Below are positions 1-64,000 of a stretch of 64,000 nucleotides of DNA, in pieces. The stretch is taken from contig NZ_AFXZ01000003.1 in NCBI RefSeq assembly GCF_000224335.1, positions 1 through 64,000 on the forward strand. Direction: 5' to 3'. The notes under the pieces are model-generated. The model worked only from the letters and a program-made list of their open reading frames with translations, was not told the origin of the DNA and did not search any database. Positions within the stretch are counted from its first letter, which is position 1; the number at the start of each line of letters is the position of its first letter. This DNA is from Bizionia argentinensis JUB59. GTDB lineage: Bacteria; Bacteroidota; Bacteroidia; Flavobacteriales; Flavobacteriaceae. Position numbers and translations under genes: made by a program.

Positions 1-1
1 T

Positions 2-826
2 ACAATAACATACACAGACGGTTCCACATTTACGACAGCAGATTTCACAGGGCCACAAGGAATTCAAGGACCAGCAGGCCCTCAAGGTCCAAACGGCGTT
101 GTTACACCAAAAGACTTAACAGCGGGAGATACATCTATTACGGTAACCGATGGTACTGGCGCTACATTAGTTGACAGTAGTATTGAAGTTACAGATGGAG
201 GAATTACAACTATAAAATTAGCTGACGATGCCGTAACAGGAATTAAGGTAAATGCCAATGTAGCTGGAGTGGGTCTGGTTAAAAATACAACGACAAATGC
301 ATTAGATGTTCAAGCTAATAATGGTTTGAATGTGGATACTTCAGCGGACGCCGTTCAATTAGGCGGTAATTTAATAAAACCAACTACCATTACAACTAGT
401 GTAACAAATACCTTGGCTGTTGCAGGATTACAGTCGGGATCTGATAATGATAGGTTGGTAGTTGTGCAGTCAGATGGTACATTGAGACAAATGAAAGCTG
501 CAATGCCTAAATTTTTCTATATGCCTTCAGTAATTGTTTATACCGCAGCTGATCAGGTGCCTTCAGGTGATACATTTGGAACTATTAATTTATATGCAAA
601 ATACCAACAGCAATTTGGTTCGCCAGTAGCAGTAAATCCAGGAGCTACAACAAGTCTTCCTGTTTTGCCAAGCAATGAATTAGATTATCACATAACTTTT
701 TATGATGAAGCTGTTTTCGAAAACGTGACCGTTAGCAATACGGGTATTTTAACTTATTCCGTTAAAACAAACGCAGATGTGTCATTAGGATCATTTATGA
801 ATATTGTATTTTCAGTAAAACCTTAA
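2..826 (+). CDS. C-terminal part of a collagen-like surface protein (5' end outside window)
   Basis: The frame is open from base 2 to the TAA at 824-826, so this is the 3' end of a larger gene; a GTG at 269 is an internal codon and not a start. The visible part begins with a short collagen-type Gly-Pro-Gln run (GPQGIQGPAGPQGPNG), then Thr/Asp/Gly-rich beta-type sequence (for example DLTAGDTSITVTDGTGA, TTIKLADDAVTG), and a compact final domain of about 110 residues. Such Thr/Asn-rich repeats are typical of long secreted adhesin-like proteins of flavobacteria. It ends 6 bp before the GEVED gene and probably shares its transcript. Its function is not known; a role as a cell-surface structural or adhesive protein is inferred from composition and from the T9SS genes downstream. 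Confidence 0.75.
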   Translation, partial: TITYTDGSTFTTADFTGPQGIQGPAGPQGPNGVVTPKDLTAGDTSITVTDGTGATLVDSSIEVTDGGITTIKLADDAVTGIKVNANVAGVGLVKNTTTNALDVQANNGLNVDTSADAVQLGGNLIKPTTITTSVTNTLAVAGLQSGSDNDRLVVVQSDGTLRQMKAAMPKFFYMPSVIVYTAADQVPSGDTFGTINLYAKYQQQFGSPVAVNPGATTSLPVLPSNELDYHITFYDEAVFENVTVSNTGILTYSVKTNADVSLGSFMNIVFSVKP

Positions 827-832
827 TTAGCT

Positions 833-2326
833 ATGTATTATAAAACACAGTATAAAATATGGAGTATCGTGCTATTTATGCTAGTTGGCATAACAGGCGT
901 ACAAGCTCAATGTTATCCAGGTGAAGTAGTAACCGCCGCTTACGCAACAGGAGGAGTAAGTCCGTATATAAACGATGTGCTTTGGCTAACTTGGGGTGCT
1001 ACTAATGCAAATCAAGGCACATATCCTTATGGAAGACATAATCAGCAATTAAATGTAGGAGATAAATCCCATGCTTCTATCGATTTGGGGGATGGTAAAT
1101 ATCTCTGTATTGAAGCTGAAATAACAAGTATTAGTGGTCCTATAAATTCTTATGCTCCTGGGGATTATACAGGAGATTATTTAGACGATTTATATAATAT
1201 AGGCGGCACAGGAGGTAGCAATCAACTAGTTTCTGGTATCAGAAATAGGGCTAATGGCGCCCTTTCCAGAATAACGTTAGAGTGTCGTGCTACTTTAATG
1301 GGGACTCCTATTAGAATTCCAGGAGTGGTATTTGCAGATGCCGAATCATTGGCCCCAGCTGAATATATATACGCTACTGCCGATGGCGAATGGACTTTAG
1401 TTGAAGTAAAGAAGAATAATGGGCAAGGTGCGTATAACGTTAGAAAAGAAATTGTTTTTGAAAGTGGCATACCTAGCTCAAAACAAACCATGAAACTTTT
1501 ACGTGGTAATGATAATAACACCATGGCGGTATCCTTTTTAAAATTTAATGAGTCTGCTTATGATCAAACTGCTACCAATCCAGATTTTTCAGTTTCTATA
1601 GATGTAGAATTTAAAGGAAATGGATTAACCGCAATAGCTTTAGGTTTATTAGCGCCAGAGGTTGATGGCGGAGACGCACCAATTTCTTATGGAAATCCCT
1701 TGCATTTAATTCAGAAATTAGATTTTACGCCTGATAATATCACTGCTGTAAATCAAGGAAGTACTAGTTCTACGAATATTAATGCAGGTGCTTATACACC
1801 AGGTGCTTTAGTTGAAAACACTAATTTAAGTCATTTAGGAAGCACAGCTCCCGATACCGAATCTGTTATTGTACATTCAAAAGATGCAAAAGGAGATGAT
1901 AATTTTGGACCAGCTGGACCTGACGAAGAAGATGCTTGGCCAACCGAATACAAACGTTTTTCTTATAAGGCAAATTATATTCCTGGAAATACTATTTCTG
2001 CTACTATTCCTTATAGAAGTGATAGTGATGGCTATATCGCTGGATGGATAGATTTTAATTTAAATGGTGTTTTTGATCCGGATGAAAAACAAGTAGTTTT
2101 TGCTCCAACAACAGGAAATACCATGGGTAGTATTGTCCTGGAATGGGTAGTTCCAGGAACGAGAAAGCCATATAGTACGTTTGTTAGATTGAGGCTTTCT
2201 CAACTAGAAAATATAACTCCAGGCGAATTTGTAAATACAGGCGAAGTAGAAGATCATAAAATATATGTTTTAGGACCCGTAGTAACCAACCCGATGATTC
2301 ATTCAAAAGGAAAGCCTACGAATTAG
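833..2326 (+). CDS. Secreted GEVED-domain protein
   Basis: A 497-residue exported protein. An N-terminal signal peptide (about residues 1-26, ending VQAQ) is followed by a Gly/Asn-rich N-terminal half. The last 130 residues or so form a GEVED domain: DEEDAW, an aromatic beta region, GWIDFNLNGVFDPDE resembling a calcium-binding-type loop, VRLRLS, and the defining GEVEDHKI motif. GEVED domains occur in large secreted and surface proteins of Bacteroidota. There is no obvious T9SS C-terminal signal. The gene follows the collagen-like gene by 6 bp and precedes the CHU_C gene by 70 bp, which suggests one surface-protein operon. The molecular function is unknown. Confidence 0.8.
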   Translation: MYYKTQYKIWSIVLFMLVGITGVQAQCYPGEVVTAAYATGGVSPYINDVLWLTWGATNANQGTYPYGRHNQQLNVGDKSHASIDLGDGKYLCIEAEITSISGPINSYAPGDYTGDYLDDLYNIGGTGGSNQLVSGIRNRANGALSRITLECRATLMGTPIRIPGVVFADAESLAPAEYIYATADGEWTLVEVKKNNGQGAYNVRKEIVFESGIPSSKQTMKLLRGNDNNTMAVSFLKFNESAYDQTATNPDFSVSIDVEFKGNGLTAIALGLLAPEVDGGDAPISYGNPLHLIQKLDFTPDNITAVNQGSTSSTNINAGAYTPGALVENTNLSHLGSTAPDTESVIVHSKDAKGDDNFGPAGPDEEDAWPTEYKRFSYKANYIPGNTISATIPYRSDSDGYIAGWIDFNLNGVFDPDEKQVVFAPTTGNTMGSIVLEWVVPGTRKPYSTFVRLRLSQLENITPGEFVNTGEVEDHKIYVLGPVVTNPMIHSKGKPTN

Positions 2327-2396
2327 TTCTAATGAAATTCAATCTCTTACACCCATTTATGACAAACCTTATAACTTGTTAAATATTTAAAAACAA

Positions 2397-3671
2397 ATGC
2401 AAAACATCTCATTATTTATTAGTCTTGTTTTACTCTTTGCTTTCAGTTTTATGAAAGCTCAAACAACTAATGAAGGCATGCTTTTCGTTGGTGAAGACAC
2501 GCAATTTTCAACCGTAGAACGTTTTGATAATCTTACTACAGGATCGTTTTATAATGATGGAGACACCTATATATACAGTCATTTTAATAACGATGGTACT
2601 TTAGATTTTTATCAAAACACCGGATTAACGCGCTTTATAGGAACATCGTTCCAAGCCATTAGCGGTTCAGGGATAAGCTACCTCTATGATGTTTATTTCA
2701 ATAACTCCAGTAATGTCGTTCCTTTTCAATTATCAGGAAATTTAAATGTTAGTGGGGAATCCGATTTTTATGAAGGCATTGTAGATAACGATAATTTCGG
2801 TGGAAAGATGACTTTCAATACCAATGCTTTTCATATTAATACTTCCGATTACAGCCATGTGGACGGCGCCGTAAATAAATTAGGTAATCAAGAATTCACA
2901 TATCCTATTGGCGATGGGGGTTATTATCGTTTTGCTAGTATTTCAGTATTAGGGAATTCAGCACCAGGAAATTCAGCACCAGGAAATTCGGCAGCTTTGT
3001 TTGAAGGAAAATTCTATTTTGAAAATTCAAACAACTTGTATTCACATGAATTGAAAGCTGGTGTTATTGAAGAAATCGACAATCAAGAGTATTGGACCAT
3101 TGAAAAAGTGAGTGCCAATACTGACGATGGATTAATTACACTTTCGTGGCGCGATGTTACTACGCCAGCCATTTTTATTCAAGCAGCAGAACAAGATGCT
3201 TTAACAATCGTTCGCTGGGATGTAGCTACAAATATTTGGGTAGACGAAGGCGGTGCTATTGATCTAGATAGTCAAACCGTTACAACGTCCGTTAGTGGTT
3301 ATGGTGTATTTACATTTGGACGTGTAAAATCCGATCTTATTTTACCTTGTGGCGTAGTTGTTTATAACTCCGTAACACCAAATAACGATGGGAAAAACGA
3401 CTTTTTCTTCATTGATACTTCTGCTGGCGACTGTGCTAGAAACTTAAAAGTAAAAATATTTAACCGTTGGGGTGTTAAGGTTTTTGAAACCAATAATTAT
3501 GGCGTCAATGGGCATATTTTTGATGGCTACTCAACTGGTCGCTTAACAACCAAGGACTCTGAATTATTGCCTTCTGGTACCTATTATTATATTTTAGAAT
3601 ATGACTATGGTAATGAAGCCGATAATAACAGGCATAAACAAGCTGGGTTTTTATACTTAAGTGCTAACTAA
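2397..3671 (+). CDS. T9SS type B cargo protein (gliding motility-associated C-terminal domain)
   Basis: A 424-residue protein with a signal peptide (residues 1-21, ending MKAQ) and a C-terminal CHU_C / type B sorting domain over roughly the last 100 residues. Diagnostic elements are VYNSVTPNNDGKNDFFFI, KVKIFNRWGVKVFE and LPSGTYYYILEY. This domain directs secretion through the type IX system, and type B cargoes typically depend on a PorP/SprF-type outer-membrane partner, which is the next gene. The middle part is beta-rich and contains three copies of a five-residue repeat around residues 186-199. The stop codon lies 1 bp before the ATG of the PorP/SprF gene, so translation is probably coupled. 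Confidence 0.88.
   Translation: MQNISLFISLVLLFAFSFMKAQTTNEGMLFVGEDTQFSTVERFDNLTTGSFYNDGDTYIYSHFNNDGTLDFYQNTGLTRFIGTSFQAISGSGISYLYDVYFNNSSNVVPFQLSGNLNVSGESDFYEGIVDNDNFGGKMTFNTNAFHINTSDYSHVDGAVNKLGNQEFTYPIGDGGYYRFASISVLGNSAPGNSAPGNSAALFEGKFYFENSNNLYSHELKAGVIEEIDNQEYWTIEKVSANTDDGLITLSWRDVTTPAIFIQAAEQDALTIVRWDVATNIWVDEGGAIDLDSQTVTTSVSGYGVFTFGRVKSDLILPCGVVVYNSVTPNNDGKNDFFFIDTSAGDCARNLKVKIFNRWGVKVFETNNYGVNGHIFDGYSTGRLTTKDSELLPSGTYYYILEYDYGNEADNNRHKQAGFLYLSAN
2952..2994 (+). repeat. Three tandem 15-bp units in the T9SS cargo gene
   Basis: Three near-identical 15-bp units (consensus GGAAATTCAGCACCA) lie head to tail in frame and encode GNSAP-GNSAP-GNSAA. The third unit has diverged. The unit length is a multiple of three, so gain or loss of copies would keep the reading frame. 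It probably arose by replication slippage. Confidence 0.85.
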
Positions 3672-3672
3672 T

Positions 3673-4617
3673 ATGAAACGAATTCTAATGACTTTTATAA
3701 AATCAAACATATTTGTACTTGTTCTTTTGGTGAGCCTGTTTTTTATGGCACCATCCATGCAAGCACAGCAGGACTCGCAATACACCCAATATATGTATAA
3801 TACTACTACGGTAAATCCAGCTTATGCAGGTTCTCGTGGCTCTTTAAATATATTTGGGGTTTATAGAAACCAATGGGTAGGTTTAGATGGCGCTCCAGAA
3901 ACATTAAATTTCTCGGCAAATTCACCTATTGGCGTTCAAGGTATCGGTGTAGGGCTTGGCTTTACTAGTGATAAAATTGGACCGTCTTCAGAAAGTATTC
4001 TAGCAGCAGATTTTTCATATACAATTAGTCTGACAAGCGATGTTAAGCTAGCCTTTGGAATGAAAGGTGGGGTATCCTTATGGAGTTTGGATCCTAATAA
4101 ATTAAATATTTACGATCCTAATGATAACAGCTTAAGGCAAGAAAACAAGAGCTCACCAATAATAGGAGCCGGTTTATATGTGCATTCAGAAAAGTGGTAT
4201 ATAGGGGTTTCCACACCAAATGTTATAGAAACTGATCATTATGATGATGTACAAGTTTCTACAGCCACAGAAAAAGCACACGTATATTTAATTGGAGGTT
4301 ACGTGTTTACTGTTAATCCAAACTTAAAATTAAAACCGGCCGTATTAGCTAAAGCTGTAACAGGATCGCCTCTCGCAATTGATGTTTCGGCAAATGCGTT
4401 GTTGTATGATACCGTAACTTTTGGTTTGGCGTATCGTTTAGATGCCACTGTAAGTGCTATGGCTGGTTTTCAAATATCAGATAATATAATGGTTGGCTAT
4501 TCTTACGATTATGATACTACTGAATTAGGGAATTATAATAACGGATCTCACGAAATATTTTTACGTTTTGAATTAGGTACAAGGCTTAAAGGAAAAGTAA
4601 ACCCGAGATTCTTCTAA
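3673..4617 (+). CDS. PorP/SprF family type IX secretion outer-membrane protein
   Basis: A 314-residue outer-membrane protein of the PorP/SprF family. It has a signal peptide (residues 1-32, ending SMQAQ), the family-typical start QDSQYTQYMYNTTTVNPAYAGSRG, then alternating beta strands and a C-terminal strand. I chose the ATG at 3673 and not the in-frame GTG at 3661, because the GTG lies inside the upstream coding sequence while the ATG falls 1 bp after its stop and opens a normal signal peptide. In F. johnsoniae, SprF is needed for export of the adhesin SprB; family members encoded beside a type B cargo are thought to serve that cargo. Here the cargo is the gene immediately upstream. Confidence 0.9.
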   Translation: MKRILMTFIKSNIFVLVLLVSLFFMAPSMQAQQDSQYTQYMYNTTTVNPAYAGSRGSLNIFGVYRNQWVGLDGAPETLNFSANSPIGVQGIGVGLGFTSDKIGPSSESILAADFSYTISLTSDVKLAFGMKGGVSLWSLDPNKLNIYDPNDNSLRQENKSSPIIGAGLYVHSEKWYIGVSTPNVIETDHYDDVQVSTATEKAHVYLIGGYVFTVNPNLKLKPAVLAKAVTGSPLAIDVSANALLYDTVTFGLAYRLDATVSAMAGFQISDNIMVGYSYDYDTTELGNYNNGSHEIFLRFELGTRLKGKVNPRFF

Positions 4618-4637
4618 TAAAAATTAAATTTTTTTAA

Positions 4638-6575
4638 ATGAAAAATAGATTAGTCATATATAGTTTCTTTTTTCTGTGTTTGTCAAATACAACTTTGATG
4701 TACGGGCAAGAAAACAAAGTAGCAAAAGCAACGGGGAATTACGAACAATTAGATTATGTCAATGCACAGAAAGTATATTTAGAAGTGGCAGAAAAGGGAC
4801 ATGAATCTGAAGAGCTTTTTACAAAACTAGCCAACAGTTATTATTTTAATGCGCAATATGACGAAGCTGTAAAGTGGTATGAAAAGTTGTTTAGTTTTAC
4901 AACAGAGCCAGAACAGAGTAATATGTATTTGCGTTATTCTCAATCTTTAAAAGCAACTGGTCAAGAAGCTAAAGCTGCAGAATATTATGATGCCTTTTTG
5001 CAGAAAAATGGTTTTGAAACGAATCAGATAAACGCACAGGGATATCATGATTTAACCCTACAGAACTCTGGTAGGTATGAGTTGAAACCACTTGAAAGAG
5101 TGTACGATGAAAATAAAGTGTCTTTTGGATATTTCAAGTTAGGGGACACGCTATATTATGCGTCGACGAATAACACGAAAACGTTTTTAAATATTAGAAG
5201 TGCTTGGGATGGATTAAGCTTTTTATCACTTTATACCGTTCAAGTCGATTCATTAAACCAAGCTATTAGTAAACCTAAAAAACTTAAGGGATCATTTAAA
5301 AGTAAGTTTCACGAGTCGTCGCCTGTTTTTACAACCGATAATAATACCGTGTATTTTACTAGAAGTAACAATACCATTGTAGACAAAAAAGAAGATCAGC
5401 GATTAAAAATTTATAAAACTGAAAGAATAAATGGTAAATGGGAAGTGGCTAAAGAGTTATCTATAAATAGCGATTATTTCTCAAATGCACACCCAACTTT
5501 AAATCCAGACGAGACTAAACTTTATTTTTCGTCAGATAGACCAGGCGGTTATGGCGAATCGGATTTATACGTCTCTGAAATTGATGCGGAAGGTAATATA
5601 AGCGAGCCTATTAATTTAGGACCTGAAATTAATACAGCTGGAAAAGAAACTTTTCCGTTCGTATCTGCTAACAACGAATTATATTTTTCATCAGATGGTC
5701 ATTTTGGACTCGGTGGATTAGATGTATTTTATGTAAAAATTAAGGAGGGTGGCTACGGCAACATATTAAATATTGGGGAACCAATAAATTCCTATGCAGA
5801 CGATTTTTCCTTCGGAATAGATTCGGAATCAAATCGCGGATTTATAAGTTCTAATCGTACCGATACGGAAGGCGCTTTTATATATGATAACATATATTCA
5901 TTTTTAGAAACTAAGCCTGTAATTGATGTGTATTTTGCGCAAATACAAGGTTATGTCACAGATATCCAAACAGAATTGCCAATAGAAGGTGCGCTTATAG
6001 TTTTAAGAGATTCTGAAGGAACGGTATACAAAAAACTAACAACCGATAACAAAGGCTTTTATAATGTTGAAACAAATAAGTTTAAACCTTATGTTATAAA
6101 CGCGAGTAAAAAGCTCTATGGTACAGATGAAAACTTGTCGAAACCTAATTTTGAAAATCAGGAAATAAACTTTCAATTACAACAGAATGAATTTGTGTTA
6201 GTCGCAGGAACGGACTTGGCAAAAGTGCTTAATATTCCTATTATTTATTTCGATTTTGACAAATCTAATATTCGTAAAGATGCCCAAGTAGAATTAGAGA
6301 AGTTATTAGCTGTGCTTAATCAATATCCGAATTTAAAAATAGAAATTCGTTCGCATACAGATCGCCGTGGAAATGATGCATATAACAAAGCCCTTTCTCA
6401 ACGTCGTGCTACTTCTACTTTAAACTATTTAGTTGAAAATGGTGTAGAAAGCTCTAGACTGAAAGCACTAGGCTTCGGGGAGTCGAAACTTGTAAATAAC
6501 TGTAGTAATGGCGTTCCATGCTCGGAAGCAGACCATCAAAAGAATAGGCGATCAGAATTTATAGTAATCGACTAA
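4638..6575 (+). CDS. OmpA-family protein with TPR, PD40 and CarboxypepD-like domains
   Basis: A 645-residue envelope protein. In order: signal peptide (about residues 1-23, ending MYGQ); TPR-like helices (25-130); WD40-like PD40 beta-propeller repeats with LYFSSDRPGGYGESDLYV and ELYFSSDGHFGLGGLDVFYV; a carboxypeptidase-regulatory-like beta domain from about 440 (IQGYVTDIQTELPIEGALIVLRD); and a C-terminal OmpA peptidoglycan-binding domain (IIYFDFDKSNIRKDA, IEIRSHTDRRGNDAYNKALSQRRA). This architecture matches the PorE-like partners of T9SS PorP/SprF proteins and probably anchors the complex to peptidoglycan. It lies 20 bp after the PorP/SprF gene and closes the operon before a strong terminator. 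Confidence 0.9.
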   Translation: MKNRLVIYSFFFLCLSNTTLMYGQENKVAKATGNYEQLDYVNAQKVYLEVAEKGHESEELFTKLANSYYFNAQYDEAVKWYEKLFSFTTEPEQSNMYLRYSQSLKATGQEAKAAEYYDAFLQKNGFETNQINAQGYHDLTLQNSGRYELKPLERVYDENKVSFGYFKLGDTLYYASTNNTKTFLNIRSAWDGLSFLSLYTVQVDSLNQAISKPKKLKGSFKSKFHESSPVFTTDNNTVYFTRSNNTIVDKKEDQRLKIYKTERINGKWEVAKELSINSDYFSNAHPTLNPDETKLYFSSDRPGGYGESDLYVSEIDAEGNISEPINLGPEINTAGKETFPFVSANNELYFSSDGHFGLGGLDVFYVKIKEGGYGNILNIGEPINSYADDFSFGIDSESNRGFISSNRTDTEGAFIYDNIYSFLETKPVIDVYFAQIQGYVTDIQTELPIEGALIVLRDSEGTVYKKLTTDNKGFYNVETNKFKPYVINASKKLYGTDENLSKPNFENQEINFQLQQNEFVLVAGTDLAKVLNIPIIYFDFDKSNIRKDAQVELEKLLAVLNQYPNLKIEIRSHTDRRGNDAYNKALSQRRATSTLNYLVENGVESSRLKALGFGESKLVNNCSNGVPCSEADHQKNRRSEFIVID

Positions 6576-6616
6576 TAAGTTGGCTAGCCCTTTACATATT
6601 TACATCCTTTAAAAGC

Positions 6617-6644
6617 AAAAGCCAGAGAGAAATCTCTGGCTTTT
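6617..6644 (+). terminator. Rho-independent terminator after the OmpA-family gene
   Basis: Perfect 12-bp stem (AAAAGCCAGAGA / TCTCTGGCTTTT) with a four-base GAAA loop, followed by further T-rich sequence, 41 bp after the OmpA-family stop. The A-rich left arm means it could also stop transcription from the minus strand. Confidence 0.85.
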
Positions 6645-6744
6645 ATTTGTTTAATAGTCTAGCCGTTAATTTGATAGATGACATTTTTAGTCAATAAAAT
6701 TGATAAATAGTTTTAAAGCGAAATGTCTTCAGAGCTTATAACTA

Positions 6745-7200
6745 TTATGCGCCACGGTCGTCATTCTCATTAGCCCATTTTTTGTAATCTTTATATTGCG
6801 AATCAGTTAAAATGTCCTTTAAAATTTCATCCTCTTTTTTTATGCGTTCGTTGGCTGATAATTTATCATATGGATTCTCAACATCCGATCTCCAATCTTT
6901 TAACGCTTTTTCATAACGTTGAATTTGTTCTTCGGTCATTTTAAATGTTGTATATAAATCTTCTTGCCTCTCAGGATTATCCAAATTCCAGTTAACAACT
7001 AAACTGTCTTTTGTAGAACTTAATCTATAGTTGTCTTCTTTAAAATTTCCGCTTTCCTTATAGTTAGTGGTTTTCGTCAACTCCTCATTCATCGGATTAG
7101 GTGCCAGTTCTTCAGTTTTTGTAGCAGATTCATTTTTACATGAAATGACAAACGAAAAAATACCAATGGCTAAAATTTTGCTTATAGTTTTCATAGTCAT
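6745..7200 (-). CDS. Small predicted lipoprotein, unknown function
   Basis: A 151-residue protein with a lipoprotein signal (ILAIGIFSFVISC with the cysteine at residue 21), followed by a charged, mostly helical body rich in Glu, Lys and Asp. No family is recognised. Two in-frame ATGs six bases apart (7200 and 7194) make the exact start uncertain; neither has a clear Shine-Dalgarno sequence, which is common in this phylum. It is convergent with the OmpA-family gene and separated from it by a terminator. It stands alone, with about 400 bp of apparently noncoding DNA upstream. Confidence 0.65.
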   Translation of the reverse strand: MTMKTISKILAIGIFSFVISCKNESATKTEELAPNPMNEELTKTTNYKESGNFKEDNYRLSSTKDSLVVNWNLDNPERQEDLYTTFKMTEEQIQRYEKALKDWRSDVENPYDKLSANERIKKEDEILKDILTDSQYKDYKKWANENDDRGA

Positions 7201-7609
7201 ATAGTTTTAAAACTTTAAACTAAACTAATGATCTTAATTGATTAATCTTTGCTCTAATGACATAATTGTTGACGCTATATTTTCATAAAATGACATTTAA
7301 GACTCGTGTAAGCCTCTGATTTTGAGATGTGAAGAGGGGTGTTTTGCGAATGGAGTCTTGGAGTAGCTTCAGAATTGGTATGTTTTCATAAACGCTATAA
7401 AAGGTTGTATATTTTAATAAAAAATGGTCGGTCAGTACCTGGTAGTAATTTTTACACGATACATTTGTAATATGTAAGAAGTAATGGGTCCTAAACAATA
7501 CGTTTTGCCGCAACCCAAGCAGCTTCGTGGTTGTAGAGTTTTCAATTTGCCCCGAAAACTCATACTGAAAAAGGGGCTGGCACTCGCCCCGACCATTCCG
7601 CCTTTCGGC
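7201..7609. other. Intergenic stretch, no convincing gene
   Basis: About 400 bp upstream of the lipoprotein gene and downstream of the DIP1984 gene. A 76-codon minus-strand ORF (7283-7513) has no recognisable domain and unconvincing composition. The only clear feature is the hairpin terminator at 7568-7590. The stretch may be gene debris, but I could not identify a parent. Confidence 0.5.
7568..7590 (-). terminator. Rho-independent terminator of the DIP1984-family gene
   Basis: Read on the minus strand, GGGGC and GCCCC flank an eight-base loop and are followed at once by TTTTT. It lies 20 bp after the stop of the gene ending at 7610. Confidence 0.7.
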
Positions 7610-8083
7610 TTAATTTTTTAACTCTGTGAGCCAATTTATTTCTTGAATCTTACTGTCAATTTCTCTAAAAGCTCTTCCTGTTTGATCCATTTCTATTTGT
7701 AGCTTCTTTATACTAATAGTTGTTTTAAGATTTGACTCGCCACTATTATTAATTTGTGCGGCTTGCCTAATATATCTTAATCTTTCAGAAAGCATTTTCA
7801 AAGAATCGCGTTTAGCAAGCGCCTCCATTAGTGAGCCTTCACCTTCAACGTGAGTTTCATTATTAGTTTTGTTTATTCGAATTATTATCGATTCCAAAGC
7901 TTGTATGGCGTTTCGCAATTGAGCCATTAATTTTTCTGGATCTTCTTGAGGAAGCTTATCATCAGATACAATTAGCACCGGACGAATTCTATTTTGAAGA
8001 TGTTCTATTTTCTTCATTAGATCTGCTCGCAACAAAAGGCCTTCTGCAAGCTTTGTTTTTTTATTATTTGTTTGCTCTGACAT
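7610..8083 (-). CDS. DIP1984 family protein
   Basis: A 157-residue, almost entirely helical protein. It matches the DIP1984 family in length and order of motifs: KLAEGLLLRADLMKKIEHLQNRI near the start, ESIIIRINKTNNETH in the middle, LMEALAKRDSLKMLSERLR, and the closing IDSKIQEINWLTEL. There is no signal peptide or membrane segment, so it should be cytoplasmic. The biochemical role of the family is not established. It lies 81 bp downstream of the pyruvate carboxylase gene and could be read through from it, but no coupling is evident. Confidence 0.8.
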   Translation of the reverse strand: MSEQTNNKKTKLAEGLLLRADLMKKIEHLQNRIRPVLIVSDDKLPQEDPEKLMAQLRNAIQALESIIIRINKTNNETHVEGEGSLMEALAKRDSLKMLSERLRYIRQAAQINNSGESNLKTTISIKKLQIEMDQTGRAFREIDSKIQEINWLTELKN

Positions 8084-8164
8084 TTTATGTTTTTTAATTT
8101 GAATAGCACATAAGAGGAATCTTTAGAGGGATGCAGTTTTGTTTCAATTTTAATGGAGTATTGG

Positions 8165-11100
8165 CTATTCTACCGTTAAAATCAGATCATTTTGCATTAC
8201 CATTGTACCTTCTTGTAAGGATACAGATTTTACTTTTCCTGCTTTAAAAGCCGTAACAGTGGTTTCCATTTTCATGGCTTCAATAATAAATAATGGATCG
8301 TTTTCTTTTATTTGTTGGCCTTTTTTCACCAACACTTTAGAAAGGGACCCTTGCAACGGCGCTCCTATATGGTTAGCATTTTCAGGATCCATTTTTATAT
8401 GTTCTTCTTTCTTAATATTTAAAGATTTATCTAAAACTTCAACAAAACGGTTTTCACCATTCACACTAAAAAAGACTATCCGAACGCCATCTTCATTAGG
8501 GATTCCCACTGAAAGCAGTCTAACAATAATAGTTTTGCCAGGTTCTAGCTCTATTGATGTCTCTTCGCGTTGCTTCATGCCATAGAAGAAGTTTTTGGTA
8601 GGAACTAAAGCTAAATTACCATACATTTTATAGCTTTCATGCGCCTGTTCAAATACTTTTGGATATAAGGTATAGGATAGGAAATCTTCAATTTCAAGTG
8701 CTCTAGTAAAGCCTTTTTGAAATCTCTTTTTAAAATCTTCGTATTCTACATCAAAATCAATTGGTTCTAAATGTGCATTCGGTCTGTCGGTATATGGTTT
8801 CTGGTTTTTAAGAATAATTTCCTGTAATTCTTTAGGGAAACCACCTGTTGGTTGTCCTAAATCACCTCTAAAGAAACTAATAACTGATTCAGGAAACGAT
8901 ACTTCGTCACCGCGTTCCATAACATCTTTAGGTGTTAAGTTATTGGTTACCATAAAGATAGCCATGTCGCCAACCACTTTACTACTCGGTGTTACTTTAA
9001 TTAGGTTTCCAAACATTTTATTCACCTCGGTATACATTTTTTTAACCTCATCAAAACGATCGCCTAGTCCTAAAGCTATAGCTTGAGGTCGTAAATTAGA
9101 ATATTGCCCACCTGGTATTTCATGTTGATAAACTTCGGCTGTTCCAGCTTTTAATCCGGATTCAAAAGGGTAATACATTTCGCGTGTATCTTCCCAGAAA
9201 TTTGAAAACTGATTCAGCGTATCTATATCAAAAGCATGAGCGCGTTTTTCATACTTCATCATTTCCACAATAGAATTGAAGTTTGGTTGAGATGTTAAAC
9301 CAGACAAACCGCCCAGTGCCACATCCACAACATCCACACCGGCTTCAATAGCTTTTAAGTAGGTGGCCGATTGTAATGAGGAGGTGTCATGAGTATGTAA
9401 ATGAATGGGTAAATTAACCGTGTCTTTCAATGCTGCAACCAGCTCGGTAGCCGCATAAGGTTTTAATAATCCAGCCATATCTTTTATGGCAATCATATGA
9501 GCTCCCGCATTTTCAAGGTCTTTTGCTAGTCGTGTGTAGTATTTTAAATCGTATTTTGTTTCTTTAATATCCAAAATATCACCCGTATAACTAATGGCTG
9601 CTTGCGCGATTCCACCTGTTCTATCTCTAACATAATTAATGCTCGGCTCCATGGCTTTTACCCAGTTAAGCGAATCGAAGATTCGGAAAACGTCAACGCC
9701 ATTTTCCCATGATTTCTCTACAAACTTTTCAATGAGGTTGTCTGGATACGCTTTATAGCCAACACCATTACTACCGCGAAGTAGCATTTGAAAAAGTATG
9801 TTTGGAACGGCTTTTCGCAGTTCGCGTAAACGTGTCCAAGGACTTTCGTGTAAAAAACGTAAGCATACATCAAAAGTAGCACCGCCCCAAACTTCCATAC
9901 TAAACGTGTTTGGATGGTTTTTGGCATAACTCTCTGCGACTTTCATCATATCGAAAGTTCGCATGCGCGTGGCCAATAACGATTGGTGCGCATCCCGCAT
10001 GGTCGTATCTGTATAGTGGATTTTAGAATCGTTTTTAAGCCATTCACAGAATTTCTCTGGACCTAGTTCCGTCAGTAAGTTTTTGGTCCCTTTCGGATAC
10101 GGATCGTTTATATTAAAAATCGGAACTTTCGGATTTCTAAAAACCTTGTTTTCATCTTTATACTTGACATCAGTATTACCGTTAACAATTACTTCACCTA
10201 AAAACTGCGTCACTTTAGAGGTTCTATCTTGTGGTAATTTAATATTGAAAAGCTCTGGTGTATTCTGAATAAAATTAACGGTTACTTTACCAGCTTTAAA
10301 TGTGTCATGCTGAATAACATTACGCAAAAAGTGAATATTGGTGTTGACGCCCCGAATACGAAACTCTTTTAAAGCACGAACCATTTTCCGGATAGCACCA
10401 TCTAAAGTTCTGCCATGTGCAGAGACTTTAACCAACATGGAATCGAAAAAAGGACTCACATTATAGCCTTGGTAAATACTTCCAGCATCCAAACGGATTC
10501 CCATTCCTGCTGCACTTCTGTATGTGGTAATGGTACCGTAATCTGGTGTGAAATTATTGGATGGATCTTCAGTTGTTAATCGACATTGTAAAGCAAAACC
10601 ATAAGTTTTAATCGTGTCCTGCTCGTAAATTTTAATTTGCTGGTCAGATAATTTATAACCACCGGCAATAAATATTTGGGTTTTCACCAAATCAATGCCT
10701 GTTATCATTTCTGTAACCGTATGTTCTACTTGAATTCTTGGGTTGACTTCAATAAAATAAACGTTATCATCTTTATCTACTAAAAACTCAACGGTTCCAA
10801 TATTATTATAGCTAACTTCTTTAGCAATACTAATGGCATATTTATAAAGTGACTGCTTAACATCTTCCGAAATATTGAAAGAAGGCGCTATTTCAACAAC
10901 CTTTTGATGACGACGTTGAACCGAACAATCACGTTCAAATAAATGACGAATATTACCATGATTGTCAGCAACAATTTGGACTTCTATATGTTTTGGGTCT
11001 TCTACGTATTTCTCCAGAAACATGGTGTCATCGCCAAAAGCATTAAGTGCTTCATTTCTAGCTGAATCGAAATTCTGCTCTAAATCTTCAGCTTTACGAA

Positions 11101-11617
11101 TAATTCTCATGCCGCGGCCACCACCACCAGAAGCTGCTTTTAACATTAAAGGATAACCAATGCTTTTTGCTTCGGAAATGGCTATTGCTAAAGATGTTAG
11201 TTTCTCTTTATTGCTTTCAATAATAGGAACGTTACATTTTACAGCTATTTTTTTAGCGGTAATTTTATCGCCTAAAGCATCCATAACTTTAGGGTCTGGA
11301 CCAATAAAAATTATATCGTTTTCAGCACATTTTCTAGCAAATTCCGAATTTTCAGATAAAAAACCATAACCAGGATGAATGGCATCAACGTTTTTAGACT
11401 TGGCTAGTGCAATAATGTCGTCGCTGTTTAAATAGGGTTTTAACGGCTGATTATCTTCACCTATTTGATACGATTCATCGGCTTTATTTCGGTGCTGTGA
11501 ATATCGATCTTCATAAGTATAAATAGCAACGGTATCCAAATTCAATTCGGTACAAGCGCGTAATATTCGTATAGCAATTTCTCCTCGATTGGCGATTAAA
11601 ACCTTTTTGATTTTCAT
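8165..11617 (-). CDS. pyc: Pyruvate carboxylase
   Basis: A full-length 1150-residue pyruvate carboxylase, converting pyruvate, bicarbonate and ATP to oxaloacetate (anaplerosis). The N-terminal biotin carboxylase domain (about 1-460) starts KKVLIANRGEIAIRILRAC and carries the ATP-grasp glycine loop KAASGGGGRGMR and the EVNPRIQVEHTVTE motif. The carboxyltransferase domain (about 530-830) begins HYTDTTMRDAHQSLLATRMRT and includes the metal-binding HLHTHDT. The biotinyl domain ends the protein with EAMKMET; the biotinylated lysine is K1116. All key residues are present. It lies 11 bp after an uncharacterised gene (11629-12690) and is very probably cotranscribed with it. Confidence 0.97.
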   Translation of the reverse strand: MKIKKVLIANRGEIAIRILRACTELNLDTVAIYTYEDRYSQHRNKADESYQIGEDNQPLKPYLNSDDIIALAKSKNVDAIHPGYGFLSENSEFARKCAENDIIFIGPDPKVMDALGDKITAKKIAVKCNVPIIESNKEKLTSLAIAISEAKSIGYPLMLKAASGGGGRGMRIIRKAEDLEQNFDSARNEALNAFGDDTMFLEKYVEDPKHIEVQIVADNHGNIRHLFERDCSVQRRHQKVVEIAPSFNISEDVKQSLYKYAISIAKEVSYNNIGTVEFLVDKDDNVYFIEVNPRIQVEHTVTEMITGIDLVKTQIFIAGGYKLSDQQIKIYEQDTIKTYGFALQCRLTTEDPSNNFTPDYGTITTYRSAAGMGIRLDAGSIYQGYNVSPFFDSMLVKVSAHGRTLDGAIRKMVRALKEFRIRGVNTNIHFLRNVIQHDTFKAGKVTVNFIQNTPELFNIKLPQDRTSKVTQFLGEVIVNGNTDVKYKDENKVFRNPKVPIFNINDPYPKGTKNLLTELGPEKFCEWLKNDSKIHYTDTTMRDAHQSLLATRMRTFDMMKVAESYAKNHPNTFSMEVWGGATFDVCLRFLHESPWTRLRELRKAVPNILFQMLLRGSNGVGYKAYPDNLIEKFVEKSWENGVDVFRIFDSLNWVKAMEPSINYVRDRTGGIAQAAISYTGDILDIKETKYDLKYYTRLAKDLENAGAHMIAIKDMAGLLKPYAATELVAALKDTVNLPIHLHTHDTSSLQSATYLKAIEAGVDVVDVALGGLSGLTSQPNFNSIVEMMKYEKRAHAFDIDTLNQFSNFWEDTREMYYPFESGLKAGTAEVYQHEIPGGQYSNLRPQAIALGLGDRFDEVKKMYTEVNKMFGNLIKVTPSSKVVGDMAIFMVTNNLTPKDVMERGDEVSFPESVISFFRGDLGQPTGGFPKELQEIILKNQKPYTDRPNAHLEPIDFDVEYEDFKKRFQKGFTRALEIEDFLSYTLYPKVFEQAHESYKMYGNLALVPTKNFFYGMKQREETSIELEPGKTIIVRLLSVGIPNEDGVRIVFFSVNGENRFVEVLDKSLNIKKEEHIKMDPENANHIGAPLQGSLSKVLVKKGQQIKENDPLFIIEAMKMETTVTAFKAGKVKSVSLQEGTMVMQNDLILTVE

Positions 11618-11628
11618 TTTTATCCGTT

Positions 11629-12690
11629 TTATTTGATGATGTATGGGTTTTCGTTTTTGTAATTTCTGACTATAAAATCGATAGCATATTCCAATAACTC
11701 ACCCATGTTTTTGGCTTTCTTAAAGTTCACATCGCCAACAAGATCGAATAATCCGTTTTTGAGTTGATTTATTTTTTTAGGTGTGGAAATTTGGTCATTT
11801 TTCATGCAATGCAACAAATGTTTTAAACGTTTGTGCTCGCTAGTCGCACGTTTTGCAAGTAAGGAACGTTCTTCTTTTTCATATTGAACAATAGATCCGG
11901 GTGCTAAAACTTCAAGACATAACTTGACTAAAGCAATGTTCTCTTTTAAAAACTGTGGTTTATAAACTTTTGGGTTTCCTTCATAACTTTGTTGATCAAA
12001 ATCGACTGCGCGTATTCGGTATTGAACACGATCAAAGTCTTGAGTAATTTCAATAACATAATTATAGGAACGCATATCGGCTAGAAGTCGACCAAAACAC
12101 CGTTCGTTAAACTTCACAAATTCTTTGGCGAGTGCGCGTTTGTCTTGAATGGGTAAATCATCCAAATGTTCTTCAATAAAAGTATCGCCTGCAATACCAG
12201 ATATATGTTCTTCAATCAACGTGTCTTTATGAATCAGAAAGTTAATGTGGTTTGGCGATAATAGATGTTCCAACTCCAGTCCATAAATTCGAGAAGCATC
12301 GGCCTTTTTGATATATAAAAAAATATAATTATCATTTAATATATTCCTAACCTTAACCCGAAATGGCTTGGTGTTCCCAAAGGTGCAAAAGTCAATACTG
12401 TCAATATTTAAATAGGGCAATACGCTGCTGTCTCCATCGGAATGTAAAATGGTATACATTTGTTTAAGACTGTCTTCTATTTCAACACGCTCATGTTCGG
12501 CAAAATACGTGCGTATCCAAAGGGTATCTTTATCATTTTGATCCAGAATTTCTATGGCGCCTTGAAAGCGTAGTAAATCATCATAAAAAATGGGAATCTT
12601 AATATTCCTTCCATGCGCAGTCAGATAATTTGAAAGCAATGGTGTGATAGGGTAAGCAGGTTTTTTTTTAGATATGAGTTTTTTGTCCAC
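11629..12690 (-). CDS. Uncharacterised protein coupled to pyruvate carboxylase, possibly kinase-fold
   Basis: A 353-residue soluble protein without signal peptide. The only usable in-frame start is GTG at 12690; the frame is closed just upstream, and the nearby ATG is in another frame. No family is recognised by name. Several elements resemble an atypical kinase or phosphotransferase fold: a strand with lysines (YIFLYIKKAD), a helix with Glu (YGLELEHLL), a hinge-like IEEHISGIAGDTFIEEH, a D-x4-N catalytic-loop-like stretch (ADMRSYNYVIEI) and a metal-loop-like AVDFDQQ. This is an inference from motif order. It sits 11 bp upstream of pyruvate carboxylase in the same direction, suggesting a link to that enzyme. 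Confidence 0.7.
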   Translation of the reverse strand: MDKKLISKKKPAYPITPLLSNYLTAHGRNIKIPIFYDDLLRFQGAIEILDQNDKDTLWIRTYFAEHERVEIEDSLKQMYTILHSDGDSSVLPYLNIDSIDFCTFGNTKPFRVKVRNILNDNYIFLYIKKADASRIYGLELEHLLSPNHINFLIHKDTLIEEHISGIAGDTFIEEHLDDLPIQDKRALAKEFVKFNERCFGRLLADMRSYNYVIEITQDFDRVQYRIRAVDFDQQSYEGNPKVYKPQFLKENIALVKLCLEVLAPGSIVQYEKEERSLLAKRATSEHKRLKHLLHCMKNDQISTPKKINQLKNGLFDLVGDVNFKKAKNMGELLEYAIDFIVRNYKNENPYIIK

Positions 12691-12792
12691 GGTACATTAT
12701 AGCTATATCTTCGAAGGTAAATTTATTATTAATTAAAAACAATAATCTTAACTCAAAATAAGTTAGCAGTGGTTTGTAAAGTAAACTTTCAC

Positions 12793-13308
12793 TTATTCTA
12801 TTTCAACACCATCGGTTGTAAACGAAAAAGATTTATTGCCCAATCCACCAATCATAACCGCTTGAAAAATAGGATTTAGTTTATCGGTGCCATACCATTC
12901 TATAACGAAATTTGCTCCAGATCCGCCAGTTTCATCTTGTTCATCCACGACATATTCTAAAGTTTCAAATGTGTTTAAAAAAATAGGTGATTCAATATAT
13001 TTCCGAAGAAATTTCCCTTCAGTATTGTAGTAATCAATACGATTTATAAATAAAGTATCAGTTTCACTAGTGTTATGAATACTTAACGTAGAGGTTAATG
13101 CTGTCTTTTCATTCCGTGTGCGTTGGTAAATGTTGGAATATACTGGAACGTAGACTTTTTTAGTTTTATAGACACTATCCGATTTTATAGATTTATTTTC
13201 TATTTGATGCTCGGAAGAAATTATATCTCTTTTTTCTTTAAGATTGGCATTGTTACATCCAAATAGTACAAGGGAAAAGATAGTAAGAATAGGGATAGTA
13301 TGTTTCAT
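12793..13308 (-). CDS. DUF3124 domain lipoprotein
   Basis: A 171-residue predicted lipoprotein. I start it at 13308, where MKHTIPILTIFSLVLFGC gives a normal lipobox with the cysteine at 18; the longer frame to 13365 adds 19 residues before the signal. The body matches DUF3124: VYVPVYSNIYQR, LTSTLSIHNTS, IDYYNTEGKFLRKYIESPIFL, and DETGGSGANFVIEWYG followed by VMIGG. The family function is unknown. The gene is monocistronic on the minus strand, with 102 bp between it and the pyc-linked gene downstream. Confidence 0.82.
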   Translation of the reverse strand: MKHTIPILTIFSLVLFGCNNANLKEKRDIISSEHQIENKSIKSDSVYKTKKVYVPVYSNIYQRTRNEKTALTSTLSIHNTSETDTLFINRIDYYNTEGKFLRKYIESPIFLNTFETLEYVVDEQDETGGSGANFVIEWYGTDKLNPIFQAVMIGGLGNKSFSFTTDGVEIE

Positions 13309-13554
13309 GTTAATGACTATTTTTACAATATGGGTGAGGTCTACAGTTACGTAAATATAATACAATCTTAAAAAACACTCGTGTCAATAGTTTGTTTTTT
13401 TAAAGTTGAATTTACAGTTTTCAAACTCTTTTTTAAAGTTTTAAAGCTTATAATTTAGGTTGTGACGTTATAGTTCTTTTTGTTGATTCCAGTTATCTTC
13501 AATGATTTCTGTAATTATAGCTTTAATTAAATAATTTATAGATTGAAACGTTTA

Positions 13555-15135
13555 TTAAACTTTGCTCAAAACATTTTTTCCAGTAATGGCTATGGAAGAT
13601 AATGCGGCAGAAAATAAAGCGCCAGCAACTCCGGCTGTGGCAATATCTTGCCCTGTTAAATAAAAGTTTTTTATGGGTGTTCTTGGTTTTAAAAATGATT
13701 GTCTAAAACGAGCTGGACTATGGTCTAATCCGTAAATTTCACCTTTATGATAATTAACAAAATGTTGCGTTGTTAAGGGTGTAGATAATTCGTAGCAAGT
13801 TATTTTTCCTTCTACTTGCGGTAATTGTTTATATAGTATTTGGAGTAAGCGTTTAGAAATATCTTCTTTAATAGCTTCATAATCATCACCTCTTTTTTTC
13901 CATGAGGTATCGGTCCATTTTTCAAAAGTTTCATAGGGAACTAATGTTATAATATCTATGGAACTTTTACCAGGATATCGATTGGACCAGTCTGGGTCTT
14001 TAGCTGAAGGAAATGATATGTATGCAACTGGGAATGGTTGCGATAAATCTTCTAAATAATTTTTCACACACGTATCATGATCGCCTTCTGCTGGATAAAT
14101 CCAATAATTGGTTTTGGGAATTTTAAGTTCTTCTGGCGAGCCTTCTAAACCGATATATAAGCTAACATGGGCTACGGAGGGATTTACTTTTTGTAAATTT
14201 TTAAGTAACTTATGTTTTTCAACAATAGCTGGAGGTAATAATTTATTATAAGTTGTGAAAACGCCAGCGCTGCTTACAATGTTTTTGGCTTTAAAAATTC
14301 GGCCATCCTTCATTTTTACGCCAATAGCTTGATTATTTTTTATGACAACTTCTTCAACTTCTGCGCTAATTAAAATTGTACCGCCAGCCGCGGCTATAAC
14401 GGGATCGATGGTTTTAACAACTTGAGAAGAGCCACCAATAGGAAAACTTCCACCTTCAAAATAATGACTCGCCACAGATGCATGCATGGAAAAACTACTT
14501 TGTTTTGGCGGTAAGCCGTAATCGCCATATTGCCCGGTTAAGACTTTTATTAAGTCTTCATTATCGGTTATCGAGCGAAGAACTTCATAAGTGGTTCTGT
14601 CCGAAAATTTATGAAATGGGCGTTTTAAAAACCATCCGAATAGTGTATTCAAAAAAGGAGGAATGGCTTTAGTTAAGTAGAAATTCCTGCTGGTTTTAGC
14701 GGCCTTAAAAACCGTTTCAACATAGGTGTTAATGGCGTTTGCTTCTTCAGGGAAATAGCCAATCATTTTTTCTTTGAAGTTTTTAACTCCTTTTACAAAG
14801 TCATAATGTTTATCGCCAATAATAATACGGTCGTAAACATCTCCCATATCTGCCCACTTGAGTTCATCATTGCTTACATAAGCAAATAGCTTTTTTAATA
14901 TACTTTTATCGGCTTGTACATTTCCTATATAATGAATTCCAACATCCCATTCAAAACCCTTACGTTTAAAAATATGGGTAAAACCACCAGCTGTGTAATG
15001 ACGTTCTAAAACTAAAACTTTTTGGCCTTCTTTAGCCAAAATAGCAGCTGTGGCCAATCCGCTCATGCCAGATCCTATAATAATGGCGTCGTAAGTTTCT
15101 TGTAATTTTAGTTTTTGCTTATAGGATTGAATCAT
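13555..15135 (-). CDS. FAD-dependent phytoene desaturase / retinol saturase-like oxidoreductase
   Basis: About 526 residues. A Rossmann FAD-binding motif lies near the N-terminus (YDAIIIGSGMSGLATAAILAKEG, then VLVLERHYTAGGFTHIF), and a second conserved FAD segment near the C-terminus (NFYLTGQDIATAGVAGALFSA). The conserved DVGIHYIG and the overall length fit the CrtI / all-trans-retinol 13,14-reductase (RetSat) group. The family reduces or desaturates polyene or isoprenoid substrates; the substrate here cannot be told from sequence, and no carotenoid genes flank it. I prefer the ATG at 15135 over that at 15162 because it places the FAD motif at the usual distance from the start. Confidence 0.85.
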   Translation of the reverse strand: MIQSYKQKLKLQETYDAIIIGSGMSGLATAAILAKEGQKVLVLERHYTAGGFTHIFKRKGFEWDVGIHYIGNVQADKSILKKLFAYVSNDELKWADMGDVYDRIIIGDKHYDFVKGVKNFKEKMIGYFPEEANAINTYVETVFKAAKTSRNFYLTKAIPPFLNTLFGWFLKRPFHKFSDRTTYEVLRSITDNEDLIKVLTGQYGDYGLPPKQSSFSMHASVASHYFEGGSFPIGGSSQVVKTIDPVIAAAGGTILISAEVEEVVIKNNQAIGVKMKDGRIFKAKNIVSSAGVFTTYNKLLPPAIVEKHKLLKNLQKVNPSVAHVSLYIGLEGSPEELKIPKTNYWIYPAEGDHDTCVKNYLEDLSQPFPVAYISFPSAKDPDWSNRYPGKSSIDIITLVPYETFEKWTDTSWKKRGDDYEAIKEDISKRLLQILYKQLPQVEGKITCYELSTPLTTQHFVNYHKGEIYGLDHSPARFRQSFLKPRTPIKNFYLTGQDIATAGVAGALFSAALSSIAITGKNVLSKV

Positions 15136-15347
15136 AGAATATATTTTCAAGCAAAATACCATAATTATGGAAACTTTTGTGATTTGGATGTGGTATTAAT
15201 CTTATTAATTAAGAAGGCTTATTTTATGACCCCATTTTTATGGTAGATTCTGATTAGAGAGAAATTAGATAAAGGTTGTGGGATGTGATTAATTGTTTTT
15301 TTGAATGAAAGAGAAATGTTTTTCAATTAATTTATTATGTTCTTGTG

Positions 15348-16124
15348 TTAAATGCCCAGCCAAGCGTTAAAATCACTTGTTTTATTTTGACTTGTTTTTA
15401 CTGTTTTACGTTGCGAATTTAAATAAACAGAAATGGTGTTTTTATTATACCTTTCAATCTTATCAATAAATTTTCGTTGTATATTTTCACTACGATTAAT
15501 TCTAAAGAATTTTTTTGGGTCTAAAAATGCTTCTATTTCTTTTAAGGTGGCGTAAGGCATTATATGTCTTTTGTTCAATTGGTCAAAAGCAAATATAATT
15601 CCACCGTCTGCTTGAAAACAAACAATATCTTCTACTTTTAAAAAGTAGGTTTCTTTATTGGATTTTATGGCGAATTGTTCTTTATACCCTATATTATTTT
15701 CTTTATTACTTTTTAATAAATGACTAATAGTGCCAATTAACTCATTGTAATTTTGATTCGAATTTGCTTTTAACCTTATAAATTTATCCCAAGCATTGGA
15801 AAAGCGCTCAAAGGAATAGGGTTTTAAAAGATATTCTATTCCGTTGGCTTCAAAAGCGCTCATTAAAAACGCATTGTATGCCGTGGCAAAAATAATAGGA
15901 CAATTTAAAGAAACCTCGTTATATAGTTCAAATATATTACCATCTCTTAACTCTATATCAGAAAAGATAATATCAAAATCCTGCGTTTGTGATAAAAGTA
16001 ACTTCGCATCAGAAACAGTTTCTAATTCAGCCACGATTTTATAGGAATGACCTGTTTTATCTAAAAACCTCTTAAGTTTTTTTCTTGCAGGCGCTTCATC
16101 TTCAATTATAAGTATTTTATACAT
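15348..16124 (-). CDS. LytTR-family response regulator
   Basis: A 258-residue response regulator. The receiver domain (1-120) has the acidic pair IIEDEAPAR, the phosphoacceptor D56 in FSDIELRDGN and the conserved LLKPYSFERF lysine region. A LytTR DNA-binding domain fills about 145-258 (FLKVEDIVCFQADGGI, FFRINRSENIQRKFIDKIERY). Such regulators bind short direct repeats upstream of target genes. Its start overlaps the end of the upstream histidine kinase gene by 8 bp, so the two form a coupled two-component pair. No target is evident in the window. Confidence 0.92.
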   Translation of the reverse strand: MYKILIIEDEAPARKKLKRFLDKTGHSYKIVAELETVSDAKLLLSQTQDFDIIFSDIELRDGNIFELYNEVSLNCPIIFATAYNAFLMSAFEANGIEYLLKPYSFERFSNAWDKFIRLKANSNQNYNELIGTISHLLKSNKENNIGYKEQFAIKSNKETYFLKVEDIVCFQADGGIIFAFDQLNKRHIMPYATLKEIEAFLDPKKFFRINRSENIQRKFIDKIERYNKNTISVYLNSQRKTVKTSQNKTSDFNAWLGI

Positions 16125-17163
16125 GGTGATTTTCTTTTATAAATGGCAGCGTGACTTTAAAATAGGTCTCATTTTCTTCAATTGTAATATCTTTATTACC
16201 TAATAAGACTAACTGTGTGGACAGGTTTTTAAGTGCTATGCCGCCAGTTGTTTTCTTATGTTTTTTTACAATTTTATTATTAGTTACTTGAATATTATCG
16301 TTGATAGAAATGATAATGTGAACCGGGTTTTCAATTAAACCTAAATTGTGCTCGATGGCATTTTCTACTAAAATCTGCAGGCAAAAGGGTGGAACAAATA
16401 GATTAGGTTTTATAGTGTCTTGGTTTATTTCTAAAGAATAATAACCTAAATACTTTTCTTCCATGAGTTTAAAGTAACTTTTTACAAACTGAATTTCGTC
16501 ATTCAAAGGCACTATTTTTTTCTCTGAAGTATCCAGGGAATACCTATATAGCTCTGAAAAATGATGTAGAAAATTACTTGCCTTGTCTTTGTCTTCTTCA
16601 ATAAGTTCATCCAGCGTATTCAAATTATTAAACAAAAAATGTGGATTTAGCTGCGCTTTGAGTTGTTTAATTTTACTGGATGCCAACGCTTTGTCATATT
16701 TATTAATTTCAATTCTGTAATTATTATTATCGTTTGAATATAAGTAAGCTAAATAAAGACTGGCAAATAATATGAATTCAACACTTCTGCCAATATTAGC
16801 AACTATTAAAGTTTGGTGATTAAAATTTTTGGAAACGGTATCGAATAGCGTTGCTATTATAATTCCAAATATATTTGATGCACAAATGTATAATATGAAT
16901 GCGACGCCAAAATATATCAAGTAACCTTTAAGGTTTTTAAACTCTTGTGTAGCTTTCTTGCTCATATAGTTTATGACAACTTTTATGAGAATAAAAATAA
17001 TGAAAGCCGCTAAAAACTGTGCAATTGGACCATCTGGTAAAAAAACTACATCCAATTTTTGGCCTGCACTAATTCTGTTATTAACGACAAGCACATAGCT
17101 GATAAGAAAAATAAACAATATAAAATATGTGTCTATCTGTAAGAAATTTAAAATTTTTTTCAT
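16117..17163 (-). CDS. LytS-type sensor histidine kinase
   Basis: A 348-residue membrane kinase. About four transmembrane segments fill the first 145 residues. The His_kinase domain carries the phosphoacceptor H175 in LKAQLNPHFLFNNLNTL, followed by an HATPase-like C-terminus with the N box LVENAIEHNLG. The short loops leave no obvious extracellular sensor domain, so the signal may be sensed within the membrane. It is cotranscribed with, and overlaps, the LytTR regulator. Confidence 0.92.
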   Translation of the reverse strand: MKKILNFLQIDTYFILFIFLISYVLVVNNRISAGQKLDVVFLPDGPIAQFLAAFIIFILIKVVINYMSKKATQEFKNLKGYLIYFGVAFILYICASNIFGIIIATLFDTVSKNFNHQTLIVANIGRSVEFILFASLYLAYLYSNDNNNYRIEINKYDKALASSKIKQLKAQLNPHFLFNNLNTLDELIEEDKDKASNFLHHFSELYRYSLDTSEKKIVPLNDEIQFVKSYFKLMEEKYLGYYSLEINQDTIKPNLFVPPFCLQILVENAIEHNLGLIENPVHIIISINDNIQVTNNKIVKKHKKTTGGIALKNLSTQLVLLGNKDITIEENETYFKVTLPFIKENHHV

Positions 17164-17179
17164 GCGAAGACAAATTAAG

Positions 17180-17220
17180 AAACTTCCTTAAAACATTGCA
17201 ACGTTGTTTTAAGGAAGTTT
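17180..17220. terminator. Long perfect hairpin between the LytS gene and its minus-strand upstream neighbour
   Basis: A perfect 15-bp stem (AAACTTCCTTAAAAC / GTTTTAAGGAAGTTT) with an 11-base loop lies 16 bp after the stop of the 17236-17985 gene and 17 bp before the LytS start. It is likely the terminator of the upstream minus-strand gene; it also lies where the LytS promoter or leader would be expected. Confidence 0.8.
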
Positions 17221-17235
17221 CATATTAAGGTAAAA

Positions 17236-17985
17236 TTATTCTGGCCAGGAGTTGGTTACATGTCCTTCTTCGTTATACACTTCCAATTTAACGTTATTGT
17301 TTTTGTCAACATAAAACATGGCTTTTGGCTTGCCGTTATCTCCAAATAGAAATAATCCGTTATTTTCACTTCCTGTTTGTCCTAGCATAACTCTTGGTGT
17401 GCCGCCTATTAATCCTTGATCACTATATTCTTGATATTTTTGTCGCCATAATTTCCTGTCTTTAATGCTGTCTAGTTCGTTCATTATATTATGGACGCCT
17501 TGCTGGGTTTCATTGGCGGCGCGATCGTTAAAAGTTAAAGCGCTACTTACTCTTCTTTGGTCGCCTTTTCCTGTGTCAGTAGTTAAGAGTTGCATGACTT
17601 GATCACCGTCATATTGATCGTAGGTTAGCGAAAGTCCCGAGCTATGTCCGTTTTCATTTTTGGCGCCGTCATAAATAAATCCGCCACATTCCATACCATC
17701 TTCATTAAAAAATAGCATTCCCGAACGCTTTTTTCTATCTTTTGTAACGCTTCTATTATTAACTGTAGTTGTTCCATTAGGAAATTGTTCTACATTGGTA
17801 ATTATCATTTTTACGGTGCCATTTGGTTCTATAATATTAATACGTTCAACATCAATAGTTCCGAACCTTTGATTTTTATCTGTTTTAAAAGCTAATGTTG
17901 ATAGTAATATCATACCGCCTGCGGTACAGGCTGCAAATGCTCTTAAAAATACTAATTCCCGATTACGTTTTTTCATTGTTCCCAT
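17236..17985 (-). CDS. Membrane-anchored protein of unknown function
   Basis: A 249-residue protein with one N-terminal hydrophobic segment (about residues 13-32), followed by a periplasmic-type domain of roughly 215 residues. It starts with IDVERINIIEPNGTVKMIITN and contains repeated beta motifs of the form MLFFNEDG-GGFIYDG, LTFNDRA, PRVMLGQTG and LFLFGDNGKPKAMFYVD. The last motif block looks like a beta repeat in which each unit reports on a GNDG/GDNGK turn. I recognise no family. An internal ATG (17976) is an alternative start. It is flanked downstream by a strong hairpin and looks monocistronic. Confidence 0.65.
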   Translation of the reverse strand: MGTMKKRNRELVFLRAFAACTAGGMILLSTLAFKTDKNQRFGTIDVERINIIEPNGTVKMIITNVEQFPNGTTTVNNRSVTKDRKKRSGMLFFNEDGMECGGFIYDGAKNENGHSSGLSLTYDQYDGDQVMQLLTTDTGKGDQRRVSSALTFNDRAANETQQGVHNIMNELDSIKDRKLWRQKYQEYSDQGLIGGTPRVMLGQTGSENNGLFLFGDNGKPKAMFYVDKNNNVKLEVYNEEGHVTNSWPE

Positions 17986-18133
17986 TTTTAATAGTTTAAA
18001 TTATTTGAAACAATAGTAGTAGTATCTATAAAATCCAACAAGCGGGAAATAGTGAGTGTCGGAAAAAATCAAATGAAATAAGGAAAAAGAGTATTGGAAG
18101 TAGATGCCTTTATAATAAAAAAGAAGTTTTGGG

Positions 18134-19462
18134 TTATATATAAGTTCTTAAAATTGATTGAATATCCAAGCTATCTTTTTGAGGAATTAAAAAATTGTCT
18201 AAATCTTCATCTGAATTTATTTGTTCTGCGCTATCTATAAAACCATAACCTAAATACATGCCGTTTTTAATGAGTACAAAGGCTTCTTCATTAGCATCAC
18301 GGCCATTTCTCTTTATAATCTGGCAGTCTTCAACTTTAGTTGTCGCTTCAATAGCATTGTTGACTCTCGCATTATAATCAGCTACTGCCTCATTGTTTAT
18401 ACAAATACCTTTACAGTTTTTTATACTATAGTGGCCGCATTGTGCGACACCTTCTTGTAAATGACAATATTTAGGACATAACTCAAATTTTAAACAGAGT
18501 TCTTCTAAAAATAATCTCGATTCTCTAATATTATGAAAAACCTTAATAGGATTTGGACACGATTTAAGGGGGTTGTATGCTAAATGTATAATGCCATTTC
18601 TGTCTTCGTAGCTAAATATGCCATAGCTTTTAGGGTTGCGTTTTGCCTGTTTATTAAACTTGGGAAAATGCTGTTTAATAGCGGCATTTTCCATTAAAAG
18701 GGCAATCAATTCGCTACCAGCCAACTCGAAATCGATATCTCGAGTTTCGCGACACATATCCAATGATTTTTGAGCTTTGCTATAAAAATGACTCAAAACA
18801 CGCTTTTTTAAATCTATAGCTTTTCCTATATAAATTATTTCACCCAACTTGTTTTTAAAATAATAGACTCCCGCAGTATTTGGAATAGCATTAAATGCAG
18901 CCGTTGGTAAATGAGCTGGTAGCGTGGCTTCTTTTGATGTTTTGTTTAGAAAACTACTAAAAACTTCACCTGTTTCATCTTTTTTTAACAACATTTCAAA
19001 TAAAATCACCGTTGCTTGAACATCGCCTCTTGCTCTATGTCTATCAGTGATTTCTATGTCTAAACTTTTACAAAGTTTGCCAAGACTGTATGACGGAAAA
19101 CCTGGAAGTAATTTTCTGGATAGTCTTACTGTGCATAATTTTTTTCTGTTGAAATCTAAATCCAATAATTTGAACTCATTGCGAATTACATTATAATCGA
19201 AATTTACATTATGAGCCACAAAAGTACTGTCTTCAGTTATGTTAAGAATATCTTGTGCAATATCCTCAAAAGTTGGTGCGTTAGCAACCATGAGGTTGTC
19301 AATGCCGGTTAAAGTCGTTATATAAATGGGAATAGCGGTTTGCGGATTCACCAAGGACGTAAACTCATCTATTACTTGGTTTCCGTCGTATTTAAAAATG
19401 GCTATTTCGGTAATTCTATTCGTTTGTCCGGTCGTTTCGACATCTATAATGGTATATATCAT
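18134..19462 (-). CDS. DnaQ-like exonuclease fused to a GIY-YIG nuclease domain
   Basis: A 442-residue two-nuclease protein. The N-terminal DEDDh 3'-5' exonuclease (1-160) has D7 and E9 in IIDVETTG, VAHNVNFDYNVI with D89, and H142/D147 in HRARGDVQA. The second half has a UvrC/Cho-like GIY-YIG domain (GVY at 198-200, YIG at 211-213, then KKRVLSHF and the catalytic-type ELIALLMENAAIK), and a Cys-rich stretch (CPKYC, CGHYSIKNCKGIC). Fusions of this type are known in bacteria and are presumed DNA-repair nucleases. The start overlaps the stop of the S24 repressor gene by 4 bp, so both are translated together and probably share repressor control. Confidence 0.93.
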   Translation of the reverse strand: MIYTIIDVETTGQTNRITEIAIFKYDGNQVIDEFTSLVNPQTAIPIYITTLTGIDNLMVANAPTFEDIAQDILNITEDSTFVAHNVNFDYNVIRNEFKLLDLDFNRKKLCTVRLSRKLLPGFPSYSLGKLCKSLDIEITDRHRARGDVQATVILFEMLLKKDETGEVFSSFLNKTSKEATLPAHLPTAAFNAIPNTAGVYYFKNKLGEIIYIGKAIDLKKRVLSHFYSKAQKSLDMCRETRDIDFELAGSELIALLMENAAIKQHFPKFNKQAKRNPKSYGIFSYEDRNGIIHLAYNPLKSCPNPIKVFHNIRESRLFLEELCLKFELCPKYCHLQEGVAQCGHYSIKNCKGICINNEAVADYNARVNNAIEATTKVEDCQIIKRNGRDANEEAFVLIKNGMYLGYGFIDSAEQINSDEDLDNFLIPQKDSLDIQSILRTYI

Positions 19463-20232
19463 TTTAAATGTTTTTCTAATAATTTCAGTTCTACGCCCAG
19501 ATTATTAAACATGGTCATAATACTGCTGATTTTTAATTCTTCTTGATCGTATTCTTGGGTGTTTATGCTGCATGTAAATTCCCAAAGTTCCAACACTTCA
19601 TCAATCGGTATGCTATAAGGTTGGTAAAGTGGATTATCGGAAACCAAAAGTAAGTTATTGGATTCTTTAATCTGATTAAAAACGCGTTTGTAAACCATGC
19701 CGTCATTCAATGTTAACAACACATAAGTTCTGTTGTTTGAAATATCATTTCGGTCTTCAACAAATTTCCCAACAATATAAGAACCTTCTTTTAGTGGTAA
19801 CATGGAATCACCTTTAATAGGAAATGCTCGATGTTTTCCAGACGGTAAAAACGGCAGTTTAATTTTCTGCAATTGCTCAATATATTCAGGATCGTCATAA
19901 CCTGATAAATAACCAGCAGATGCTTTTATGGGAACCACTTCAATGAGGTTTTCATTATCATCATCCACCGTTATAGGGAATAAAACACGGGTGTTGCCAA
20001 TTTCAATAAAAGAGGTGTCTTTGGACTTGGTTAAATCATTTTTAATCAGAATATCCACCGGAATTTTAAAGTAATCCGATAATTGAATCAACATCTCGAT
20101 AGTAGGCGTGGAGCGACCTTCCTCGTAAGAACTAATCCTAGAGCGCGTAACTTTTAAATCGTCTGCAAATACTTCTTGGGTTAAACCCTTGAGGTGCCGC
20201 AAGTGCCGAATGTTTTTAGTTATATTTTTCAT
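19459..20232 (-). CDS. XRE-type repressor with S24 (LexA-like) autoprotease domain
   Basis: A 257-residue regulator. The N-terminal XRE helix-turn-helix (about 5-62) includes LTQEVFADDLKVTRSRISSYEEG. The C-terminal S24 peptidase has the Ala106-Gly107 bond in KASAGYLSGY, the nucleophile S143 in IKGDSMLPLKEGSYIVGK, and K182 in DGMVYKRVF. All residues needed for RecA-stimulated self-cleavage in LexA/CI-type repressors are present, so damage-induced derepression is likely. It is the first gene of an operon with the exonuclease/GIY-YIG fusion and diverges from the DinB/DnaE pair. A dyad at 20236-20272 abuts its start and may be its own operator. Confidence 0.93.
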   Translation of the reverse strand: MKNITKNIRHLRHLKGLTQEVFADDLKVTRSRISSYEEGRSTPTIEMLIQLSDYFKIPVDILIKNDLTKSKDTSFIEIGNTRVLFPITVDDDNENLIEVVPIKASAGYLSGYDDPEYIEQLQKIKLPFLPSGKHRAFPIKGDSMLPLKEGSYIVGKFVEDRNDISNNRTYVLLTLNDGMVYKRVFNQIKESNNLLLVSDNPLYQPYSIPIDEVLELWEFTCSINTQEYDQEELKISSIMTMFNNLGVELKLLEKHLK

Positions 20233-20235
20233 AAT

Positions 20236-20272
20236 GCTACAAATGTAAGCAATAAATGCTTAATAATGTAGC
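20236..20272. promoter_or_regulatory. Nested dyad abutting the S24 repressor start: candidate operator
   Basis: Outer arms GCTACA / TGTAGC and inner arms AAGCA / TGCTT share one centre at 20254; all spacers are 5 bp. The symmetry of both arm pairs about the same axis is unlikely to be accidental. It begins 4 bp upstream of the repressor start codon and overlaps a TACATTTG -7-like element at 20240-20247 (minus strand). Autoregulation is inferred. Confidence 0.6.
20240..20247 (-). promoter_or_regulatory. Bacteroidota-type -7 element for the repressor operon
   Basis: TACATTTG on the minus strand fits the TAnnTTTG -7 consensus. No good TTTG -33 element is seen at the usual spacing. It is so close to the ATG that a start from here would give a very short or absent leader. 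Confidence 0.45.
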
Positions 20273-20467
20273 TAACTTTGCTGTATCAAATACAACTTGT
20301 AAAAAGTGTTTTCAATTAAAGAATATTTTAAACGATTTTATTTAATGCTTTAAGCCGATTGTATGTATTGAAGTTATAAGAGATTTAATTTTTTAGGGAT
20401 CGTTTTTAGAGGTTGCCATTTCGGCCTATCGAAGATTTATCGTAAAATTTGAAATGAAGATGGCGTG

Positions 20468-20620
20468 AAATTTTAGGCTGTTTGAGCGCACAAAACCTTG
20501 AATTAAGGAAGGTGTTTAATGCGAGTTCCTAAAATTTAGCCATCAAATGATAAATTTAGATATAGGTTCGTAAGCCTAGACTTTTTTGTTTCTTTTTTGG
20601 GCGATGCAAAAAAGAAAAGA
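20468..20620. repeat. Candidate dispersed intergenic repeat element
   Basis: Between the divergent repressor and dinB genes. AAATTTTAGG (20468-20477) and CCTAAAATTT (20528-20537) form an inverted pair, each near a GAGCG / GCGAG core. This is followed by a 9-bp hairpin TCTTTTTTG / CAAAAAAGA (20591-20615) with a seven-base loop. I recall similar phrases in other flavobacterial intergenic regions, but the copy number in this genome was not checked. The rest of 20273-20711 shows no gene. Confidence 0.5.
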
Positions 20621-20711
20621 CTAAAAATCCATTTAGGATAAGATTTTTTTCAATTAAGGAGAATATTTATTGTGAACGGTTTATAATAATAAAAAAATAA
20701 TTACTAACCCC

Positions 20712-21926
20712 ATGAAAAAGCAAATGTTACATCTGGATTTAGATACCTTTTTTGTGTCTTGCGAACGCTTAATTGATAGTCGCCTACAAAAGCGTCCACT
20801 ATTAGTTGGCGGCATTGGAGATAGAGGCGTGGTGGCAGCTTGCAGTTATGAAACCAGGCATTTTGGTGTGCATTCTGGTATGCCTATGAAAGTCGCCAAA
20901 CGTTTATGTCCGGAAGCAGTGGTTATTCGTGGCGATTCGTCTATTTACACCAAATATTCGCATATGGTTACCGAAATTATTAAGGAGCGTGTGCCAGTAT
21001 TTGAAAAAGCGAGTATTGACGAATTTTATGCCGATTTAAGTGGGATGGATAAATTTTTTGGAAGTTATAAATATGCTTCAGAATTGCGTCAGAAAATTAT
21101 AAGCGAAACAGGATTGCCCATTTCATTTGGGTTATCTGCCAACAAAATTGTCTCGAAAGTTGCTACAGGTGAAGCGAAACCCAATAACCAATTGCGGATT
21201 GATAGTGGATTTGAAAAATCATTTTTAGCGCCTTTATCTATTCGGAAAATTCCATCTGTTGGCGAAAAAACCTATCAGATTTTAAGAAACCTAGGTGTTG
21301 ATAAAGTCAGTGTCGTGCAACAAATGCCATTGGAAATGATGATTAGTGTTTTGGGTGCTAATGGTAAAACTATTTGGAAACGCGCCAATGGCATTGATAA
21401 TCCGCCATTAATTCCCTTTCATGAACGCAAATCTATTTCTACGGAGCGTACCTTTACTAAAGATACCATTGATGTTGTAAAACTCCGAACGACCATTTTT
21501 GCCATGGCCGAAAACTTGGCTTTTCAATTGCGTCGCGCTGATAAATTAACGGCTTGCATTGCCGTTAAAATTCGGTATTCAGATTTTAATACTTATACCA
21601 AACAAATTAAAATATCCTATACCAGCGCCGATCATGTGCTTGTTCCTGCTATTTTAGAACTGTTTGATAAACTGTATCAACGCCGATTACTTATTCGTTT
21701 GGTTGGCGTAAAATTCAGCCATATTGTTACAGGAAATTATCAAATTAATTTGTTTGATGATACCGAAGAGATGTTGAATTTATATAACGCCATGGATGCC
21801 ATTCGCGGTAAATATGGCGAATCCAGCATTCAGCGCGCTGCGTCCATGGGTGCCAAAACCATTGGACGTTTTAAAAATCCATTTAATGGCGAGCCACCAG
21901 TAATTTTAGCACACCGAAAACACTAA
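20712..21926 (+). CDS. dinB: Y-family DNA polymerase (DinB/Pol IV type)
   Basis: A 404-residue translesion polymerase. The catalytic acidic residues are intact: LHLDLDTFFVSCER at the N-terminus and KASIDEFYADLSGM in the palm. Then come the helix-hairpin-helix segment (IRKIPSVGEKTYQILRNLGV) and a little-finger domain (SISTERTFTKDTID). QINLF at 344-348 is a typical beta-clamp binding motif. The catalytic residues separate it from ImuB-type inactive Y polymerases. Its stop overlaps the DnaE start by 1 bp (TAATG), so the polymerases are coupled. Damage induction is inferred from the divergent S24 repressor. Confidence 0.93.
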   Translation: MKKQMLHLDLDTFFVSCERLIDSRLQKRPLLVGGIGDRGVVAACSYETRHFGVHSGMPMKVAKRLCPEAVVIRGDSSIYTKYSHMVTEIIKERVPVFEKASIDEFYADLSGMDKFFGSYKYASELRQKIISETGLPISFGLSANKIVSKVATGEAKPNNQLRIDSGFEKSFLAPLSIRKIPSVGEKTYQILRNLGVDKVSVVQQMPLEMMISVLGANGKTIWKRANGIDNPPLIPFHERKSISTERTFTKDTIDVVKLRTTIFAMAENLAFQLRRADKLTACIAVKIRYSDFNTYTKQIKISYTSADHVLVPAILELFDKLYQRRLLIRLVGVKFSHIVTGNYQINLFDDTEEMLNLYNAMDAIRGKYGESSIQRAASMGAKTIGRFKNPFNGEPPVILAHRKH

Positions 21927-24883
21927 TGTATTTAAATTGTCACTCATATTATTCCTTGCGTTTTGGTACATTTTCAGAAGTTGATCTTTTGGAAATGGCT
22001 CAAGAATATGGGTTGCAACAAATTGCTTTAACGGATATTAATAATACATCAGCCTGTTTAAATTTTGTTAGAAAAGCGAAAGATTATAACATCAAACCCG
22101 TTATTGGAATTGACTTTAGACATGGTGCCAAACAAAAATTTGTAGGTATTGCAAAAAATAATGCAGGCTTTCAGGAACTGAACGATTTTTTATCGGAATA
22201 TGCACATCAAAAAAAAGCACTTCCAGAAATAGCGCCACATTTTAAAAATGTTTTTGTGGTCTATTCTTTAGAACAAGTCATGCTTTTGGAGAAAACAGCA
22301 TTTGAAGATTTTGAGTTTATTGGCATTAGTGTTAACGATCTAAAAAAACTGCCATTTACTTTATATAAAGATTATACAGATAAATTAGTCGTTCAACAGC
22401 AAGTAACTATTCGCAGCAAAAAAGATTTTAATGCACATCGCTTATTACGCGCTATTGATAATAATACCTTGTTGAGTAAATTATCGCAAACGGAAGAATG
22501 CAGCGAAAATGATAAAATGTATTCGCCAGATAAATTATCAGACTATTTTCAGTTGTTTCCGTTTATTATAGAAAACACCAATAAATTACTTAACGCTTGT
22601 AATGTCTCATTTGATTTTGATTCCGATAGAGTGTCGCAAAATCAAAGTGTGTATTTAGATTCGGAAACAGCCGATTTCGATTTATTAAGAGAACTCTGTG
22701 AAACTAAATTGCATAGGCGTTATGCCAATCCTTCAGGAAAAGTGCGTGAGCGACTAGAAACCGAGCTCAAAACGATTAAGGAAATGAATTTTGTATCCTA
22801 TTTTCTTATAAATTACGATATTGTAAGCTATTCAAAAAGTCAAGGATATATTCACGTAGGAAGAGGAAGTGGCGCCAATAGTATTGTGGCTTATATTATA
22901 GGAATTACGGATGTGGATCCAATAGAATTAGACTTATATTTTGAACGGTTTATTAATCCGTTTCGAAAATCGCCTCCGGATTTTGATATCGATTTTTCCT
23001 GGAAAGAACGAACTGATATTACCGAATATATTTTTAAACGCTTTAAAAATGTCGCTTTACTAGCCGTTTATAACACCTTTAAATACCGCGCTGTGGTACG
23101 GGAATTGGGTAAAGTTTTCGGGATGCCCAAAGAAGAAATAGATAAAATTAGCACGGGCAGATATCAAACGCCAGAAATTGACGAAATAGGCGCATTGGTG
23201 ATTAAATATGGCGAATTAATTCAAGGGTTCCCTAATTATGTCAGTGTGCATTCCTGTGGGATTTTAATTCTGGATAAACCCATTCATTATTATTCGGCAA
23301 CTGATATGCCGCCAAAAGGTTTTCCAACCGTACAATTTGATATGATTATTGCTGAAGATGCGGGCATTTTTAAATTTGACATTTTAGGCCAACGCGGACT
23401 GGCCAAAATAAAAGACACGCTGGATATTATTAAATATAACCGACCCGAAGAACCAGAAATTGATATCACCGATGTCGAAAAATTTAAAATCGATCCCAAA
23501 GTCAATGCCTTATTAAAAAATGGAAAAGCAACGGGCGCGTATTATGTAGAATCGCCAGCCATGCGTGGTCTAATGTGCAAACTTCAAACACAGGATTATT
23601 TAGGTTTGGTGGCGGCAAGTTCCATTATTAGACCAGGCGTTTCAGGTTCTGGTATGAAACAGGAATTTATTAAACGCCACCGACGTCCAGAATATCGAAA
23701 AGACGCCAATCCGATGTTGCTGAAAATTATGCCTGAAACCTATGGTATTATGGTGTATCAAGAAGATGTGTTGAAAGTGGCCAACCAATTCGCCGGCTTA
23801 ACATTAGGTGAAGCCGATGTATTGCGCCGTGGTATGAGCGGTAAATTTCGCTCTAGAGCCGAGTTTCAAGCGGTGGAAGATAAGTTTATAAATAATTGTA
23901 AAACTAAAGGTTATAGTGACGCCTTAACTTTTGAAGTTTGGAATCAGATAAAAAGTTTTGCAGGTTATGCGTTTGCAAAAGGGCATTCGGCGTCTTATGC
24001 GGTGGAAAGTTATCAGAGTTTGTATTTAAAATGTTATTACCCGTTGGAATTTATGGTGGCGGTTTTAAATAATGGCGGCGGATTTTATAGCACCGAACAT
24101 TATATCCACGAAACCAAAATGTGCAACGGAATTGTAAAAGCACCATGCATTAATAGAAGCGATCACCCCAATAGGATAGAAGGCAGTACCATTTATCTCG
24201 GTTTTGGATATTTAAAAAATTTAGAAAGCTATACGGTTAAACGGCTTTTAACCGAGCGGCAGCTTTATGGACCCTTTAAATCCTTGGATAATTTTATTGA
24301 TCGTGTCGTTATTAGTATTGAGCAGTTAACCATTTTAATACGGATTGGGTCTTTTGATTTTACAGGAATTGCAAAGGCAGAATTACTTTGGAACGCTATT
24401 TTTAAAGTGAATAGTAACAAATCTAAAACACCGCAAAAACAATTATTTAAGCCCAATCATAAAGCGTTTAATTTACCAAAACTCAATTCTAGTTGGCTAG
24501 AAGATGCCTATGACGAAATGGAATTATTAGGTTTCCCGTTGTGCGATTATTTTGATTTAATTAATGAGCCTATCAAATCGCATATAAAAGCAAAAAATAT
24601 GTTGACTCATAGTGGTGAGAATGTTTTGCTATACGGTAAATTGGTAAATACCCGATTTCATAAAGGTGCCACAGGGAAACTCATGCGCTTTTGCACGTTT
24701 GTAGATGATGAAGGTTGCTATTTTGATACCGCTCATTTTCAAGATACGGTAGAAAAACATCCCATTAACGGGATTGGAATTTATGCTTGTTATGGTAAAA
24801 TAACGGAAGAATATGGTTTTTGCAGTCTGTCTATTATTTGGACACAAAAAATGGCTTTAAAAACGGATCCACGATTAAATTAA
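21926..24883 (+). CDS. dnaE: DNA polymerase III alpha-type polymerase (DnaE2-like)
   Basis: A 985-residue C-family polymerase, shorter than a replicative DnaE (about 1160). The N-terminal PHP domain starts YLNCHSYYSLRFGTFSEVDL. The active site has PPDFDIDF with D352 and D354, and the third aspartate D485 in FKFDILG. Further conserved segments are HVGRGSGANSIVAYIIGI and YAFAKGHSASYAVESYQ. A clamp-binding motif QKQLF occurs at 837-841, followed by an OB-type domain. There is no obvious tau-binding C-terminus. The short length and the coupling to a Y-family polymerase suggest the accessory, error-prone role of DnaE2. It is cotranscribed with dinB. Confidence 0.92.
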   Translation: MYLNCHSYYSLRFGTFSEVDLLEMAQEYGLQQIALTDINNTSACLNFVRKAKDYNIKPVIGIDFRHGAKQKFVGIAKNNAGFQELNDFLSEYAHQKKALPEIAPHFKNVFVVYSLEQVMLLEKTAFEDFEFIGISVNDLKKLPFTLYKDYTDKLVVQQQVTIRSKKDFNAHRLLRAIDNNTLLSKLSQTEECSENDKMYSPDKLSDYFQLFPFIIENTNKLLNACNVSFDFDSDRVSQNQSVYLDSETADFDLLRELCETKLHRRYANPSGKVRERLETELKTIKEMNFVSYFLINYDIVSYSKSQGYIHVGRGSGANSIVAYIIGITDVDPIELDLYFERFINPFRKSPPDFDIDFSWKERTDITEYIFKRFKNVALLAVYNTFKYRAVVRELGKVFGMPKEEIDKISTGRYQTPEIDEIGALVIKYGELIQGFPNYVSVHSCGILILDKPIHYYSATDMPPKGFPTVQFDMIIAEDAGIFKFDILGQRGLAKIKDTLDIIKYNRPEEPEIDITDVEKFKIDPKVNALLKNGKATGAYYVESPAMRGLMCKLQTQDYLGLVAASSIIRPGVSGSGMKQEFIKRHRRPEYRKDANPMLLKIMPETYGIMVYQEDVLKVANQFAGLTLGEADVLRRGMSGKFRSRAEFQAVEDKFINNCKTKGYSDALTFEVWNQIKSFAGYAFAKGHSASYAVESYQSLYLKCYYPLEFMVAVLNNGGGFYSTEHYIHETKMCNGIVKAPCINRSDHPNRIEGSTIYLGFGYLKNLESYTVKRLLTERQLYGPFKSLDNFIDRVVISIEQLTILIRIGSFDFTGIAKAELLWNAIFKVNSNKSKTPQKQLFKPNHKAFNLPKLNSSWLEDAYDEMELLGFPLCDYFDLINEPIKSHIKAKNMLTHSGENVLLYGKLVNTRFHKGATGKLMRFCTFVDDEGCYFDTAHFQDTVEKHPINGIGIYACYGKITEEYGFCSLSIIWTQKMALKTDPRLN

Positions 24884-24905
24884 TTGGCACCGCCAAAGGG
24901 TATAA

Positions 24906-24970
24906 TTCCCCGAGGCTTGCCTCGAAAATAAAATTTCATTTCCTACGAATGGCTCATGGTCTTGCCTCGA
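24906..24970. repeat. Palindrome CGAGGC-TT-GCCTCG... with partial second copy
   Basis: CGAGGCTTGCCTCG at 24911-24924 is a near-perfect hairpin between the convergent dnaE and greB-like genes and could terminate both. The ten bases CTTGCCTCGA recur exactly at 24916-24925 and 24961-24970; the second copy continues GGTAGTTTAC. The 35 bp between them look like an insertion splitting a CCCCGAGGCTTGCCTCGAGG-type repeat. Confidence 0.6.
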
Positions 24971-24985
24971 GGTAGTTTACTATGT

Positions 24986-25492
24986 TTAGTTATCATAGGA
25001 AATACCCATGATTTCAAAAACCCGGTCTTCTTTAGCGAGTTTTAAAATGGCTTGTTCGCCTACTTTTTTATCCGTTAATAAACGTGCGATAGGTGAAATA
25101 AAAGAAATCTTTCCTTTGGCAATATCGGCTTCATCCACACCAACAATTTGATATTGCTGTGATTTTTTAGCAGATTCAATTTTTAGAGTAATCAAAGCGC
25201 CAAATCGGACTTCATCTTGTGGCTGTTTGGTTAAATCGACAATTTTAGCTGTAGATATCCGGTTGTTCAGTAACTGTAATTTAGCATTTATATGATTCAC
25301 GGCAATTCGCCGTTCCTTTTCATTTGTGGGATCTAAATTTTCTTTTTCATGAGCAAAGTCTTGTCTTTCGGCTAAAAGTTCGTCCATGCCATTTTGCGTT
25401 ACGTAGTTTGTAACACCTTCTGGCAAATCTGCTCTTGGCGGTACGAAAGGAACTTCTTCTTGGTCGTCTTCTTTTACAAAACCTCTACTCAT
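24986..25492 (-). CDS. GreA/GreB-family transcription elongation factor
   Basis: A 168-residue cytoplasmic protein of the GreB-like group. An acidic/proline N-terminal tail (residues 1-25) precedes PEGVTNYVTQNGMDELLAER, the start of the antiparallel coiled coil. The C-terminal FKBP-like domain (about 105-168) has VRFGALITLKI, YQIVGVDEADIAKGKISFISPIARLLTDKKVGE and FEIMGISYDN. The family stimulates transcript cleavage by backtracked RNA polymerase. The gene is monocistronic and convergent with dnaE. Confidence 0.88.
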   Translation of the reverse strand: MSRGFVKEDDQEEVPFVPPRADLPEGVTNYVTQNGMDELLAERQDFAHEKENLDPTNEKERRIAVNHINAKLQLLNNRISTAKIVDLTKQPQDEVRFGALITLKIESAKKSQQYQIVGVDEADIAKGKISFISPIARLLTDKKVGEQAILKLAKEDRVFEIMGISYDN

Positions 25493-25880
25493 GATTTACA
25501 TATCATTTATGTTATACATTTCTATCAACCAACATAATTTAAAGAAAAATTAATTAATATCCAAAATATAGACGTGTCAGGGGTTTGTTGATTTTAGTTT
25601 GAAAGGTAAGTTGTTAAATACGCAAACAGCATGACTCGAAATTGTTTAAGAAGCTTATTCAGTTTTAGATTAATAATAGGAAGGTACTTTTAAACCGAAC
25701 AAAGAAAATATATTAGGGCAATGAATTAGCCTAAAACCATCGTGGATTAATTGGACTCTATGCAGCATTTTAAAATTAAAGAAGAAAAACAATGGTTGTA
25801 TATGTTTTAAATGGTCTTTTAGTAACGATACTATTTAAAATTTTCTACCGTAAAATTAAGTTGGCTCTATTCAGAACCAG
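25493..25880. other. Intergenic region, no gene seen
   Basis: About 390 bp of AT-rich DNA between the greB-like gene start and the receiver gene end, both on the minus strand. I see no ORF with a recognisable product, no strong hairpin and no RNA gene. It should hold the greB-like promoter. Confidence 0.5.
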
Positions 25881-26291
25881 TTATTCTTCATTGACTAATT
25901 CATCAATAATTGACTTTATTCTACCATGTTTAATGGGTTTAATGATATAATCTGAAATCTCACTTATTTTTTTTGCTCTTTCAATGTCTGCTATATCAAC
26001 AGAAGATGAGACCATATATATAATTATTTTTTTTCCTAATTTTGGTTTAATTTTTATGTATTCTTCCATAAACTGAAACCCATCCATAATAGGCATATTT
26101 ATATCCAGTAAAATAATGTCTGGGAGTTCTGCATCTTTGTTCAGATTCTCAATCATATAGTTTAAAGCTTCTTCTCCATCAGAAAAAGCAATTATACTGT
26201 TTATTAGATTAAGAGATTTTATGGTCTTTTTTATAGTATATTGATATATCTCATCATCATCAACAATACAAAAATTAAAACTTTTAGTCAT
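25881..26291 (-). CDS. Single-domain response regulator (CheY/Rcp1-like)
   Basis: A 136-residue stand-alone receiver domain without output domain. It has the acidic cluster IVDDDEIYQYTI, the phosphoacceptor D63 in IILLDINMPIMDGFQF and the conserved lysine in DYIIKPIKHGRI. It follows the giant PAS kinase by 3 bp and is surely its partner. Output is presumably by protein contact or phosphotransfer. Confidence 0.92.
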   Translation of the reverse strand: MTKSFNFCIVDDDEIYQYTIKKTIKSLNLINSIIAFSDGEEALNYMIENLNKDAELPDIILLDINMPIMDGFQFMEEYIKIKPKLGKKIIIYMVSSSVDIADIERAKKISEISDYIIKPIKHGRIKSIIDELVNEE

Positions 26292-26294
26292 ATC

Positions 26295-29200
26295 TTATAC
26301 ATTAAAATTAATACTGAAAGTGGAGCCTACATTAACTTCACTCTCTACGGATATTTTTCCTCCCATGGATTCCACTTGAGTTTTTGTCATAAATAAACCG
26401 ACTCCTTTAGCATCAGGATGCCTATGGAATACCTTATTTAAGCCAAATATTTTATGACCATGTCTTTCTAAATTGATACCTAAACCATTATCTTTAAATT
26501 TGAGTTTTGGTACTCCATTTTCTATTATAGAGTGAATAAAAATTTCAGGTGTTCTATTTTTAGCTTTATATTTTATGGCATTGCTTACTAAATTAAGAAA
26601 AATACTTTCTAAATAAACTCTATTATATTTAATATTTGGATTTTTTGAAAAATCACTGATTATTTTTGTGTCTGTTTTTAAAATTTGACCAGAAAGAATT
26701 TCTTTTATTTTGTTCAGAATTTCGCTAAACGTAAGCATTTCTATATTTTTTGAGTCTTCATTTTTAGTTTTTAGGGCTTCAATTAGTGTGTTTAGTGTTT
26801 CAGTAAGATGATTTATAACCGTTTCAAATTTTTCGAATAAATCAATTCTTTCACTTTCTGATTCTGCCGCTTTATAAAAATCCAATAAGGCGTTTAAATT
26901 ACTTACTGGAGCACGTAAATTATGTGAAGTAATGTGAGCGAAATCTGCCAACTGAATGTTTTGATCAGTCAGTTTATTGGCTAATATTTCTAAACTTGCT
27001 TTGGCTTCTAGTATTTTCTTTTCTGCCTTTTTTTGAACTGTTATATCTCTAATCGCTGCAGAAACTAATAACCCTTCTTCTGTTTGAAGTGGACTCAAGC
27101 TTATTTGGATAGGGATTTCTATTCCTGCCTTATTTATGCCAAATAATTCTTTTCCTATTCCCATGGTTCTAACTTTAGGATTAGAGAAAAAACCACCCTG
27201 ATGTACCTTGTGATTACCTGTAAATCTTCCAGGAATGAGAATTTCAACGGGTTTACGAAATAATTCTTCAGCGGAATATCCAAATAATTTTTCAGATTGT
27301 TTGTTTATGAGTTGTATTTTACCTTCTTCATTCACAATAACCATGGCATCAGGTGCGGATTCTAACAAGCCTCTAAATTTATTTTCCGCCATTCTTTGCG
27401 TTGTTACATCTTGGCAAGTACCAATCATTTCAATAACATTACCTTTGTTATCTTTAAGAACTTCAGCCAAAAGTTGTATCGTTTTCACAGTTCCATTTGT
27501 TAGTGTGATACGATGCATTAAATCAATGATTTTTTTATTATGTATAGACTTCTCTACTTTATCCGTTACTTTTTCTTTATCTTCTGGATGGACAAAACTA
27601 AAGTAAGTATCATAGGTAATATCTGTGTTTTCTTTAACTCCGAAAATATTATAAAGGTTAGTTGACCATTTCACCTTATTGGTAAAGAGATCCCATTGCC
27701 AATTCCCCATCATTATTATTTTCTCTGCAAAATTTAATAATTGATTTTTACGTATTAAGTCATTCTGCACTCTTTTTCTATCAGAAATATCATTTGCCAC
27801 AGCTAAAAAACCGAGTTTTTCACCTTGTTCATTTTTAATTGCTGTTAACGTTAGCTCTACAGGAAAAGTAGAACCATCTTTATTGCGGAAAGTCCATTCT
27901 CTTGTATCGAATGCATCGTTTTTAGCTAATTCTAAATAAGGACTAAAACCAGTAAGATCTTTGTCATATTTCTTTGCAATATCCTCTTTGAAATTTGACA
28001 ACTCTTCCTCTAAATGATAAATTTCTGGCTGTTTTAATCCAATCATTTCTGAAGCTGAATATCCTAATAAATGTTCTGCTCCGCGATTAAAATTATTTAT
28101 TACACCCTCATTATCAACTGATACGATTGCGAGTGGTCCAGAATTAAATATAGCCTTTAATTGGGTGAGGGCATCAAATAACTCTTTTTCAGCAACCTTC
28201 GTGGCAGTAATATCTTGGCATGTTCCAATCATTTCAACAACCTCGTTTTTATCATTGGTAATGACTTCACCAAGAAGCTGAATGTATTTCAATTTCCCAT
28301 CACCAGCTATAATACGATGGGTAAACTTTTTAAGACGCTTCTCATTTCTTGTTTGATCAAAGTAATCCGTTACTATTTCCTTATCATCAGGATGAACAAA
28401 ATTGAAATACGTATCAAAACTTATGCACTCTATTTCCCTATCTAATTTAAAAATATTAAAGAGGTTATCAGACCATTCAACTTTATCTTCAACCGTGTCC
28501 CATTGCCAATTACCCATCAAAGTTATTGCTTCTGCAAAATTCAATAACTTATTTTTTCGCAATAATTCATTCTGAGCAATTTTTTTTTCAGACGTATCTG
28601 TTGAGACGCCTAAATAACCAATAAGTTCACCCTGATCATCTTTAATTGAGGTTAAGGTTAGTTGAACAGGAATAAGTGAGCCATCTTTTTTGAGGTATGT
28701 CCATTCACGGGTGTCATAAGCATTATGTTTTGATAGTTCTAACAGGGCACTAAATCCTATTGGGTTTTTACTATATTGCTTTGCTATATCAATTCTAAAT
28801 GCATCTAATTCTTCTTGTAAGTGATAAAACCTAGGTCTTTGCAATCCGATTATTTCAGATGCCGAATAACCTGTTAGAATTTCTGCACCATGATTAAATT
28901 GACTAATAATACCATTAATTTCAGTAGCTACAATACCTACAGCCCCAGAATTAAATATGGCTTTCAATTCAGTGTGCGCTTTATTTAGCGCTATTTGGGA
29001 GATTTTTATGTTATTTACATCCTGAAACACTCCAAAAAATCGGGCGCATTTACCATCAATAAATTCCACTTGTCCAATAGCACGCGTCCATATATTAGTT
29101 CCTTTTGCGGTTTCAATCTCTACCTCTACATCATAAGGTATACCGTTCTCTATTGCTTCTTTAACAACTCTTGCAATTGTATCTCTGCTTTTACCCTCCT

Positions 29201-30443
29201 TATAAAAATTAATACTTTTTTCTAAATCTGGTATGTAACCTTCAGGTACTTCATGAATTTCACAAACCATTTTACTCCAGAAAACTTTATTTTTTAGTAA
29301 ATCAACCTCCCAAGTTCCTATTCGCGCAACCTCATTCGTTTTATCTAATATTTTTTCAATTCGGATTTTATCATCTTCATTTGCTTTTATACTAGTTATA
29401 TCCTCTGTTTGCATTAATATGCCTCCTATATTACCAGCTGAATCGTACCAAGGTCGCACATCCCAATGAATCCATTGCAGAGATCCATCAGCACGAATAA
29501 AAGATGTTTCTTTATTTACATCAATGGCACCTTTAAGGCATCTTTGATGCATTTCCTTCCATTTTTCTCCTATTTCAGGAAAGAGATCGTAGTGAGAACG
29601 ACCAATAAACTCTTTTCCTTCCATTTTGTAATCTGTAATCCAGCGCTGAGATACGGCTAAATAGCACATATTATTATCAACCATAGCAATAGCAATTGGC
29701 GCTTGCTCAATAAAAATTTTATTATACGCTTCTTTAGCTTCTAAATCTGTTTTGAGCCTTGTTAGCTCTGATATATTCTCTTTTATTTTTCTTTCAGATT
29801 TAGCCTGTTCATTATTAGCGTTTTTAAGTTTCTTATTTTGCTGTAGTAATTGCTTTACGACAGGTACTAAAATAAATAGGAATATTCCTATCAACATTAG
29901 TATAGTTGCCAGTGCAAGAAGGTAAACAGTGGTTTTTAAATTATTAAGACTTTCTTTTGCAGATTTTTGATATTCTCTTAATGCGGTTTGCATAGTCAAG
30001 AAGTAAGGTGATTCTGTTTCTGTAATAATTGTAATATCGCCTTCAATTAGCTTCATAACTGGATTAGCTATGATGTTTTTACTTGAGGTTACTATCGTTT
30101 TTAAATAGGAGTCACTCACCTTTAGTAAGGAGTCTAAAGTGCTATGATCTTCTTCATGTTTATTTAGAGAATAAAGATGATTTTGTGCGTTTTCAAAATC
30201 ATCAGTAAGTGTTTTTAACGAATTTATTGAATCTGAACTTAAATTATTATTGAAATAGAAAACCAAGTTTGATATTCTCTTGTTTAATAAACATAGCTCT
30301 GATGTTTTATTAATTAATACAGCTATCTGCTTTTGATTATTGATATTATTTTGAATAACCATCATGGCTGCAATGATGATAATTACAATTGTCGATATAA
30401 ATAATATATATCTTCTCTTAATTTTATTTTTAAGTGTATTCAT
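26295..30443 (-). CDS. Multi-PAS sensor histidine kinase
   Basis: A 1382-residue membrane kinase. Two transmembrane helices (about 11-31 and 172-197) enclose a helical periplasmic sensor of about 140 residues; a coiled coil (200-240) leads to a chain of at least seven PAS/PAC domains. Residues 493-761 and 762-1030 are two copies of one two-PAS unit: both start LKAIFNSG, contain GYSASE-IIGL/MIGL and the NWQWD segment, and end near EMIGTCQD. The kinase core has H1174 in HITSHNLRAPVSNLN, the N box LVSNAIKYK and the G box DNGLGI. Its partner receiver is the next gene. The signal is unknown; PAS folds often bind haem, flavin or small ligands. Confidence 0.93.
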   Translation of the reverse strand: MNTLKNKIKRRYILFISTIVIIIIAAMMVIQNNINNQKQIAVLINKTSELCLLNKRISNLVFYFNNNLSSDSINSLKTLTDDFENAQNHLYSLNKHEEDHSTLDSLLKVSDSYLKTIVTSSKNIIANPVMKLIEGDITIITETESPYFLTMQTALREYQKSAKESLNNLKTTVYLLALATILMLIGIFLFILVPVVKQLLQQNKKLKNANNEQAKSERKIKENISELTRLKTDLEAKEAYNKIFIEQAPIAIAMVDNNMCYLAVSQRWITDYKMEGKEFIGRSHYDLFPEIGEKWKEMHQRCLKGAIDVNKETSFIRADGSLQWIHWDVRPWYDSAGNIGGILMQTEDITSIKANEDDKIRIEKILDKTNEVARIGTWEVDLLKNKVFWSKMVCEIHEVPEGYIPDLEKSINFYKEGKSRDTIARVVKEAIENGIPYDVEVEIETAKGTNIWTRAIGQVEFIDGKCARFFGVFQDVNNIKISQIALNKAHTELKAIFNSGAVGIVATEINGIISQFNHGAEILTGYSASEIIGLQRPRFYHLQEELDAFRIDIAKQYSKNPIGFSALLELSKHNAYDTREWTYLKKDGSLIPVQLTLTSIKDDQGELIGYLGVSTDTSEKKIAQNELLRKNKLLNFAEAITLMGNWQWDTVEDKVEWSDNLFNIFKLDREIECISFDTYFNFVHPDDKEIVTDYFDQTRNEKRLKKFTHRIIAGDGKLKYIQLLGEVITNDKNEVVEMIGTCQDITATKVAEKELFDALTQLKAIFNSGPLAIVSVDNEGVINNFNRGAEHLLGYSASEMIGLKQPEIYHLEEELSNFKEDIAKKYDKDLTGFSPYLELAKNDAFDTREWTFRNKDGSTFPVELTLTAIKNEQGEKLGFLAVANDISDRKRVQNDLIRKNQLLNFAEKIIMMGNWQWDLFTNKVKWSTNLYNIFGVKENTDITYDTYFSFVHPEDKEKVTDKVEKSIHNKKIIDLMHRITLTNGTVKTIQLLAEVLKDNKGNVIEMIGTCQDVTTQRMAENKFRGLLESAPDAMVIVNEEGKIQLINKQSEKLFGYSAEELFRKPVEILIPGRFTGNHKVHQGGFFSNPKVRTMGIGKELFGINKAGIEIPIQISLSPLQTEEGLLVSAAIRDITVQKKAEKKILEAKASLEILANKLTDQNIQLADFAHITSHNLRAPVSNLNALLDFYKAAESESERIDLFEKFETVINHLTETLNTLIEALKTKNEDSKNIEMLTFSEILNKIKEILSGQILKTDTKIISDFSKNPNIKYNRVYLESIFLNLVSNAIKYKAKNRTPEIFIHSIIENGVPKLKFKDNGLGINLERHGHKIFGLNKVFHRHPDAKGVGLFMTKTQVESMGGKISVESEVNVGSTFSINFNV

Positions 30444-31108
30444 AAATGATTTTCTATAATCAAATAGTTATGCGAATTCATGCCAGTTAATTTTCAACAA
30501 AATTATTTATTCTGTTGCGTATTACCTTTACAATATAAGGCACCTTAATTTACAAAGAGTCAAACCTAATTTATTTATAAAAGGTGTAAAATATTTTAAG
30601 GAAGGGGGTAACTATGATTTGAGTTAAATATAGGTTTTTAACAAATATGCGTAAAAAAGCAATATGTGAAAAGGAAAATTATATTTTTTCTTTTCATATG
30701 ATATTTTTCGAAGAAAAATCTTACATATTATTTCTTATCATATTGTTAATCAATGATATGTTGTTTTTTTTTTTTCTAAAGCAATTTTGACTTAAATAAT
30801 AATTATACAGCTTGTTTCTTTCTAATTTGTTGCGTTGTTAATTGCTTAAATTGACCCGAGTAGACGGTATTTAAAAATAGGAGACATGAGCAATCTATTT
30901 TGCGGTATAACTTAAAGATTGGGGGTTTATTCTGCCAAAATTCCATTTGAATTGGATTTTTGGTTTATTTAATTTCTACTTTTTTTTGTATTTGGTTAGG
31001 TTTATTAATGTGTTAGATTTTTAATGAGTCTTTGATTTACGATTAGAAAACTCTAGTAAATGTTACGGATTATCTATTTAAGGTTTTTGTTTATTGTTAT
31101 ATTATTCT
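30444..31108. other. Long AT-rich intergenic region
   Basis: About 665 bp without a credible ORF on either strand. It contains a long T run near 30764-30776 and an imperfect hairpin at 30935-30963 (CCAAAATTCCA / TGGATTTTTGG, one mismatch) followed by T-rich sequence, which could be a plus-strand terminator with no visible gene before it. It should carry the promoter of the PAS kinase. The emptiness and the neighbouring pseudogene suggest decay. Confidence 0.5.
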
Positions 31109-31586
31109 TTATTTAAACTTAAAAATAAAAGCCAATAGAAGAATGGAAACAGGAGGTAGTGGTATTTCCCATTTAAGATTGTCAATATTCACAAACACCA
31201 CTCCAAGGAATTTTACAAAAAGGATAACAACAATAACTTCGGCAAGCTCATTTTTTAAATGACCAATGTTTGGTGTTCTTATCCACTTTAAAACGTTTTT
31301 TATCATTATACTTTCTATTAGAACTAAAGATAGTATAAAGACGATGTGCAACTATGAAAAGTACGAGAGCAATTAAAAATGTATCTAAAGATTCAATAAG
31401 ATATGTTGCTCCTATATCTGCTGTGTTTAAATGTGCTTGTTTTTTGGAATATAATTAAAGATGACTGCTCTAAAGGTATTAATGGTTTTTAAAGCACCAA
31501 CAATAAAAAGTAGTAGCCGAGCCAAGTAGTGGACAAATAATGGCAATCTAGCTTATATATTGGAATAGATAGAAGGTTTTCTTCAT
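31109..31586 (-). pseudogene. Decayed YqhA/UPF0114-like membrane protein gene
   Basis: Reading the minus strand from an ATG at 31586 gives MKKTFYLFQYIS, a TAG stop, then IAIICPLLGSA in the same frame. A shift gives LLLFIVGALKTINTFRAVIFNYIPK; a second shift gives HLNTADIGATYLIESLDTFL and IALVLFIVAHRLYTIF; a third gives LKWIRTPNIGHLKNELAEVI and VVILFVKFLGVVFVNID to a stop at 31109. Joined, these make one continuous membrane protein of about 158 residues, whose second half resembles YqhA (UPF0114) in order and spacing (the SLD helix, then LK-x(4)-V-x(2)-I). One nonsense codon and three frameshifts mean it is not functional. Only the last 80 codons remain as an open frame. Confidence 0.82.
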
Positions 31587-31604
31587 AATTCTAAAGTATT
31601 GAAA

Positions 31605-31646
<42 letters not shown>

Positions 31647-31672
31647 TATTATTATATAAGGTTATAAAAAAT

Positions 31673-31698
31673 AAAACCCCAGAATAGTCTGGGGTTTT
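31673..31698. terminator. Terminator of the aldehyde dehydrogenase gene
   Basis: Perfect 11-bp stem AAAACCCCAGA / TCTGGGGTTTT with loop ATAG, 27 bp after the dehydrogenase stop on the minus strand; T-rich on both sides, so it can act in either direction. Confidence 0.88.
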
Positions 31699-31725
31699 AC
31701 TTAAAATTTAATTGCTTTTAATCAA

Positions 31726-33228
31726 TTAAAAGAATCCAACTGGTTTCTTGTCATAAGAGATTAACATGTTTTTCACAACACGGTAATGATCTAAAGCCAT
31801 TTTATGGTTTTCACGACCGAATCCTGATTCTTTAACACCACCAAACGGAGCGTGGGCTGGATAAGTATTGTATTGGTTAACCCAGACTCTACCTGCTTTA
31901 ATAGCACGAGGCACTTGGAATAATTCGTGAGCATCACGAGACCAAACACCAGCACCTAGACCGTAAGGAGTGTCATTTGCGATAGTAATAGCTTCTTCAG
32001 TAGAACTGAATGTTGTTAAAGCTGCAACTGGACCAAAAATTTCTTCTTGAAATACACGCATCTTGTTATTTCCTTTCAATACTGTCGGTTGGATATAATA
32101 TCCTTCAGAAATCTCACCTTCGTAATTTCCAGCGTCTCCACCAGACAATACGGTAGCTCCTTCTTCTTTCCCTATATTGATATATCCTAAAATCTTGTCG
32201 TATTGTGCTTTAGATACTTGAGAACCAATCATAGTTTCAGGATCTAATGGATTTCCTTTTTTAACTAACTCTAAACGTGCTTGCATCCTTTCGATAAAAA
32301 GATCCGCAATATCTTCGTGAACTAAAATACGTGATGGAGTCGTACAAATTTCCCCTTGATTCAATGCGAACATTAACGCGCCTTCAACAGCTTTGCTAAA
32401 GAATTCGTCATCATGATCTGCTACCGAAGGGAAGAAAATGTTTGGAGATTTCCCACCTAATTCCATAGTTACTGGAATAATGTTTTCTGCTGCATTATGC
32501 AATACTTTACGACCTGTTTCCGTAGAACCAGTAAATGAAAGTTTTGCAATACGTTTAGATGTTGCTAAAGCTTGCCCAGCTTCGGCACCAAAACCAGTTA
32601 CAATATTTAATACACCTGCTGGTAAAATATCGCCAATTAGTTCCATTAATGCGATAACACTAGTAGGTGTTTGTTCTGCTGGTTTTACAACTGCAGTACA
32701 ACCTGCTGCTAAAGCTGGTGCAATTTTCCAAGCTAACATTAACATTGGGAAATTCCAAGGGATAATTTCTCCAACAACACCAATAGGTTCATTTAAAACA
32801 ATGCTTAATGTGTTTTTGTCATGTTCAGAGATACTTCCTTCATCTGCACGAATAACACCTGCGAAATAACGAAAGTGATCAATACAGTAAGGAATATCTG
32901 CTGCACGAGATTCACGAATTGGTTTCCCATTATCGATAGTCTCTAAAGTTGCCAAGTATTCTAAGTTATCTTCCATTACTTGTGCAATTTTCAACAACGC
33001 ATTACTACGTTCTGTTGCTGAAGACGTACTCCAAGATGGGAATGCTTCGTGAGCTGCGTCAAGTGCAAGATCAATATCTTCTTGCGTTGAACGTGCAGCT
33101 TGCGTAAATACTTTACCATCTACTGGAGATACGTTATCGAAATACTGACCCTTTACAGGTGTTACGAATTTACCTCCAATAAAGTTCCCGTATCTTTCTT
33201 TGAATACAGGTTTTGTTACATTTGCCAT
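31726..33228 (-). CDS. Aldehyde dehydrogenase (AldB/ExaC-like)
   Basis: A 500-residue NAD(P)-dependent aldehyde dehydrogenase. Conserved elements: IGVVGEIIPWNFPMLMLAWKIAPALAAG (cofactor site), KPAEQTP, FTGSTETGRKV, the general base in MELGGKSPNIFF, the nucleophile C295 in NQGEICTTPSR, and QEEIFGPVAAL. The ExaC/AldB-type enzymes oxidise acetaldehyde and related short aldehydes to acids; the exact substrate is inferred. An AraC-family gene lies upstream in the same direction, and a perfect inverted repeat sits before the promoter, pointing to AraC-controlled induction. Confidence 0.94.
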   Translation of the reverse strand: MANVTKPVFKERYGNFIGGKFVTPVKGQYFDNVSPVDGKVFTQAARSTQEDIDLALDAAHEAFPSWSTSSATERSNALLKIAQVMEDNLEYLATLETIDNGKPIRESRAADIPYCIDHFRYFAGVIRADEGSISEHDKNTLSIVLNEPIGVVGEIIPWNFPMLMLAWKIAPALAAGCTAVVKPAEQTPTSVIALMELIGDILPAGVLNIVTGFGAEAGQALATSKRIAKLSFTGSTETGRKVLHNAAENIIPVTMELGGKSPNIFFPSVADHDDEFFSKAVEGALMFALNQGEICTTPSRILVHEDIADLFIERMQARLELVKKGNPLDPETMIGSQVSKAQYDKILGYINIGKEEGATVLSGGDAGNYEGEISEGYYIQPTVLKGNNKMRVFQEEIFGPVAALTTFSSTEEAITIANDTPYGLGAGVWSRDAHELFQVPRAIKAGRVWVNQYNTYPAHAPFGGVKESGFGRENHKMALDHYRVVKNMLISYDKKPVGFF

Positions 33229-33261
33229 AATTATTATTTTTAAATTTGATTTTTAAATAAT

Positions 33262-33277
33262 GCTTGTCTATACAAGC
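33262..33277 (-). promoter_or_regulatory. Leader hairpin of the aldehyde dehydrogenase mRNA
   Basis: GCTTGT / ACAAGC with loop CTAT lies between the predicted -7 element and the start codon. It may stabilise the leader; no further function is evident. Confidence 0.4.
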
Positions 33278-33294
33278 GTGATTTAATTACAATG

Positions 33295-33302
33295 CAAATG
33301 TA
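33295..33302 (-). promoter_or_regulatory. -7 element of the aldehyde dehydrogenase promoter
   Basis: TACATTTG on the minus strand fits TAnnTTTG, 67 bp before the start codon. No TTTG -33 element is seen at normal spacing, as expected for an activator-dependent promoter. Confidence 0.5.
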
Positions 33303-33321
33303 TGAAGAGAGCTGACTTGTG

Positions 33322-33347
33322 AAGTTATTGATACGGCTCAATAACTT
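33322..33347. promoter_or_regulatory. Perfect inverted repeat, candidate AraC-family operator
   Basis: AAGTTATTGA and TCAATAACTT flank a six-base spacer; all ten positions pair. It is centred about 36 bp upstream of the -7 element of the dehydrogenase promoter, where a class II activator would bind. Confidence 0.55.
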
Positions 33348-33438
33348 ATTAAAATAGGTCAATGTAGAGTTTTTAAAAAAACAGAAACGGGAATTCTGAT
33401 ATAATGCCCTGAAAAATAGATGTTTAAGAATATTATTT

Positions 33439-34323
33439 TTATTTCGAAATATCTGTTGGACTAATTCCAAACTTGTTTTTGAAAGCTACGCTAAAGTTAG
33501 ATAGATTGTTGTAACCAATATCTAAATAGATATCTGACGCTTTTAAATCACCTCCTTGTAGTAGTTCTTTAGCTTTTTTTAGACGTTTGTCTTGCAGCCA
33601 TTTTCCCGGTGGTTCCTTATATTCATTTGTAAAATGACGCTTAAAGGTTGATAAGCTCATATTGCATAGGAAGGCAATTTCCTCTAATTTTAAGTTAGAG
33701 TGTATATTGCTTTCTACTGTAATCTTAAAAGGTGAAACCTCTTTAGATATTAAAGAACGTAAATAGTACTCAAATTGATTACCATACTTATTAAGTAGAT
33801 ACAGCATGATTTCTTCAAATTTCAAAACTAATAAAGCGTCGCTATAGCTGTTATTTTCAAATGTATTTGATGATATAGAGTTTATAAATGAAGCCAGATA
33901 ATCATCGTTTTCTATCACGAAATAGGGTACGTCTTCTTTATAAGGTTTTACATTATTAGTGTACTTACTTAAAAAATCGGTGAGTTTGTTTTCAGAAAAA
34001 AAGAAGAGCTTACAATAGTAGTTGGCTTCGGTATCCAATAACTCTGTCCACAGCCAATTGCCTTTTTTAAGTAATAAGGATTGATCTTTATTTACGGCAA
34101 CAGATGTTCCTGCGAAATGTACTTGCTTTTTTCCAATCTGTAAAAAACTAAACATATTCATGCCCAAATTAACCTTGCTTTTTACAACGTCGTGAGGCAT
34201 TTTAAAATCGTATACGAATAAATCTGGATTCTTGTTATTATCCGTAATATAGATTTCTGGTATGTTTTCTATTGGCATTTTGAGTTTTTCTACGGGCAAA
34301 TAATGAGTTGCCATTATTTGCAT
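33439..34323 (-). CDS. AraC-family transcriptional regulator
   Basis: A 294-residue regulator. The N-terminal 180 residues form a cupin-like sensor of no assigned ligand; the last 100 hold the two helix-turn-helix motifs of AraC (LKLEEIAFLCNMSLSTFKRHF, then ASDIYLDIGYNNLSNFSVAFKNKFGISPTDI). ATGs at 34323 and 34314 are both possible starts. It lies 210 bp upstream of the aldehyde dehydrogenase gene on the same strand; with the inverted repeat in between, it is probably its activator. Confidence 0.9.
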   Translation of the reverse strand: MQIMATHYLPVEKLKMPIENIPEIYITDNNKNPDLFVYDFKMPHDVVKSKVNLGMNMFSFLQIGKKQVHFAGTSVAVNKDQSLLLKKGNWLWTELLDTEANYYCKLFFFSENKLTDFLSKYTNNVKPYKEDVPYFVIENDDYLASFINSISSNTFENNSYSDALLVLKFEEIMLYLLNKYGNQFEYYLRSLISKEVSPFKITVESNIHSNLKLEEIAFLCNMSLSTFKRHFTNEYKEPPGKWLQDKRLKKAKELLQGGDLKASDIYLDIGYNNLSNFSVAFKNKFGISPTDISK

Positions 34324-34413
34324 GGTTTAGCGACTCAATTTAGTGAATATTTATGGAATTGTTTTAGGCTAAACGTAAAACCCATGTGAGTTTCGTGAAA
34401 TTTATTAAATAAT

Positions 34414-34453
34414 AATGCTCGGTTAATAATTTGCATATTACTAACCGAGCATT
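34414..34453. terminator. Hairpin downstream of the arsenite methyltransferase gene
   Basis: Perfect 12-bp stem AATGCTCGGTTA / TAACCGAGCATT with a 16-base loop, 40 bp after the methyltransferase stop. A T run follows on the plus strand (GCTTTTTAT), less so on the minus strand, so direction is uncertain. Confidence 0.65.
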
Positions 34454-34492
34454 GCTTTTTATAGGTGTGTTTTCTAGCTGAAATTTTGCTAA

Positions 34493-35380
34493 TTAACAGC
34501 AGCCACTTGTTGGCTCACAACAATCTGAAGCTTGTACTTCAGAAAGTTCAACCTTCGTTTTTTCTTGTTTTTCGCCTGCTTTTTCAGCATAAACGGTGAT
34601 ACTAAAAATGCCGGTTGCATCTGTATTGAACGTGATTATTTCTTCTTGAGAAAGATATTTAATAAGAATATCGTCGGGAATACTAATTGGTTTTTCCTTT
34701 TGAACTTTAATATTTTTAAATCCGTTATCCTCAATTAGTTTTAAATAATCAGTTTTTTGAATGGCACCTGCCACACAGCCCGCGTACATCTCCGCATCTT
34801 CTTTTAAAGCTTCGGGTAATTCGCCAACTAGCACAATATCCGAAATACTAAAGTGGCCACCTGGTTTTAAAACTCTATGGATTTCTGAAATTACTTTTTC
34901 CTTATTTGGAACTAAATTCAGTACGCAATTACTCACAATTACGTCTGCTGTATCATCGGTTACAGGCATAGCATCAATATCGCCTTCTCTAAATTCAACA
35001 TTATTATAACCTAGCTTTTCAGCGTTAATTCGTGATTTCTTAATCATAATTGGTGTAAAGTCAATACCAATAACTTTTCCTTCGCTTCCGGTTTCATGTC
35101 TGGCAACGAAACAATCATTACCAGCGCCAGAACCTAAATCGATAACCGTATCGCCTTTTTTAATTTGTGCAAATTGGGTAGGAAGTCCGCAGCCTAAACC
35201 TAAATCGGCATCGGCAACATAGCCTGTTGTTTCAGAATAGTCATCCATCATAATATTATACACTTTATTGGAAGGCGTGGTTGCGCCACAACAAGAAGCC
35301 GCGTTATCAGCTTTTCCTTGTTCTGCTATTTTAGCATAACGTTCTTTCACAATGTCTTTTAATTCCTGTTCTTTTTTCAT
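34493..35380 (-). CDS. arsM: Arsenite methyltransferase
   Basis: A 295-residue SAM-dependent methyltransferase of the ArsM type. The SAM motif is VIDLGSGAGNDCFVARH, followed by VIGIDFTPIMIKKSR. Conserved arsenic-binding-type cysteines appear in GLGCGLPTQ (C64), VSNCVLNLVP and YAGCVAGAIQ. N-terminal CC (30-31) and the C-terminal tail DCCEPTSGCC add further thiols. ArsM methylates As(III) to methylated, partly volatile species. No arsR, arsB or acr3 gene lies nearby, so this is an isolated detoxification gene. Confidence 0.93.
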   Translation of the reverse strand: MKKEQELKDIVKERYAKIAEQGKADNAASCCGATTPSNKVYNIMMDDYSETTGYVADADLGLGCGLPTQFAQIKKGDTVIDLGSGAGNDCFVARHETGSEGKVIGIDFTPIMIKKSRINAEKLGYNNVEFREGDIDAMPVTDDTADVIVSNCVLNLVPNKEKVISEIHRVLKPGGHFSISDIVLVGELPEALKEDAEMYAGCVAGAIQKTDYLKLIEDNGFKNIKVQKEKPISIPDDILIKYLSQEEIITFNTDATGIFSITVYAEKAGEKQEKTKVELSEVQASDCCEPTSGCC

Positions 35381-35457
35381 AATTATTATATTATTGTGAT
35401 GATCTATTTGTTTTTATTTCAATGATTAGATGATACAATCTCTTCATTATCTTATTG

Positions 35458-35473
35458 ATTGTAATATTACGAT
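35458..35473. promoter_or_regulatory. Palindrome between arsM and the symporter gene
   Basis: GTAATATTAC is a perfect 10-bp palindrome (35461-35470), extended imperfectly to ATTGTAATATTACGAT. It lies in the divergent intergenic region and could be an operator. In AT-rich DNA such short palindromes also occur by chance. Confidence 0.3.
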
Positions 35474-35665
35474 TAATCATTAAAACTGAAAAATTTTATG
35501 ACTTAAAATTTAAGTTAATATTAAAGTCACCCTTAAAAAAAACGTTATTAATAAGGGAAAAACAAGAATCTTAACGTACTCCTTCGTAACAATGGGTGTA
35601 TATTAGCGCTCTTAAAAATAACATATAAAAAGACATTTAAAGTCTTTTACTAAATAGCATATATA

Positions 35666-36865
35666 ATGAAGCGTTTATTTTCAAACTTACTATTTAAGGT
35701 TTTTATAGCCATCGTTTTAGGAATTGTTTTCGGGCTTTATATGCCGGAATCGGTAAACAGAGTGTTTACGACCTTTAATGCATTTTTTGGACAGTTTTTA
35801 AACTTTTCCATTCCGTTAATTATTATGGGGTTAATCATGCCAGCCATTTCTGATTTGGGTAAAGGTGCTGGTAAATTATTATTACTCACGGCAGCTATTG
35901 CTTATGGTTCGACTTTGTTTTCTGGCTTTATGACGTATTTCACGGCATCAAACATTTTTCCGTTTCTTTTAGAATCGCACGTTAACGATGCCGCTCAAAT
36001 TGCCGATTCGGGACCTGAATTACTACCGTATTTTAGTATTGTAATTCCGCCAGTATTGGATGTTATGTCGGCTTTAGTTTTAGCTTTTGTTATAGGTTTA
36101 GGATTATCATTTCAAGAAAAATCAACTTTAAAATTTGTTGTTAGAGACTTTCAAAAGATTATCATGCAACTGATAGAAAACGTAATTGTACCATTATTAC
36201 CATTGTTTATTTTAGGCATATTTGCCAGCATGGCTTTCAGCGGGAAAGTGTTCTCAATTCTTTCAGTATTTATAAGTATTATTGGCGTTATTTTTGCCTT
36301 GCATATTTTGTTGCTATTGCTTCAATATACCATTGCGGGTGTGCTTACAAAAAAGAATCCTATAAAATTATTAGCAACCATGATGCCAGCGTATTTTACG
36401 GCATTAGGAACGCAGTCTTCAGCAGCAACTATTCCAGTAACATTGGAACAGACTTTAAAAAATGGCGTTTCAGAAAAAATTGCAGGTTTTGTTATTCCGT
36501 TATGTGCTACCATTCATCTTTCTGGAAGTATCATGAAAATTACCGCTTGCGCTATGGCATTAATGATTTTAGAAGGTATGCCGTTTAGTTTTACACTCTT
36601 TGCTGGCTTTATATTTACGTTGGGAATTGCTATGATTGCAGCTCCAGGAGTACCAGGAGGCGCCATTATGGCTGCGGTAGGAATCTTACAGTCTATGTTA
36701 GGTTTTAGTGAAGAAATGCTAGGGTTAATGATTGCGCTATATATTGCCATGGATAGTTTTGGAACGGCGTGTAATGTTACTGGAGATGGCGCTATTTCTT
36801 TAGTGGTAGACAAAATAACGAAGGAGGAATTGATCACTACTAGTTCCTATAAAACATCATTTTAA
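35666..36865 (+). CDS. Dicarboxylate/amino acid:cation symporter (DAACS family)
   Basis: A 399-residue inner-membrane transporter with about eight hydrophobic helices and two re-entrant regions. Family signatures are the serine-rich hairpin LGTQSSAATIPVTLEQ, the PLCATIHLSGSIMKITACAMAL helix, PGVPGGAIMAAVG, and the substrate/cation site in ALYIAMDSFGTACNVTGDGAI. Members take up glutamate, aspartate or C4-dicarboxylates with Na+ or H+; the substrate here is not decided. It diverges from arsM and ends in a strong terminator. Confidence 0.9.
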   Translation: MKRLFSNLLFKVFIAIVLGIVFGLYMPESVNRVFTTFNAFFGQFLNFSIPLIIMGLIMPAISDLGKGAGKLLLLTAAIAYGSTLFSGFMTYFTASNIFPFLLESHVNDAAQIADSGPELLPYFSIVIPPVLDVMSALVLAFVIGLGLSFQEKSTLKFVVRDFQKIIMQLIENVIVPLLPLFILGIFASMAFSGKVFSILSVFISIIGVIFALHILLLLLQYTIAGVLTKKNPIKLLATMMPAYFTALGTQSSAATIPVTLEQTLKNGVSEKIAGFVIPLCATIHLSGSIMKITACAMALMILEGMPFSFTLFAGFIFTLGIAMIAAPGVPGGAIMAAVGILQSMLGFSEEMLGLMIALYIAMDSFGTACNVTGDGAISLVVDKITKEELITTSSYKTSF

Positions 36866-36878
36866 TGTTTTATAAAAC

Positions 36879-36919
36879 AAAAAATCAGTTAGAAATTTAA
36901 TTTTCTTAACTGATTTTTT
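36879..36919 (+). terminator. Terminator of the symporter gene
   Basis: AAAAAATCAGTTA pairs with TAACTGATTTTTT over 13 bp, loop of 15 bases, ending in a T run; 14 bp after the stop. Confidence 0.88.
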
Positions 36920-36980
36920 TGCTTCAATCTGAATCCTTCTTTAGCTATCAATTCAATTATAATAGCTTATTAGCGGTTTT

Positions 36981-37970
36981 TCACATCTTTATTTTCGCTT
37001 CATAATAATCCAACCAAGATTTTATGCGGCCTACAAACATATCTAAATAGTTTTCTGATAAAAATATATTGGACCAATCAAATCGTTGGGCTTGCATACC
37101 AAGATAAAACAAGAAAATAGAAGCGCCTGCTTCTGGTAATAACGCGTGTTCGTTTTCTGATAGTTTTCTTTCAGATTGGTAGCCGTTTAAAAAGCTAGAC
37201 TTTTTTAATTCATACTCATTTTTATCCGATTCAATAAAGAATAACTGTTTGCAGAAATAGCCAATGTCTAAAATAAAAGGACCGTTTCCACAGTTATCAA
37301 AGTCGAAAACAGTAATTTTCGTATCATTCAAAACACTAAAATTATCATACCAAATATCTAAATGAACAATCCCTTTCTGACTTTCGGTCAATGAGTATTT
37401 GTCAAATTTCCCCGAAATAGTTTCACGCATCCTTTTAAATAATTTCATGGATTCTAAATCTTCACTAAAAAACGGTTTTAAATAGTTGTAAGATTTTTCT
37501 AAAAGAACCTCGTTCGTATATTGAACTCTATCAATTTTTTCATGAGTTGTAATATTATGCATTTTAGCCATTAGTTTACCGATAGTAAAGCATGTCTCAT
37601 GATTCATAAATCGAACTTTCCTACCTTCTGCAAATGAAAATAGGGTCAAATACCGCGAGCCTTCAGGCGCACTAATTTTTTGAATATAATTTCCGTTTTT
37701 ATCTGAAATAGGATAGGAAACCGAAATATTATGATCTTTAAGAAGGTTTAAAAGCTTCAGTTCTGCTTCAATTTCAGCACGCGTTCGCCAATTATGACAA
37801 TATACACGAACCGCATATTTTGATGCAGTGTTTGAAATAAAATAGGTGTGATTTATGCCTGTTCGGAATAGTTTACATTCATAATCCTCTTGTAAGCCGT
37901 ATGTTTCAATTATAAACTCACCTAACTCTTTTTCGGACAATGTGGATGCTGTTACTGGGAAGGATTTCAT
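36981..37970 (-). CDS. APH-family phosphotransferase (homoserine kinase type II-like)
   Basis: About 329 residues with the aminoglycoside phosphotransferase fold: nucleotide-binding lysine region AVRVYCHNWRTRAEIEAEL, the catalytic loop GIVHLDIWYDNFSV and the metal-binding VFDFDNCGNGP. The family phosphorylates small hydroxylated molecules such as homoserine, choline or antibiotics; the substrate is unknown. I place the start at the ATG 37970 and not 38048, because the longer frame would run through the terminator hairpin of the upstream SDR gene. No resistance claim can be made from this sequence. Confidence 0.8.
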   Translation of the reverse strand: MKSFPVTASTLSEKELGEFIIETYGLQEDYECKLFRTGINHTYFISNTASKYAVRVYCHNWRTRAEIEAELKLLNLLKDHNISVSYPISDKNGNYIQKISAPEGSRYLTLFSFAEGRKVRFMNHETCFTIGKLMAKMHNITTHEKIDRVQYTNEVLLEKSYNYLKPFFSEDLESMKLFKRMRETISGKFDKYSLTESQKGIVHLDIWYDNFSVLNDTKITVFDFDNCGNGPFILDIGYFCKQLFFIESDKNEYELKKSSFLNGYQSERKLSENEHALLPEAGASIFLFYLGMQAQRFDWSNIFLSENYLDMFVGRIKSWLDYYEAKIKM

Positions 37971-38001
37971 TTGCTCTAATTTCTGAATGGTTTTTAAATA
38001 T

Positions 38002-38050
38002 AAAAAAATGCGTGTTTTTATCAGAGAATTTTCTTGATCAAAAAACACGC
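38002..38050 (-). terminator. Terminator of the SDR gene
   Basis: On the minus strand GCGTGTTTTT... pairs with ...AAAAACACGC (arms 38041-38050 and 38010-38019), followed by A then seven Ts. It lies 51 bp after the SDR stop. Confidence 0.85.
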
Positions 38051-38100
38051 ACCTTATTTCTATTAATAGGTTTCTTTAAAAATTTAAAGAAAAATAGCTG

Positions 38101-38820
38101 TTACGGATTCGTAGACCATAAAGCAGCACTTTTAAGCATGGCTCTTCTTGGTAGATTTAAACCAGCAACAATTAATTCGGCAAAATCTTCTGGTTGTAAA
38201 ACGCTGTCTTCCGAATCTTTATCGGCAATACCAAGTTCAACAGACATATCCGAAGCAATGGTGCTTGGTGTTAGTGTGCAAACGCGAATGTTGTTTTTCC
38301 GAACTTCTTTCATCAAAGCTTCAGACATTCCAATAACAGCAAATTTAGATGTAGAATAAGCAGAAGTATTGGCATTTCCAGATAATCCCGCTGTGGATGA
38401 TACATTAATAATATCTCCTGAATCCTGATTTATTAAATGCGGTAAAACTTCCTTGGTTACATAATACATGCCCATAACATTGGTCTGAATTATTTTGCTC
38501 CATTGGTCAACTTCCATATCATTAAAAGAACCAAAAGCAGCTATTCCAGCATTGTTAACCAAAATGTCGACGCCACCAAGAGTTTCTATAATGGTTTTAA
38601 TTCCGCTTTTAACTTCTTCATAATTACCAACATCAAAAACACTGTAAATAGCTTTAATACCATATGTTTTTAGCTCGGTTACGGTTTCTTTTAAAGCGGC
38701 TTCATTTCTGCCAGTTACAGCAATGTCCATACCTTCTTTGGCAAATGCAATAGCGGTTGCTTTCCCTAAACCGCGACTTCCACCTGTAATTATGGCTTTT
38801 TTATTTTTTAAATTTTTCAT
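38101..38820 (-). CDS. Short-chain dehydrogenase/reductase (FabG-like)
   Basis: A 239-residue classical SDR. It has the cofactor motif ITGGSRGLGKATAIAFAKEG, the NNAGIAAFG segment, the catalytic serine in NVSSTAGLSG and the YSTSK pair (Tyr/Lys). The closest well-known group is the 3-oxoacyl-ACP reductase-like SDRs, but substrate specificity cannot be read from sequence. The gene stands alone with its own terminator. Confidence 0.88.
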   Translation of the reverse strand: MKNLKNKKAIITGGSRGLGKATAIAFAKEGMDIAVTGRNEAALKETVTELKTYGIKAIYSVFDVGNYEEVKSGIKTIIETLGGVDILVNNAGIAAFGSFNDMEVDQWSKIIQTNVMGMYYVTKEVLPHLINQDSGDIINVSSTAGLSGNANTSAYSTSKFAVIGMSEALMKEVRKNNIRVCTLTPSTIASDMSVELGIADKDSEDSVLQPEDFAELIVAGLNLPRRAMLKSAALWSTNP

Positions 38821-39083
38821 TTATTTTATATCTTTAAAAATAATAGTTTCTATAAACTATTAGTAGTAATTATATTTAAAAACTATCATTTTATGAGTGT
38901 CAAATTTAATGAATCCTATTTGAATAGTAAATTCTGTTGCAATCAATTATAAAGTATGTGTCCGTTATTTTTCTACTAAAAAAGAAACCAATTTTAATTG
39001 AAAGCATGAACTTTCAGTTTAAAATGTTCTATTAGTTTAATAGAAGTGTTATTTTCACATGTTAAAAGTAGAAGTGAAGTTTT

Positions 39084-40007
39084 ATGAAGATTCAAAATAA
39101 TAAGCGTTCGATTACTATTTACGGCACTATGGCTGTATTATTAATTGCTATTAATTATTTGTTAGACTTGGAGTTTTTTGAAACTTGGGAACAGTATCTT
39201 CCGTTTATAAAAAAATTTATTTTAAGTTTATTTCTAATTTGCATAATTTTTCTAATTAGTAAAATCGTTGCTAAAATTATTACAGCAAAAGACTATTTAG
39301 AAGGTGATAGCTATAATTTATTAAGAATTGTAAGATTTCTTGCCATTGTTTTAAGTCTCATTGTAGTAGCTGCTTTTTTGCTTCAAAATTTAGTGGCGGC
39401 GGCAGTTAGTTTCGGGTTAATTTCTTTGGTATTAGGTTTTGCACTGCAAGCACCAATATCTTCGTTTATAGCATGGATTTATTTAATTTTCAGGCGTTCG
39501 TATTTAGTAGGAGATAGGATTCAAATAAAAGGGTTCCGTGGCGATGTAATTGAAATTAGCTATTTAGATACATCCATTCTGGAATGTAGCGGTGATTATT
39601 TGGTTAACGACCGAACAAGTGGTAGAGTCATTAGATTTCCAAATAGTTTAATATTAAGAGAAGAGATCATTAATTACTCTGGTTTTGAAGCACCTTTTAT
39701 ATGGAATGAAACTGCTCTTCAAGTGGCATATACCAGCGATTTGCAATTTATTGAAACTTGTTTATTGGAAGCTGCAAGCAGAGATTTTAAAGAGCAGTAT
39801 CCCAAATTGGTATCCAAAAAGCATAAAAATTGGGAGCCTACGGTTTATTTTCGAATAAACACGTTTGCATGGATGGAAGCTGCTATTTCCTACCCTGTAG
39901 AGCCAAAAGATACGACAGATCGTAGAAATAGAATTTTAAGATACGCTTTGCCCTTATTGAATTCGGAACCGGATAAAGTTAAATTTCCTGAAGGCACGTT
40001 ACGTTAA
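39084..40007 (+). CDS. MscS-family mechanosensitive ion channel
   Basis: A 307-residue inner-membrane protein with about four transmembrane helices in the first 150 residues. The pore-lining helix is Ala/Gly-rich (NLVAAAVSFGLISLVLGFALQAPISSFIAWIYLIF). It is followed by the conserved beta domain (YLVGDRIQIKGFRGDVIEISYLDTSI, IRFPNSLILREEIINYS). MscS channels open under hypo-osmotic stress. A 263-bp region separates it from the divergent SDR gene; no clear promoter motif was found. Confidence 0.9.
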   Translation: MKIQNNKRSITIYGTMAVLLIAINYLLDLEFFETWEQYLPFIKKFILSLFLICIIFLISKIVAKIITAKDYLEGDSYNLLRIVRFLAIVLSLIVVAAFLLQNLVAAAVSFGLISLVLGFALQAPISSFIAWIYLIFRRSYLVGDRIQIKGFRGDVIEISYLDTSILECSGDYLVNDRTSGRVIRFPNSLILREEIINYSGFEAPFIWNETALQVAYTSDLQFIETCLLEAASRDFKEQYPKLVSKKHKNWEPTVYFRINTFAWMEAAISYPVEPKDTTDRRNRILRYALPLLNSEPDKVKFPEGTLR

Positions 40008-40104
40008 AAACTGTTGTTATTTATGGTCTTTAATCCGTGTTTTTTTAGTCAGCGGAAAACATAGGAAATAAAATCAAATCAAAAAAATCTATTAACGGTT
40101 TATA

Positions 40105-40797
40105 CTATAATTCTAATTCTGAAACATTTTTGGCTTTTCTCGCACGCTTTTCACAGGTTTTACATAATTCTGAAATGCTTTTAGCTTCCCAAGACTCTTT
40201 AACGGTTCCATTGGCTACACCATCTCTACCTTTTATGTGCTGACAATCTTCGAAAATGTGATATTTATTTCCCGCTGTTGTGGTCCAATACACATTATCA
40301 TTGTCAAAGTTTAAATCTTTTATTACGGAGGTTTGCTCATTGATTTCCTTGGTGTACTTTTCTATTGAAGGCGGATTAAAATCCACTCCAGAAATACCAG
40401 CAACCAACATAGCAACAACAGCTATAGAACCTGCAATACCTTTTGTTTTTCCATCAACATCTTTATTCATAAAAATAAGAATCACCAATGGCAAAAAAGC
40501 TAAAACACCCATAATGGCGCCTAACTGGTTTTGAACAAAAAATCGGGTCTTATCTTTTTCTGAAGCTGGATCTAGGCGGTTTGCTTTTTTCCAAAGCATG
40601 GATCCCGTAATAGATAACGCCAGAATTACTACAATAACCACAATTAACCAAATCATGGTGTCGTCGTGAATTAGCTTTAAAATGGCGAATATCTGTCCAG
40701 CTATAGCTAAAAACCAAGCTAGAAATGCGAAAAGTCGTAATTGCTTTGCTTTTCCTTTACTTTCGTCACTTGCTTGAAAAACTTTTTGTTCTGACAT
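40105..40797 (-). CDS. Four-helix membrane protein with Cys-rich C-terminal tail
   Basis: A 230-residue protein with about four hydrophobic helices (roughly 25-45, 48-68, 92-110, 122-140). The cytoplasmic-type C-terminal tail contains YWTTAGNKYHIFEDCQHIKGR and later LCKTCEKRARKA. The tail resembles short His/Cys zinc-knuckle tails (YHxxxxCxxL ... CxxC). No family function is known. The gene is monocistronic. Confidence 0.68.
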   Translation of the reverse strand: MSEQKVFQASDESKGKAKQLRLFAFLAWFLAIAGQIFAILKLIHDDTMIWLIVVIVVILALSITGSMLWKKANRLDPASEKDKTRFFVQNQLGAIMGVLAFLPLVILIFMNKDVDGKTKGIAGSIAVVAMLVAGISGVDFNPPSIEKYTKEINEQTSVIKDLNFDNDNVYWTTTAGNKYHIFEDCQHIKGRDGVANGTVKESWEAKSISELCKTCEKRARKAKNVSELEL

Positions 40798-40964
40798 AAT
40801 TGTGGGTTTAGTGGTATGTTATTCTTTGCACATAATTATGCGCGCAAATTTCGGGACTAATTTAGTAAATAAAAAGAAATTAGATAACAACTCCTAATAA
40901 CGGATTATTAAAGTAATAAAAATTTGGGATTATTCATCAACTAATAAGTTTTCAGAAACGTAAT

Positions 40965-41360
40965 TTATTTTTGAATTTTATTTAAAAATACGCCTACAAC
41001 GCCTAAAAATAATGCAGAATTAATGTTCGAAGCGCCGTAAGGATTATAGGAGTCTATTCTGGAACCTTTAAATTTATTTTCAAACAAAAAATTAGAATTA
41101 TGATAAATATACGCTTCATTGATCACCAAGTAGTTGTCATTCAGTTGAGTTGTTTTATTAATTGAGGAAAAGAGTAAGTTTTTTGTTGGAAGATTTATAT
41201 TATTTAAATCTAAATCATAACTCGTGGAATTAATATTTGAATTCAAACTCACACTATTAAATACGTTATTTATTGTAATTAATGAATCTTTGGATTGTGC
41301 ATAAACTGATGTGCCAAATGTAAGTAAGGTTATAATTAATTTTGTTTTTAGTTTTTTCAT
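40965..41360 (-). CDS. Small exported protein of unknown function
   Basis: A 131-residue protein with a clear signal peptide (MKKLKTKLIITLLTFGTSVYAQ) and an Asn/Ser-rich body (NSNINSTSYDLDLNNINL). A final hydrophobic segment (NSALFLGVVGVFL) may be a membrane strand or helix. No family recognised. It lies 5 bp after the decayed membrane gene upstream and was probably cotranscribed with it. Confidence 0.6.
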   Translation of the reverse strand: MKKLKTKLIITLLTFGTSVYAQSKDSLITINNVFNSVSLNSNINSTSYDLDLNNINLPTKNLLFSSINKTTQLNDNYLVINEAYIYHNSNFLFENKFKGSRIDSYNPYGASNINSALFLGVVGVFLNKIQK

Positions 41361-41365
41361 TCTAC

Positions 41366-41750
41366 TTATATTTTATTGGCATTAGTTTTATCAATCAATT
41401 CTTTTAATATAAAAGTAGCAATTCCGCTTATAACTCCAGCAATCATATCTTTAACATCAAATGTTCCATAGATTTCTACATATCCAAAAACTCCCAAACA
41501 AAAGCATATATGATTGTCACTAAAATAATCTGTTTGTTTTTCTCAATATTCGAATAGTCTTTTAATCCCCAGATAAAAAAACAAAATCCAATTACAGAAA
41601 CTAAACTTCCAATCGTATCAGCAAGCCCAAAATCATTAATTTCATTCTCATAAATATAGGGTCTGTACAACGCGTTCAAAATCATTGAAATTATGAGAAT
41701 AGAAATAGAAGTTCTTAAATATATTTTTCCGTTTTTATCCTCTTTTTCAT
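41366..41750 (-). pseudogene. Frameshifted small membrane protein gene
   Basis: An AAGGAG site precedes an ATG at 41750 (MKKRIKTEK), but the frame closes within 12 codons. One extra base in the A run near 41725 restores IYLRTSISILIISMILNALY, continuing to FVWEF; one extra base in the T run near 41487 then restores FGYVEIYGTFDVKDMIAGVI to a stop at 41366. The joined product is about 128 residues with four hydrophobic segments. Both lesions fall in homopolymers, so either the gene is decaying or the assembly has two single-base errors. The stop lies 5 bp before the next gene, as in an intact operon. The open part alone covers 41476-41685. Confidence 0.7.
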
Positions 41751-41847
41751 TAAACTCCTTTTAATCTGGTTGGAGATTGAAAATTACCATAAACTAATAA
41801 CCACTAGTTAAGATTGGAAATATTGGTGATTTATATGTAATAATTCG

Positions 41848-41871
41848 ACTAATAAATCTACTAATAAATCT
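41848..41871. repeat. Two tandem 12-bp units
   Basis: ACTAATAAATCT is repeated twice exactly, 12 bp after the dihydrouridine synthase stop on the minus strand. Probably replication slippage. Confidence 0.7.
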
Positions 41872-41882
41872 AATAAAAATAT

Positions 41883-42848
41883 TTAAACAACACTTTTAAT
41901 TTTCATCTCCGTACTTATAATTTTATCAACTGCTTGTTTGTATTTTTTAGGATTTGTCGCCTTTTTTATGGCTTTGTACGTTTTCTGAGGATTGGAAGTG
42001 GTTTGCGAAAAGAATTCCCAAAAGCCCAACATTTTCATTTTTATAGGCGTTGGTCCAGACAAGTACTCATCGTATTGCTGATAAATAGTATTATGAAATT
42101 CAGAGAAAATAGCCCAGCGGTCTTCAGGATATTCTGTTGTGTTATTTTTTATCATGCTCGGTAAAAATGGATCTGCAATTAAACCACGTCCAATCATAAA
42201 ATGATCTATTTGTGGAAACCGTTCTTGAATGGTTTTAAAAGCGGAAACGCTTGTAATGTCCCCATTATAATATAATTTGTGTTTGGTGCTACTAATACAT
42301 TTTTCAAAAGCATCTAAATCTACAGAGCCTTTGTAGAGTTGCTTTCCAATTCTGGCGTGAATAGCAATATTTTTAAGTGGATATTGATCTAAAATAGGAA
42401 AAGCATCTAAAATTTCTTCTGCGTTTTCATAGCCCATTCGCATTTTCATAGAAACCAAAATATCAGTTTCGTTATGTGCTTTCTGTAACACTTCGTTAAT
42501 TCTGCTCGGATTACAAATTAAGCCAGATCCCATTCCCGATTTCGTAACCATAGGATATGGGCAGCCTAAATTCCAGTTCAATTCTTTATAACCTAAACTT
42601 TGCACGTATTTAGCGACATACAGAAACTCGTCGGGATCGTTAGTAATTACTTGCGGGATTACTTCTAAAGTAGAATTGTTTTCTGGCAGTAAATCATTTT
42701 GATAGGATTGCTTAATTTTCAACTTTCCATTTAGTCTAATGTACGGCGCGTAGAAAGTGTCAATTCCACCAAAGAAATGATGAAAAGCATTGCGAAACCT
42801 GAAATCTGTAAAACCTTGTAAAGGTGATGAAAGTAGTGTGAAAGCCAT
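41883..42848 (-). CDS. tRNA-dihydrouridine synthase
   Basis: A 321-residue FMN-dependent Dus enzyme, reducing uridines in tRNA loops. N-terminal LLSSPLQGFTDFRFR matches the FMN-binding start of the TIM barrel. The catalytic cysteine lies in ELNWNLGCPYPMV, and further motifs are VSMKMRMGY, IAIHARIGKQLYKG, YYNGDI and MIGRGLIADPF. A C-terminal helical domain follows. The subfamily (DusB or DusC-like) is not decided. The gene diverges from the TrmH-like gene. Confidence 0.9.
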   Translation of the reverse strand: MAFTLLSSPLQGFTDFRFRNAFHHFFGGIDTFYAPYIRLNGKLKIKQSYQNDLLPENNSTLEVIPQVITNDPDEFLYVAKYVQSLGYKELNWNLGCPYPMVTKSGMGSGLICNPSRINEVLQKAHNETDILVSMKMRMGYENAEEILDAFPILDQYPLKNIAIHARIGKQLYKGSVDLDAFEKCISSTKHKLYYNGDITSVSAFKTIQERFPQIDHFMIGRGLIADPFLPSMIKNNTTEYPEDRWAIFSEFHNTIYQQYDEYLSGPTPIKMKMLGFWEFFSQTTSNPQKTYKAIKKATNPKKYKQAVDKIISTEMKIKSVV

Positions 42849-42990
42849 CTTGTTATTTAGTTGGGCAAAGATAGAATAAATCGTCTATGGTTTTTATTTG
42901 TAATATGATTATTGCGCGCATAATTTAATCGAAAACATAGATTTCATATAAATTGAGCAAGTCTATTTTTCTTTTTTATAAATTGCGATC

Positions 42991-43449
42991 ATGATAAATA
43001 ATTTTGAAAATGAATTTTTTGGAATCGGAATTCAAAATGGTAAAACACCAGAAAATTTAGGCGTGCTTTGGCGTTCCGCACAAAATTTGGGAGCTAGTTT
43101 TATATTTACTATTGGAAATCGTTATGCCAAACAAGCTAGCGATACTCATAATGCTGTAAAATCAATGCCTTATTTTCATTACGAAACTTTTGACGATTTC
43201 TTCAAAAACCTTCCAAAAGGCGCCCGAATTGTAGGTGTTGAATTAACTGATGAAGCCGAAAATCTGGAGACATTTTACCACCCACGTCGCTGTGTGTATT
43301 TGTTAGGAGCTGAAGATCATGGATTGTCCAAACAAGCTATAGAGAAAAGTCATTTTTTAGTAAAATTTAAATCGGAATTAAGCTTAAACGTATCTGTGGC
43401 AGGAAGTATTGTTATGTATGATAGGGGAATAAATAAACCAAGGTTGTAA
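42991..43449 (+). CDS. TrmH/SpoU-family RNA 2'-O-methyltransferase
   Basis: A 152-residue minimal SPOUT methyltransferase: the N-terminal GKTPENLGVLWRSAQNLGASFIF, the SAM-knot motif CVYLLGAEDHGLSKQA, and LSLNVSVAGSIVMYDR at the C-terminus. Length and lack of extra domains suggest a tRNA-modifying TrmL/TrmH-type enzyme, but the target nucleotide is not defined. It lies 26 bp before era and is probably cotranscribed. Confidence 0.88.
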   Translation: MINNFENEFFGIGIQNGKTPENLGVLWRSAQNLGASFIFTIGNRYAKQASDTHNAVKSMPYFHYETFDDFFKNLPKGARIVGVELTDEAENLETFYHPRRCVYLLGAEDHGLSKQAIEKSHFLVKFKSELSLNVSVAGSIVMYDRGINKPRL

Positions 43450-43475
43450 CTTTGTGCTGATAAAATGTAACGAAT

Positions 43476-44357
43476 ATGAGTCATAAAGCCGGATTTGTAA
43501 ATATAATTGGAAACCCAAATGTGGGTAAATCCACGCTTATGAATGCTTTTGTAGGTGAAAAACTATCTATTATAACATCTAAAGCGCAAACAACGCGACA
43601 CCGTATTTTAGGTATTGTAAATGGTGAAGATTTCCAAATGGTGCTTTCTGATACACCTGGAATTATCAAGCCCGCTTATGAGTTGCAAGAGTCTATGATG
43701 GATTTCGTGAAATCTGCATTTGATGATGCTGACGTGCTTATTTACATGGTTGAAATTGGTGAAAAGGAATTGAAAGATGAAGCATTTTTTAATAGAATTA
43801 CCAATTCTAAAATTCCTGTTTTATTACTTTTAAATAAAATTGACAAGTCAGATCAAGAACAGCTTGAAGAACAAGTTCAGTCTTGGGCTGTAAAAGTACC
43901 TAATGCTGAAATATTTGCTATTTCAGCTCTGGAAGGTTTTCAAGTAAAAGAAGTATTTGAGCGCATTGTAGAATTACTACCAGATTCGCCACCATTTTAT
44001 CCAAAAGATCAGTTAACTGATAAGCCAGAACGGTTTTTTGTAAACGAGACTATTCGCGAGAAAATCCTTATTCACTACAAAAAAGAAATTCCTTACGCCG
44101 TTGAAATTGATACGGAAGAGTTTTTTGAAGAAGACGATATTATCCGAATGAGAGCGGTAATAATGGTAGAGCGCGAAACCCAGAAAGGTATTATTATTGG
44201 CCATAAAGGATCGGCTTTAAAACGGGTAGGAATGGAAGCTAGAAAAGATTTAGAAAAGTTTTTTGGCAAGCAAGTTCATTTGGAACTGTATGTTAAAGTA
44301 AATAAAAACTGGCGTAGTGATCAGCGACAATTAAAGCGTTTTGGTTATAACCAGTAA
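43476..44357 (+). CDS. era: GTPase Era
   Basis: A 293-residue GTPase for 16S rRNA/30S maturation. G1 is [17 protein letters not shown]3 is LSDTPGI, G4 is LLNKIDK and SAL forms G5. The C-terminal KH domain carries RAVIMVERETQKGIIIGHKGSALKRVGMEAR. Length is normal for Era. It is convergent with the 44360-44857 gene, only 2 bp apart, with no terminator between. Confidence 0.96.
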   Translation: MSHKAGFVNIIGNPNVGKSTLMNAFVGEKLSIITSKAQTTRHRILGIVNGEDFQMVLSDTPGIIKPAYELQESMMDFVKSAFDDADVLIYMVEIGEKELKDEAFFNRITNSKIPVLLLLNKIDKSDQEQLEEQVQSWAVKVPNAEIFAISALEGFQVKEVFERIVELLPDSPPFYPKDQLTDKPERFFVNETIREKILIHYKKEIPYAVEIDTEEFFEEDDIIRMRAVIMVERETQKGIIIGHKGSALKRVGMEARKDLEKFFGKQVHLELYVKVNKNWRSDQRQLKRFGYNQ

Positions 44358-44359
44358 GT

Positions 44360-44857
44360 TTATGCTTTTATAATTTTATTCATAAAATCATGAAGCTCAT
44401 GCATTTCTTCTTTGCTGGAGTCCCTACCTATACGGCCGGCAAAATATAAACCAAACCAAACTATAACGAGCAAGAACATGACACCGAGTTGGATGGCATA
44501 TTCACTTTTTAATGCCCAATTGGAGTAAGCCCAAACACCAAAACCAATAAATAAACCTGCCACAATAAAGTGGAAGAACATAAACATAGTCCAAACTGTA
44601 GGGTTTGGGCCAAATAGCCCGTGAAGCATTGCCGTTTCATGGTTAACTTCATTAATTTCTAAATGCAACTGTGGCGACCAGAAATGTTGTTTGTTTTTGG
44701 GTAGTTTTAAAAAGATATGATCGTCAATTATGGATACAACATATTCCTTTTGCGTTCTTTTGGCTTCGGCAAATAATTGGATAACATCCGTGTTCGGCTG
44801 TGGTAATTCTATCTTAAATCGGGGGCGTAAAATTATATCCTCTGTGTGTAAACTCAT
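44360..44857 (-). CDS. Small membrane protein between era and der, unknown function
   Basis: A 165-residue protein. A basic N-terminal half (about 1-85, beta-type) is followed by two transmembrane helices (about 90-108 and 118-138) and an acidic tail SSKEEMHELHDFMNKI. No enzymatic motif is present. It separates the two ribosome-assembly GTPase genes on the opposite strand; such a gene seems familiar from other flavobacteria at this place, but its role is not known. Confidence 0.72.
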   Translation of the reverse strand: MSLHTEDIILRPRFKIELPQPNTDVIQLFAEAKRTQKEYVVSIIDDHIFLKLPKNKQHFWSPQLHLEINEVNHETAMLHGLFGPNPTVWTMFMFFHFIVAGLFIGFGVWAYSNWALKSEYAIQLGVMFLLVIVWFGLYFAGRIGRDSSKEEMHELHDFMNKIIKA

Positions 44858-44962
44858 TATTTTATGACTATTATGTGTTTTATTATTATGGATTCAGTAT
44901 TTTATTTTCACTAAAACCGTTTTAAAGATGCACTAAATATAACGAAATCATCAGCTTATCGT

Positions 44963-44970
44963 TATATTTG
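44963..44970 (+). promoter_or_regulatory. -7 element upstream of der
   Basis: TATATTTG fits TAnnTTTG and lies 20 bp before the der start codon. No convincing -33 TTTG is present. Confidence 0.5.
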
Positions 44971-44989
44971 CACCAAATTTTGTAAAAAG

Positions 44990-46294
44990 ATGAGTAATAT
45001 AGTAGCTATAGTTGGGCGCCCAAATGTTGGGAAATCAACCTTATTTAACCGTTTAATCCAACGTAGAGAGGCCATTGTGGACGCTGTGAGTGGTGTGACA
45101 AGAGACCGTCACTACGGAAAAAGTGATTGGAATGGTAAAGAATTTACGTTAATAGACACGGGAGGCTACATAAAAGGAAGCGACGATGTTTTTGAAGCTG
45201 AAATTGACAAACAAGTAGAAATAGCCATTGAAGAAGCAGATGCCATTCTTTTTATGGTAGACGTAGAAACAGGCGTAACAGGCATGGATGAGGATGTTGC
45301 CAGATTATTGCGCAAAGTGTCCAAGCCGGTTTTTTTAGTTGTAAATAAAGTAGATAATGGTAAACGTCATGAAAATGCCGTTGAATTCTATTCTCTAGGC
45401 TTAGGTGAATATTTTACAATAGCCAGTATTAATGGTAGTGGAACAGGTGATTTATTAGATGCTTTAGTTAAAGCCTTGCCGGAAACAGTAGAGGAAGAAG
45501 AGCACGAACTACCACGTTTTGCAGTCGTTGGTCGTCCTAATGCTGGAAAATCATCCTTTATAAACGCATTAATTGGCCAAGATCGTTATATAGTAACAGA
45601 CATTGCAGGTACTACTCGTGATTCCATTGATACTAAATACAACCGTTTTGGATTCGAATTTAATTTAGTAGATACGGCTGGTATTCGTAGAAAAGCGAAA
45701 GTAAAAGAAGATTTAGAATTCTATTCTGTAATGCGAAGTGTGCGCGCCATTGAATATTCGGATGTATGTTTAATAGTTTTAGATGCCACACGTGGTTTTG
45801 ACGGACAAGTACAGAATATCTTTTGGTTAGCACAACGAAACCGAAAAGGGATTGTTATTTTAGTGAACAAATGGGATTTGGTTGAAAAAGATACCAAAAC
45901 AACTAAAGAATTCGAAACTGCTATTCGAAAAGAAATGGAACCGTTTACTGATGTGCCAATTGTATTTATATCAGTATTGAATAAGCAACGTATTTATAAA
46001 GCTATAGAAACGGCGGTTGAAGTTTATAAAAACCGAACTAAAAAGATTAAAACAAGTAAGCTAAATGAGATTTTGTTACCGCTTATTGAAAATTATCCAC
46101 CACCAGCTTATAAAGGTAAGTTTGTAAAAATAAAATATATTATGCAGTTGCCAACACCGCAACCGCAGTTTGCTTTTTTCTGTAATTTGCCGCAGTATGT
46201 TAGAGATCCCTATAAACGTTTCTTGGAAAATAAATTAAGAGAACATTTTGATTTTAGAGGTGTTCCGGTAAGCGTTTATATGCGTAAAAAGTAG
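44990..46294 (+). CDS. der: Ribosome biogenesis GTPase Der (EngA)
   Basis: A 434-residue double GTPase for 50S assembly. Domain 1 has [22 protein letters not shown] and NKVDNG; domain 2 starts near 177 with [16 protein letters not shown], then [17 protein letters not shown] and [13 protein letters not shown]-like C-terminal domain follows ([10 protein letters not shown] at the end). The gene is monocistronic with a perfect terminator. Confidence 0.97.
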
Positions 46295-46323
46295 AATATC
46301 ACGATTAATATTTTATTATAAAT

Positions 46324-46357
46324 AAAAATCCATTTACAATTGTAAATGGATTTTTTT
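46324..46357 (+). terminator. Terminator of der
   Basis: A 32-bp perfect palindrome: AAAAATCCATTTACAA pairs with its complement 46340-46355, and Ts run on to 46357; 30 bp after the der stop. Confidence 0.88.
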
Positions 46358-46478
46358 GGGTTAAGTTCTTACATATAGCTGTTTGTAAATTAAGTTTTAT
46401 ACTTTAATTAAGAAAATTCATACGATTATCAGGTTATATTCGTTTTCTTAAAACCAATTAAAACCATCAATCAAAATC

Positions 46479-49286
46479 ATGAAGAATCTTTTTTTTATAG
46501 TCGCATTTCTATGCATTTCTATTTCTTTTTCTCAATCGAAATCTATCGAAATTTCTGGTAAAATTATAGCGGCTGATGATCAATTGCCATTGGAATCGGC
46601 AACTGTCCACCTAGAAAGATTATCCGATAGTACGGTAATTAATTATACAATATCTGATAGAGAAGGGCGGTTTCTTTTAGAAGACCGTATTTCTGATAAG
46701 TCTGTGAAGATGTACGTTTCCTATATAGGTTACAAAACTTATGTAAAAACAATTTCTTTAAGCAACCCTATAATTAAATTGGAAAACATTAAAATGGAAG
46801 TGAGTAATGCCTTGGACGAGGTTTTAATTAAATCATCTGCGCCAATTACCATTAAAAAAGATACATTAGAATTTAATGTCAGTTCTTTTAAAACTAAAAA
46901 AGATGCGAGCGTTGAAGATTTACTAAAAGAATTGCCAGGGGTAGAAGTAGATGAAGATGGAAAAATAAAAATTAACGGAAAAGAAGTCAATAAAATTCTC
47001 GTTAATGGAAAACCATTTTTTGGCGACGACCCAACTATTACTACAAAAAACCTGACTAAAGAACTGATTGAAAAAGTTCAAATTGTTGATACAAAAACAA
47101 AAGCGGAAGCTTTTACTGGCGAAGATGTGGATGGCGAAAGTAAAACCATTAACCTAACTATTAAAGAGGAAAATAATAAAGGTGTTTTCGGTCGTGTAGC
47201 TGGTGGGGTTGGAACAAATGATCGTTATGAAGGCGCTGGAATGTTAAATTATTTCGATAACGACCGACGCATAAGTGTGTTGGCTGGTACTAATAATATT
47301 AATTCGCCAGGGTTTAGTTTTGGCGAGATCCGTAAAATGTTTGGTGGCGGTAGCAATATGTCCATGTCTAACAATGGATCCTTTAGTATTGATGGCCGCT
47401 CTTTTGGCGGTGGACAAGGTATTACCAAATCTCGAAATGCTGGCCTTAATTTTGCTGATAAAATTGGAGAAAAGACAGATGTCGCTGCCGATTATTTTTA
47501 CTCGGGAAGTACATCGGAAAATGAGACAGCATCTCAGCGTGAAAATATTTTACCAGACTCTAGATATTTTACCAATTCGACTTCAAAAAGTTATAATGAT
47601 ACCAATAGCCATTCTGCTAATATGGGTTTTGATATTGAAATCGATTCGACATTTTTAATTAATATCGATCCATCATTTCGCTATGTTAAAAGTACCAATA
47701 CCTATGATTCGGATGAAGAATCTTTAAACGACCAAAATGTTTTAACTAACAACTCTAATGCAAATTCATATATAGAGGATATTGGTAAAAACTTTCGTAA
47801 TAATATTAATATAACTAAAAAATTTGGAGATAAAGGTGCGTTTGTAAGAGTGAATGTGACTAATGAAATTAATACACGCGAATCTGAAGATTACTTAACG
47901 TCATTAACAAATGTTTATGGTAAAGATGTAAATGATCCGAATAATCCCGAATATGTGTTACTAGATCAAACTGAACGCGATCAATTAACAAACGGTGAAG
48001 GGGATGTTAATACGTTCCGCTCTAGTATAAATTATAGACTACCATTAATTGCAGAAGCGCTATTTTTAGATTTCGATTATAATTATGATCGTGAGAAAAG
48101 TATGGATACTAAAAGTACCTATGATAAAGATGGTCAGGGTGATTACTCCATGTTTAACGAAGATTTAAGTACCGATTTCGAGTATTTAGATGAAAGTATG
48201 ACACCGGGTGTTAGCATAAGTTATAGTAACAAAATTTGGTCTGCTAATTTTGGTTTTAATTATGTTTTTAGAACATTGGGTAACACGGATTTATTACGTT
48301 CGGAACTGACCATTAAGAAGCGTTTTGAATCTCCAGAGTTAAAAGGTTATCTACGTTATAAATTTAGTCCAAAAGTTTCTTTTTGGTCTAGTTACAGTAT
48401 GAGGAGTAGTCCTCCGAGATTATCGCAATTACAGGCATTTCAAAATGTATCCAATCCGTTAAATACCATTGTTGGTAATCCTGATTTATCGCCTTCTAAT
48501 GATCATCGAATTAGTTTAGGTTTTAATGCTTTCGACTGGCAAAAACGAACAGGTTTTTACGCTTATATTGGTGGTGATTTAAATGAGAATCAAGTAGTAA
48601 ATAAAACTACGGTAGATGATGATTTCGTTAGTACTACAACGTATGCTAACGTAGACGGGAATTATAATGCATATGCGAGTTTAAATTATAGTAAGGATTT
48701 TAAATTAGATAGTATACGAACCATTAAGGCTAGCATTGGAATGACCACAGGTCAACGCAGAAATATTAACTTTAATAATGATGTGCAATACGCTAGCAAA
48801 AGGCAATCGCTTTCCCCAAAAGCCGAACTGCGTTTTATATGGAAAAATGTTATGGAATTCAGACCACGTTATTCTATTTCATTCACTAAAAACAAATATG
48901 ATTTACCGGAATTTGAAGATCGTAATTTCTTATATCTTGACTTAAGTTTAAGTACGGCTTTATTCCTTCCGAAGAAATTTGAATGGCGAAATGATGTCAA
49001 TTTTAATTACAATCCTAATATTGGCCCAGGCTTTCAAAAAAGTGCGTGGTTTTGGAACTCTACTTTAGCATATTCTGTTTTGAAAGATGCCGGAACGGTT
49101 ACGTTAAAAGTATATGATTTACTAAATCAGAATACAAATGCTAGACGAACAGCCACGCAAAACTACATTCAGGATTCTCAAAGTACCGTGTTAGAACAGT
49201 ATTTTATGTTGAGCTTTAGTTGGAAATTTAATAGTTTAGGAAGTAAAGGTGAAACAAAAGGAAATGATGTTTTCTATTCTCATTAA
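46479..49286 (+). CDS. Outer-membrane beta-barrel protein (TonB-dependent receptor-like)
   Basis: A 935-residue outer-membrane protein. Signal peptide 1-19 (ending ISFSQ), then a CarboxypepD_reg-like beta domain (22-105: ISGKIIAADDQLPLESATVHL). A plug-like domain (about 115-220) has DASVEDLLKELPGVEVDEDGKIKINGKEV and ILVNGKPFFGDDP. The long barrel carries the OMP_b-brl_3 pattern and ends with an aromatic strand. This group resembles TonB-dependent receptors; the ligand is unknown and no SusD gene is adjacent. It is flanked by terminators on both sides, so it is a single-gene unit. Confidence 0.88.
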   Translation: MKNLFFIVAFLCISISFSQSKSIEISGKIIAADDQLPLESATVHLERLSDSTVINYTISDREGRFLLEDRISDKSVKMYVSYIGYKTYVKTISLSNPIIKLENIKMEVSNALDEVLIKSSAPITIKKDTLEFNVSSFKTKKDASVEDLLKELPGVEVDEDGKIKINGKEVNKILVNGKPFFGDDPTITTKNLTKELIEKVQIVDTKTKAEAFTGEDVDGESKTINLTIKEENNKGVFGRVAGGVGTNDRYEGAGMLNYFDNDRRISVLAGTNNINSPGFSFGEIRKMFGGGSNMSMSNNGSFSIDGRSFGGGQGITKSRNAGLNFADKIGEKTDVAADYFYSGSTSENETASQRENILPDSRYFTNSTSKSYNDTNSHSANMGFDIEIDSTFLINIDPSFRYVKSTNTYDSDEESLNDQNVLTNNSNANSYIEDIGKNFRNNINITKKFGDKGAFVRVNVTNEINTRESEDYLTSLTNVYGKDVNDPNNPEYVLLDQTERDQLTNGEGDVNTFRSSINYRLPLIAEALFLDFDYNYDREKSMDTKSTYDKDGQGDYSMFNEDLSTDFEYLDESMTPGVSISYSNKIWSANFGFNYVFRTLGNTDLLRSELTIKKRFESPELKGYLRYKFSPKVSFWSSYSMRSSPPRLSQLQAFQNVSNPLNTIVGNPDLSPSNDHRISLGFNAFDWQKRTGFYAYIGGDLNENQVVNKTTVDDDFVSTTTYANVDGNYNAYASLNYSKDFKLDSIRTIKASIGMTTGQRRNINFNNDVQYASKRQSLSPKAELRFIWKNVMEFRPRYSISFTKNKYDLPEFEDRNFLYLDLSLSTALFLPKKFEWRNDVNFNYNPNIGPGFQKSAWFWNSTLAYSVLKDAGTVTLKVYDLLNQNTNARRTATQNYIQDSQSTVLEQYFMLSFSWKFNSLGSKGETKGNDVFYSH

Positions 49287-49317
49287 TTAGTACTCGTTTT
49301 TGGGGTGTAACAAAAAT

Positions 49318-49352
49318 AAAAGCCATTTTAGTTTCTGCTAAAATGGCTTTTT
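49318..49352. terminator. Bidirectional terminator between the barrel protein and TPM genes
   Basis: A 14-bp stem AAAAGCCATTTTAG / CTAAAATGGCTTTT with a six-base loop and T run on the plus strand, between two convergent genes; A-rich on the other side, so it serves both. Confidence 0.88.
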
Positions 49353-49387
49353 AAGTTTTATATACTAATCTTAGTATAGGGTAGTAT

Positions 49388-50221
49388 TTACCAACCTCCG
49401 GAAGCGCCACCGCCTCCAAAGCCACCGCCTCCGAAACCACCGCCAAATCCGCCGCCGCCGCCAAAACCGCCGCCAGAAGATCCACCGAAGCCACCGGATG
49501 AGTTGCCACGCCCCATGCTGCTTAAAATAATAGCGTCTAAAAAGCTAAAGCCACCCGACTTGTTACCCGAGCCGCCATCACCGCCACGACCTTTTTTTGT
49601 GGTAGAAATTAGTATAAAAATAAATATAATAACTAGGAAAAATAACGAACCAAGCGGAAAACCTTCTTCAGAATTATCTTGACGTGAACCTTGATATTCA
49701 CCTGTTAAAACTTCAAAAATAGCATCCGCACCACGATCTAAACCCCCAGGATAGTCTTTGCGCTTAAAGAAGGGTGTAATGTCCAATTCTATAATCCGCT
49801 TACTCATGGCGTCCGTAAGTAAGTGTTCAACACCATAACCAGTATTAATAGCGATCCTCTTGTCATTAAGTGCCAAAATAATAAGCACGCCATTATCTTC
49901 TTTTGCTTGACCAATTCCCCATTTTTCACCCCATTGTGCGCCTAGGTAATTAATATTTTCACCATTAGTTGATGGAATAATAACAACTACAATTTGTGTA
50001 GAGGTTGTGTCAGAATACTTAATCAGCTTATTCTCTAAACTAGCTTTTTCCGCAGCAGATAAGAGTTCAGCATAATCATAGACACTGGTTTGCTCTTTCG
50101 GGACTTCTGGAATGGTAAATTGTCCTAAAACAGGCTGTAAACCTAAAAATAGCATAGCGCAAACAAGGCTGTACTGTTTAAAAGTGAAATTCCTAAAAAG
50201 AGAACTTATTAATTTGGGCAT
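49388..50221 (-). CDS. TPM domain protein with Gly-rich tail
   Basis: A 277-residue membrane-bound protein: signal peptide (about 1-33, ending VLGQ), TPM domain (about 40-175: VYDYAELLSAAEKASLENKL, STQIVVVIIPST, WGIGQAKEDNGVLIILALNDKRIAINTGYGVE), a transmembrane helix (about 185-205) and a tail of GGFGGGG-type repeats ending SGGW. TPM proteins occur with LemA; the family has been linked to photosystem maintenance in plants and to membrane stress in bacteria. The operon is lemA-TPM-TPM, with an 8-bp gap to the preceding gene. Confidence 0.9.
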   Translation of the reverse strand: MPKLISSLFRNFTFKQYSLVCAMLFLGLQPVLGQFTIPEVPKEQTSVYDYAELLSAAEKASLENKLIKYSDTTSTQIVVVIIPSTNGENINYLGAQWGEKWGIGQAKEDNGVLIILALNDKRIAINTGYGVEHLLTDAMSKRIIELDITPFFKRKDYPGGLDRGADAIFEVLTGEYQGSRQDNSEEGFPLGSLFFLVIIFIFILISTTKKGRGGDGGSGNKSGGFSFLDAIILSSMGRGNSSGGFGGSSGGGFGGGGGFGGGFGGGGFGGGGASGGW

Positions 50222-50229
50222 AATTGTTT

Positions 50230-50667
50230 TTATCCTTTTGAAATTGTGTTTGGTAATTCATCAATATCATCTTTTTTCCATGGAAAATATTTTGCCAAAG
50301 CCATGCCAGCTTTTTCAATACCATCAACCAAACCTTGCTTAAAGTTTCCTTGTTTAAATTGCAGTTGAATAGCATTTCGCGTGGTATCCCAAAAATCGTC
50401 AGAAACTACATCGTTAATACCTTTATCACCATAAATAACAAACGTTTTATCTTCTACAGCAACATAGATCAATACGCCATTTTGTAGCTTGGTATTGTCC
50501 ATTTTTAAATTGTGGAAGACATCCATTGCGCGATCAAAAACATCAATTTCTGATGTTTTTTCTAAATGAACACGTATTTCGCCAGACGTGTTTTTTTCAG
50601 CATCGCGAATGGCATCTACGATTGCTTTCTCTTCTTCGGCTGTTAAAAACTCTTCTATTTTAGACAT
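50230..50667 (-). CDS. TPM domain protein, soluble form
   Basis: A 145-residue second TPM domain without signal peptide or membrane segment: FLTAEEEKAIVDAIRDAEKNTSGEIRVHLEK, NGVLIYVAVEDKTFVIYGDKGINDVV, FWDTTRNAIQLQFKQGNFKQGLVDGIEKAG. It follows lemA by 5 bp and precedes the anchored TPM protein by 8 bp, so the three act as one operon. Confidence 0.88.
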   Translation of the reverse strand: MSKIEEFLTAEEEKAIVDAIRDAEKNTSGEIRVHLEKTSEIDVFDRAMDVFHNLKMDNTKLQNGVLIYVAVEDKTFVIYGDKGINDVVSDDFWDTTRNAIQLQFKQGNFKQGLVDGIEKAGMALAKYFPWKKDDIDELPNTISKG

Positions 50668-50672
50668 ATTTC

Positions 50673-51269
50673 TTAAAAATCAAAATTAACATCTGGTGCG
50701 TTTTCGCTTCCTGCATCCGCTTTGTATCTAGGCATTTCTTCAAAACCGAAGATTCCAGCTAACAATGTTCCAGGGAATTTTCTAATGTGCTTGTCGTAGA
50801 AATTCACCTTTTCATTAAAACGATCTCTAGCTACATTAATACGATTTTCAGTGCCTTCTAACTGCGACTGTAATTCTAGGAAATTCTGATTAGCTTTAAT
50901 GTCTGGGTAGCGTTCAACAGTTACTAATAAACGCGATAATGCACTACTTAAACCACTTTGAGCTTCTTGAAATTGCGCCATGTTTTCTGGCGTTAAATTA
51001 TTAGCATCTATATTAGTTGCTGTAGCTTTAGATCGTGCTTCAATAACATCGGTTAAAGTTGTACGTTCAAAATCGGCAGCACCTTGTACGGTTTTTACCA
51101 AGTTCCCGATTAAATCATTTCGGCGTTGGTATGAGCTTTCTACATTTGCCCATTCTGTTTTAGCATCTGCTTCATATTCTATTGCGGTATTATTAAATCC
51201 TACAGCCCAAGAATAAAGTCCTATTGCAATTACAGCAATTACAATAACTGGAATTAACCATTTTTTCAT
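50673..51269 (-). CDS. lemA: LemA family protein
   Basis: A 198-residue protein with one N-terminal helix (about 4-24) and a helical-bundle domain. The family core is ANVESSYQRRNDLIGNLVKTVQGAADFE, LLVTVERYPDIKANQNFLELQSQLEGTENRINVARDRFNEKV and FPGTLLAGIFGFEEMPRY. LemA proteins are membrane-associated and of incompletely known function. It is first in the lemA-TPM-TPM operon. Confidence 0.93.
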   Translation of the reverse strand: MKKWLIPVIVIAVIAIGLYSWAVGFNNTAIEYEADAKTEWANVESSYQRRNDLIGNLVKTVQGAADFERTTLTDVIEARSKATATNIDANNLTPENMAQFQEAQSGLSSALSRLLVTVERYPDIKANQNFLELQSQLEGTENRINVARDRFNEKVNFYDKHIRKFPGTLLAGIFGFEEMPRYKADAGSENAPDVNFDF

Positions 51270-51334
51270 AATAAATTGTTTTTAGTGTATAAGTGTAAAG
51301 TTACTTTTTATTAGTTGAATTTTTAAACGAAATG

Positions 51335-51664
51335 TTACAACTGTTCTTTAATTTTGACGAGTTTCGCTTTCACTTCCTTCAATTTTGATATTATTTGAAA
51401 CATATTTAAGGTTTCTTGCTTTCCTTCTTTTAAATGCGTTTTTGCGCCTTCTAAAGTGAAACCACGTTCTTTAACCAAATGATAAATGAGTTTTAGATTC
51501 TGAATGTCTTCAGGTGTAAACTTTCTATTGCCTTTGGCATTTTTTTTAGGCTGTAGTACATCAAATTCTTTTTCCCAAAAACGTATTAATGAGGCGTTTA
51601 CCCCAAAAGCCTTAGCGACTTCGCCAATACCATAATATCGTTTTTCGGGTAAGTTGATATGCAT
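51335..51664 (-). CDS. MerR-family transcriptional regulator
   Basis: A 109-residue minimal MerR protein: the winged helix starts RYYGIGEVAKAFGVNASLIRFWEKEFDVLQPKKNAKGNRKFTPED, followed by a dimerisation helix. There is no effector domain or metal-binding cysteine pair. Its ATG shares one base with the stop of the M23 peptidase gene (TAATG), so it is translated with it. Confidence 0.9.
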   Translation of the reverse strand: MHINLPEKRYYGIGEVAKAFGVNASLIRFWEKEFDVLQPKKNAKGNRKFTPEDIQNLKLIYHLVKERGFTLEGAKTHLKEGKQETLNMFQIISKLKEVKAKLVKIKEQL

Positions 51665-52635
51665 TAGTCTAAAGATTGGTTTTCAAGGGTTGCATGTTTT
51701 AAGAGCTCATCAAATTCTTCAGCAGAAAGATTGCCATAATAGAAATTTAACGGATTAATACGTTCATCATCTTTAAATATCTCATAATGTAAATGCGGCC
51801 CTTGAGATCGGCCCGTGTTTCCTACAAAGGCAATTAAATCCCCACGTTTAACTTTCTGATTCTTTTTAACATTGTATTTGTAAAGATGTGCATATAAGCT
51901 AACATATCCAAAACCGTGATCCACACGAATATGATTACCGTATCCAGAAGACTGATTGTCTGCACGAACTACTACACCATCTCCAGATGCGTAAACTGGC
52001 GTGCCTCGCGGCGCTGTGAAGTCCATGCCATAATGAAATTTTCTGGCTTTCGTAAATGGGTCCGTTCGGTAGCCATAACCAGATGCCATTCGTGTTAAAT
52101 CTTCGTTGTTTACTGGTTGAATAGCGGGAATAGCTGCTAATAACTTCTCTTTCTCCTCGGCAAGCTTAACAATTTCATCAAGAGATCTCGATTGTACAAC
52201 AATTTGTTTCTGAAGCATATCAATACGCTTATTGCTCTCTATAATTAGTTTAGAATTATCAAAACCTTCCAAGCTTTTATAGCGGTTTACACCACCAAAG
52301 CCGGCTCGGCGCTGTTCGTCCGGTATAGGGTTTGCTTCAAAATATAAACGATAAATATGATTATCCCTATTGGCAACATCCTCTAGGACGAGTTGCGCTT
52401 CTTCCATTTTTTTGTTCATTAATTGAAACTGCAACTGCATATTGGAAAGCTCACGCTTAAATGCTTTTTCTTTTGGAGATTCAATATACTGACTAGTAAT
52501 AAACATAGTTAAGAAACCAAATAATCCAGCCGCTAAAATAAAGAGTCCAATGTACTTAAAAGTACGTCTTTTTCTACGCTCAATCTTCCTATATGCAAGC
52601 GTTTCAGAATCGTAATAATATTTTACCTTACTCAT
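51664..52635 (-). CDS. M23 family metallopeptidase (cell wall)
   Basis: A 323-residue single-pass membrane protein: basic N-terminus, transmembrane helix (about 29-47), coiled coil in the periplasm, and a LytM/M23 domain (about 195-305). Zinc-binding motifs are intact: FHYGMDFTAPRGTPV, and HLHYEIF near residue 283. Such enzymes cleave peptidoglycan cross-bridges or activate amidases in growth and division. It is cotranscribed with the MerR gene. Confidence 0.93.
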   Translation of the reverse strand: MSKVKYYYDSETLAYRKIERRKRRTFKYIGLFILAAGLFGFLTMFITSQYIESPKEKAFKRELSNMQLQFQLMNKKMEEAQLVLEDVANRDNHIYRLYFEANPIPDEQRRAGFGGVNRYKSLEGFDNSKLIIESNKRIDMLQKQIVVQSRSLDEIVKLAEEKEKLLAAIPAIQPVNNEDLTRMASGYGYRTDPFTKARKFHYGMDFTAPRGTPVYASGDGVVVRADNQSSGYGNHIRVDHGFGYVSLYAHLYKYNVKKNQKVKRGDLIAFVGNTGRSQGPHLHYEIFKDDERINPLNFYYGNLSAEEFDELLKHATLENQSLD

Positions 52636-52851
52636 TGGCTAAATTTACTATTTTTGCAGTTAATTAGAATAGAATTATTAATTATTCTGCTTGACAAACA
52701 AACAAAACTACAAAATTAATGCAATAACATTTTTATTGTTGTTTTTGTGACTTACTAATACTCCAAATATCAGAGTGGTTTTTGGGGTAAAGATATAAAT
52801 TGTTTGGCACTTTGTGGAATTTTAACATAAGCTTACAAAGCATTTTCATTT

Positions 52852-55503
52852 ATGAAATCTCAAGACATACGCGCAAAATTTTTGCAATTTTTTAAAGACA
52901 AGAACCATAGCATTGTGCCGTCGGCACCCATGGTACTAAAAAACGACCCCACTTTAATGTTTGTCAACTCCGGTATGGCGCCATTTAAAGAATATTTTTT
53001 AGGAAATGCTGTTCCTAAAAACAACCGACTTACCGATTCACAAAAATGTTTACGTGTTTCTGGTAAGCATAACGATTTAGAAGAAGTTGGTTATGATACT
53101 TATCACCATACTCTTTTTGAAATGTTGGGTAACTGGAGTTTTGGTGATTATTTCAAAAAAGAGGCCATTGCTTGGGCTTGGGAGTTGCTAACCGAAGAGT
53201 TTGGTGTTGATAAAGATATTTTATATGTCACTGTTTTTGAGGGTGATGAAGGGGACGGTATTCCAATGGATCAAGAGGCTTATGATTTTTGGAAAGAATT
53301 AATTTCGGAAGATCGCATCCTTATGGGGAATAAAAAAGATAACTTCTGGGAAATGGGCGATCAAGGACCATGTGGACCATGTAGTGAAATTCATGTAGAT
53401 ATTCGTTCCGCAGAAGAAAAAGCAGAAGTTCCTGGGAAAGATTTGGTTAATTTAGACCATCCACAAGTTGTGGAAATTTGGAATTTAGTTTTTATGCAAT
53501 ACAACCGTAAAGCCAACGGATCATTAGAAGCATTACCAAATAAGCATATTGATACAGGTATGGGTTTTGAGCGTTTATGCATGGTTTTACAAAACGTAAA
53601 GTCCAATTACGACACAGATGTTTTTACGCCAATTATTCGTGAAATTGAAACGATCACCGATAAAGAATACATCCCCCTCGTAGGGACAAGTCGAGGCTTG
53701 TCCGAAAAAGAAACCGAACAAGAAAAAATAAACGTCGCCATTCGCGTCATTTCAGATCACGTTCGTGCCGTAGCATTTTCAATCGCTGATGGTCAATTAC
53801 CAAGTAATACTGGAGCTGGTTATGTAATCCGAAGGATTTTACGTCGTGCTATTCGATACAGTTTTACATTTTTAGATCAGAAAGAACCGTTTATTTACCG
53901 TTTAGTTGATGTGTTGAGTAAGAAAATGGGTGATGCTTTTCCAGAATTAATTTCGCAAAAGCAACTGATTGAAAACGTGATTAAAGAGGAAGAAGCGTCT
54001 TTTTTAAGAACTTTAGATCAGGGTTTATTGCTTTTAGATGGTATTATAAAAAGTACGTCTGGAGATACTGTTTCAGGTGAAAAAGCATTCGAATTATACG
54101 ATACTTACGGTTTTCCAATCGATTTAACGGCTTTAATTTTATCGGAACAAGAATTGAAGTTGGATGAAACAGGTTTTAAGGAACATTTAGAAAAACAGAA
54201 AAAACGTTCGCGTGCTGCTAGTGAAATGTCTACAGACGATTGGACAATTCTATTTGAAGATTCTGTTCAGGAATTTATAGGTTATGATACTTTGGAGGCT
54301 AATGTAAAAATAGCGCGCTACCGTAAAGTCACTTCTAAAAAAGATGGCGCTATGTATCAACTCGTTTTCAATTTAACACCTTTTTATGCAGAAGGTGGCG
54401 GACAAGTTGGTGATAAAGGTTATTTAGAAGATGCAAACGGCGATATTACTTATATCCTAGATACCAAGAAAGAGAATAACGTGGTGATGCACTTTGCAAA
54501 AGAATTACCAGAAAATATAACTGATACATTTTCGGCGACTGTCGATTCGAAGCAACGTTTTCGTACTGAATGTAATCATACGGCAACACACTTATTACAC
54601 CAAGCATTGCGTGAAGTTTTAGGATCTCATGTGGAGCAAAAAGGAAGTGCGGTTCACTCTAAATATTTGCGTTTCGATTTTTCACATTTTTCTAAATTAA
54701 CAGTAGAAGAATTACGCGATGTTGAACTTTTCGTAAATGCCCGTATTGCTGGAAAATTAGAATTACAAGAACAGCGAAATATGCCTATGGATAAAGCTAT
54801 TGAAGCTGGCGCTATGGCATTATTTGGTGAGAAATATGGCGATACGGTTCGTATGGTTCGTTTTGGTCAATCTATAGAATTGTGTGGAGGAACACATGTG
54901 AAAAACACTGGTGATATTTGGTTTTTTAAAATTACTTCAGAAGGTGCTGTGGCGTCGGGAATTCGTAGAATTGAAGCTATTACAAACGATGCTTTAAAAG
55001 ACTATTTTGTTGATGTTAATAGATCTTTTAATGATATGAGAGCGTTATTGAATAATAACGAACCTGTAAAAGCGCTTCAAAGTTTGCAAGACGAGAATAG
55101 CAGTTTGAAAAAACAAGTAGAAGGGTTATTAAAAGATAAAGCCAAAAACTTAAAAGGCGAACTTAAAAATGAAATTACCGAAATAAACGGGATTCATTTT
55201 CTAGCCAAGAAAGTAGATTTAGATGCTGGTGGAATTAAAGATTTATGTTTTGAATTAGGTAGTCAATATGATAACTTATTCTTGTTGTTTGGAGCAGAAA
55301 ATGACGGGAAGGCTTTATTGTCTTGTTATGTTTCAAAAGAATTAGTTGAAAGAAAAGGGCTAAATGCAGGACAAATAGTTAGAGAACTCGGTAAGTTTAT
55401 TCAAGGCGGTGGCGGCGGACAACCATTTTTTGCAACGGCTGGCGGTAAAAACCCTGCTGGTATTGCGGAGGCTTTAGAGGCTGCAAAGAAGTATTTGGTT
55501 TAG
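52852..55503 (+). CDS. alaS: Alanine--tRNA ligase
   Basis: An 883-residue AlaRS. The class II core starts [27 protein letters not shown], with [43 protein letters not shown] and DTGMGFERL. The tRNA-recognition region includes [21 protein letters not shown]; the editing domain has [12 protein letters not shown] and [10 protein letters not shown]. The C-Ala domain ends with [17 protein letters not shown]. All key residues are present. Residues 274-284 ([11 protein letters not shown]) are encoded by a palindrome and look like an in-frame insertion. A GxxExxY cassette follows. Confidence 0.96.
53675..53703. repeat. In-frame palindrome inside alaS
   Basis: GGACAAG (53684-53690) and CTTGTCC (53697-53703) form a perfect 7-bp stem around TCGAGG, preceded by CCTCGTAG. 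It keeps the reading frame and encodes VGTSRGLS. Its CGAGGCTTG core is shared with the intergenic palindrome at 24911. Confidence 0.75.
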
Positions 55504-55538
55504 TAGTTTTCCGCAGATGGAAAAAGAGCAAAATCGCG

Positions 55539-55580
55539 GAGATTCACGGAGTATTTTTTTTAAATCTCTCTGTGAATCTC
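55539..55580. repeat. Hairpin between alaS and the GxxExxY cassette
   Basis: GAGATTCACGGAG and CTCTGTGAATCTC pair over 13 bp with one G-U, separated by a T-rich loop. It resembles extragenic repeats often seen next to GxxExxY genes and may also terminate alaS. Confidence 0.7.
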
Positions 55581-55708
55581 TGTGTAATAATAAAATTCTC
55601 GCGAAGACGCAAAGCCCAATATTATGAGTGGTTTTTAATATCGTGGTCTGTGAAGTGATAAATATTCAGAATTTCTTATTATTTTAAGGACTTACAAAAA
55701 CATATACA

Positions 55709-56086
55709 ATGAATGAAAACGATATATCTAGGGTAATAGTTGATGTTTGTTATCAGATTCATGTAGAACTTGGGCCTGGATTATTGGAGTCTGTTTATGA
55801 AGAAATATTGTTTCAAGAGTTGATAAATGCAGGAATGATTGTTGAAAGACAAAAATCACTTCCGGTAGTTTGGCGAGGTCAAGAATTAAATTTGACTTAC
55901 AGAACAGATTTAATAGTCGAAAATAAAGTAATCATTGAGATTAAATCTGTTAAGGAAATTCATCCAGTGTATCCAAAGCAACTCTTAACTTATCTGAAAT
56001 TATCAAATTTAAAACTAGGCTTATTGATTAATTTTAATAGTCCCTTAATTAAAACGGGAATTACAAGAATCGTCAATGGACTTTAA
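55709..56086 (+). CDS. GxxExxY protein (PD-(D/E)XK-like nuclease fold)
   Basis: A 125-residue protein with the name-giving motif in VELGPGLLESVYEEIL (G-L-L-E-S-V-Y). The PD-(D/E)XK-like catalytic region is TYRTDLIVENKVIIEIKSV, with Asp, Glu and Lys in the expected order. The rest (PKQLLTYLKLSNLKLGLLINFN) matches the family's C-terminal strand-helix. The gene is often present in several copies per genome, associated with repeats. A nuclease role is suggested by fold only; no activity is established. Here it lies inside inverted repeats between alaS and GSCFA. Confidence 0.9.
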   Translation: MNENDISRVIVDVCYQIHVELGPGLLESVYEEILFQELINAGMIVERQKSLPVVWRGQELNLTYRTDLIVENKVIIEIKSVKEIHPVYPKQLLTYLKLSNLKLGLLINFNSPLIKTGITRIVNGL

Positions 56087-56132
56087 ATAATTTTATGTGT
56101 TAATACATTGAATTCTTAATCTTAAGGGATGA

Positions 56133-56140
56133 TACCTTTG
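56133..56140 (+). promoter_or_regulatory. -7 element next to the right inverted repeat, upstream of GSCFA
   Basis: TACCTTTG matches TAnnTTTG, with TTG 22 bp upstream (56108-56110). It directly abuts the right repeat of the cassette and is 51 bp before the GSCFA start. Confidence 0.45.
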
Positions 56141-56190
56141 CGTCTTTGCGTCTTCGCGAGAGATAAAGAGATAAAATAATAAAATCAAAC

Positions 56191-57156
56191 ATGAATCTTC
56201 AAACAAAAATCCCTCTAAAACCACAACAGCATAATCAAATTGAGTATAGCTCCGATGTGCTTTTATTGGGCTCTTGTTTTGTTGAAAACGTAGGTAAGAA
56301 GTTTGATTATTTTAAGTTTAAAAATAGCCAAAATCCTTTTGGAATTTTATTTCATCCCATAGCCATAGAAAACTTGGTAGCACATGCTATTCAAGAAAAG
56401 ACATATTCAGAAGTTGATATCTTTTTTCAAAATGAGCAATGGCATTGTTTTGATGCACATTCTCTATTAAGTAATCCTAGTAAGGAAATACTTTTAGAAT
56501 CACTCAATAGTCAAATTCAAATTACAGCGCAAAAAATAAAAAGTGCATCGCATATTATAATTACAGTTGGTACGGCTTGGGTTTACAAACTTATTGAAAC
56601 AAATGCTGTAGTTGCCAATTGCCATAAAGTAGCACAGAATAATTTCTCAAAGGAATTGCTTTCTGTTGATGCCGTTTTAGAATCCTTAAAAACTACTGTT
56701 GCTTTAATTGAAAGCGTAAATACAAAAGCAAAAGTCATTTTTACAGTCTCGCCAGTTCGGCATGTTAAAGATGGATTTGTTGAGAATATGCAGAGCAAAG
56801 CCCATCTTATATCGGGGATACATGCGTTTTTAAATCAGAAATCATTAGGTGTTAATGGTCAGTCCCATTACTTCCCATCTTATGAAATCATGATGGACGA
56901 GTTACGAGACTATCGATTTTATGCGGAAGATATGATTCATCCAAACCCAACGGCTATCAATTATATCTGGAATGCTTTTAAAAGGGTTTGGATTTCGGAA
57001 AAAGCATCAAATACTATGGAAGTCGTTGAAGTTATTCAAAAAGGATTGCAGCACAAACCGTTTAACTCCAGTTCTGAAGCACATAAATTATTTTTAAAGA
57101 ATCTGAATGAAAAGCAAGAAGTTCTTCAAAATCAGTTTGGGCATATCACATTTTAA
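56191..57156 (+). CDS. GSCFA domain protein
   Basis: A 321-residue protein with the defining GSCF motif (27-30 in LLLGSCFVENVGKKFDYF), FKNSQNPFGILFHP, IIITVGTAWVYK, VIFTVSPVRHVKDGF, and YFPSYEIMMDELRDYRFYAEDMIHPN. The fold is SGNH/GDSL hydrolase-like, with Ser28 and the DMIHP region as candidate catalytic residues; the substrate is unknown. It is normally found near alaS in flavobacteria as far as I recall; here the two are separated by the GxxExxY cassette. Confidence 0.9.
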   Translation: MNLQTKIPLKPQQHNQIEYSSDVLLLGSCFVENVGKKFDYFKFKNSQNPFGILFHPIAIENLVAHAIQEKTYSEVDIFFQNEQWHCFDAHSLLSNPSKEILLESLNSQIQITAQKIKSASHIIITVGTAWVYKLIETNAVVANCHKVAQNNFSKELLSVDAVLESLKTTVALIESVNTKAKVIFTVSPVRHVKDGFVENMQSKAHLISGIHAFLNQKSLGVNGQSHYFPSYEIMMDELRDYRFYAEDMIHPNPTAINYIWNAFKRVWISEKASNTMEVVEVIQKGLQHKPFNSSSEAHKLFLKNLNEKQEVLQNQFGHITF

Positions 57157-57263
57157 AACAATCTATTTTCACACTTAATCTTTTTATAAAGCCATTTATC
57201 GAAAAATTAGTTGATGTTGTTCATTTAATCGTAAGTTTATCTTGCTATTAATTAATCATGATG

Positions 57264-57317
57264 AAAACATCAATTTTGTAAATGGAGTTAAATTCATTTC
57301 GAATTGATGTTTTTTTT
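57264..57317 (+). terminator. Terminator after GSCFA
   Basis: AAAACATCAATT (57264-57275) and AATTGATGTTTT (57302-57313) form a perfect 12-bp stem with a 26-base loop and a T run to 57317, 108 bp after the GSCFA stop. Confidence 0.7.
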
Positions 57318-57398
57318 ATTCCTAAAAATAAAAACTCATCTGGCTCTAAGGTTGGTTCTAGACCTTTAAAACCATAACTATTTTTTGTACATTCGTGT

Positions 57399-58013
57399 AT
57401 GAGAAAAATTCTATTGGGTGTCATTTTAACGTTAATCGTGCTCTTCACACTTAAATATTGTGACGACAAAAAAGAGGAGAAGGCTGTTCTTAAAGAAAGT
57501 TCAGCGCTTATTCAGGAGCAGATTAAAAACGTTGGAAAGCTTGTAGTAACCGAAGGGCATTTTAGTCAGGTACTTAATTATGACAACTCTAAAGAGATTT
57601 TTGGTAAATATTTTAGTTTTAAAAAGAAAGCACTTGTAATTGTTAATGCAGATGTGTTCATTTCATACGATTTAAGTTTAATAGAATATAAAATTGATGA
57701 AGCTACTAAAACGCTCACTATAATAAGTATTCCAAAAGAAGAGATAAGAATTAGTCCGGATTTAGAATATTATGATATTGAAGCCGATTTTTTGAATCCC
57801 TTTAAAGCGACTGATCACAATAATATTAGAGACTTGGTGAAGAAATCCTTAATTAAAAAATTAGATAAATCTGATATGAAAGCTAATGCGCAAAACCGAT
57901 TAATTAGTGAGTTGGCTAAATTCTTTATTTTAACAAATTCATTAGGTTGGACTTTGGAGTATAATAATATGCCTATTGAAAATCAAGACGGTTTAAATAT
58001 GTTGAAACTATAA
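57399..58013 (+). CDS. DUF4230 domain protein
   Basis: A 204-residue protein with an N-terminal membrane anchor (about 3-19) and a DUF4230 domain: VGKLVVTEGHFSQVLNYDN, KKALVIVNADVFISYDLSLIEYKID, ATKTLTIISIPKEEIRISPDLEYYDIE and LGWTLEYNN. The function of the family is unknown. The gene is convergent with the rhodanese gene and overlaps it by 6 bp at the 3' ends. Confidence 0.85.
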   Translation: MRKILLGVILTLIVLFTLKYCDDKKEEKAVLKESSALIQEQIKNVGKLVVTEGHFSQVLNYDNSKEIFGKYFSFKKKALVIVNADVFISYDLSLIEYKIDEATKTLTIISIPKEEIRISPDLEYYDIEADFLNPFKATDHNNIRDLVKKSLIKKLDKSDMKANAQNRLISELAKFFILTNSLGWTLEYNNMPIENQDGLNMLKL

Positions 58014-58313
58014 CCTATTTTGAAGTCTAACCCAGCCGCCGCCATTCGTGGCATCTATGTTTTCTAAATTTAGATATTTTGCTGCTTTTGCCGAACGCAC
58101 GCCGCTTTCGCAACAAACAACAATAGGTCGTTTTAGAACCTTAACTTCTTCAACTCTATTTTTTAAATCATTAAGGGGGATATGAACAGCGTTTTCAATA
58201 TGTCCCGAGTTCCATTCACGCTCTGTTCGTACATCTAAAATAGTAGCTCCATTATCCAAATACATCTGGACTTGACGCTTTTTCGCGCCAAATATAAAGT
58301 CTAAAAACCCCAT
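58008..58313 (-). CDS. Single-domain rhodanese-like protein
   Basis: A 101-residue rhodanese: ILDVRTEREWNSGHIENAVHIPLNDL, and the active-site loop with C68 in VVCCESGVRSAKAAKYL. Such proteins carry persulfide sulfur or act in redox signalling. The loop has the usual CxxGxRS length. It converges on DUF4230 with a 6-bp overlap. Confidence 0.9.
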   Translation of the reverse strand: MGFLDFIFGAKKRQVQMYLDNGATILDVRTEREWNSGHIENAVHIPLNDLKNRVEEVKVLKRPIVVCCESGVRSAKAAKYLNLENIDATNGGGWVRLQNRL

Positions 58314-58387
58314 AGTCTATCTTTTTATATACATTAGCAAACTTTAAGATAGTTAAATATTTTTATTAAATCAAATGCCTTGGTACT

Positions 58388-58957
58388 TTGAAATTAGAAA
58401 ACAGAAAAGAAGAAATCATAAAAACGGCAGCCAAACTATTTAAGGAAAAGGGCTATAGTGCTGTTACTATGAGAGATATTGCCACAGCTGTGGGAATGAA
58501 AGCTGCTAGTTTATATAATCATATTAGTTCTAAACAAGAGCTGCTTAAAATTATAATAATTTCTTTGGCAGAAGCATTTACTCAAGGTATGCAGGAAATT
58601 AAAACCTCTAATATTTCAACAAAACAAAAGCTGGAAGCTGTGGTAAAACTTCATGTGGATATCACTGCACAAAACACTTTTGGTATGGCTTCTTTAAATA
58701 ATGATTGGATGCATCTGGAAGGGGAGCGTGACTATTATTTATCTTTGAGATCCGGTTATGAAGCTGATTTTAGAAGTATTTTACTAGAAGGTATTCAGCG
58801 AAAAGAAATTGCTGATTCTAGCGTTGAGGTCATGCTGTTCTCAATTCTTTCTACGTTGCGATCTCTCTATTTGTGGATTCCTAAAAAGGAAGATGTTACA
58901 CCCGAAGACCTCTCGAAAAGTTTAAGTAACGTGTTAATCAACGGAATTAACAAATAG
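58388..58957 (+). CDS. TetR-family regulator, probable repressor of the paa genes
   Basis: A 189-residue TetR protein with the helix-turn-helix TMRDIATAVGMKAASLYNHISSKQELL (about 25-52) and a ligand-binding C-terminal domain. The only possible start is TTG at 58388: the frame is closed upstream at 58367 and no ATG precedes the HTH at a sensible distance. It lies directly upstream of paaE in the same direction. A perfect 20-bp dyad between the two is a likely operator; the inducer is expected to be phenylacetyl-CoA by analogy with other paa regulators. Confidence 0.88.
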   Translation: MKLENRKEEIIKTAAKLFKEKGYSAVTMRDIATAVGMKAASLYNHISSKQELLKIIIISLAEAFTQGMQEIKTSNISTKQKLEAVVKLHVDITAQNTFGMASLNNDWMHLEGERDYYLSLRSGYEADFRSILLEGIQRKEIADSSVEVMLFSILSTLRSLYLWIPKKEDVTPEDLSKSLSNVLINGINK

Positions 58958-58973
58958 TTTACATTTTATTTTG

Positions 58974-58981
58974 TATTTTTG
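58974..58981 (+). promoter_or_regulatory. -7 element of the paa operon
   Basis: TATTTTTG is a full match to TAnnTTTG and lies just before the dyad at 58988-59007; no clear -33 motif. Confidence 0.6.
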
Positions 58982-58987
58982 TGCACC

Positions 58988-59007
58988 AAACTAACAGTTG
59001 TTAGTTT
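58988..59007. promoter_or_regulatory. Perfect dyad: likely TetR operator of the paa operon
   Basis: AAACTAACA and TGTTAGTTT flank a GT centre. All nine positions pair. It sits where the transcription start should be, 5 bp before the paaE start codon, so bound TetR protein would block transcription. Confidence 0.75.
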
Positions 59008-59012
59008 AATAC

Positions 59013-60098
59013 ATGAACTACAATATGGCAGATTTTTACAACCTAAAAGTTGCAGATATATACAAGGAAACAAAGGATACTGTTGTTATTTCTTTTGATG
59101 TTCCCGATGATTTAAAACATACATTCCAGTATAAACAGGGCCAACATCTTACGCTCCGTAAGGAAATTAACGGCGAAGATATTCGTCGTAATTACTCACT
59201 TTGCTCTAGTCCGTTGGATAATGAATGGAAAGTAGCCGTAAAAACTATTCGCGGTGGTGTGTTTTCAAATTATGCTTTTAATACTTTGAAAAAAGGTGAA
59301 GAGCTTCAAGTTATGGCACCGCATGGCGAGTTTTACGTGGAATGCGAACCAGAAAGTTCAAAGAACTATATTGCATTTGCTGCTGGTAGTGGTATTACAC
59401 CAACCTTGTCTATTATTAAAACGCATTTACATCGCGAGCCGAATAGTACTTTCAAACTATTTTATTTGAATAGAACGGTCAAATCCATTATCTTTAAAGA
59501 AGAAATTGAACAACTTAAAAATGAGTTCTTTGGACGTTTTCAAGTTTTTTACTTTCTAACAAAAGAACAACGTGATATTCCATTTTTAAATGGCCGTTTT
59601 GATAAGGAGAAACTTGCGGTTCTAACCAGTCGCTTTATTGATGTTCCTGATACCGATCACGCCTTTCTTTGCGGACCTCAAGATATGATTTTCTTAATCC
59701 GTGACGAACTACAGGAAGCAGGAATGCCAAAAGAAAAAATTCATTATGAATTATTTTTCTCTGGAAGTTCTGAAGAAGAAAATAGACAAATTGCCGAAGT
59801 GCTTGATGAAAAAGTGGACGGCACACAAGTCACCATTATTGATGGCGGGAAAGAATTCCACTTTATTATGGATGATGATTTCGACAACATACTGGACGGT
59901 GCATTAGCTGCTGGAGCCGATTTACCATTTGCCTGTAAAGGTGGTGTTTGTAGTACCTGCAAATGTCAGGTTGTAGAGGGGTCAGTAAAAATGAAAGTCA
60001 ATTATGCACTTGACGAAAAAGAAGTTTCGCAAAATTATGTGTTGAGTTGTCAAGCTGTACCGACTACGGATAAAGTAGTGGTTAATTTTGATGTTTAA
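59013..60098 (+). CDS. paaE: Phenylacetyl-CoA epoxidase reductase subunit PaaE
   Basis: A 361-residue flavin/iron-sulfur reductase. The FAD region has GQHLTLRKEINGEDIRRNYSLCSSP and the NAD(P) region FAAGSGITPTLSIIK and FLCGPQDMIFLIRDEL. The C-terminal 2Fe-2S ferredoxin domain has C308, C313 and C316 (CKGGVCSTCKCQV) and C346. It supplies electrons to the PaaABCE epoxidase. ATG 59013 is used; an internal ATG at 59025 is possible. It is the first structural gene after the regulator and operator. Confidence 0.94.
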   Translation: MNYNMADFYNLKVADIYKETKDTVVISFDVPDDLKHTFQYKQGQHLTLRKEINGEDIRRNYSLCSSPLDNEWKVAVKTIRGGVFSNYAFNTLKKGEELQVMAPHGEFYVECEPESSKNYIAFAAGSGITPTLSIIKTHLHREPNSTFKLFYLNRTVKSIIFKEEIEQLKNEFFGRFQVFYFLTKEQRDIPFLNGRFDKEKLAVLTSRFIDVPDTDHAFLCGPQDMIFLIRDELQEAGMPKEKIHYELFFSGSSEEENRQIAEVLDEKVDGTQVTIIDGGKEFHFIMDDDFDNILDGALAAGADLPFACKGGVCSTCKCQVVEGSVKMKVNYALDEKEVSQNYVLSCQAVPTTDKVVVNFDV

Positions 60099-60117
60099 TT
60101 CCTGCGAGGGCAGGAAT
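60098..60117. repeat. Palindromic repeat in the paaE-paaA spacer
   Basis: ATTCCTGC / GCAGGAAT, loop GAGG. It starts on the last base of the paaE stop. Same family as 61939-61956. Confidence 0.85.
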
Positions 60118-60296
60118 CTCATCTTTAGATAAAATAATTGTTTCTACACTAAATTATAGTAACGTAGAGTCAAGCTTTTTGTAAGTGGAGTTCTTTAAAG
60201 AATTCTAAAAATTACTGAACGCAGCAAGAGATCTCTCAAGTTTTTAAAAACTGAAAGATCTGAAGAATAAATAATATTTCACTAACAACAAATATC

Positions 60297-61274
60297 ATGA
60301 GTGAAGAACAAATAAGAAATTTAGAAACGCAATTTGAAGAGCGTATTGCACGCGACGAGAAAATTGAACCTAAAGATTGGATGCCGGAGAAATACCGCAA
60401 AACCCATATCAGACAAATTTCGCAGCATGCGCACTCCGAAGTAGTCGGTATGTTACCAGAAGGAAATTGGATAACGCGAGCACCTTCATTAAGACGAAAA
60501 GTAGCCTTGTTGGCAAAAGTTCAGGATGAAGCAGGTCACGGATTGTATTTATATTCAGCCTGTGAAACATTAGGGATTTCTCGTGATGAACTTTACGAGC
60601 AGTTACATTCAGGAAAAGCTAAATACTCCTCCATATTCAATTATCCAACTGTTACTTGGGCCGATATGGGTGCCATTGGTTGGTTGGTAGATGGTGCAGC
60701 CATTATTAATCAGGTGCCATTGTGCAATACCTCTTTCGGGCCTTATGCACGCGCAATGGTTCGTGTTTGTAAAGAAGAAAGTTTTCATCAGCGTCAAGGT
60801 TATGAAATCATGATAAAACTGATGAATGGAACACAGGAGCAGAAAGATATGGCTCAGGATGCGTTAAATCGTTGGTGGTGGCCGTCTTTAATGATGTTAG
60901 GACCAACAGATGCAGAATCTGTTCATACGGAACAATCCATGAAGTGGAAATTGAAACGTAAGTCGAATGATGATTTACGTCAACAATTTATAGATCAAAC
61001 CGTTCCACAAGCAGAATTAATAGGCTTAGTGATTCCAGACCCAGATTTAAAATGGAATGAAGAACGCGGTAGCTACGATTTTGGAGAAATTAATTGGGAT
61101 GAGTTTTGGCAAGTTGTCAAAGGTCATGGTCCAATGAATAAAGAACGTATGAAAGCAAGAGTTGGTGCTTGGGAAGGCGGCGAATGGGTGCGTGATGCAG
61201 CTATGGCATATTCAGAAAAGCAACAAGAGAGAAAAGAAAAACAAAGTGCCTCTTTGAAAAAAGAGGTCTCCTAG
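60297..61274 (+). CDS. paaA: Phenylacetyl-CoA epoxidase catalytic subunit PaaA
   Basis: A 325-residue diiron oxygenase subunit that epoxidises phenylacetyl-CoA. Typical elements: [69 protein letters not shown] (first EXXH-type ligands) and [16 protein letters not shown] (second EExxH). The C-terminal tail SASLKKEVS is encoded by a palindromic repeat (61249-61266) and lies beyond the conserved part. The next paa gene, paaB, is separated by an inserted GIY-YIG gene. Confidence 0.95.
61249..61266. repeat. Palindrome overlapping the paaA 3' end
   Basis: CCTCTTT / AAAGAGG, loop GAAA, perfect 7-bp stem. It encodes ASLKKE in PaaA. Same family as 62836-62855. Confidence 0.85.
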
Positions 61275-61306
61275 TCGGTGAAATGGAATATTAGTACATC
61301 TATATC

Positions 61307-61597
61307 ATGAGAAATAAGCTAAATGGCGTTATTTATATAGGAGTAACTGATAGTATTACTGAACGAATCAAAGAACACAAATTAAAGGTGTACCCGAAAT
61401 CGTTTACAGCAAAATATAATTGCGACAAGTTAGTTTATTTTGAAGAGTTTGAAAGCGGAACAGATGCGGAGAAAAGAGAGAGACAATTCAAAAAATGGAA
61501 ACGAGATTGGAAAATAAAATTAATTGAAGATATGAACCCCAATTGGTCTGATTTAATTGTCAATTGGAACTTGAATTATATTAAATTAAGAAAATAA
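61307..61597 (+). CDS. GIY-YIG nuclease-domain protein between paaA and paaB, probably 5'-disrupted
   Basis: A 96-residue UPF0213/URI-type GIY-YIG domain: NGVIYIGVTDSITERIKEHK, then FTAKYNCDKLVYFEEFESGTDAEKRERQFKKWKRDWKIKLIEDMNPNW, with catalytic-type Arg and Glu present. However, the usual first strand (x-Y-x-Y-I-x) lies upstream in frame as YIYIM, behind a TAG at 61292-61294 that follows an ATG at 61283 (MEY, stop, YIYIMRNK). The ORF from 61307 therefore lacks the first motif and may be inactive or reinitiated. Palindromes flank it on both sides. It is foreign to the paa pathway and splits paaA from paaB. Confidence 0.7.
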   Translation: MRNKLNGVIYIGVTDSITERIKEHKLKVYPKSFTAKYNCDKLVYFEEFESGTDAEKRERQFKKWKRDWKIKLIEDMNPNWSDLIVNWNLNYIKLRK

Positions 61598-61621
61598 AAT
61601 TATAGTTTAATTAAAAAGATA

Positions 61622-61635
61622 CCTGCTTTCGCAGG
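61622..61635. repeat. Palindrome after the GIY-YIG gene
   Basis: CCTGC / GCAGG, loop TTTC, preceded by AAAAAGATA. The same AAAAAGATAC lead occurs before 62054-62067. Confidence 0.8.
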
Positions 61636-61645
61636 CATAAAAAAT

Positions 61646-61936
61646 ATGTCAACAACAAAAAACTGGCCTCTTTGGGAAGTCTTCGTAAGAAGTAAAAATG
61701 GATTAGAGCATCGACATTTTGGAAGCTTGCACGCAGCAGATGCGGATATGGCACTCGAAAATGCACGTGATGTATACACTAGGCGTAATGAAGGTGTGAG
61801 TATTTGGGTTGTGGAATCCAAAAATATCACCGCATCCAATCCAGAGCATAATGGCGAAATGTTTGAGCCAGCTCAAGATAAAGTTTATCGTCATCCAACT
61901 TTTTACGAATTACCGGACGAGGTTGAGTATATGTAG
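61646..61936 (+). CDS. paaB: Phenylacetyl-CoA epoxidase subunit PaaB
   Basis: A 96-residue structural subunit of the PaaABCE epoxidase: WPLWEVFVRSKNGLEHRHFGSLHAADADMALENARDVYTRRNEGVSIWVVESKNITASNP matches the whole family, which is small and acts as a bridge in the oxygenase complex. It starts 10 bp after the palindrome at 61622-61635. The ORF is followed by another palindrome. Confidence 0.93.
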   Translation: MSTTKNWPLWEVFVRSKNGLEHRHFGSLHAADADMALENARDVYTRRNEGVSIWVVESKNITASNPEHNGEMFEPAQDKVYRHPTFYELPDEVEYM

Positions 61937-61938
61937 AA

Positions 61939-61956
61939 TTCCTGCGAAGGCAGGAA
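61939..61956. repeat. Palindrome after paaB
   Basis: TTCCTGC / GCAGGAA, loop GAAG, 2 bp after the paaB stop. Differs from 60098-60117 in the loop. Confidence 0.85.
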
Positions 61957-62053
61957 ATCGAAGATTCAGCGAAGCTAATCTCAATTAAGTTTTTACGAAT
62001 TGTTTTCTTAAGCTTTTCATTTATAAAAGTTTCTTAAGAAAAATAAAAAGATA

Positions 62054-62067
62054 CCCACTTTGGTGGG
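62054..62067. repeat. Palindrome before paaC with covarying stem
   Basis: CCCAC / GTGGG, loop TTTG. Compared with 61622-61635 (CCTGC / GCAGG), both arms changed together, so pairing is kept. Confidence 0.8.
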
Positions 62068-62075
62068 AACTAAGC

Positions 62076-62828
62076 ATGAACCAAAATTTATATCAATACA
62101 TTCTAGGCATAGCTGATAATTCACTAATTCTTGGACAAAGAATGGGGGCTTTAACTGGTCATGGACCAAGTCTAGAAACCGATATTGCCTGTACTAATAT
62201 TTCATTAGATTTATTCGGACAAGTACGAAGTTATTATCAATACGCGGCAAAAATTGCAGGCGATAAACGTACGGAAGATGACATTGCCATGTTACGTCCT
62301 GAACGTGAATACGTAAATGTGCTTTTGGTAGAGCAACCTGATACGGATTTCGCTTATACCATGGCGCGCCAATTTTTATTCGATATCTATCATTTCTTGT
62401 TTTTAACAGAATTACAAAAAAGCAAGGACTTGACATTGTCAGCAATTGCTAATAAATCGATTAAAGAAGTGAGTTATCACCAGCGCTTTTCATCCGATTG
62501 GATAAAACGTCTAGGCGATGGCACCGAAGAAAGTCATAAACGTATGCAAACTGCTATAGATGATTTGTGGAGGTATACGGACGAACTATTTCATCAAACC
62601 GAAGCCGATAAAGCAATGGTTGCGGAAGGAATTGGCGTAGATGTGACGACGTTAAAAGATACATACTATGAAAAAGTAGCGGAAGTATTGGAAGCGTCAA
62701 CTTTAGAAGTTCCTGAATCTAAATATTTTCAAAAAGGCGGTAAGCAAGGTGTTCACACAGAACACATGGGCTATATATTGGCCGAATTGCAATATATGCA
62801 ACGTGCGTATCCAAATATGGAATGGTAA
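62076..62828 (+). CDS. paaC: Phenylacetyl-CoA epoxidase subunit PaaC
   Basis: A 250-residue ferritin-like subunit, structural partner of PaaA: NLYQYILGIADNSLILGQRMGALTGHGPSLETDIACTNISLDLFGQVRSYYQYAA, then ARQFLFDIYHFLFLTEL and IKEVSYHQRFSSDWIKRLGDGTEESHKRMQTAIDDLWRY. PaaA and PaaC form the catalytic core of the complex. The start is preceded by a palindrome. It is followed by another hairpin before paaD. Confidence 0.93.
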   Translation: MNQNLYQYILGIADNSLILGQRMGALTGHGPSLETDIACTNISLDLFGQVRSYYQYAAKIAGDKRTEDDIAMLRPEREYVNVLLVEQPDTDFAYTMARQFLFDIYHFLFLTELQKSKDLTLSAIANKSIKEVSYHQRFSSDWIKRLGDGTEESHKRMQTAIDDLWRYTDELFHQTEADKAMVAEGIGVDVTTLKDTYYEKVAEVLEASTLEVPESKYFQKGGKQGVHTEHMGYILAELQYMQRAYPNMEW

Positions 62829-62835
62829 CAGCAAT

Positions 62836-62855
62836 ATCCCTTTGAAAAGAGGGAT
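62836..62855. repeat. Palindrome after paaC
   Basis: ATCCCTTT / AGAGGGAT with one G-U, loop GAAA, 7 bp after the paaC stop; family of 61249-61266. Confidence 0.8.
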
Positions 62856-62879
62856 CTTAAAATTTCATTTTATTAAAAC

Positions 62880-63380
62880 ATGACAACAATAGAACAAAAC
62901 ATCGACGAAAAACTAGTTCCGATTCTTGAAAAAGTTTCCGATCCAGAAATCCCAGTCCTTTCCATTATGGATATGGGCGTGGTGCGTACGGCAATTATTG
63001 AAAAAGGTGTTGTAAAAGTTCAAATTACACCAACCTATAGTGGTTGTCCCGCAATGGATGTAATTGGCGATGATATTAAATCAGCCTTAAAGGTCGCGGG
63101 TTACGAATCGGAAATTGAATTAATATTGGCACCTGCTTGGACTACCGATTGGATAACCCCAAGAGGTCGGAAAGCGTTGGAAGATTACGGTATCGCCGCG
63201 CCTTTAGGCGAAGAAGCAGATAAAGATGTTTTATTACGTGGAAAACGTTTGGTAAAATGTCCGCAATGTGGCTCAACAAATACAAAAATGATTAGTCAAT
63301 TTGGTTCAACAGCTTGCAAAGCGCAGTTTCAATGTAGCGATTGCCAAGAGCCTTTTGATTATTTTAAATGCCTCAAATAA
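62880..63380 (+). CDS. paaD: Phenylacetate degradation protein PaaD (PaaJ), MIP18-like
   Basis: A 166-residue protein: a MIP18/SufT-like domain (VPILEKVSDPEIPVLSIMDMGVVRTAIIEKGVVKVQITPTYSGCPAMDVIGDDI) and a C-terminal zinc-ribbon-like tail CPQCGSTNTKMISQFGSTACKAQFQCSDCQEPF with five or six cysteines. It is needed for maturation of the epoxidase, probably for iron-sulfur or metal assembly. The gene follows paaC and precedes the hydratase/isomerase gene. Confidence 0.92.
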   Translation: MTTIEQNIDEKLVPILEKVSDPEIPVLSIMDMGVVRTAIIEKGVVKVQITPTYSGCPAMDVIGDDIKSALKVAGYESEIELILAPAWTTDWITPRGRKALEDYGIAAPLGEEADKDVLLRGKRLVKCPQCGSTNTKMISQFGSTACKAQFQCSDCQEPFDYFKCLK

Positions 63381-63391
63381 TATGAATCATG

Positions 63392-63476
63392 AATACTGAT
63401 TTTTGAATACCGAATCATGAAGTAAGCAAAATATAAAACTTCATAATTTTTTATTCGGAGTTCATTATTCAATATT
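63392..63476. repeat. Imperfect long inverted repeat between paaD and paaG
   Basis: Arms at 63392-63422 and 63439-63476 share the blocks AATAxTGA, CCGAAT and ATGAAG in inverted orientation, with several mismatches and gaps. It fills most of the 103-bp spacer. Confidence 0.5.
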
Positions 63477-63483
63477 AGAAAAT

Positions 63484-64000
63484 ATGAGTTTTATAAAATT
63501 AAAAATAGAAAACAAAGTAGCCACAATCATGCTAAACCGACCAGAAGTATTTAATAGCTTCAATCGCGAAATGGCCTTGCTACTTCAAGACACATTAGAT
63601 GACTGCGAAAAAAATGATGACGTTCGCGCCATTGTGTTAACCGGAAACGGAAAAGCATTTTGTGCTGGTCAGGATTTAAAAGAAGTTACCTCGCCAGAAT
63701 TAAATCCCGGTTTTAAAAAAATCCTCGAAGAACATTATAACCCAATAATCCTACGCATTCGAAATATTGAAAAACCGATAATAGGCGCCATCAATGGCGT
63801 TGCTGCAGGAGCAGGAGCCAATATTGCTCTGGCCTGTGATGTGGTAGTTGCACACGAAAAAGTGAGTTTTATTCAAGCTTTTAGTTTAATCGGGTTGATT
63901 CCTGATAGTGCAGGAACGTTCTTTTTACCAAGACTCATTGGATTCCAGAAAGCATCTGCACTAGCCATGCTAGGTGATAAAGTATCTGCGGAAGAAGCCG
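63484..64000 (+). CDS. paaG: Enoyl-CoA hydratase/isomerase of the paa cluster, partial (PaaG-like)
   Basis: The first 172 codons of a crotonase-fold protein, truncated by the window end. Oxyanion-hole segments are VLTGNGKAFCAGQDLKEV and INGVAAGAGANIALACDVVVAHE. The IQAFSLIGLIPDSAGTFFLPRLIG stretch carries the catalytic acid region typical of PaaG (ring-1,2-epoxyphenylacetyl-CoA isomerase); PaaF (hydratase) is a close alternative. Position after paaD supports either. Confidence 0.85.
   Translation, partial: MSFIKLKIENKVATIMLNRPEVFNSFNREMALLLQDTLDDCEKNDDVRAIVLTGNGKAFCAGQDLKEVTSPELNPGFKKILEEHYNPIILRIRNIEKPIIGAINGVAAGAGANIALACDVVVAHEKVSFIQAFSLIGLIPDSAGTFFLPRLIGFQKASALAMLGDKVSAEEA

Follow-up and report, generated by a model that had tools for sequence, protein, structure and literature searches.

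The closest described counterpart of the locus analysed here is the REPIN-RAYT system, for which two papers describe a single-copy enzyme gene flanked by its own repeats, dispersed inverted doublets with a variable spacer, and singlets; there, repeat classes go with enzyme classes, and genomes that have the gene contain more repeats (PMC8049555, PMC3116915). A GxxExxY gene has been reported beside a CRISPR-like reverse transcriptase, where it stands in place of a cas4 gene. In the accessible text of the literature searched, which did not extend to subscription papers and preprints, neither flanking nor dispersed repeats were found described for GxxExxY/PDDEXK_3 genes, nor was a known function found for these widespread genes. 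We consider it moderately probable that the GxxExxY gene and its repeats form a system akin to REPIN-RAYT, in which a RecB/Cas4-like nuclease would recognise, and probably help to disperse, its own hairpins.

The window, i.e., the whole 64-kb stretch of DNA that was analysed, is part of contig C68 of a 3.28-Mb genome, Flavobacteriaceae-like to judge by its relatives, and contains the following features around its GxxExxY gene:

52852–55503, + strand: alaS, left neighbour at the junction, given for context (profile match, synteny)
55539–55580, no strand: solo hairpin of E type (CACAGAG), beside but separate from the cassette (13-nt arms, DNA fold)
55597–55614, + strand: left inward-reading arm of A type (CGCAAAG), an exact 18-bp inverted repeat (arm comparison)
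55709–56086, + strand: GxxExxY/PDDEXK_3 nuclease-fold gene, 125 aa (PF13366 and TIGR04256 profile matches)
56136–56161, − strand: right inward-reading arm of A type, three units, with 56144–56161 pairing exactly with the left arm
56191–57156, + strand: GSCFA-domain gene, right neighbour at the junction, given for context (PF08885, synteny)

The GxxExxY gene is intact, has the same orientation as alaS and the GSCFA gene (all + strand), and is a full-length member of its family; its product matches TIGR04256 over positions 2–116 of 116 (E = 8.3e-42; 142.2 bits versus a cut-off of 35) and, as its sole Pfam match, PF13366 (E = 2.4e-39). The two 18-bp arms (55597–55614 and 56144–56161) are 100% complementary, the right arm being one unit longer (56136–56161); together with the profile matches, this confirms what the earlier note had described, a GxxExxY gene inside exact inverted repeats between alaS and GSCFA. 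At up to 3 mismatches, the 18-mer was found in the 64-kb window at the two arm sites alone (shuffle mean 0.01), and the GxxExxY gene had the highest inverted-flank score among the 53 window ORFs (18, followed by 14.5; 3/53 reached at least 14). The repeat is nevertheless not confined to this cassette, and the note's refuting condition that it be found only here is false: 15-mers of the arm core also occur elsewhere in the genome, e.g., at three places in C21:61910–62182. At up to 2 mismatches, the core 15-mer gave 25 genome matches versus 8 for the reversed 15-mer, so these matches are partly due to chance. The stretch on C21 is an intergenic A-type cluster with other repeat-like sequence in between and no GxxExxY gene in the part read; two further places in this genome (C35:33285–33398 and C69:341157–341220) carry mixed matches of several repeat types. 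A second GxxExxY gene of the same genome, on C59, has inverted arms of another type, GACACGAATT..CACTAAT.

The additional hairpin that had been noted next to the cassette proved real, though its type (CACAGAG) differs from that of the 18-bp arms (CGCAAAG). Its 13-nt arms (55539–55551 and 55568–55580) are 92% complementary, and its predicted DNA fold (−13 kcal/mol, z = −7.9) was equalled by none of 200 shuffles; positions 55568–55584 match the E type with 0 mismatches, and four more matches, at 2 mismatches, were found in the genome. No Rfam match was found at 55300–56400.

The AF2 model of the window protein (pLDDT 93.2) had its best Foldseek match in SSO0001 (4ic1; E = 1.9e-4; VIA-align Z = 9.4, rmsd 3.7 over 100 residues), a Cas4-type protein; restriction enzymes and Holliday-junction resolvases followed, including a fold match to HJC (1gef, Z = 7.0), and these Foldseek and VIA-align rows after the first form a generic PD-(D/E)XK list. 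No sequence match to the window protein was found in PDB. Across 27 proteins, D67, Q91, and Y95 are invariant, and at least 90% retain E27, E77, and K79; the window protein has all six residues. A QxxxY motif combined with D and ExK is the pattern of RecB, Cas4, and lambda exonuclease, and the residues found here are those that an active RecB/Cas4-like nuclease should have, which makes nuclease activity a prediction from the sequence. The core fold of the model and its D...ExK motif indicate that the protein is a member of the PD-(D/E)XK superfamily.

Purifying selection acts on the GxxExxY protein, as dN/dS was 0.03–0.10 in 8/10 gene pairs, those with a computable dS (2/10 were not computable), at a dS of about 1 to 3, i.e., near saturation. 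At this level of synonymous divergence, with the protein conserved, intergenic DNA free of selection would hardly have stayed recognisable.

Inverted arms were found around GxxExxY genes generally. We compared each left flank with the reverse-complemented right flank, leaving out the fragments L090–L098, and used a score of at least 14 as threshold. This was reached by 32/58 family-level loci (26/58 scored lower), as compared to 5.2% for swapped flanks and 0.9% for shuffles, and by 47/75 loci in a cross-phylum set (28/75 scored lower; swapped flanks 8.8%, shuffles 1.5%), which consisted of the 80 best among 582 relatives found with an A/E-like query rather than a random draw, five of the 80 being unscorable. 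The arm-bearing cross-phylum loci include Alphaproteobacteria, Chloroflexota, and Ignavibacteriota. Chance was rejected as the origin of the arms, given that shuffles and swapped flanks lie far below the observed values. Arm units read inward in 202 cases and outward in 45, and units of matching type were present on both sides at 40/45 loci, versus 8/225 for mismatched types. The arms yielded six unit types, named as follows:

A type: CGCAAAG
B type: CACGGATT
C type: CCACGAATACACGAAT
D type: CGCAGATT
E type: CACAGAG
F type: GAACCTTGAT

The type of the repeat tracks the clade of the protein. With unit patterns, hand-made clade lists, and thresholds that were all set after seeing the data, the repeat-type label changed six times on a tree of 57 GxxExxY proteins (45 of them labelled; the partial gene L074 was left out), and at least 21 times in each of 500 shuffles. 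A label-free Mantel comparison, relating protein identity to how well one locus's left arm matches another locus's right arm, gave r = 0.35, a value reached by 0/1000 permutations; the direct-orientation control gave r = 0.09 (5/1000 permutations as high). Among pairs of proteins at least 60% identical, arms were shared by 78/104 pairs with common neighbours and by 25/55 pairs without a common neighbour, and descent of one junction is therefore not the whole reason for shared arms.

Copies of the repeats away from the gene were counted in 149 family genomes from 148 genera, 37 of which carry GxxExxY (including G038, G040, and G069, with fragments only); the counts take in those copies that lie more than about 600 bp from every retrieved GxxExxY locus. 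In the order matching clade, other GxxExxY genomes, and genomes without GxxExxY, at least 2 dispersed B-type copies were found in 6/8, 2/29, and 0/112 genomes, at least 5 C-type copies in 7/7, 9/30, and 5/112, at least 3 E-type copies in 6/8, 7/29, and 0/112, and at least 2 A-type copies in 7/13, 5/24, and 3/112. In two of the last three genomes (G070 and G074), the A copies come from simple tandem runs; both were excluded wherever counts were summed. With copies beside the gene included, the figures for matching genomes were 10/13 for A, 7/8 for B, and 7/7 with at least 8 copies for C. Threshold-free rank tests agreed for B and C and gave, against other GxxExxY genomes, p = 0.04 for A and p = 0.02 for E; by their A copy numbers, matching genomes can hardly be told apart from the other GxxExxY genomes (p = 0.07), and in 6/13 clade-A genomes the number of A copies distant from the gene is below 2. 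All types summed, genomes without GxxExxY have a median of 0 copies. The presence of GxxExxY thus matters for A, B, C, and E, whereas a match of clade makes a clear difference for B and C, a smaller one for E, and hardly any for A. Reversed patterns, used as controls in the 149 genomes, gave no matches for A, at most 2 per genome for E, usually 0 to 2 and once 5 (G024) for C, and at most 2 in 12 genomes for B, so single B copies are to be read as background. Individual genomes depart from the general pattern: the clade-B genome G148 has no B copy, three gene-less genomes keep C-type copies (23 in G086, 17 in G087, and 9 in G067), and the highest E-type counts were found in G123 (45) and G138 (21), neither of which has an E-clade gene. 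The only GxxExxY gene found in G123 belongs to clade B, a misfit to a pairing of one gene with one repeat.

Many of these copies are arranged in pairs. Adjacent close copies were convergent in 24 cases, divergent in 4, and direct in 6; four of the convergent pairs lie in the flanks of one and the same gene (G134) and five in one tandem array (G065). The latter (G065:C1:131691–132637) contains a pair of convergent B-type copies, separated by 64 bp, that recurs five times at intervals of 212–220 bp, as a tandemly amplified pair. Reading of 20 C-type places showed compact doublets, in the form of hairpins some 50 bases long whose loops vary, and otherwise singlets; the centre base agrees in 9/11 places in which both arms were recognised. 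In G029, 8 convergent doublets were found among 26 typed of 33 copies. The 23 C copies of the gene-less genome G086 include no doublet, which is how decaying singlets would look. Related repeats elsewhere thus form, by predicted fold, short hairpins made of two inward arms and a variable loop.

It is unlikely that the nuclease is linked to the hairpins by function and without dispersal, i.e., that it binds or processes them, as DNA or as transcripts, in regulation, genome maintenance, or defence, and that selection or replication accidents keep or spread the repeats. Purifying selection and the arms around the protein's gene would suit such a role, as would the fact that at 7/8 loci looked at GxxExxY runs in the same direction as the nearest long ORF on either side, with several housekeeping genes among these neighbours; by itself, however, such a link leaves the scattered gene-linked hairpin copies unexplained. 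A role in defence is further opposed by the absence of any PADLOC defence-system match for GxxExxY, on account of which the defence-gene candidate was rejected, and by a PHROG comparison that gave one weak match, annotated as CRISPR-associated (E = 0.003).

Inverted arrays are also found around genes of another family. S23 four-helix-bundle genes (TIGR02436), present in 118/149 genomes, are likewise small accessory genes in inverted arrays, with other units (GGTTGTTGG, AGTTCTTAG, and the like) and from a family other than GxxExxY. An arm score of at least 14 was reached by 10/29 S23 loci (L219–L248; 1 of 30 unscorable), as compared to 2.6% for swapped flanks, and the relation between arm similarity and protein identity was weak (Mantel r = 0.18; 4/1000 permutations as high). 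S23 may represent either a second such system or a sign of a common framing machinery. The comparable architecture of the S23 genes, the gene-less genomes that keep repeats (G086, G087, and G067), and the loose fit of A- and E-type copies to their own clades would all be accommodated if unrelated machinery spread the repeats and GxxExxY had merely landed, or survived, in palindromic repeats. We regard this as improbable, as repeat type tracks protein clade, B and C copy numbers track the matching clade, and genomes without GxxExxY have a median of 0 copies over all types.

A real confounder is the co-occurrence of GxxExxY with Y1 transposases, which are found in 59/149 genomes, i.e., 27/37 genomes with GxxExxY versus 32/112 without. 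This co-occurrence, and the larger number of repeats in those GxxExxY genomes that also have Y1 (p = 0.016), is what would be seen if the repeats were REPs of a RAYT, i.e., of a Y1 transposase, with GxxExxY as a bystander. This explanation is highly unlikely in view of the stratified counts, in which at least 6 of these repeats were found in 19/27 genomes with both genes, 3/10 with GxxExxY alone, 1/32 with Y1 alone (median 0), and 2/80 with neither; G029, which has no Y1 match, nevertheless has 30 C-type copies away from its gene. The flanks of the 27 scorable of 30 Y1 loci contain at most 1 unit of the six types, and several Y1 loci carry palindromes such as CGACCCCAGCGGGGTCG. RAYT-like Y1 genes (L349–L351, L357, and L360–L362) are framed by palindromic REP-like arms of their own (TCCCGTAGGGA, AGCCCTGAAAGGGC, and GACCCCAGCGGGGTC), and two repeat systems therefore appear to coexist. 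RAYT is accordingly disfavoured as the driver, on the stratified counts and the different palindromes at RAYT loci. Help from Y1 in the spread of the repeats is possible, as is a common tolerance of repeats.

Whether the gene itself moves can be judged from its junctions. Five junctions that are common across genera hold 35/57 GxxExxY genes:

alaS–GSCFA: six genes, of which one has just its downstream side in common
map–methyltransferase: ten genes of clade B and six of clade E
Sua5–CCA nucleotidyltransferase: seven genes of clade C
ABC ATPase–permease: four genes of clade D
fifth shared junction: one pair of genes

The other 22/57 genes, which include most clade-A genes outside alaS–GSCFA, have no common same-side neighbour, so that either relocation happens or neighbours change; relocation of the gene over longer times is possible. 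No genome was found to carry two copies of one kind (28 within-genome pairs, at most 60% identical, median 40%), and for 56/57 genes the nearest relative is in another genome. With the window protein as query, which distant clades could escape, relatives were found in 5/72,556 plasmid records and in none of 50,697 phage records.

At the window's own junction, the upstream side of GSCFA was examined in 70 of the 133 family genomes with a match and in 4 genus genomes, and alaS was adjacent in 33/74. These 33 junctions hold the gene in 4 cases, a 24-residue GxxExxY fragment in one (L256), both arms without a gene in one (L035), a solo E-type hairpin in two (L037 and L250), only 3–46 bp in 11, and other sequence in the rest. 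With empty junctions, the remnant in L035, and the fragment in L256, gene loss is no less likely than gain. Junctions without the cassette, which the earlier note had proposed to look for, do therefore exist; of its refuting condition that the cassette sit at the same place in all relatives, one half holds, in that the place is the same, but few relatives carry the gene. Several cassettes with the same ends in one genome, which would have spoken for mobility, did not turn up, as there are no close copies within the genomes sampled.

The exact inverted ends, the empty junctions in relatives, the 22 genes without a common neighbour, and the 25/55 close pairs that share arms at unshared sites are all features that a self-transposing cassette with terminal inverted repeats would have. 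Such a cassette is disfavoured and, in our judgement, very unlikely: no genome has two close copies, most genes sit at the five shared junctions, few are on plasmids and none were found on phages, and no second ORF of at least 50 aa was found inside the cassette. The note's suggestion of a minimal self-copying mobile unit accordingly finds little support.

At the map–methyltransferase site (L002, L028, and L031, among others, and L039, L045, and L046, among others), clades B and E, which are 33–44% identical, occur in different genera with different repeat types; the site may be a hot spot, or one gene may have been replaced by another through recombination. Occupation of one site by two clades, and patchy presence at common intergenic sites, would also be expected of a selfish nuclease of the homing type, one that cuts empty sites and in this way spreads into one allele at a conserved junction. 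This is extremely unlikely, since it leaves both the flanking inverted arrays and the dispersed hairpins of the same type unexplained.

In the preferred reading, that of a nuclease acting on its own hairpins, the gene would reside at a single junction of the chromosome, between two inverted copies of the repeat that belongs to it. The nuclease would most likely recognise this repeat as a single-stranded hairpin or cruciform and would then cut at it, after which repair or lagging-strand copying could spread hairpins, or maintain them, between genes; the gene itself would rarely move, as is the case for a RAYT with its REPINs. Support comes from the predicted fold, the conserved residues, purifying selection, the arms, the match of type and clade, the gene-dependent copy number, the doublets, and the presence of one copy per kind, and it is from these that we infer recognition, cutting, dispersal, and any benefit to the host. 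A repeat-targeting system, the other possibility raised by the earlier note, is likewise favoured by comparison of sequences, in that repeat type tracks protein clade and copy number tracks the gene. If each clade has a hairpin family of its own, the role of GxxExxY becomes directly testable, since a protein should cut its own hairpin and not that of a cousin, and there would be an explanation for many of the repeats scattered between genes in Bacteroidota and perhaps other phyla.

Compared with known systems, Cas4/RecB-type and Holliday-junction PD-(D/E)XK nucleases offer the nearest solved folds to the window protein. Cas4 proteins have four Fe-S cysteines; the window protein (125 aa), with a single cysteine in its translation, is without such a four-cysteine cluster and falls outside Cas4 on this point. 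MITEs and insertion sequences resemble the GxxExxY repeats in their inverted ends and small gene-less derivatives, but the GxxExxY cassette has no transposase gene and no close copies of its gene within a genome; for an autonomous TIR transposon, several near-identical copies would be expected, and none were found among the sampled genomes. The likeness to REPIN-RAYT is closer. In both, the gene is flanked by repeats (although not every GxxExxY locus reaches the score), inverted doublets are dispersed, here with a diverse spacer and predicted to fold, the enzyme gene is present in one copy per kind, here in 28 within-genome pairs of at most 60% identity, and repeats are commoner where the gene is present, with clade specificity in B and C, a looser fit in E, and a weak one in A. 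The differences lie in the enzyme, a Y1/HUH transposase in REPIN-RAYT and a PD-(D/E)XK fold here, with Y1 genes at separate loci; in the repeats, which are short-unit arrays for GxxExxY and G+C-cored palindromes for several RAYTs of these genomes; and in copy number, which by strict patterns is tens at most for GxxExxY. Because its enzyme is unrelated, the GxxExxY system is not REPIN-RAYT itself, yet seems to work alike. We tentatively propose, in a claim that falls somewhat short of probable, that GxxExxY is a second, independently evolved class of repeat dispersers, in which each clade drives its own hairpins, across several phyla, by a PD-(D/E)XK rather than an HUH cut, and in which the gene seldom moves; the REPIN-RAYT lifestyle of a static enzyme and spreading repeats would then have evolved twice, from unrelated enzymes.
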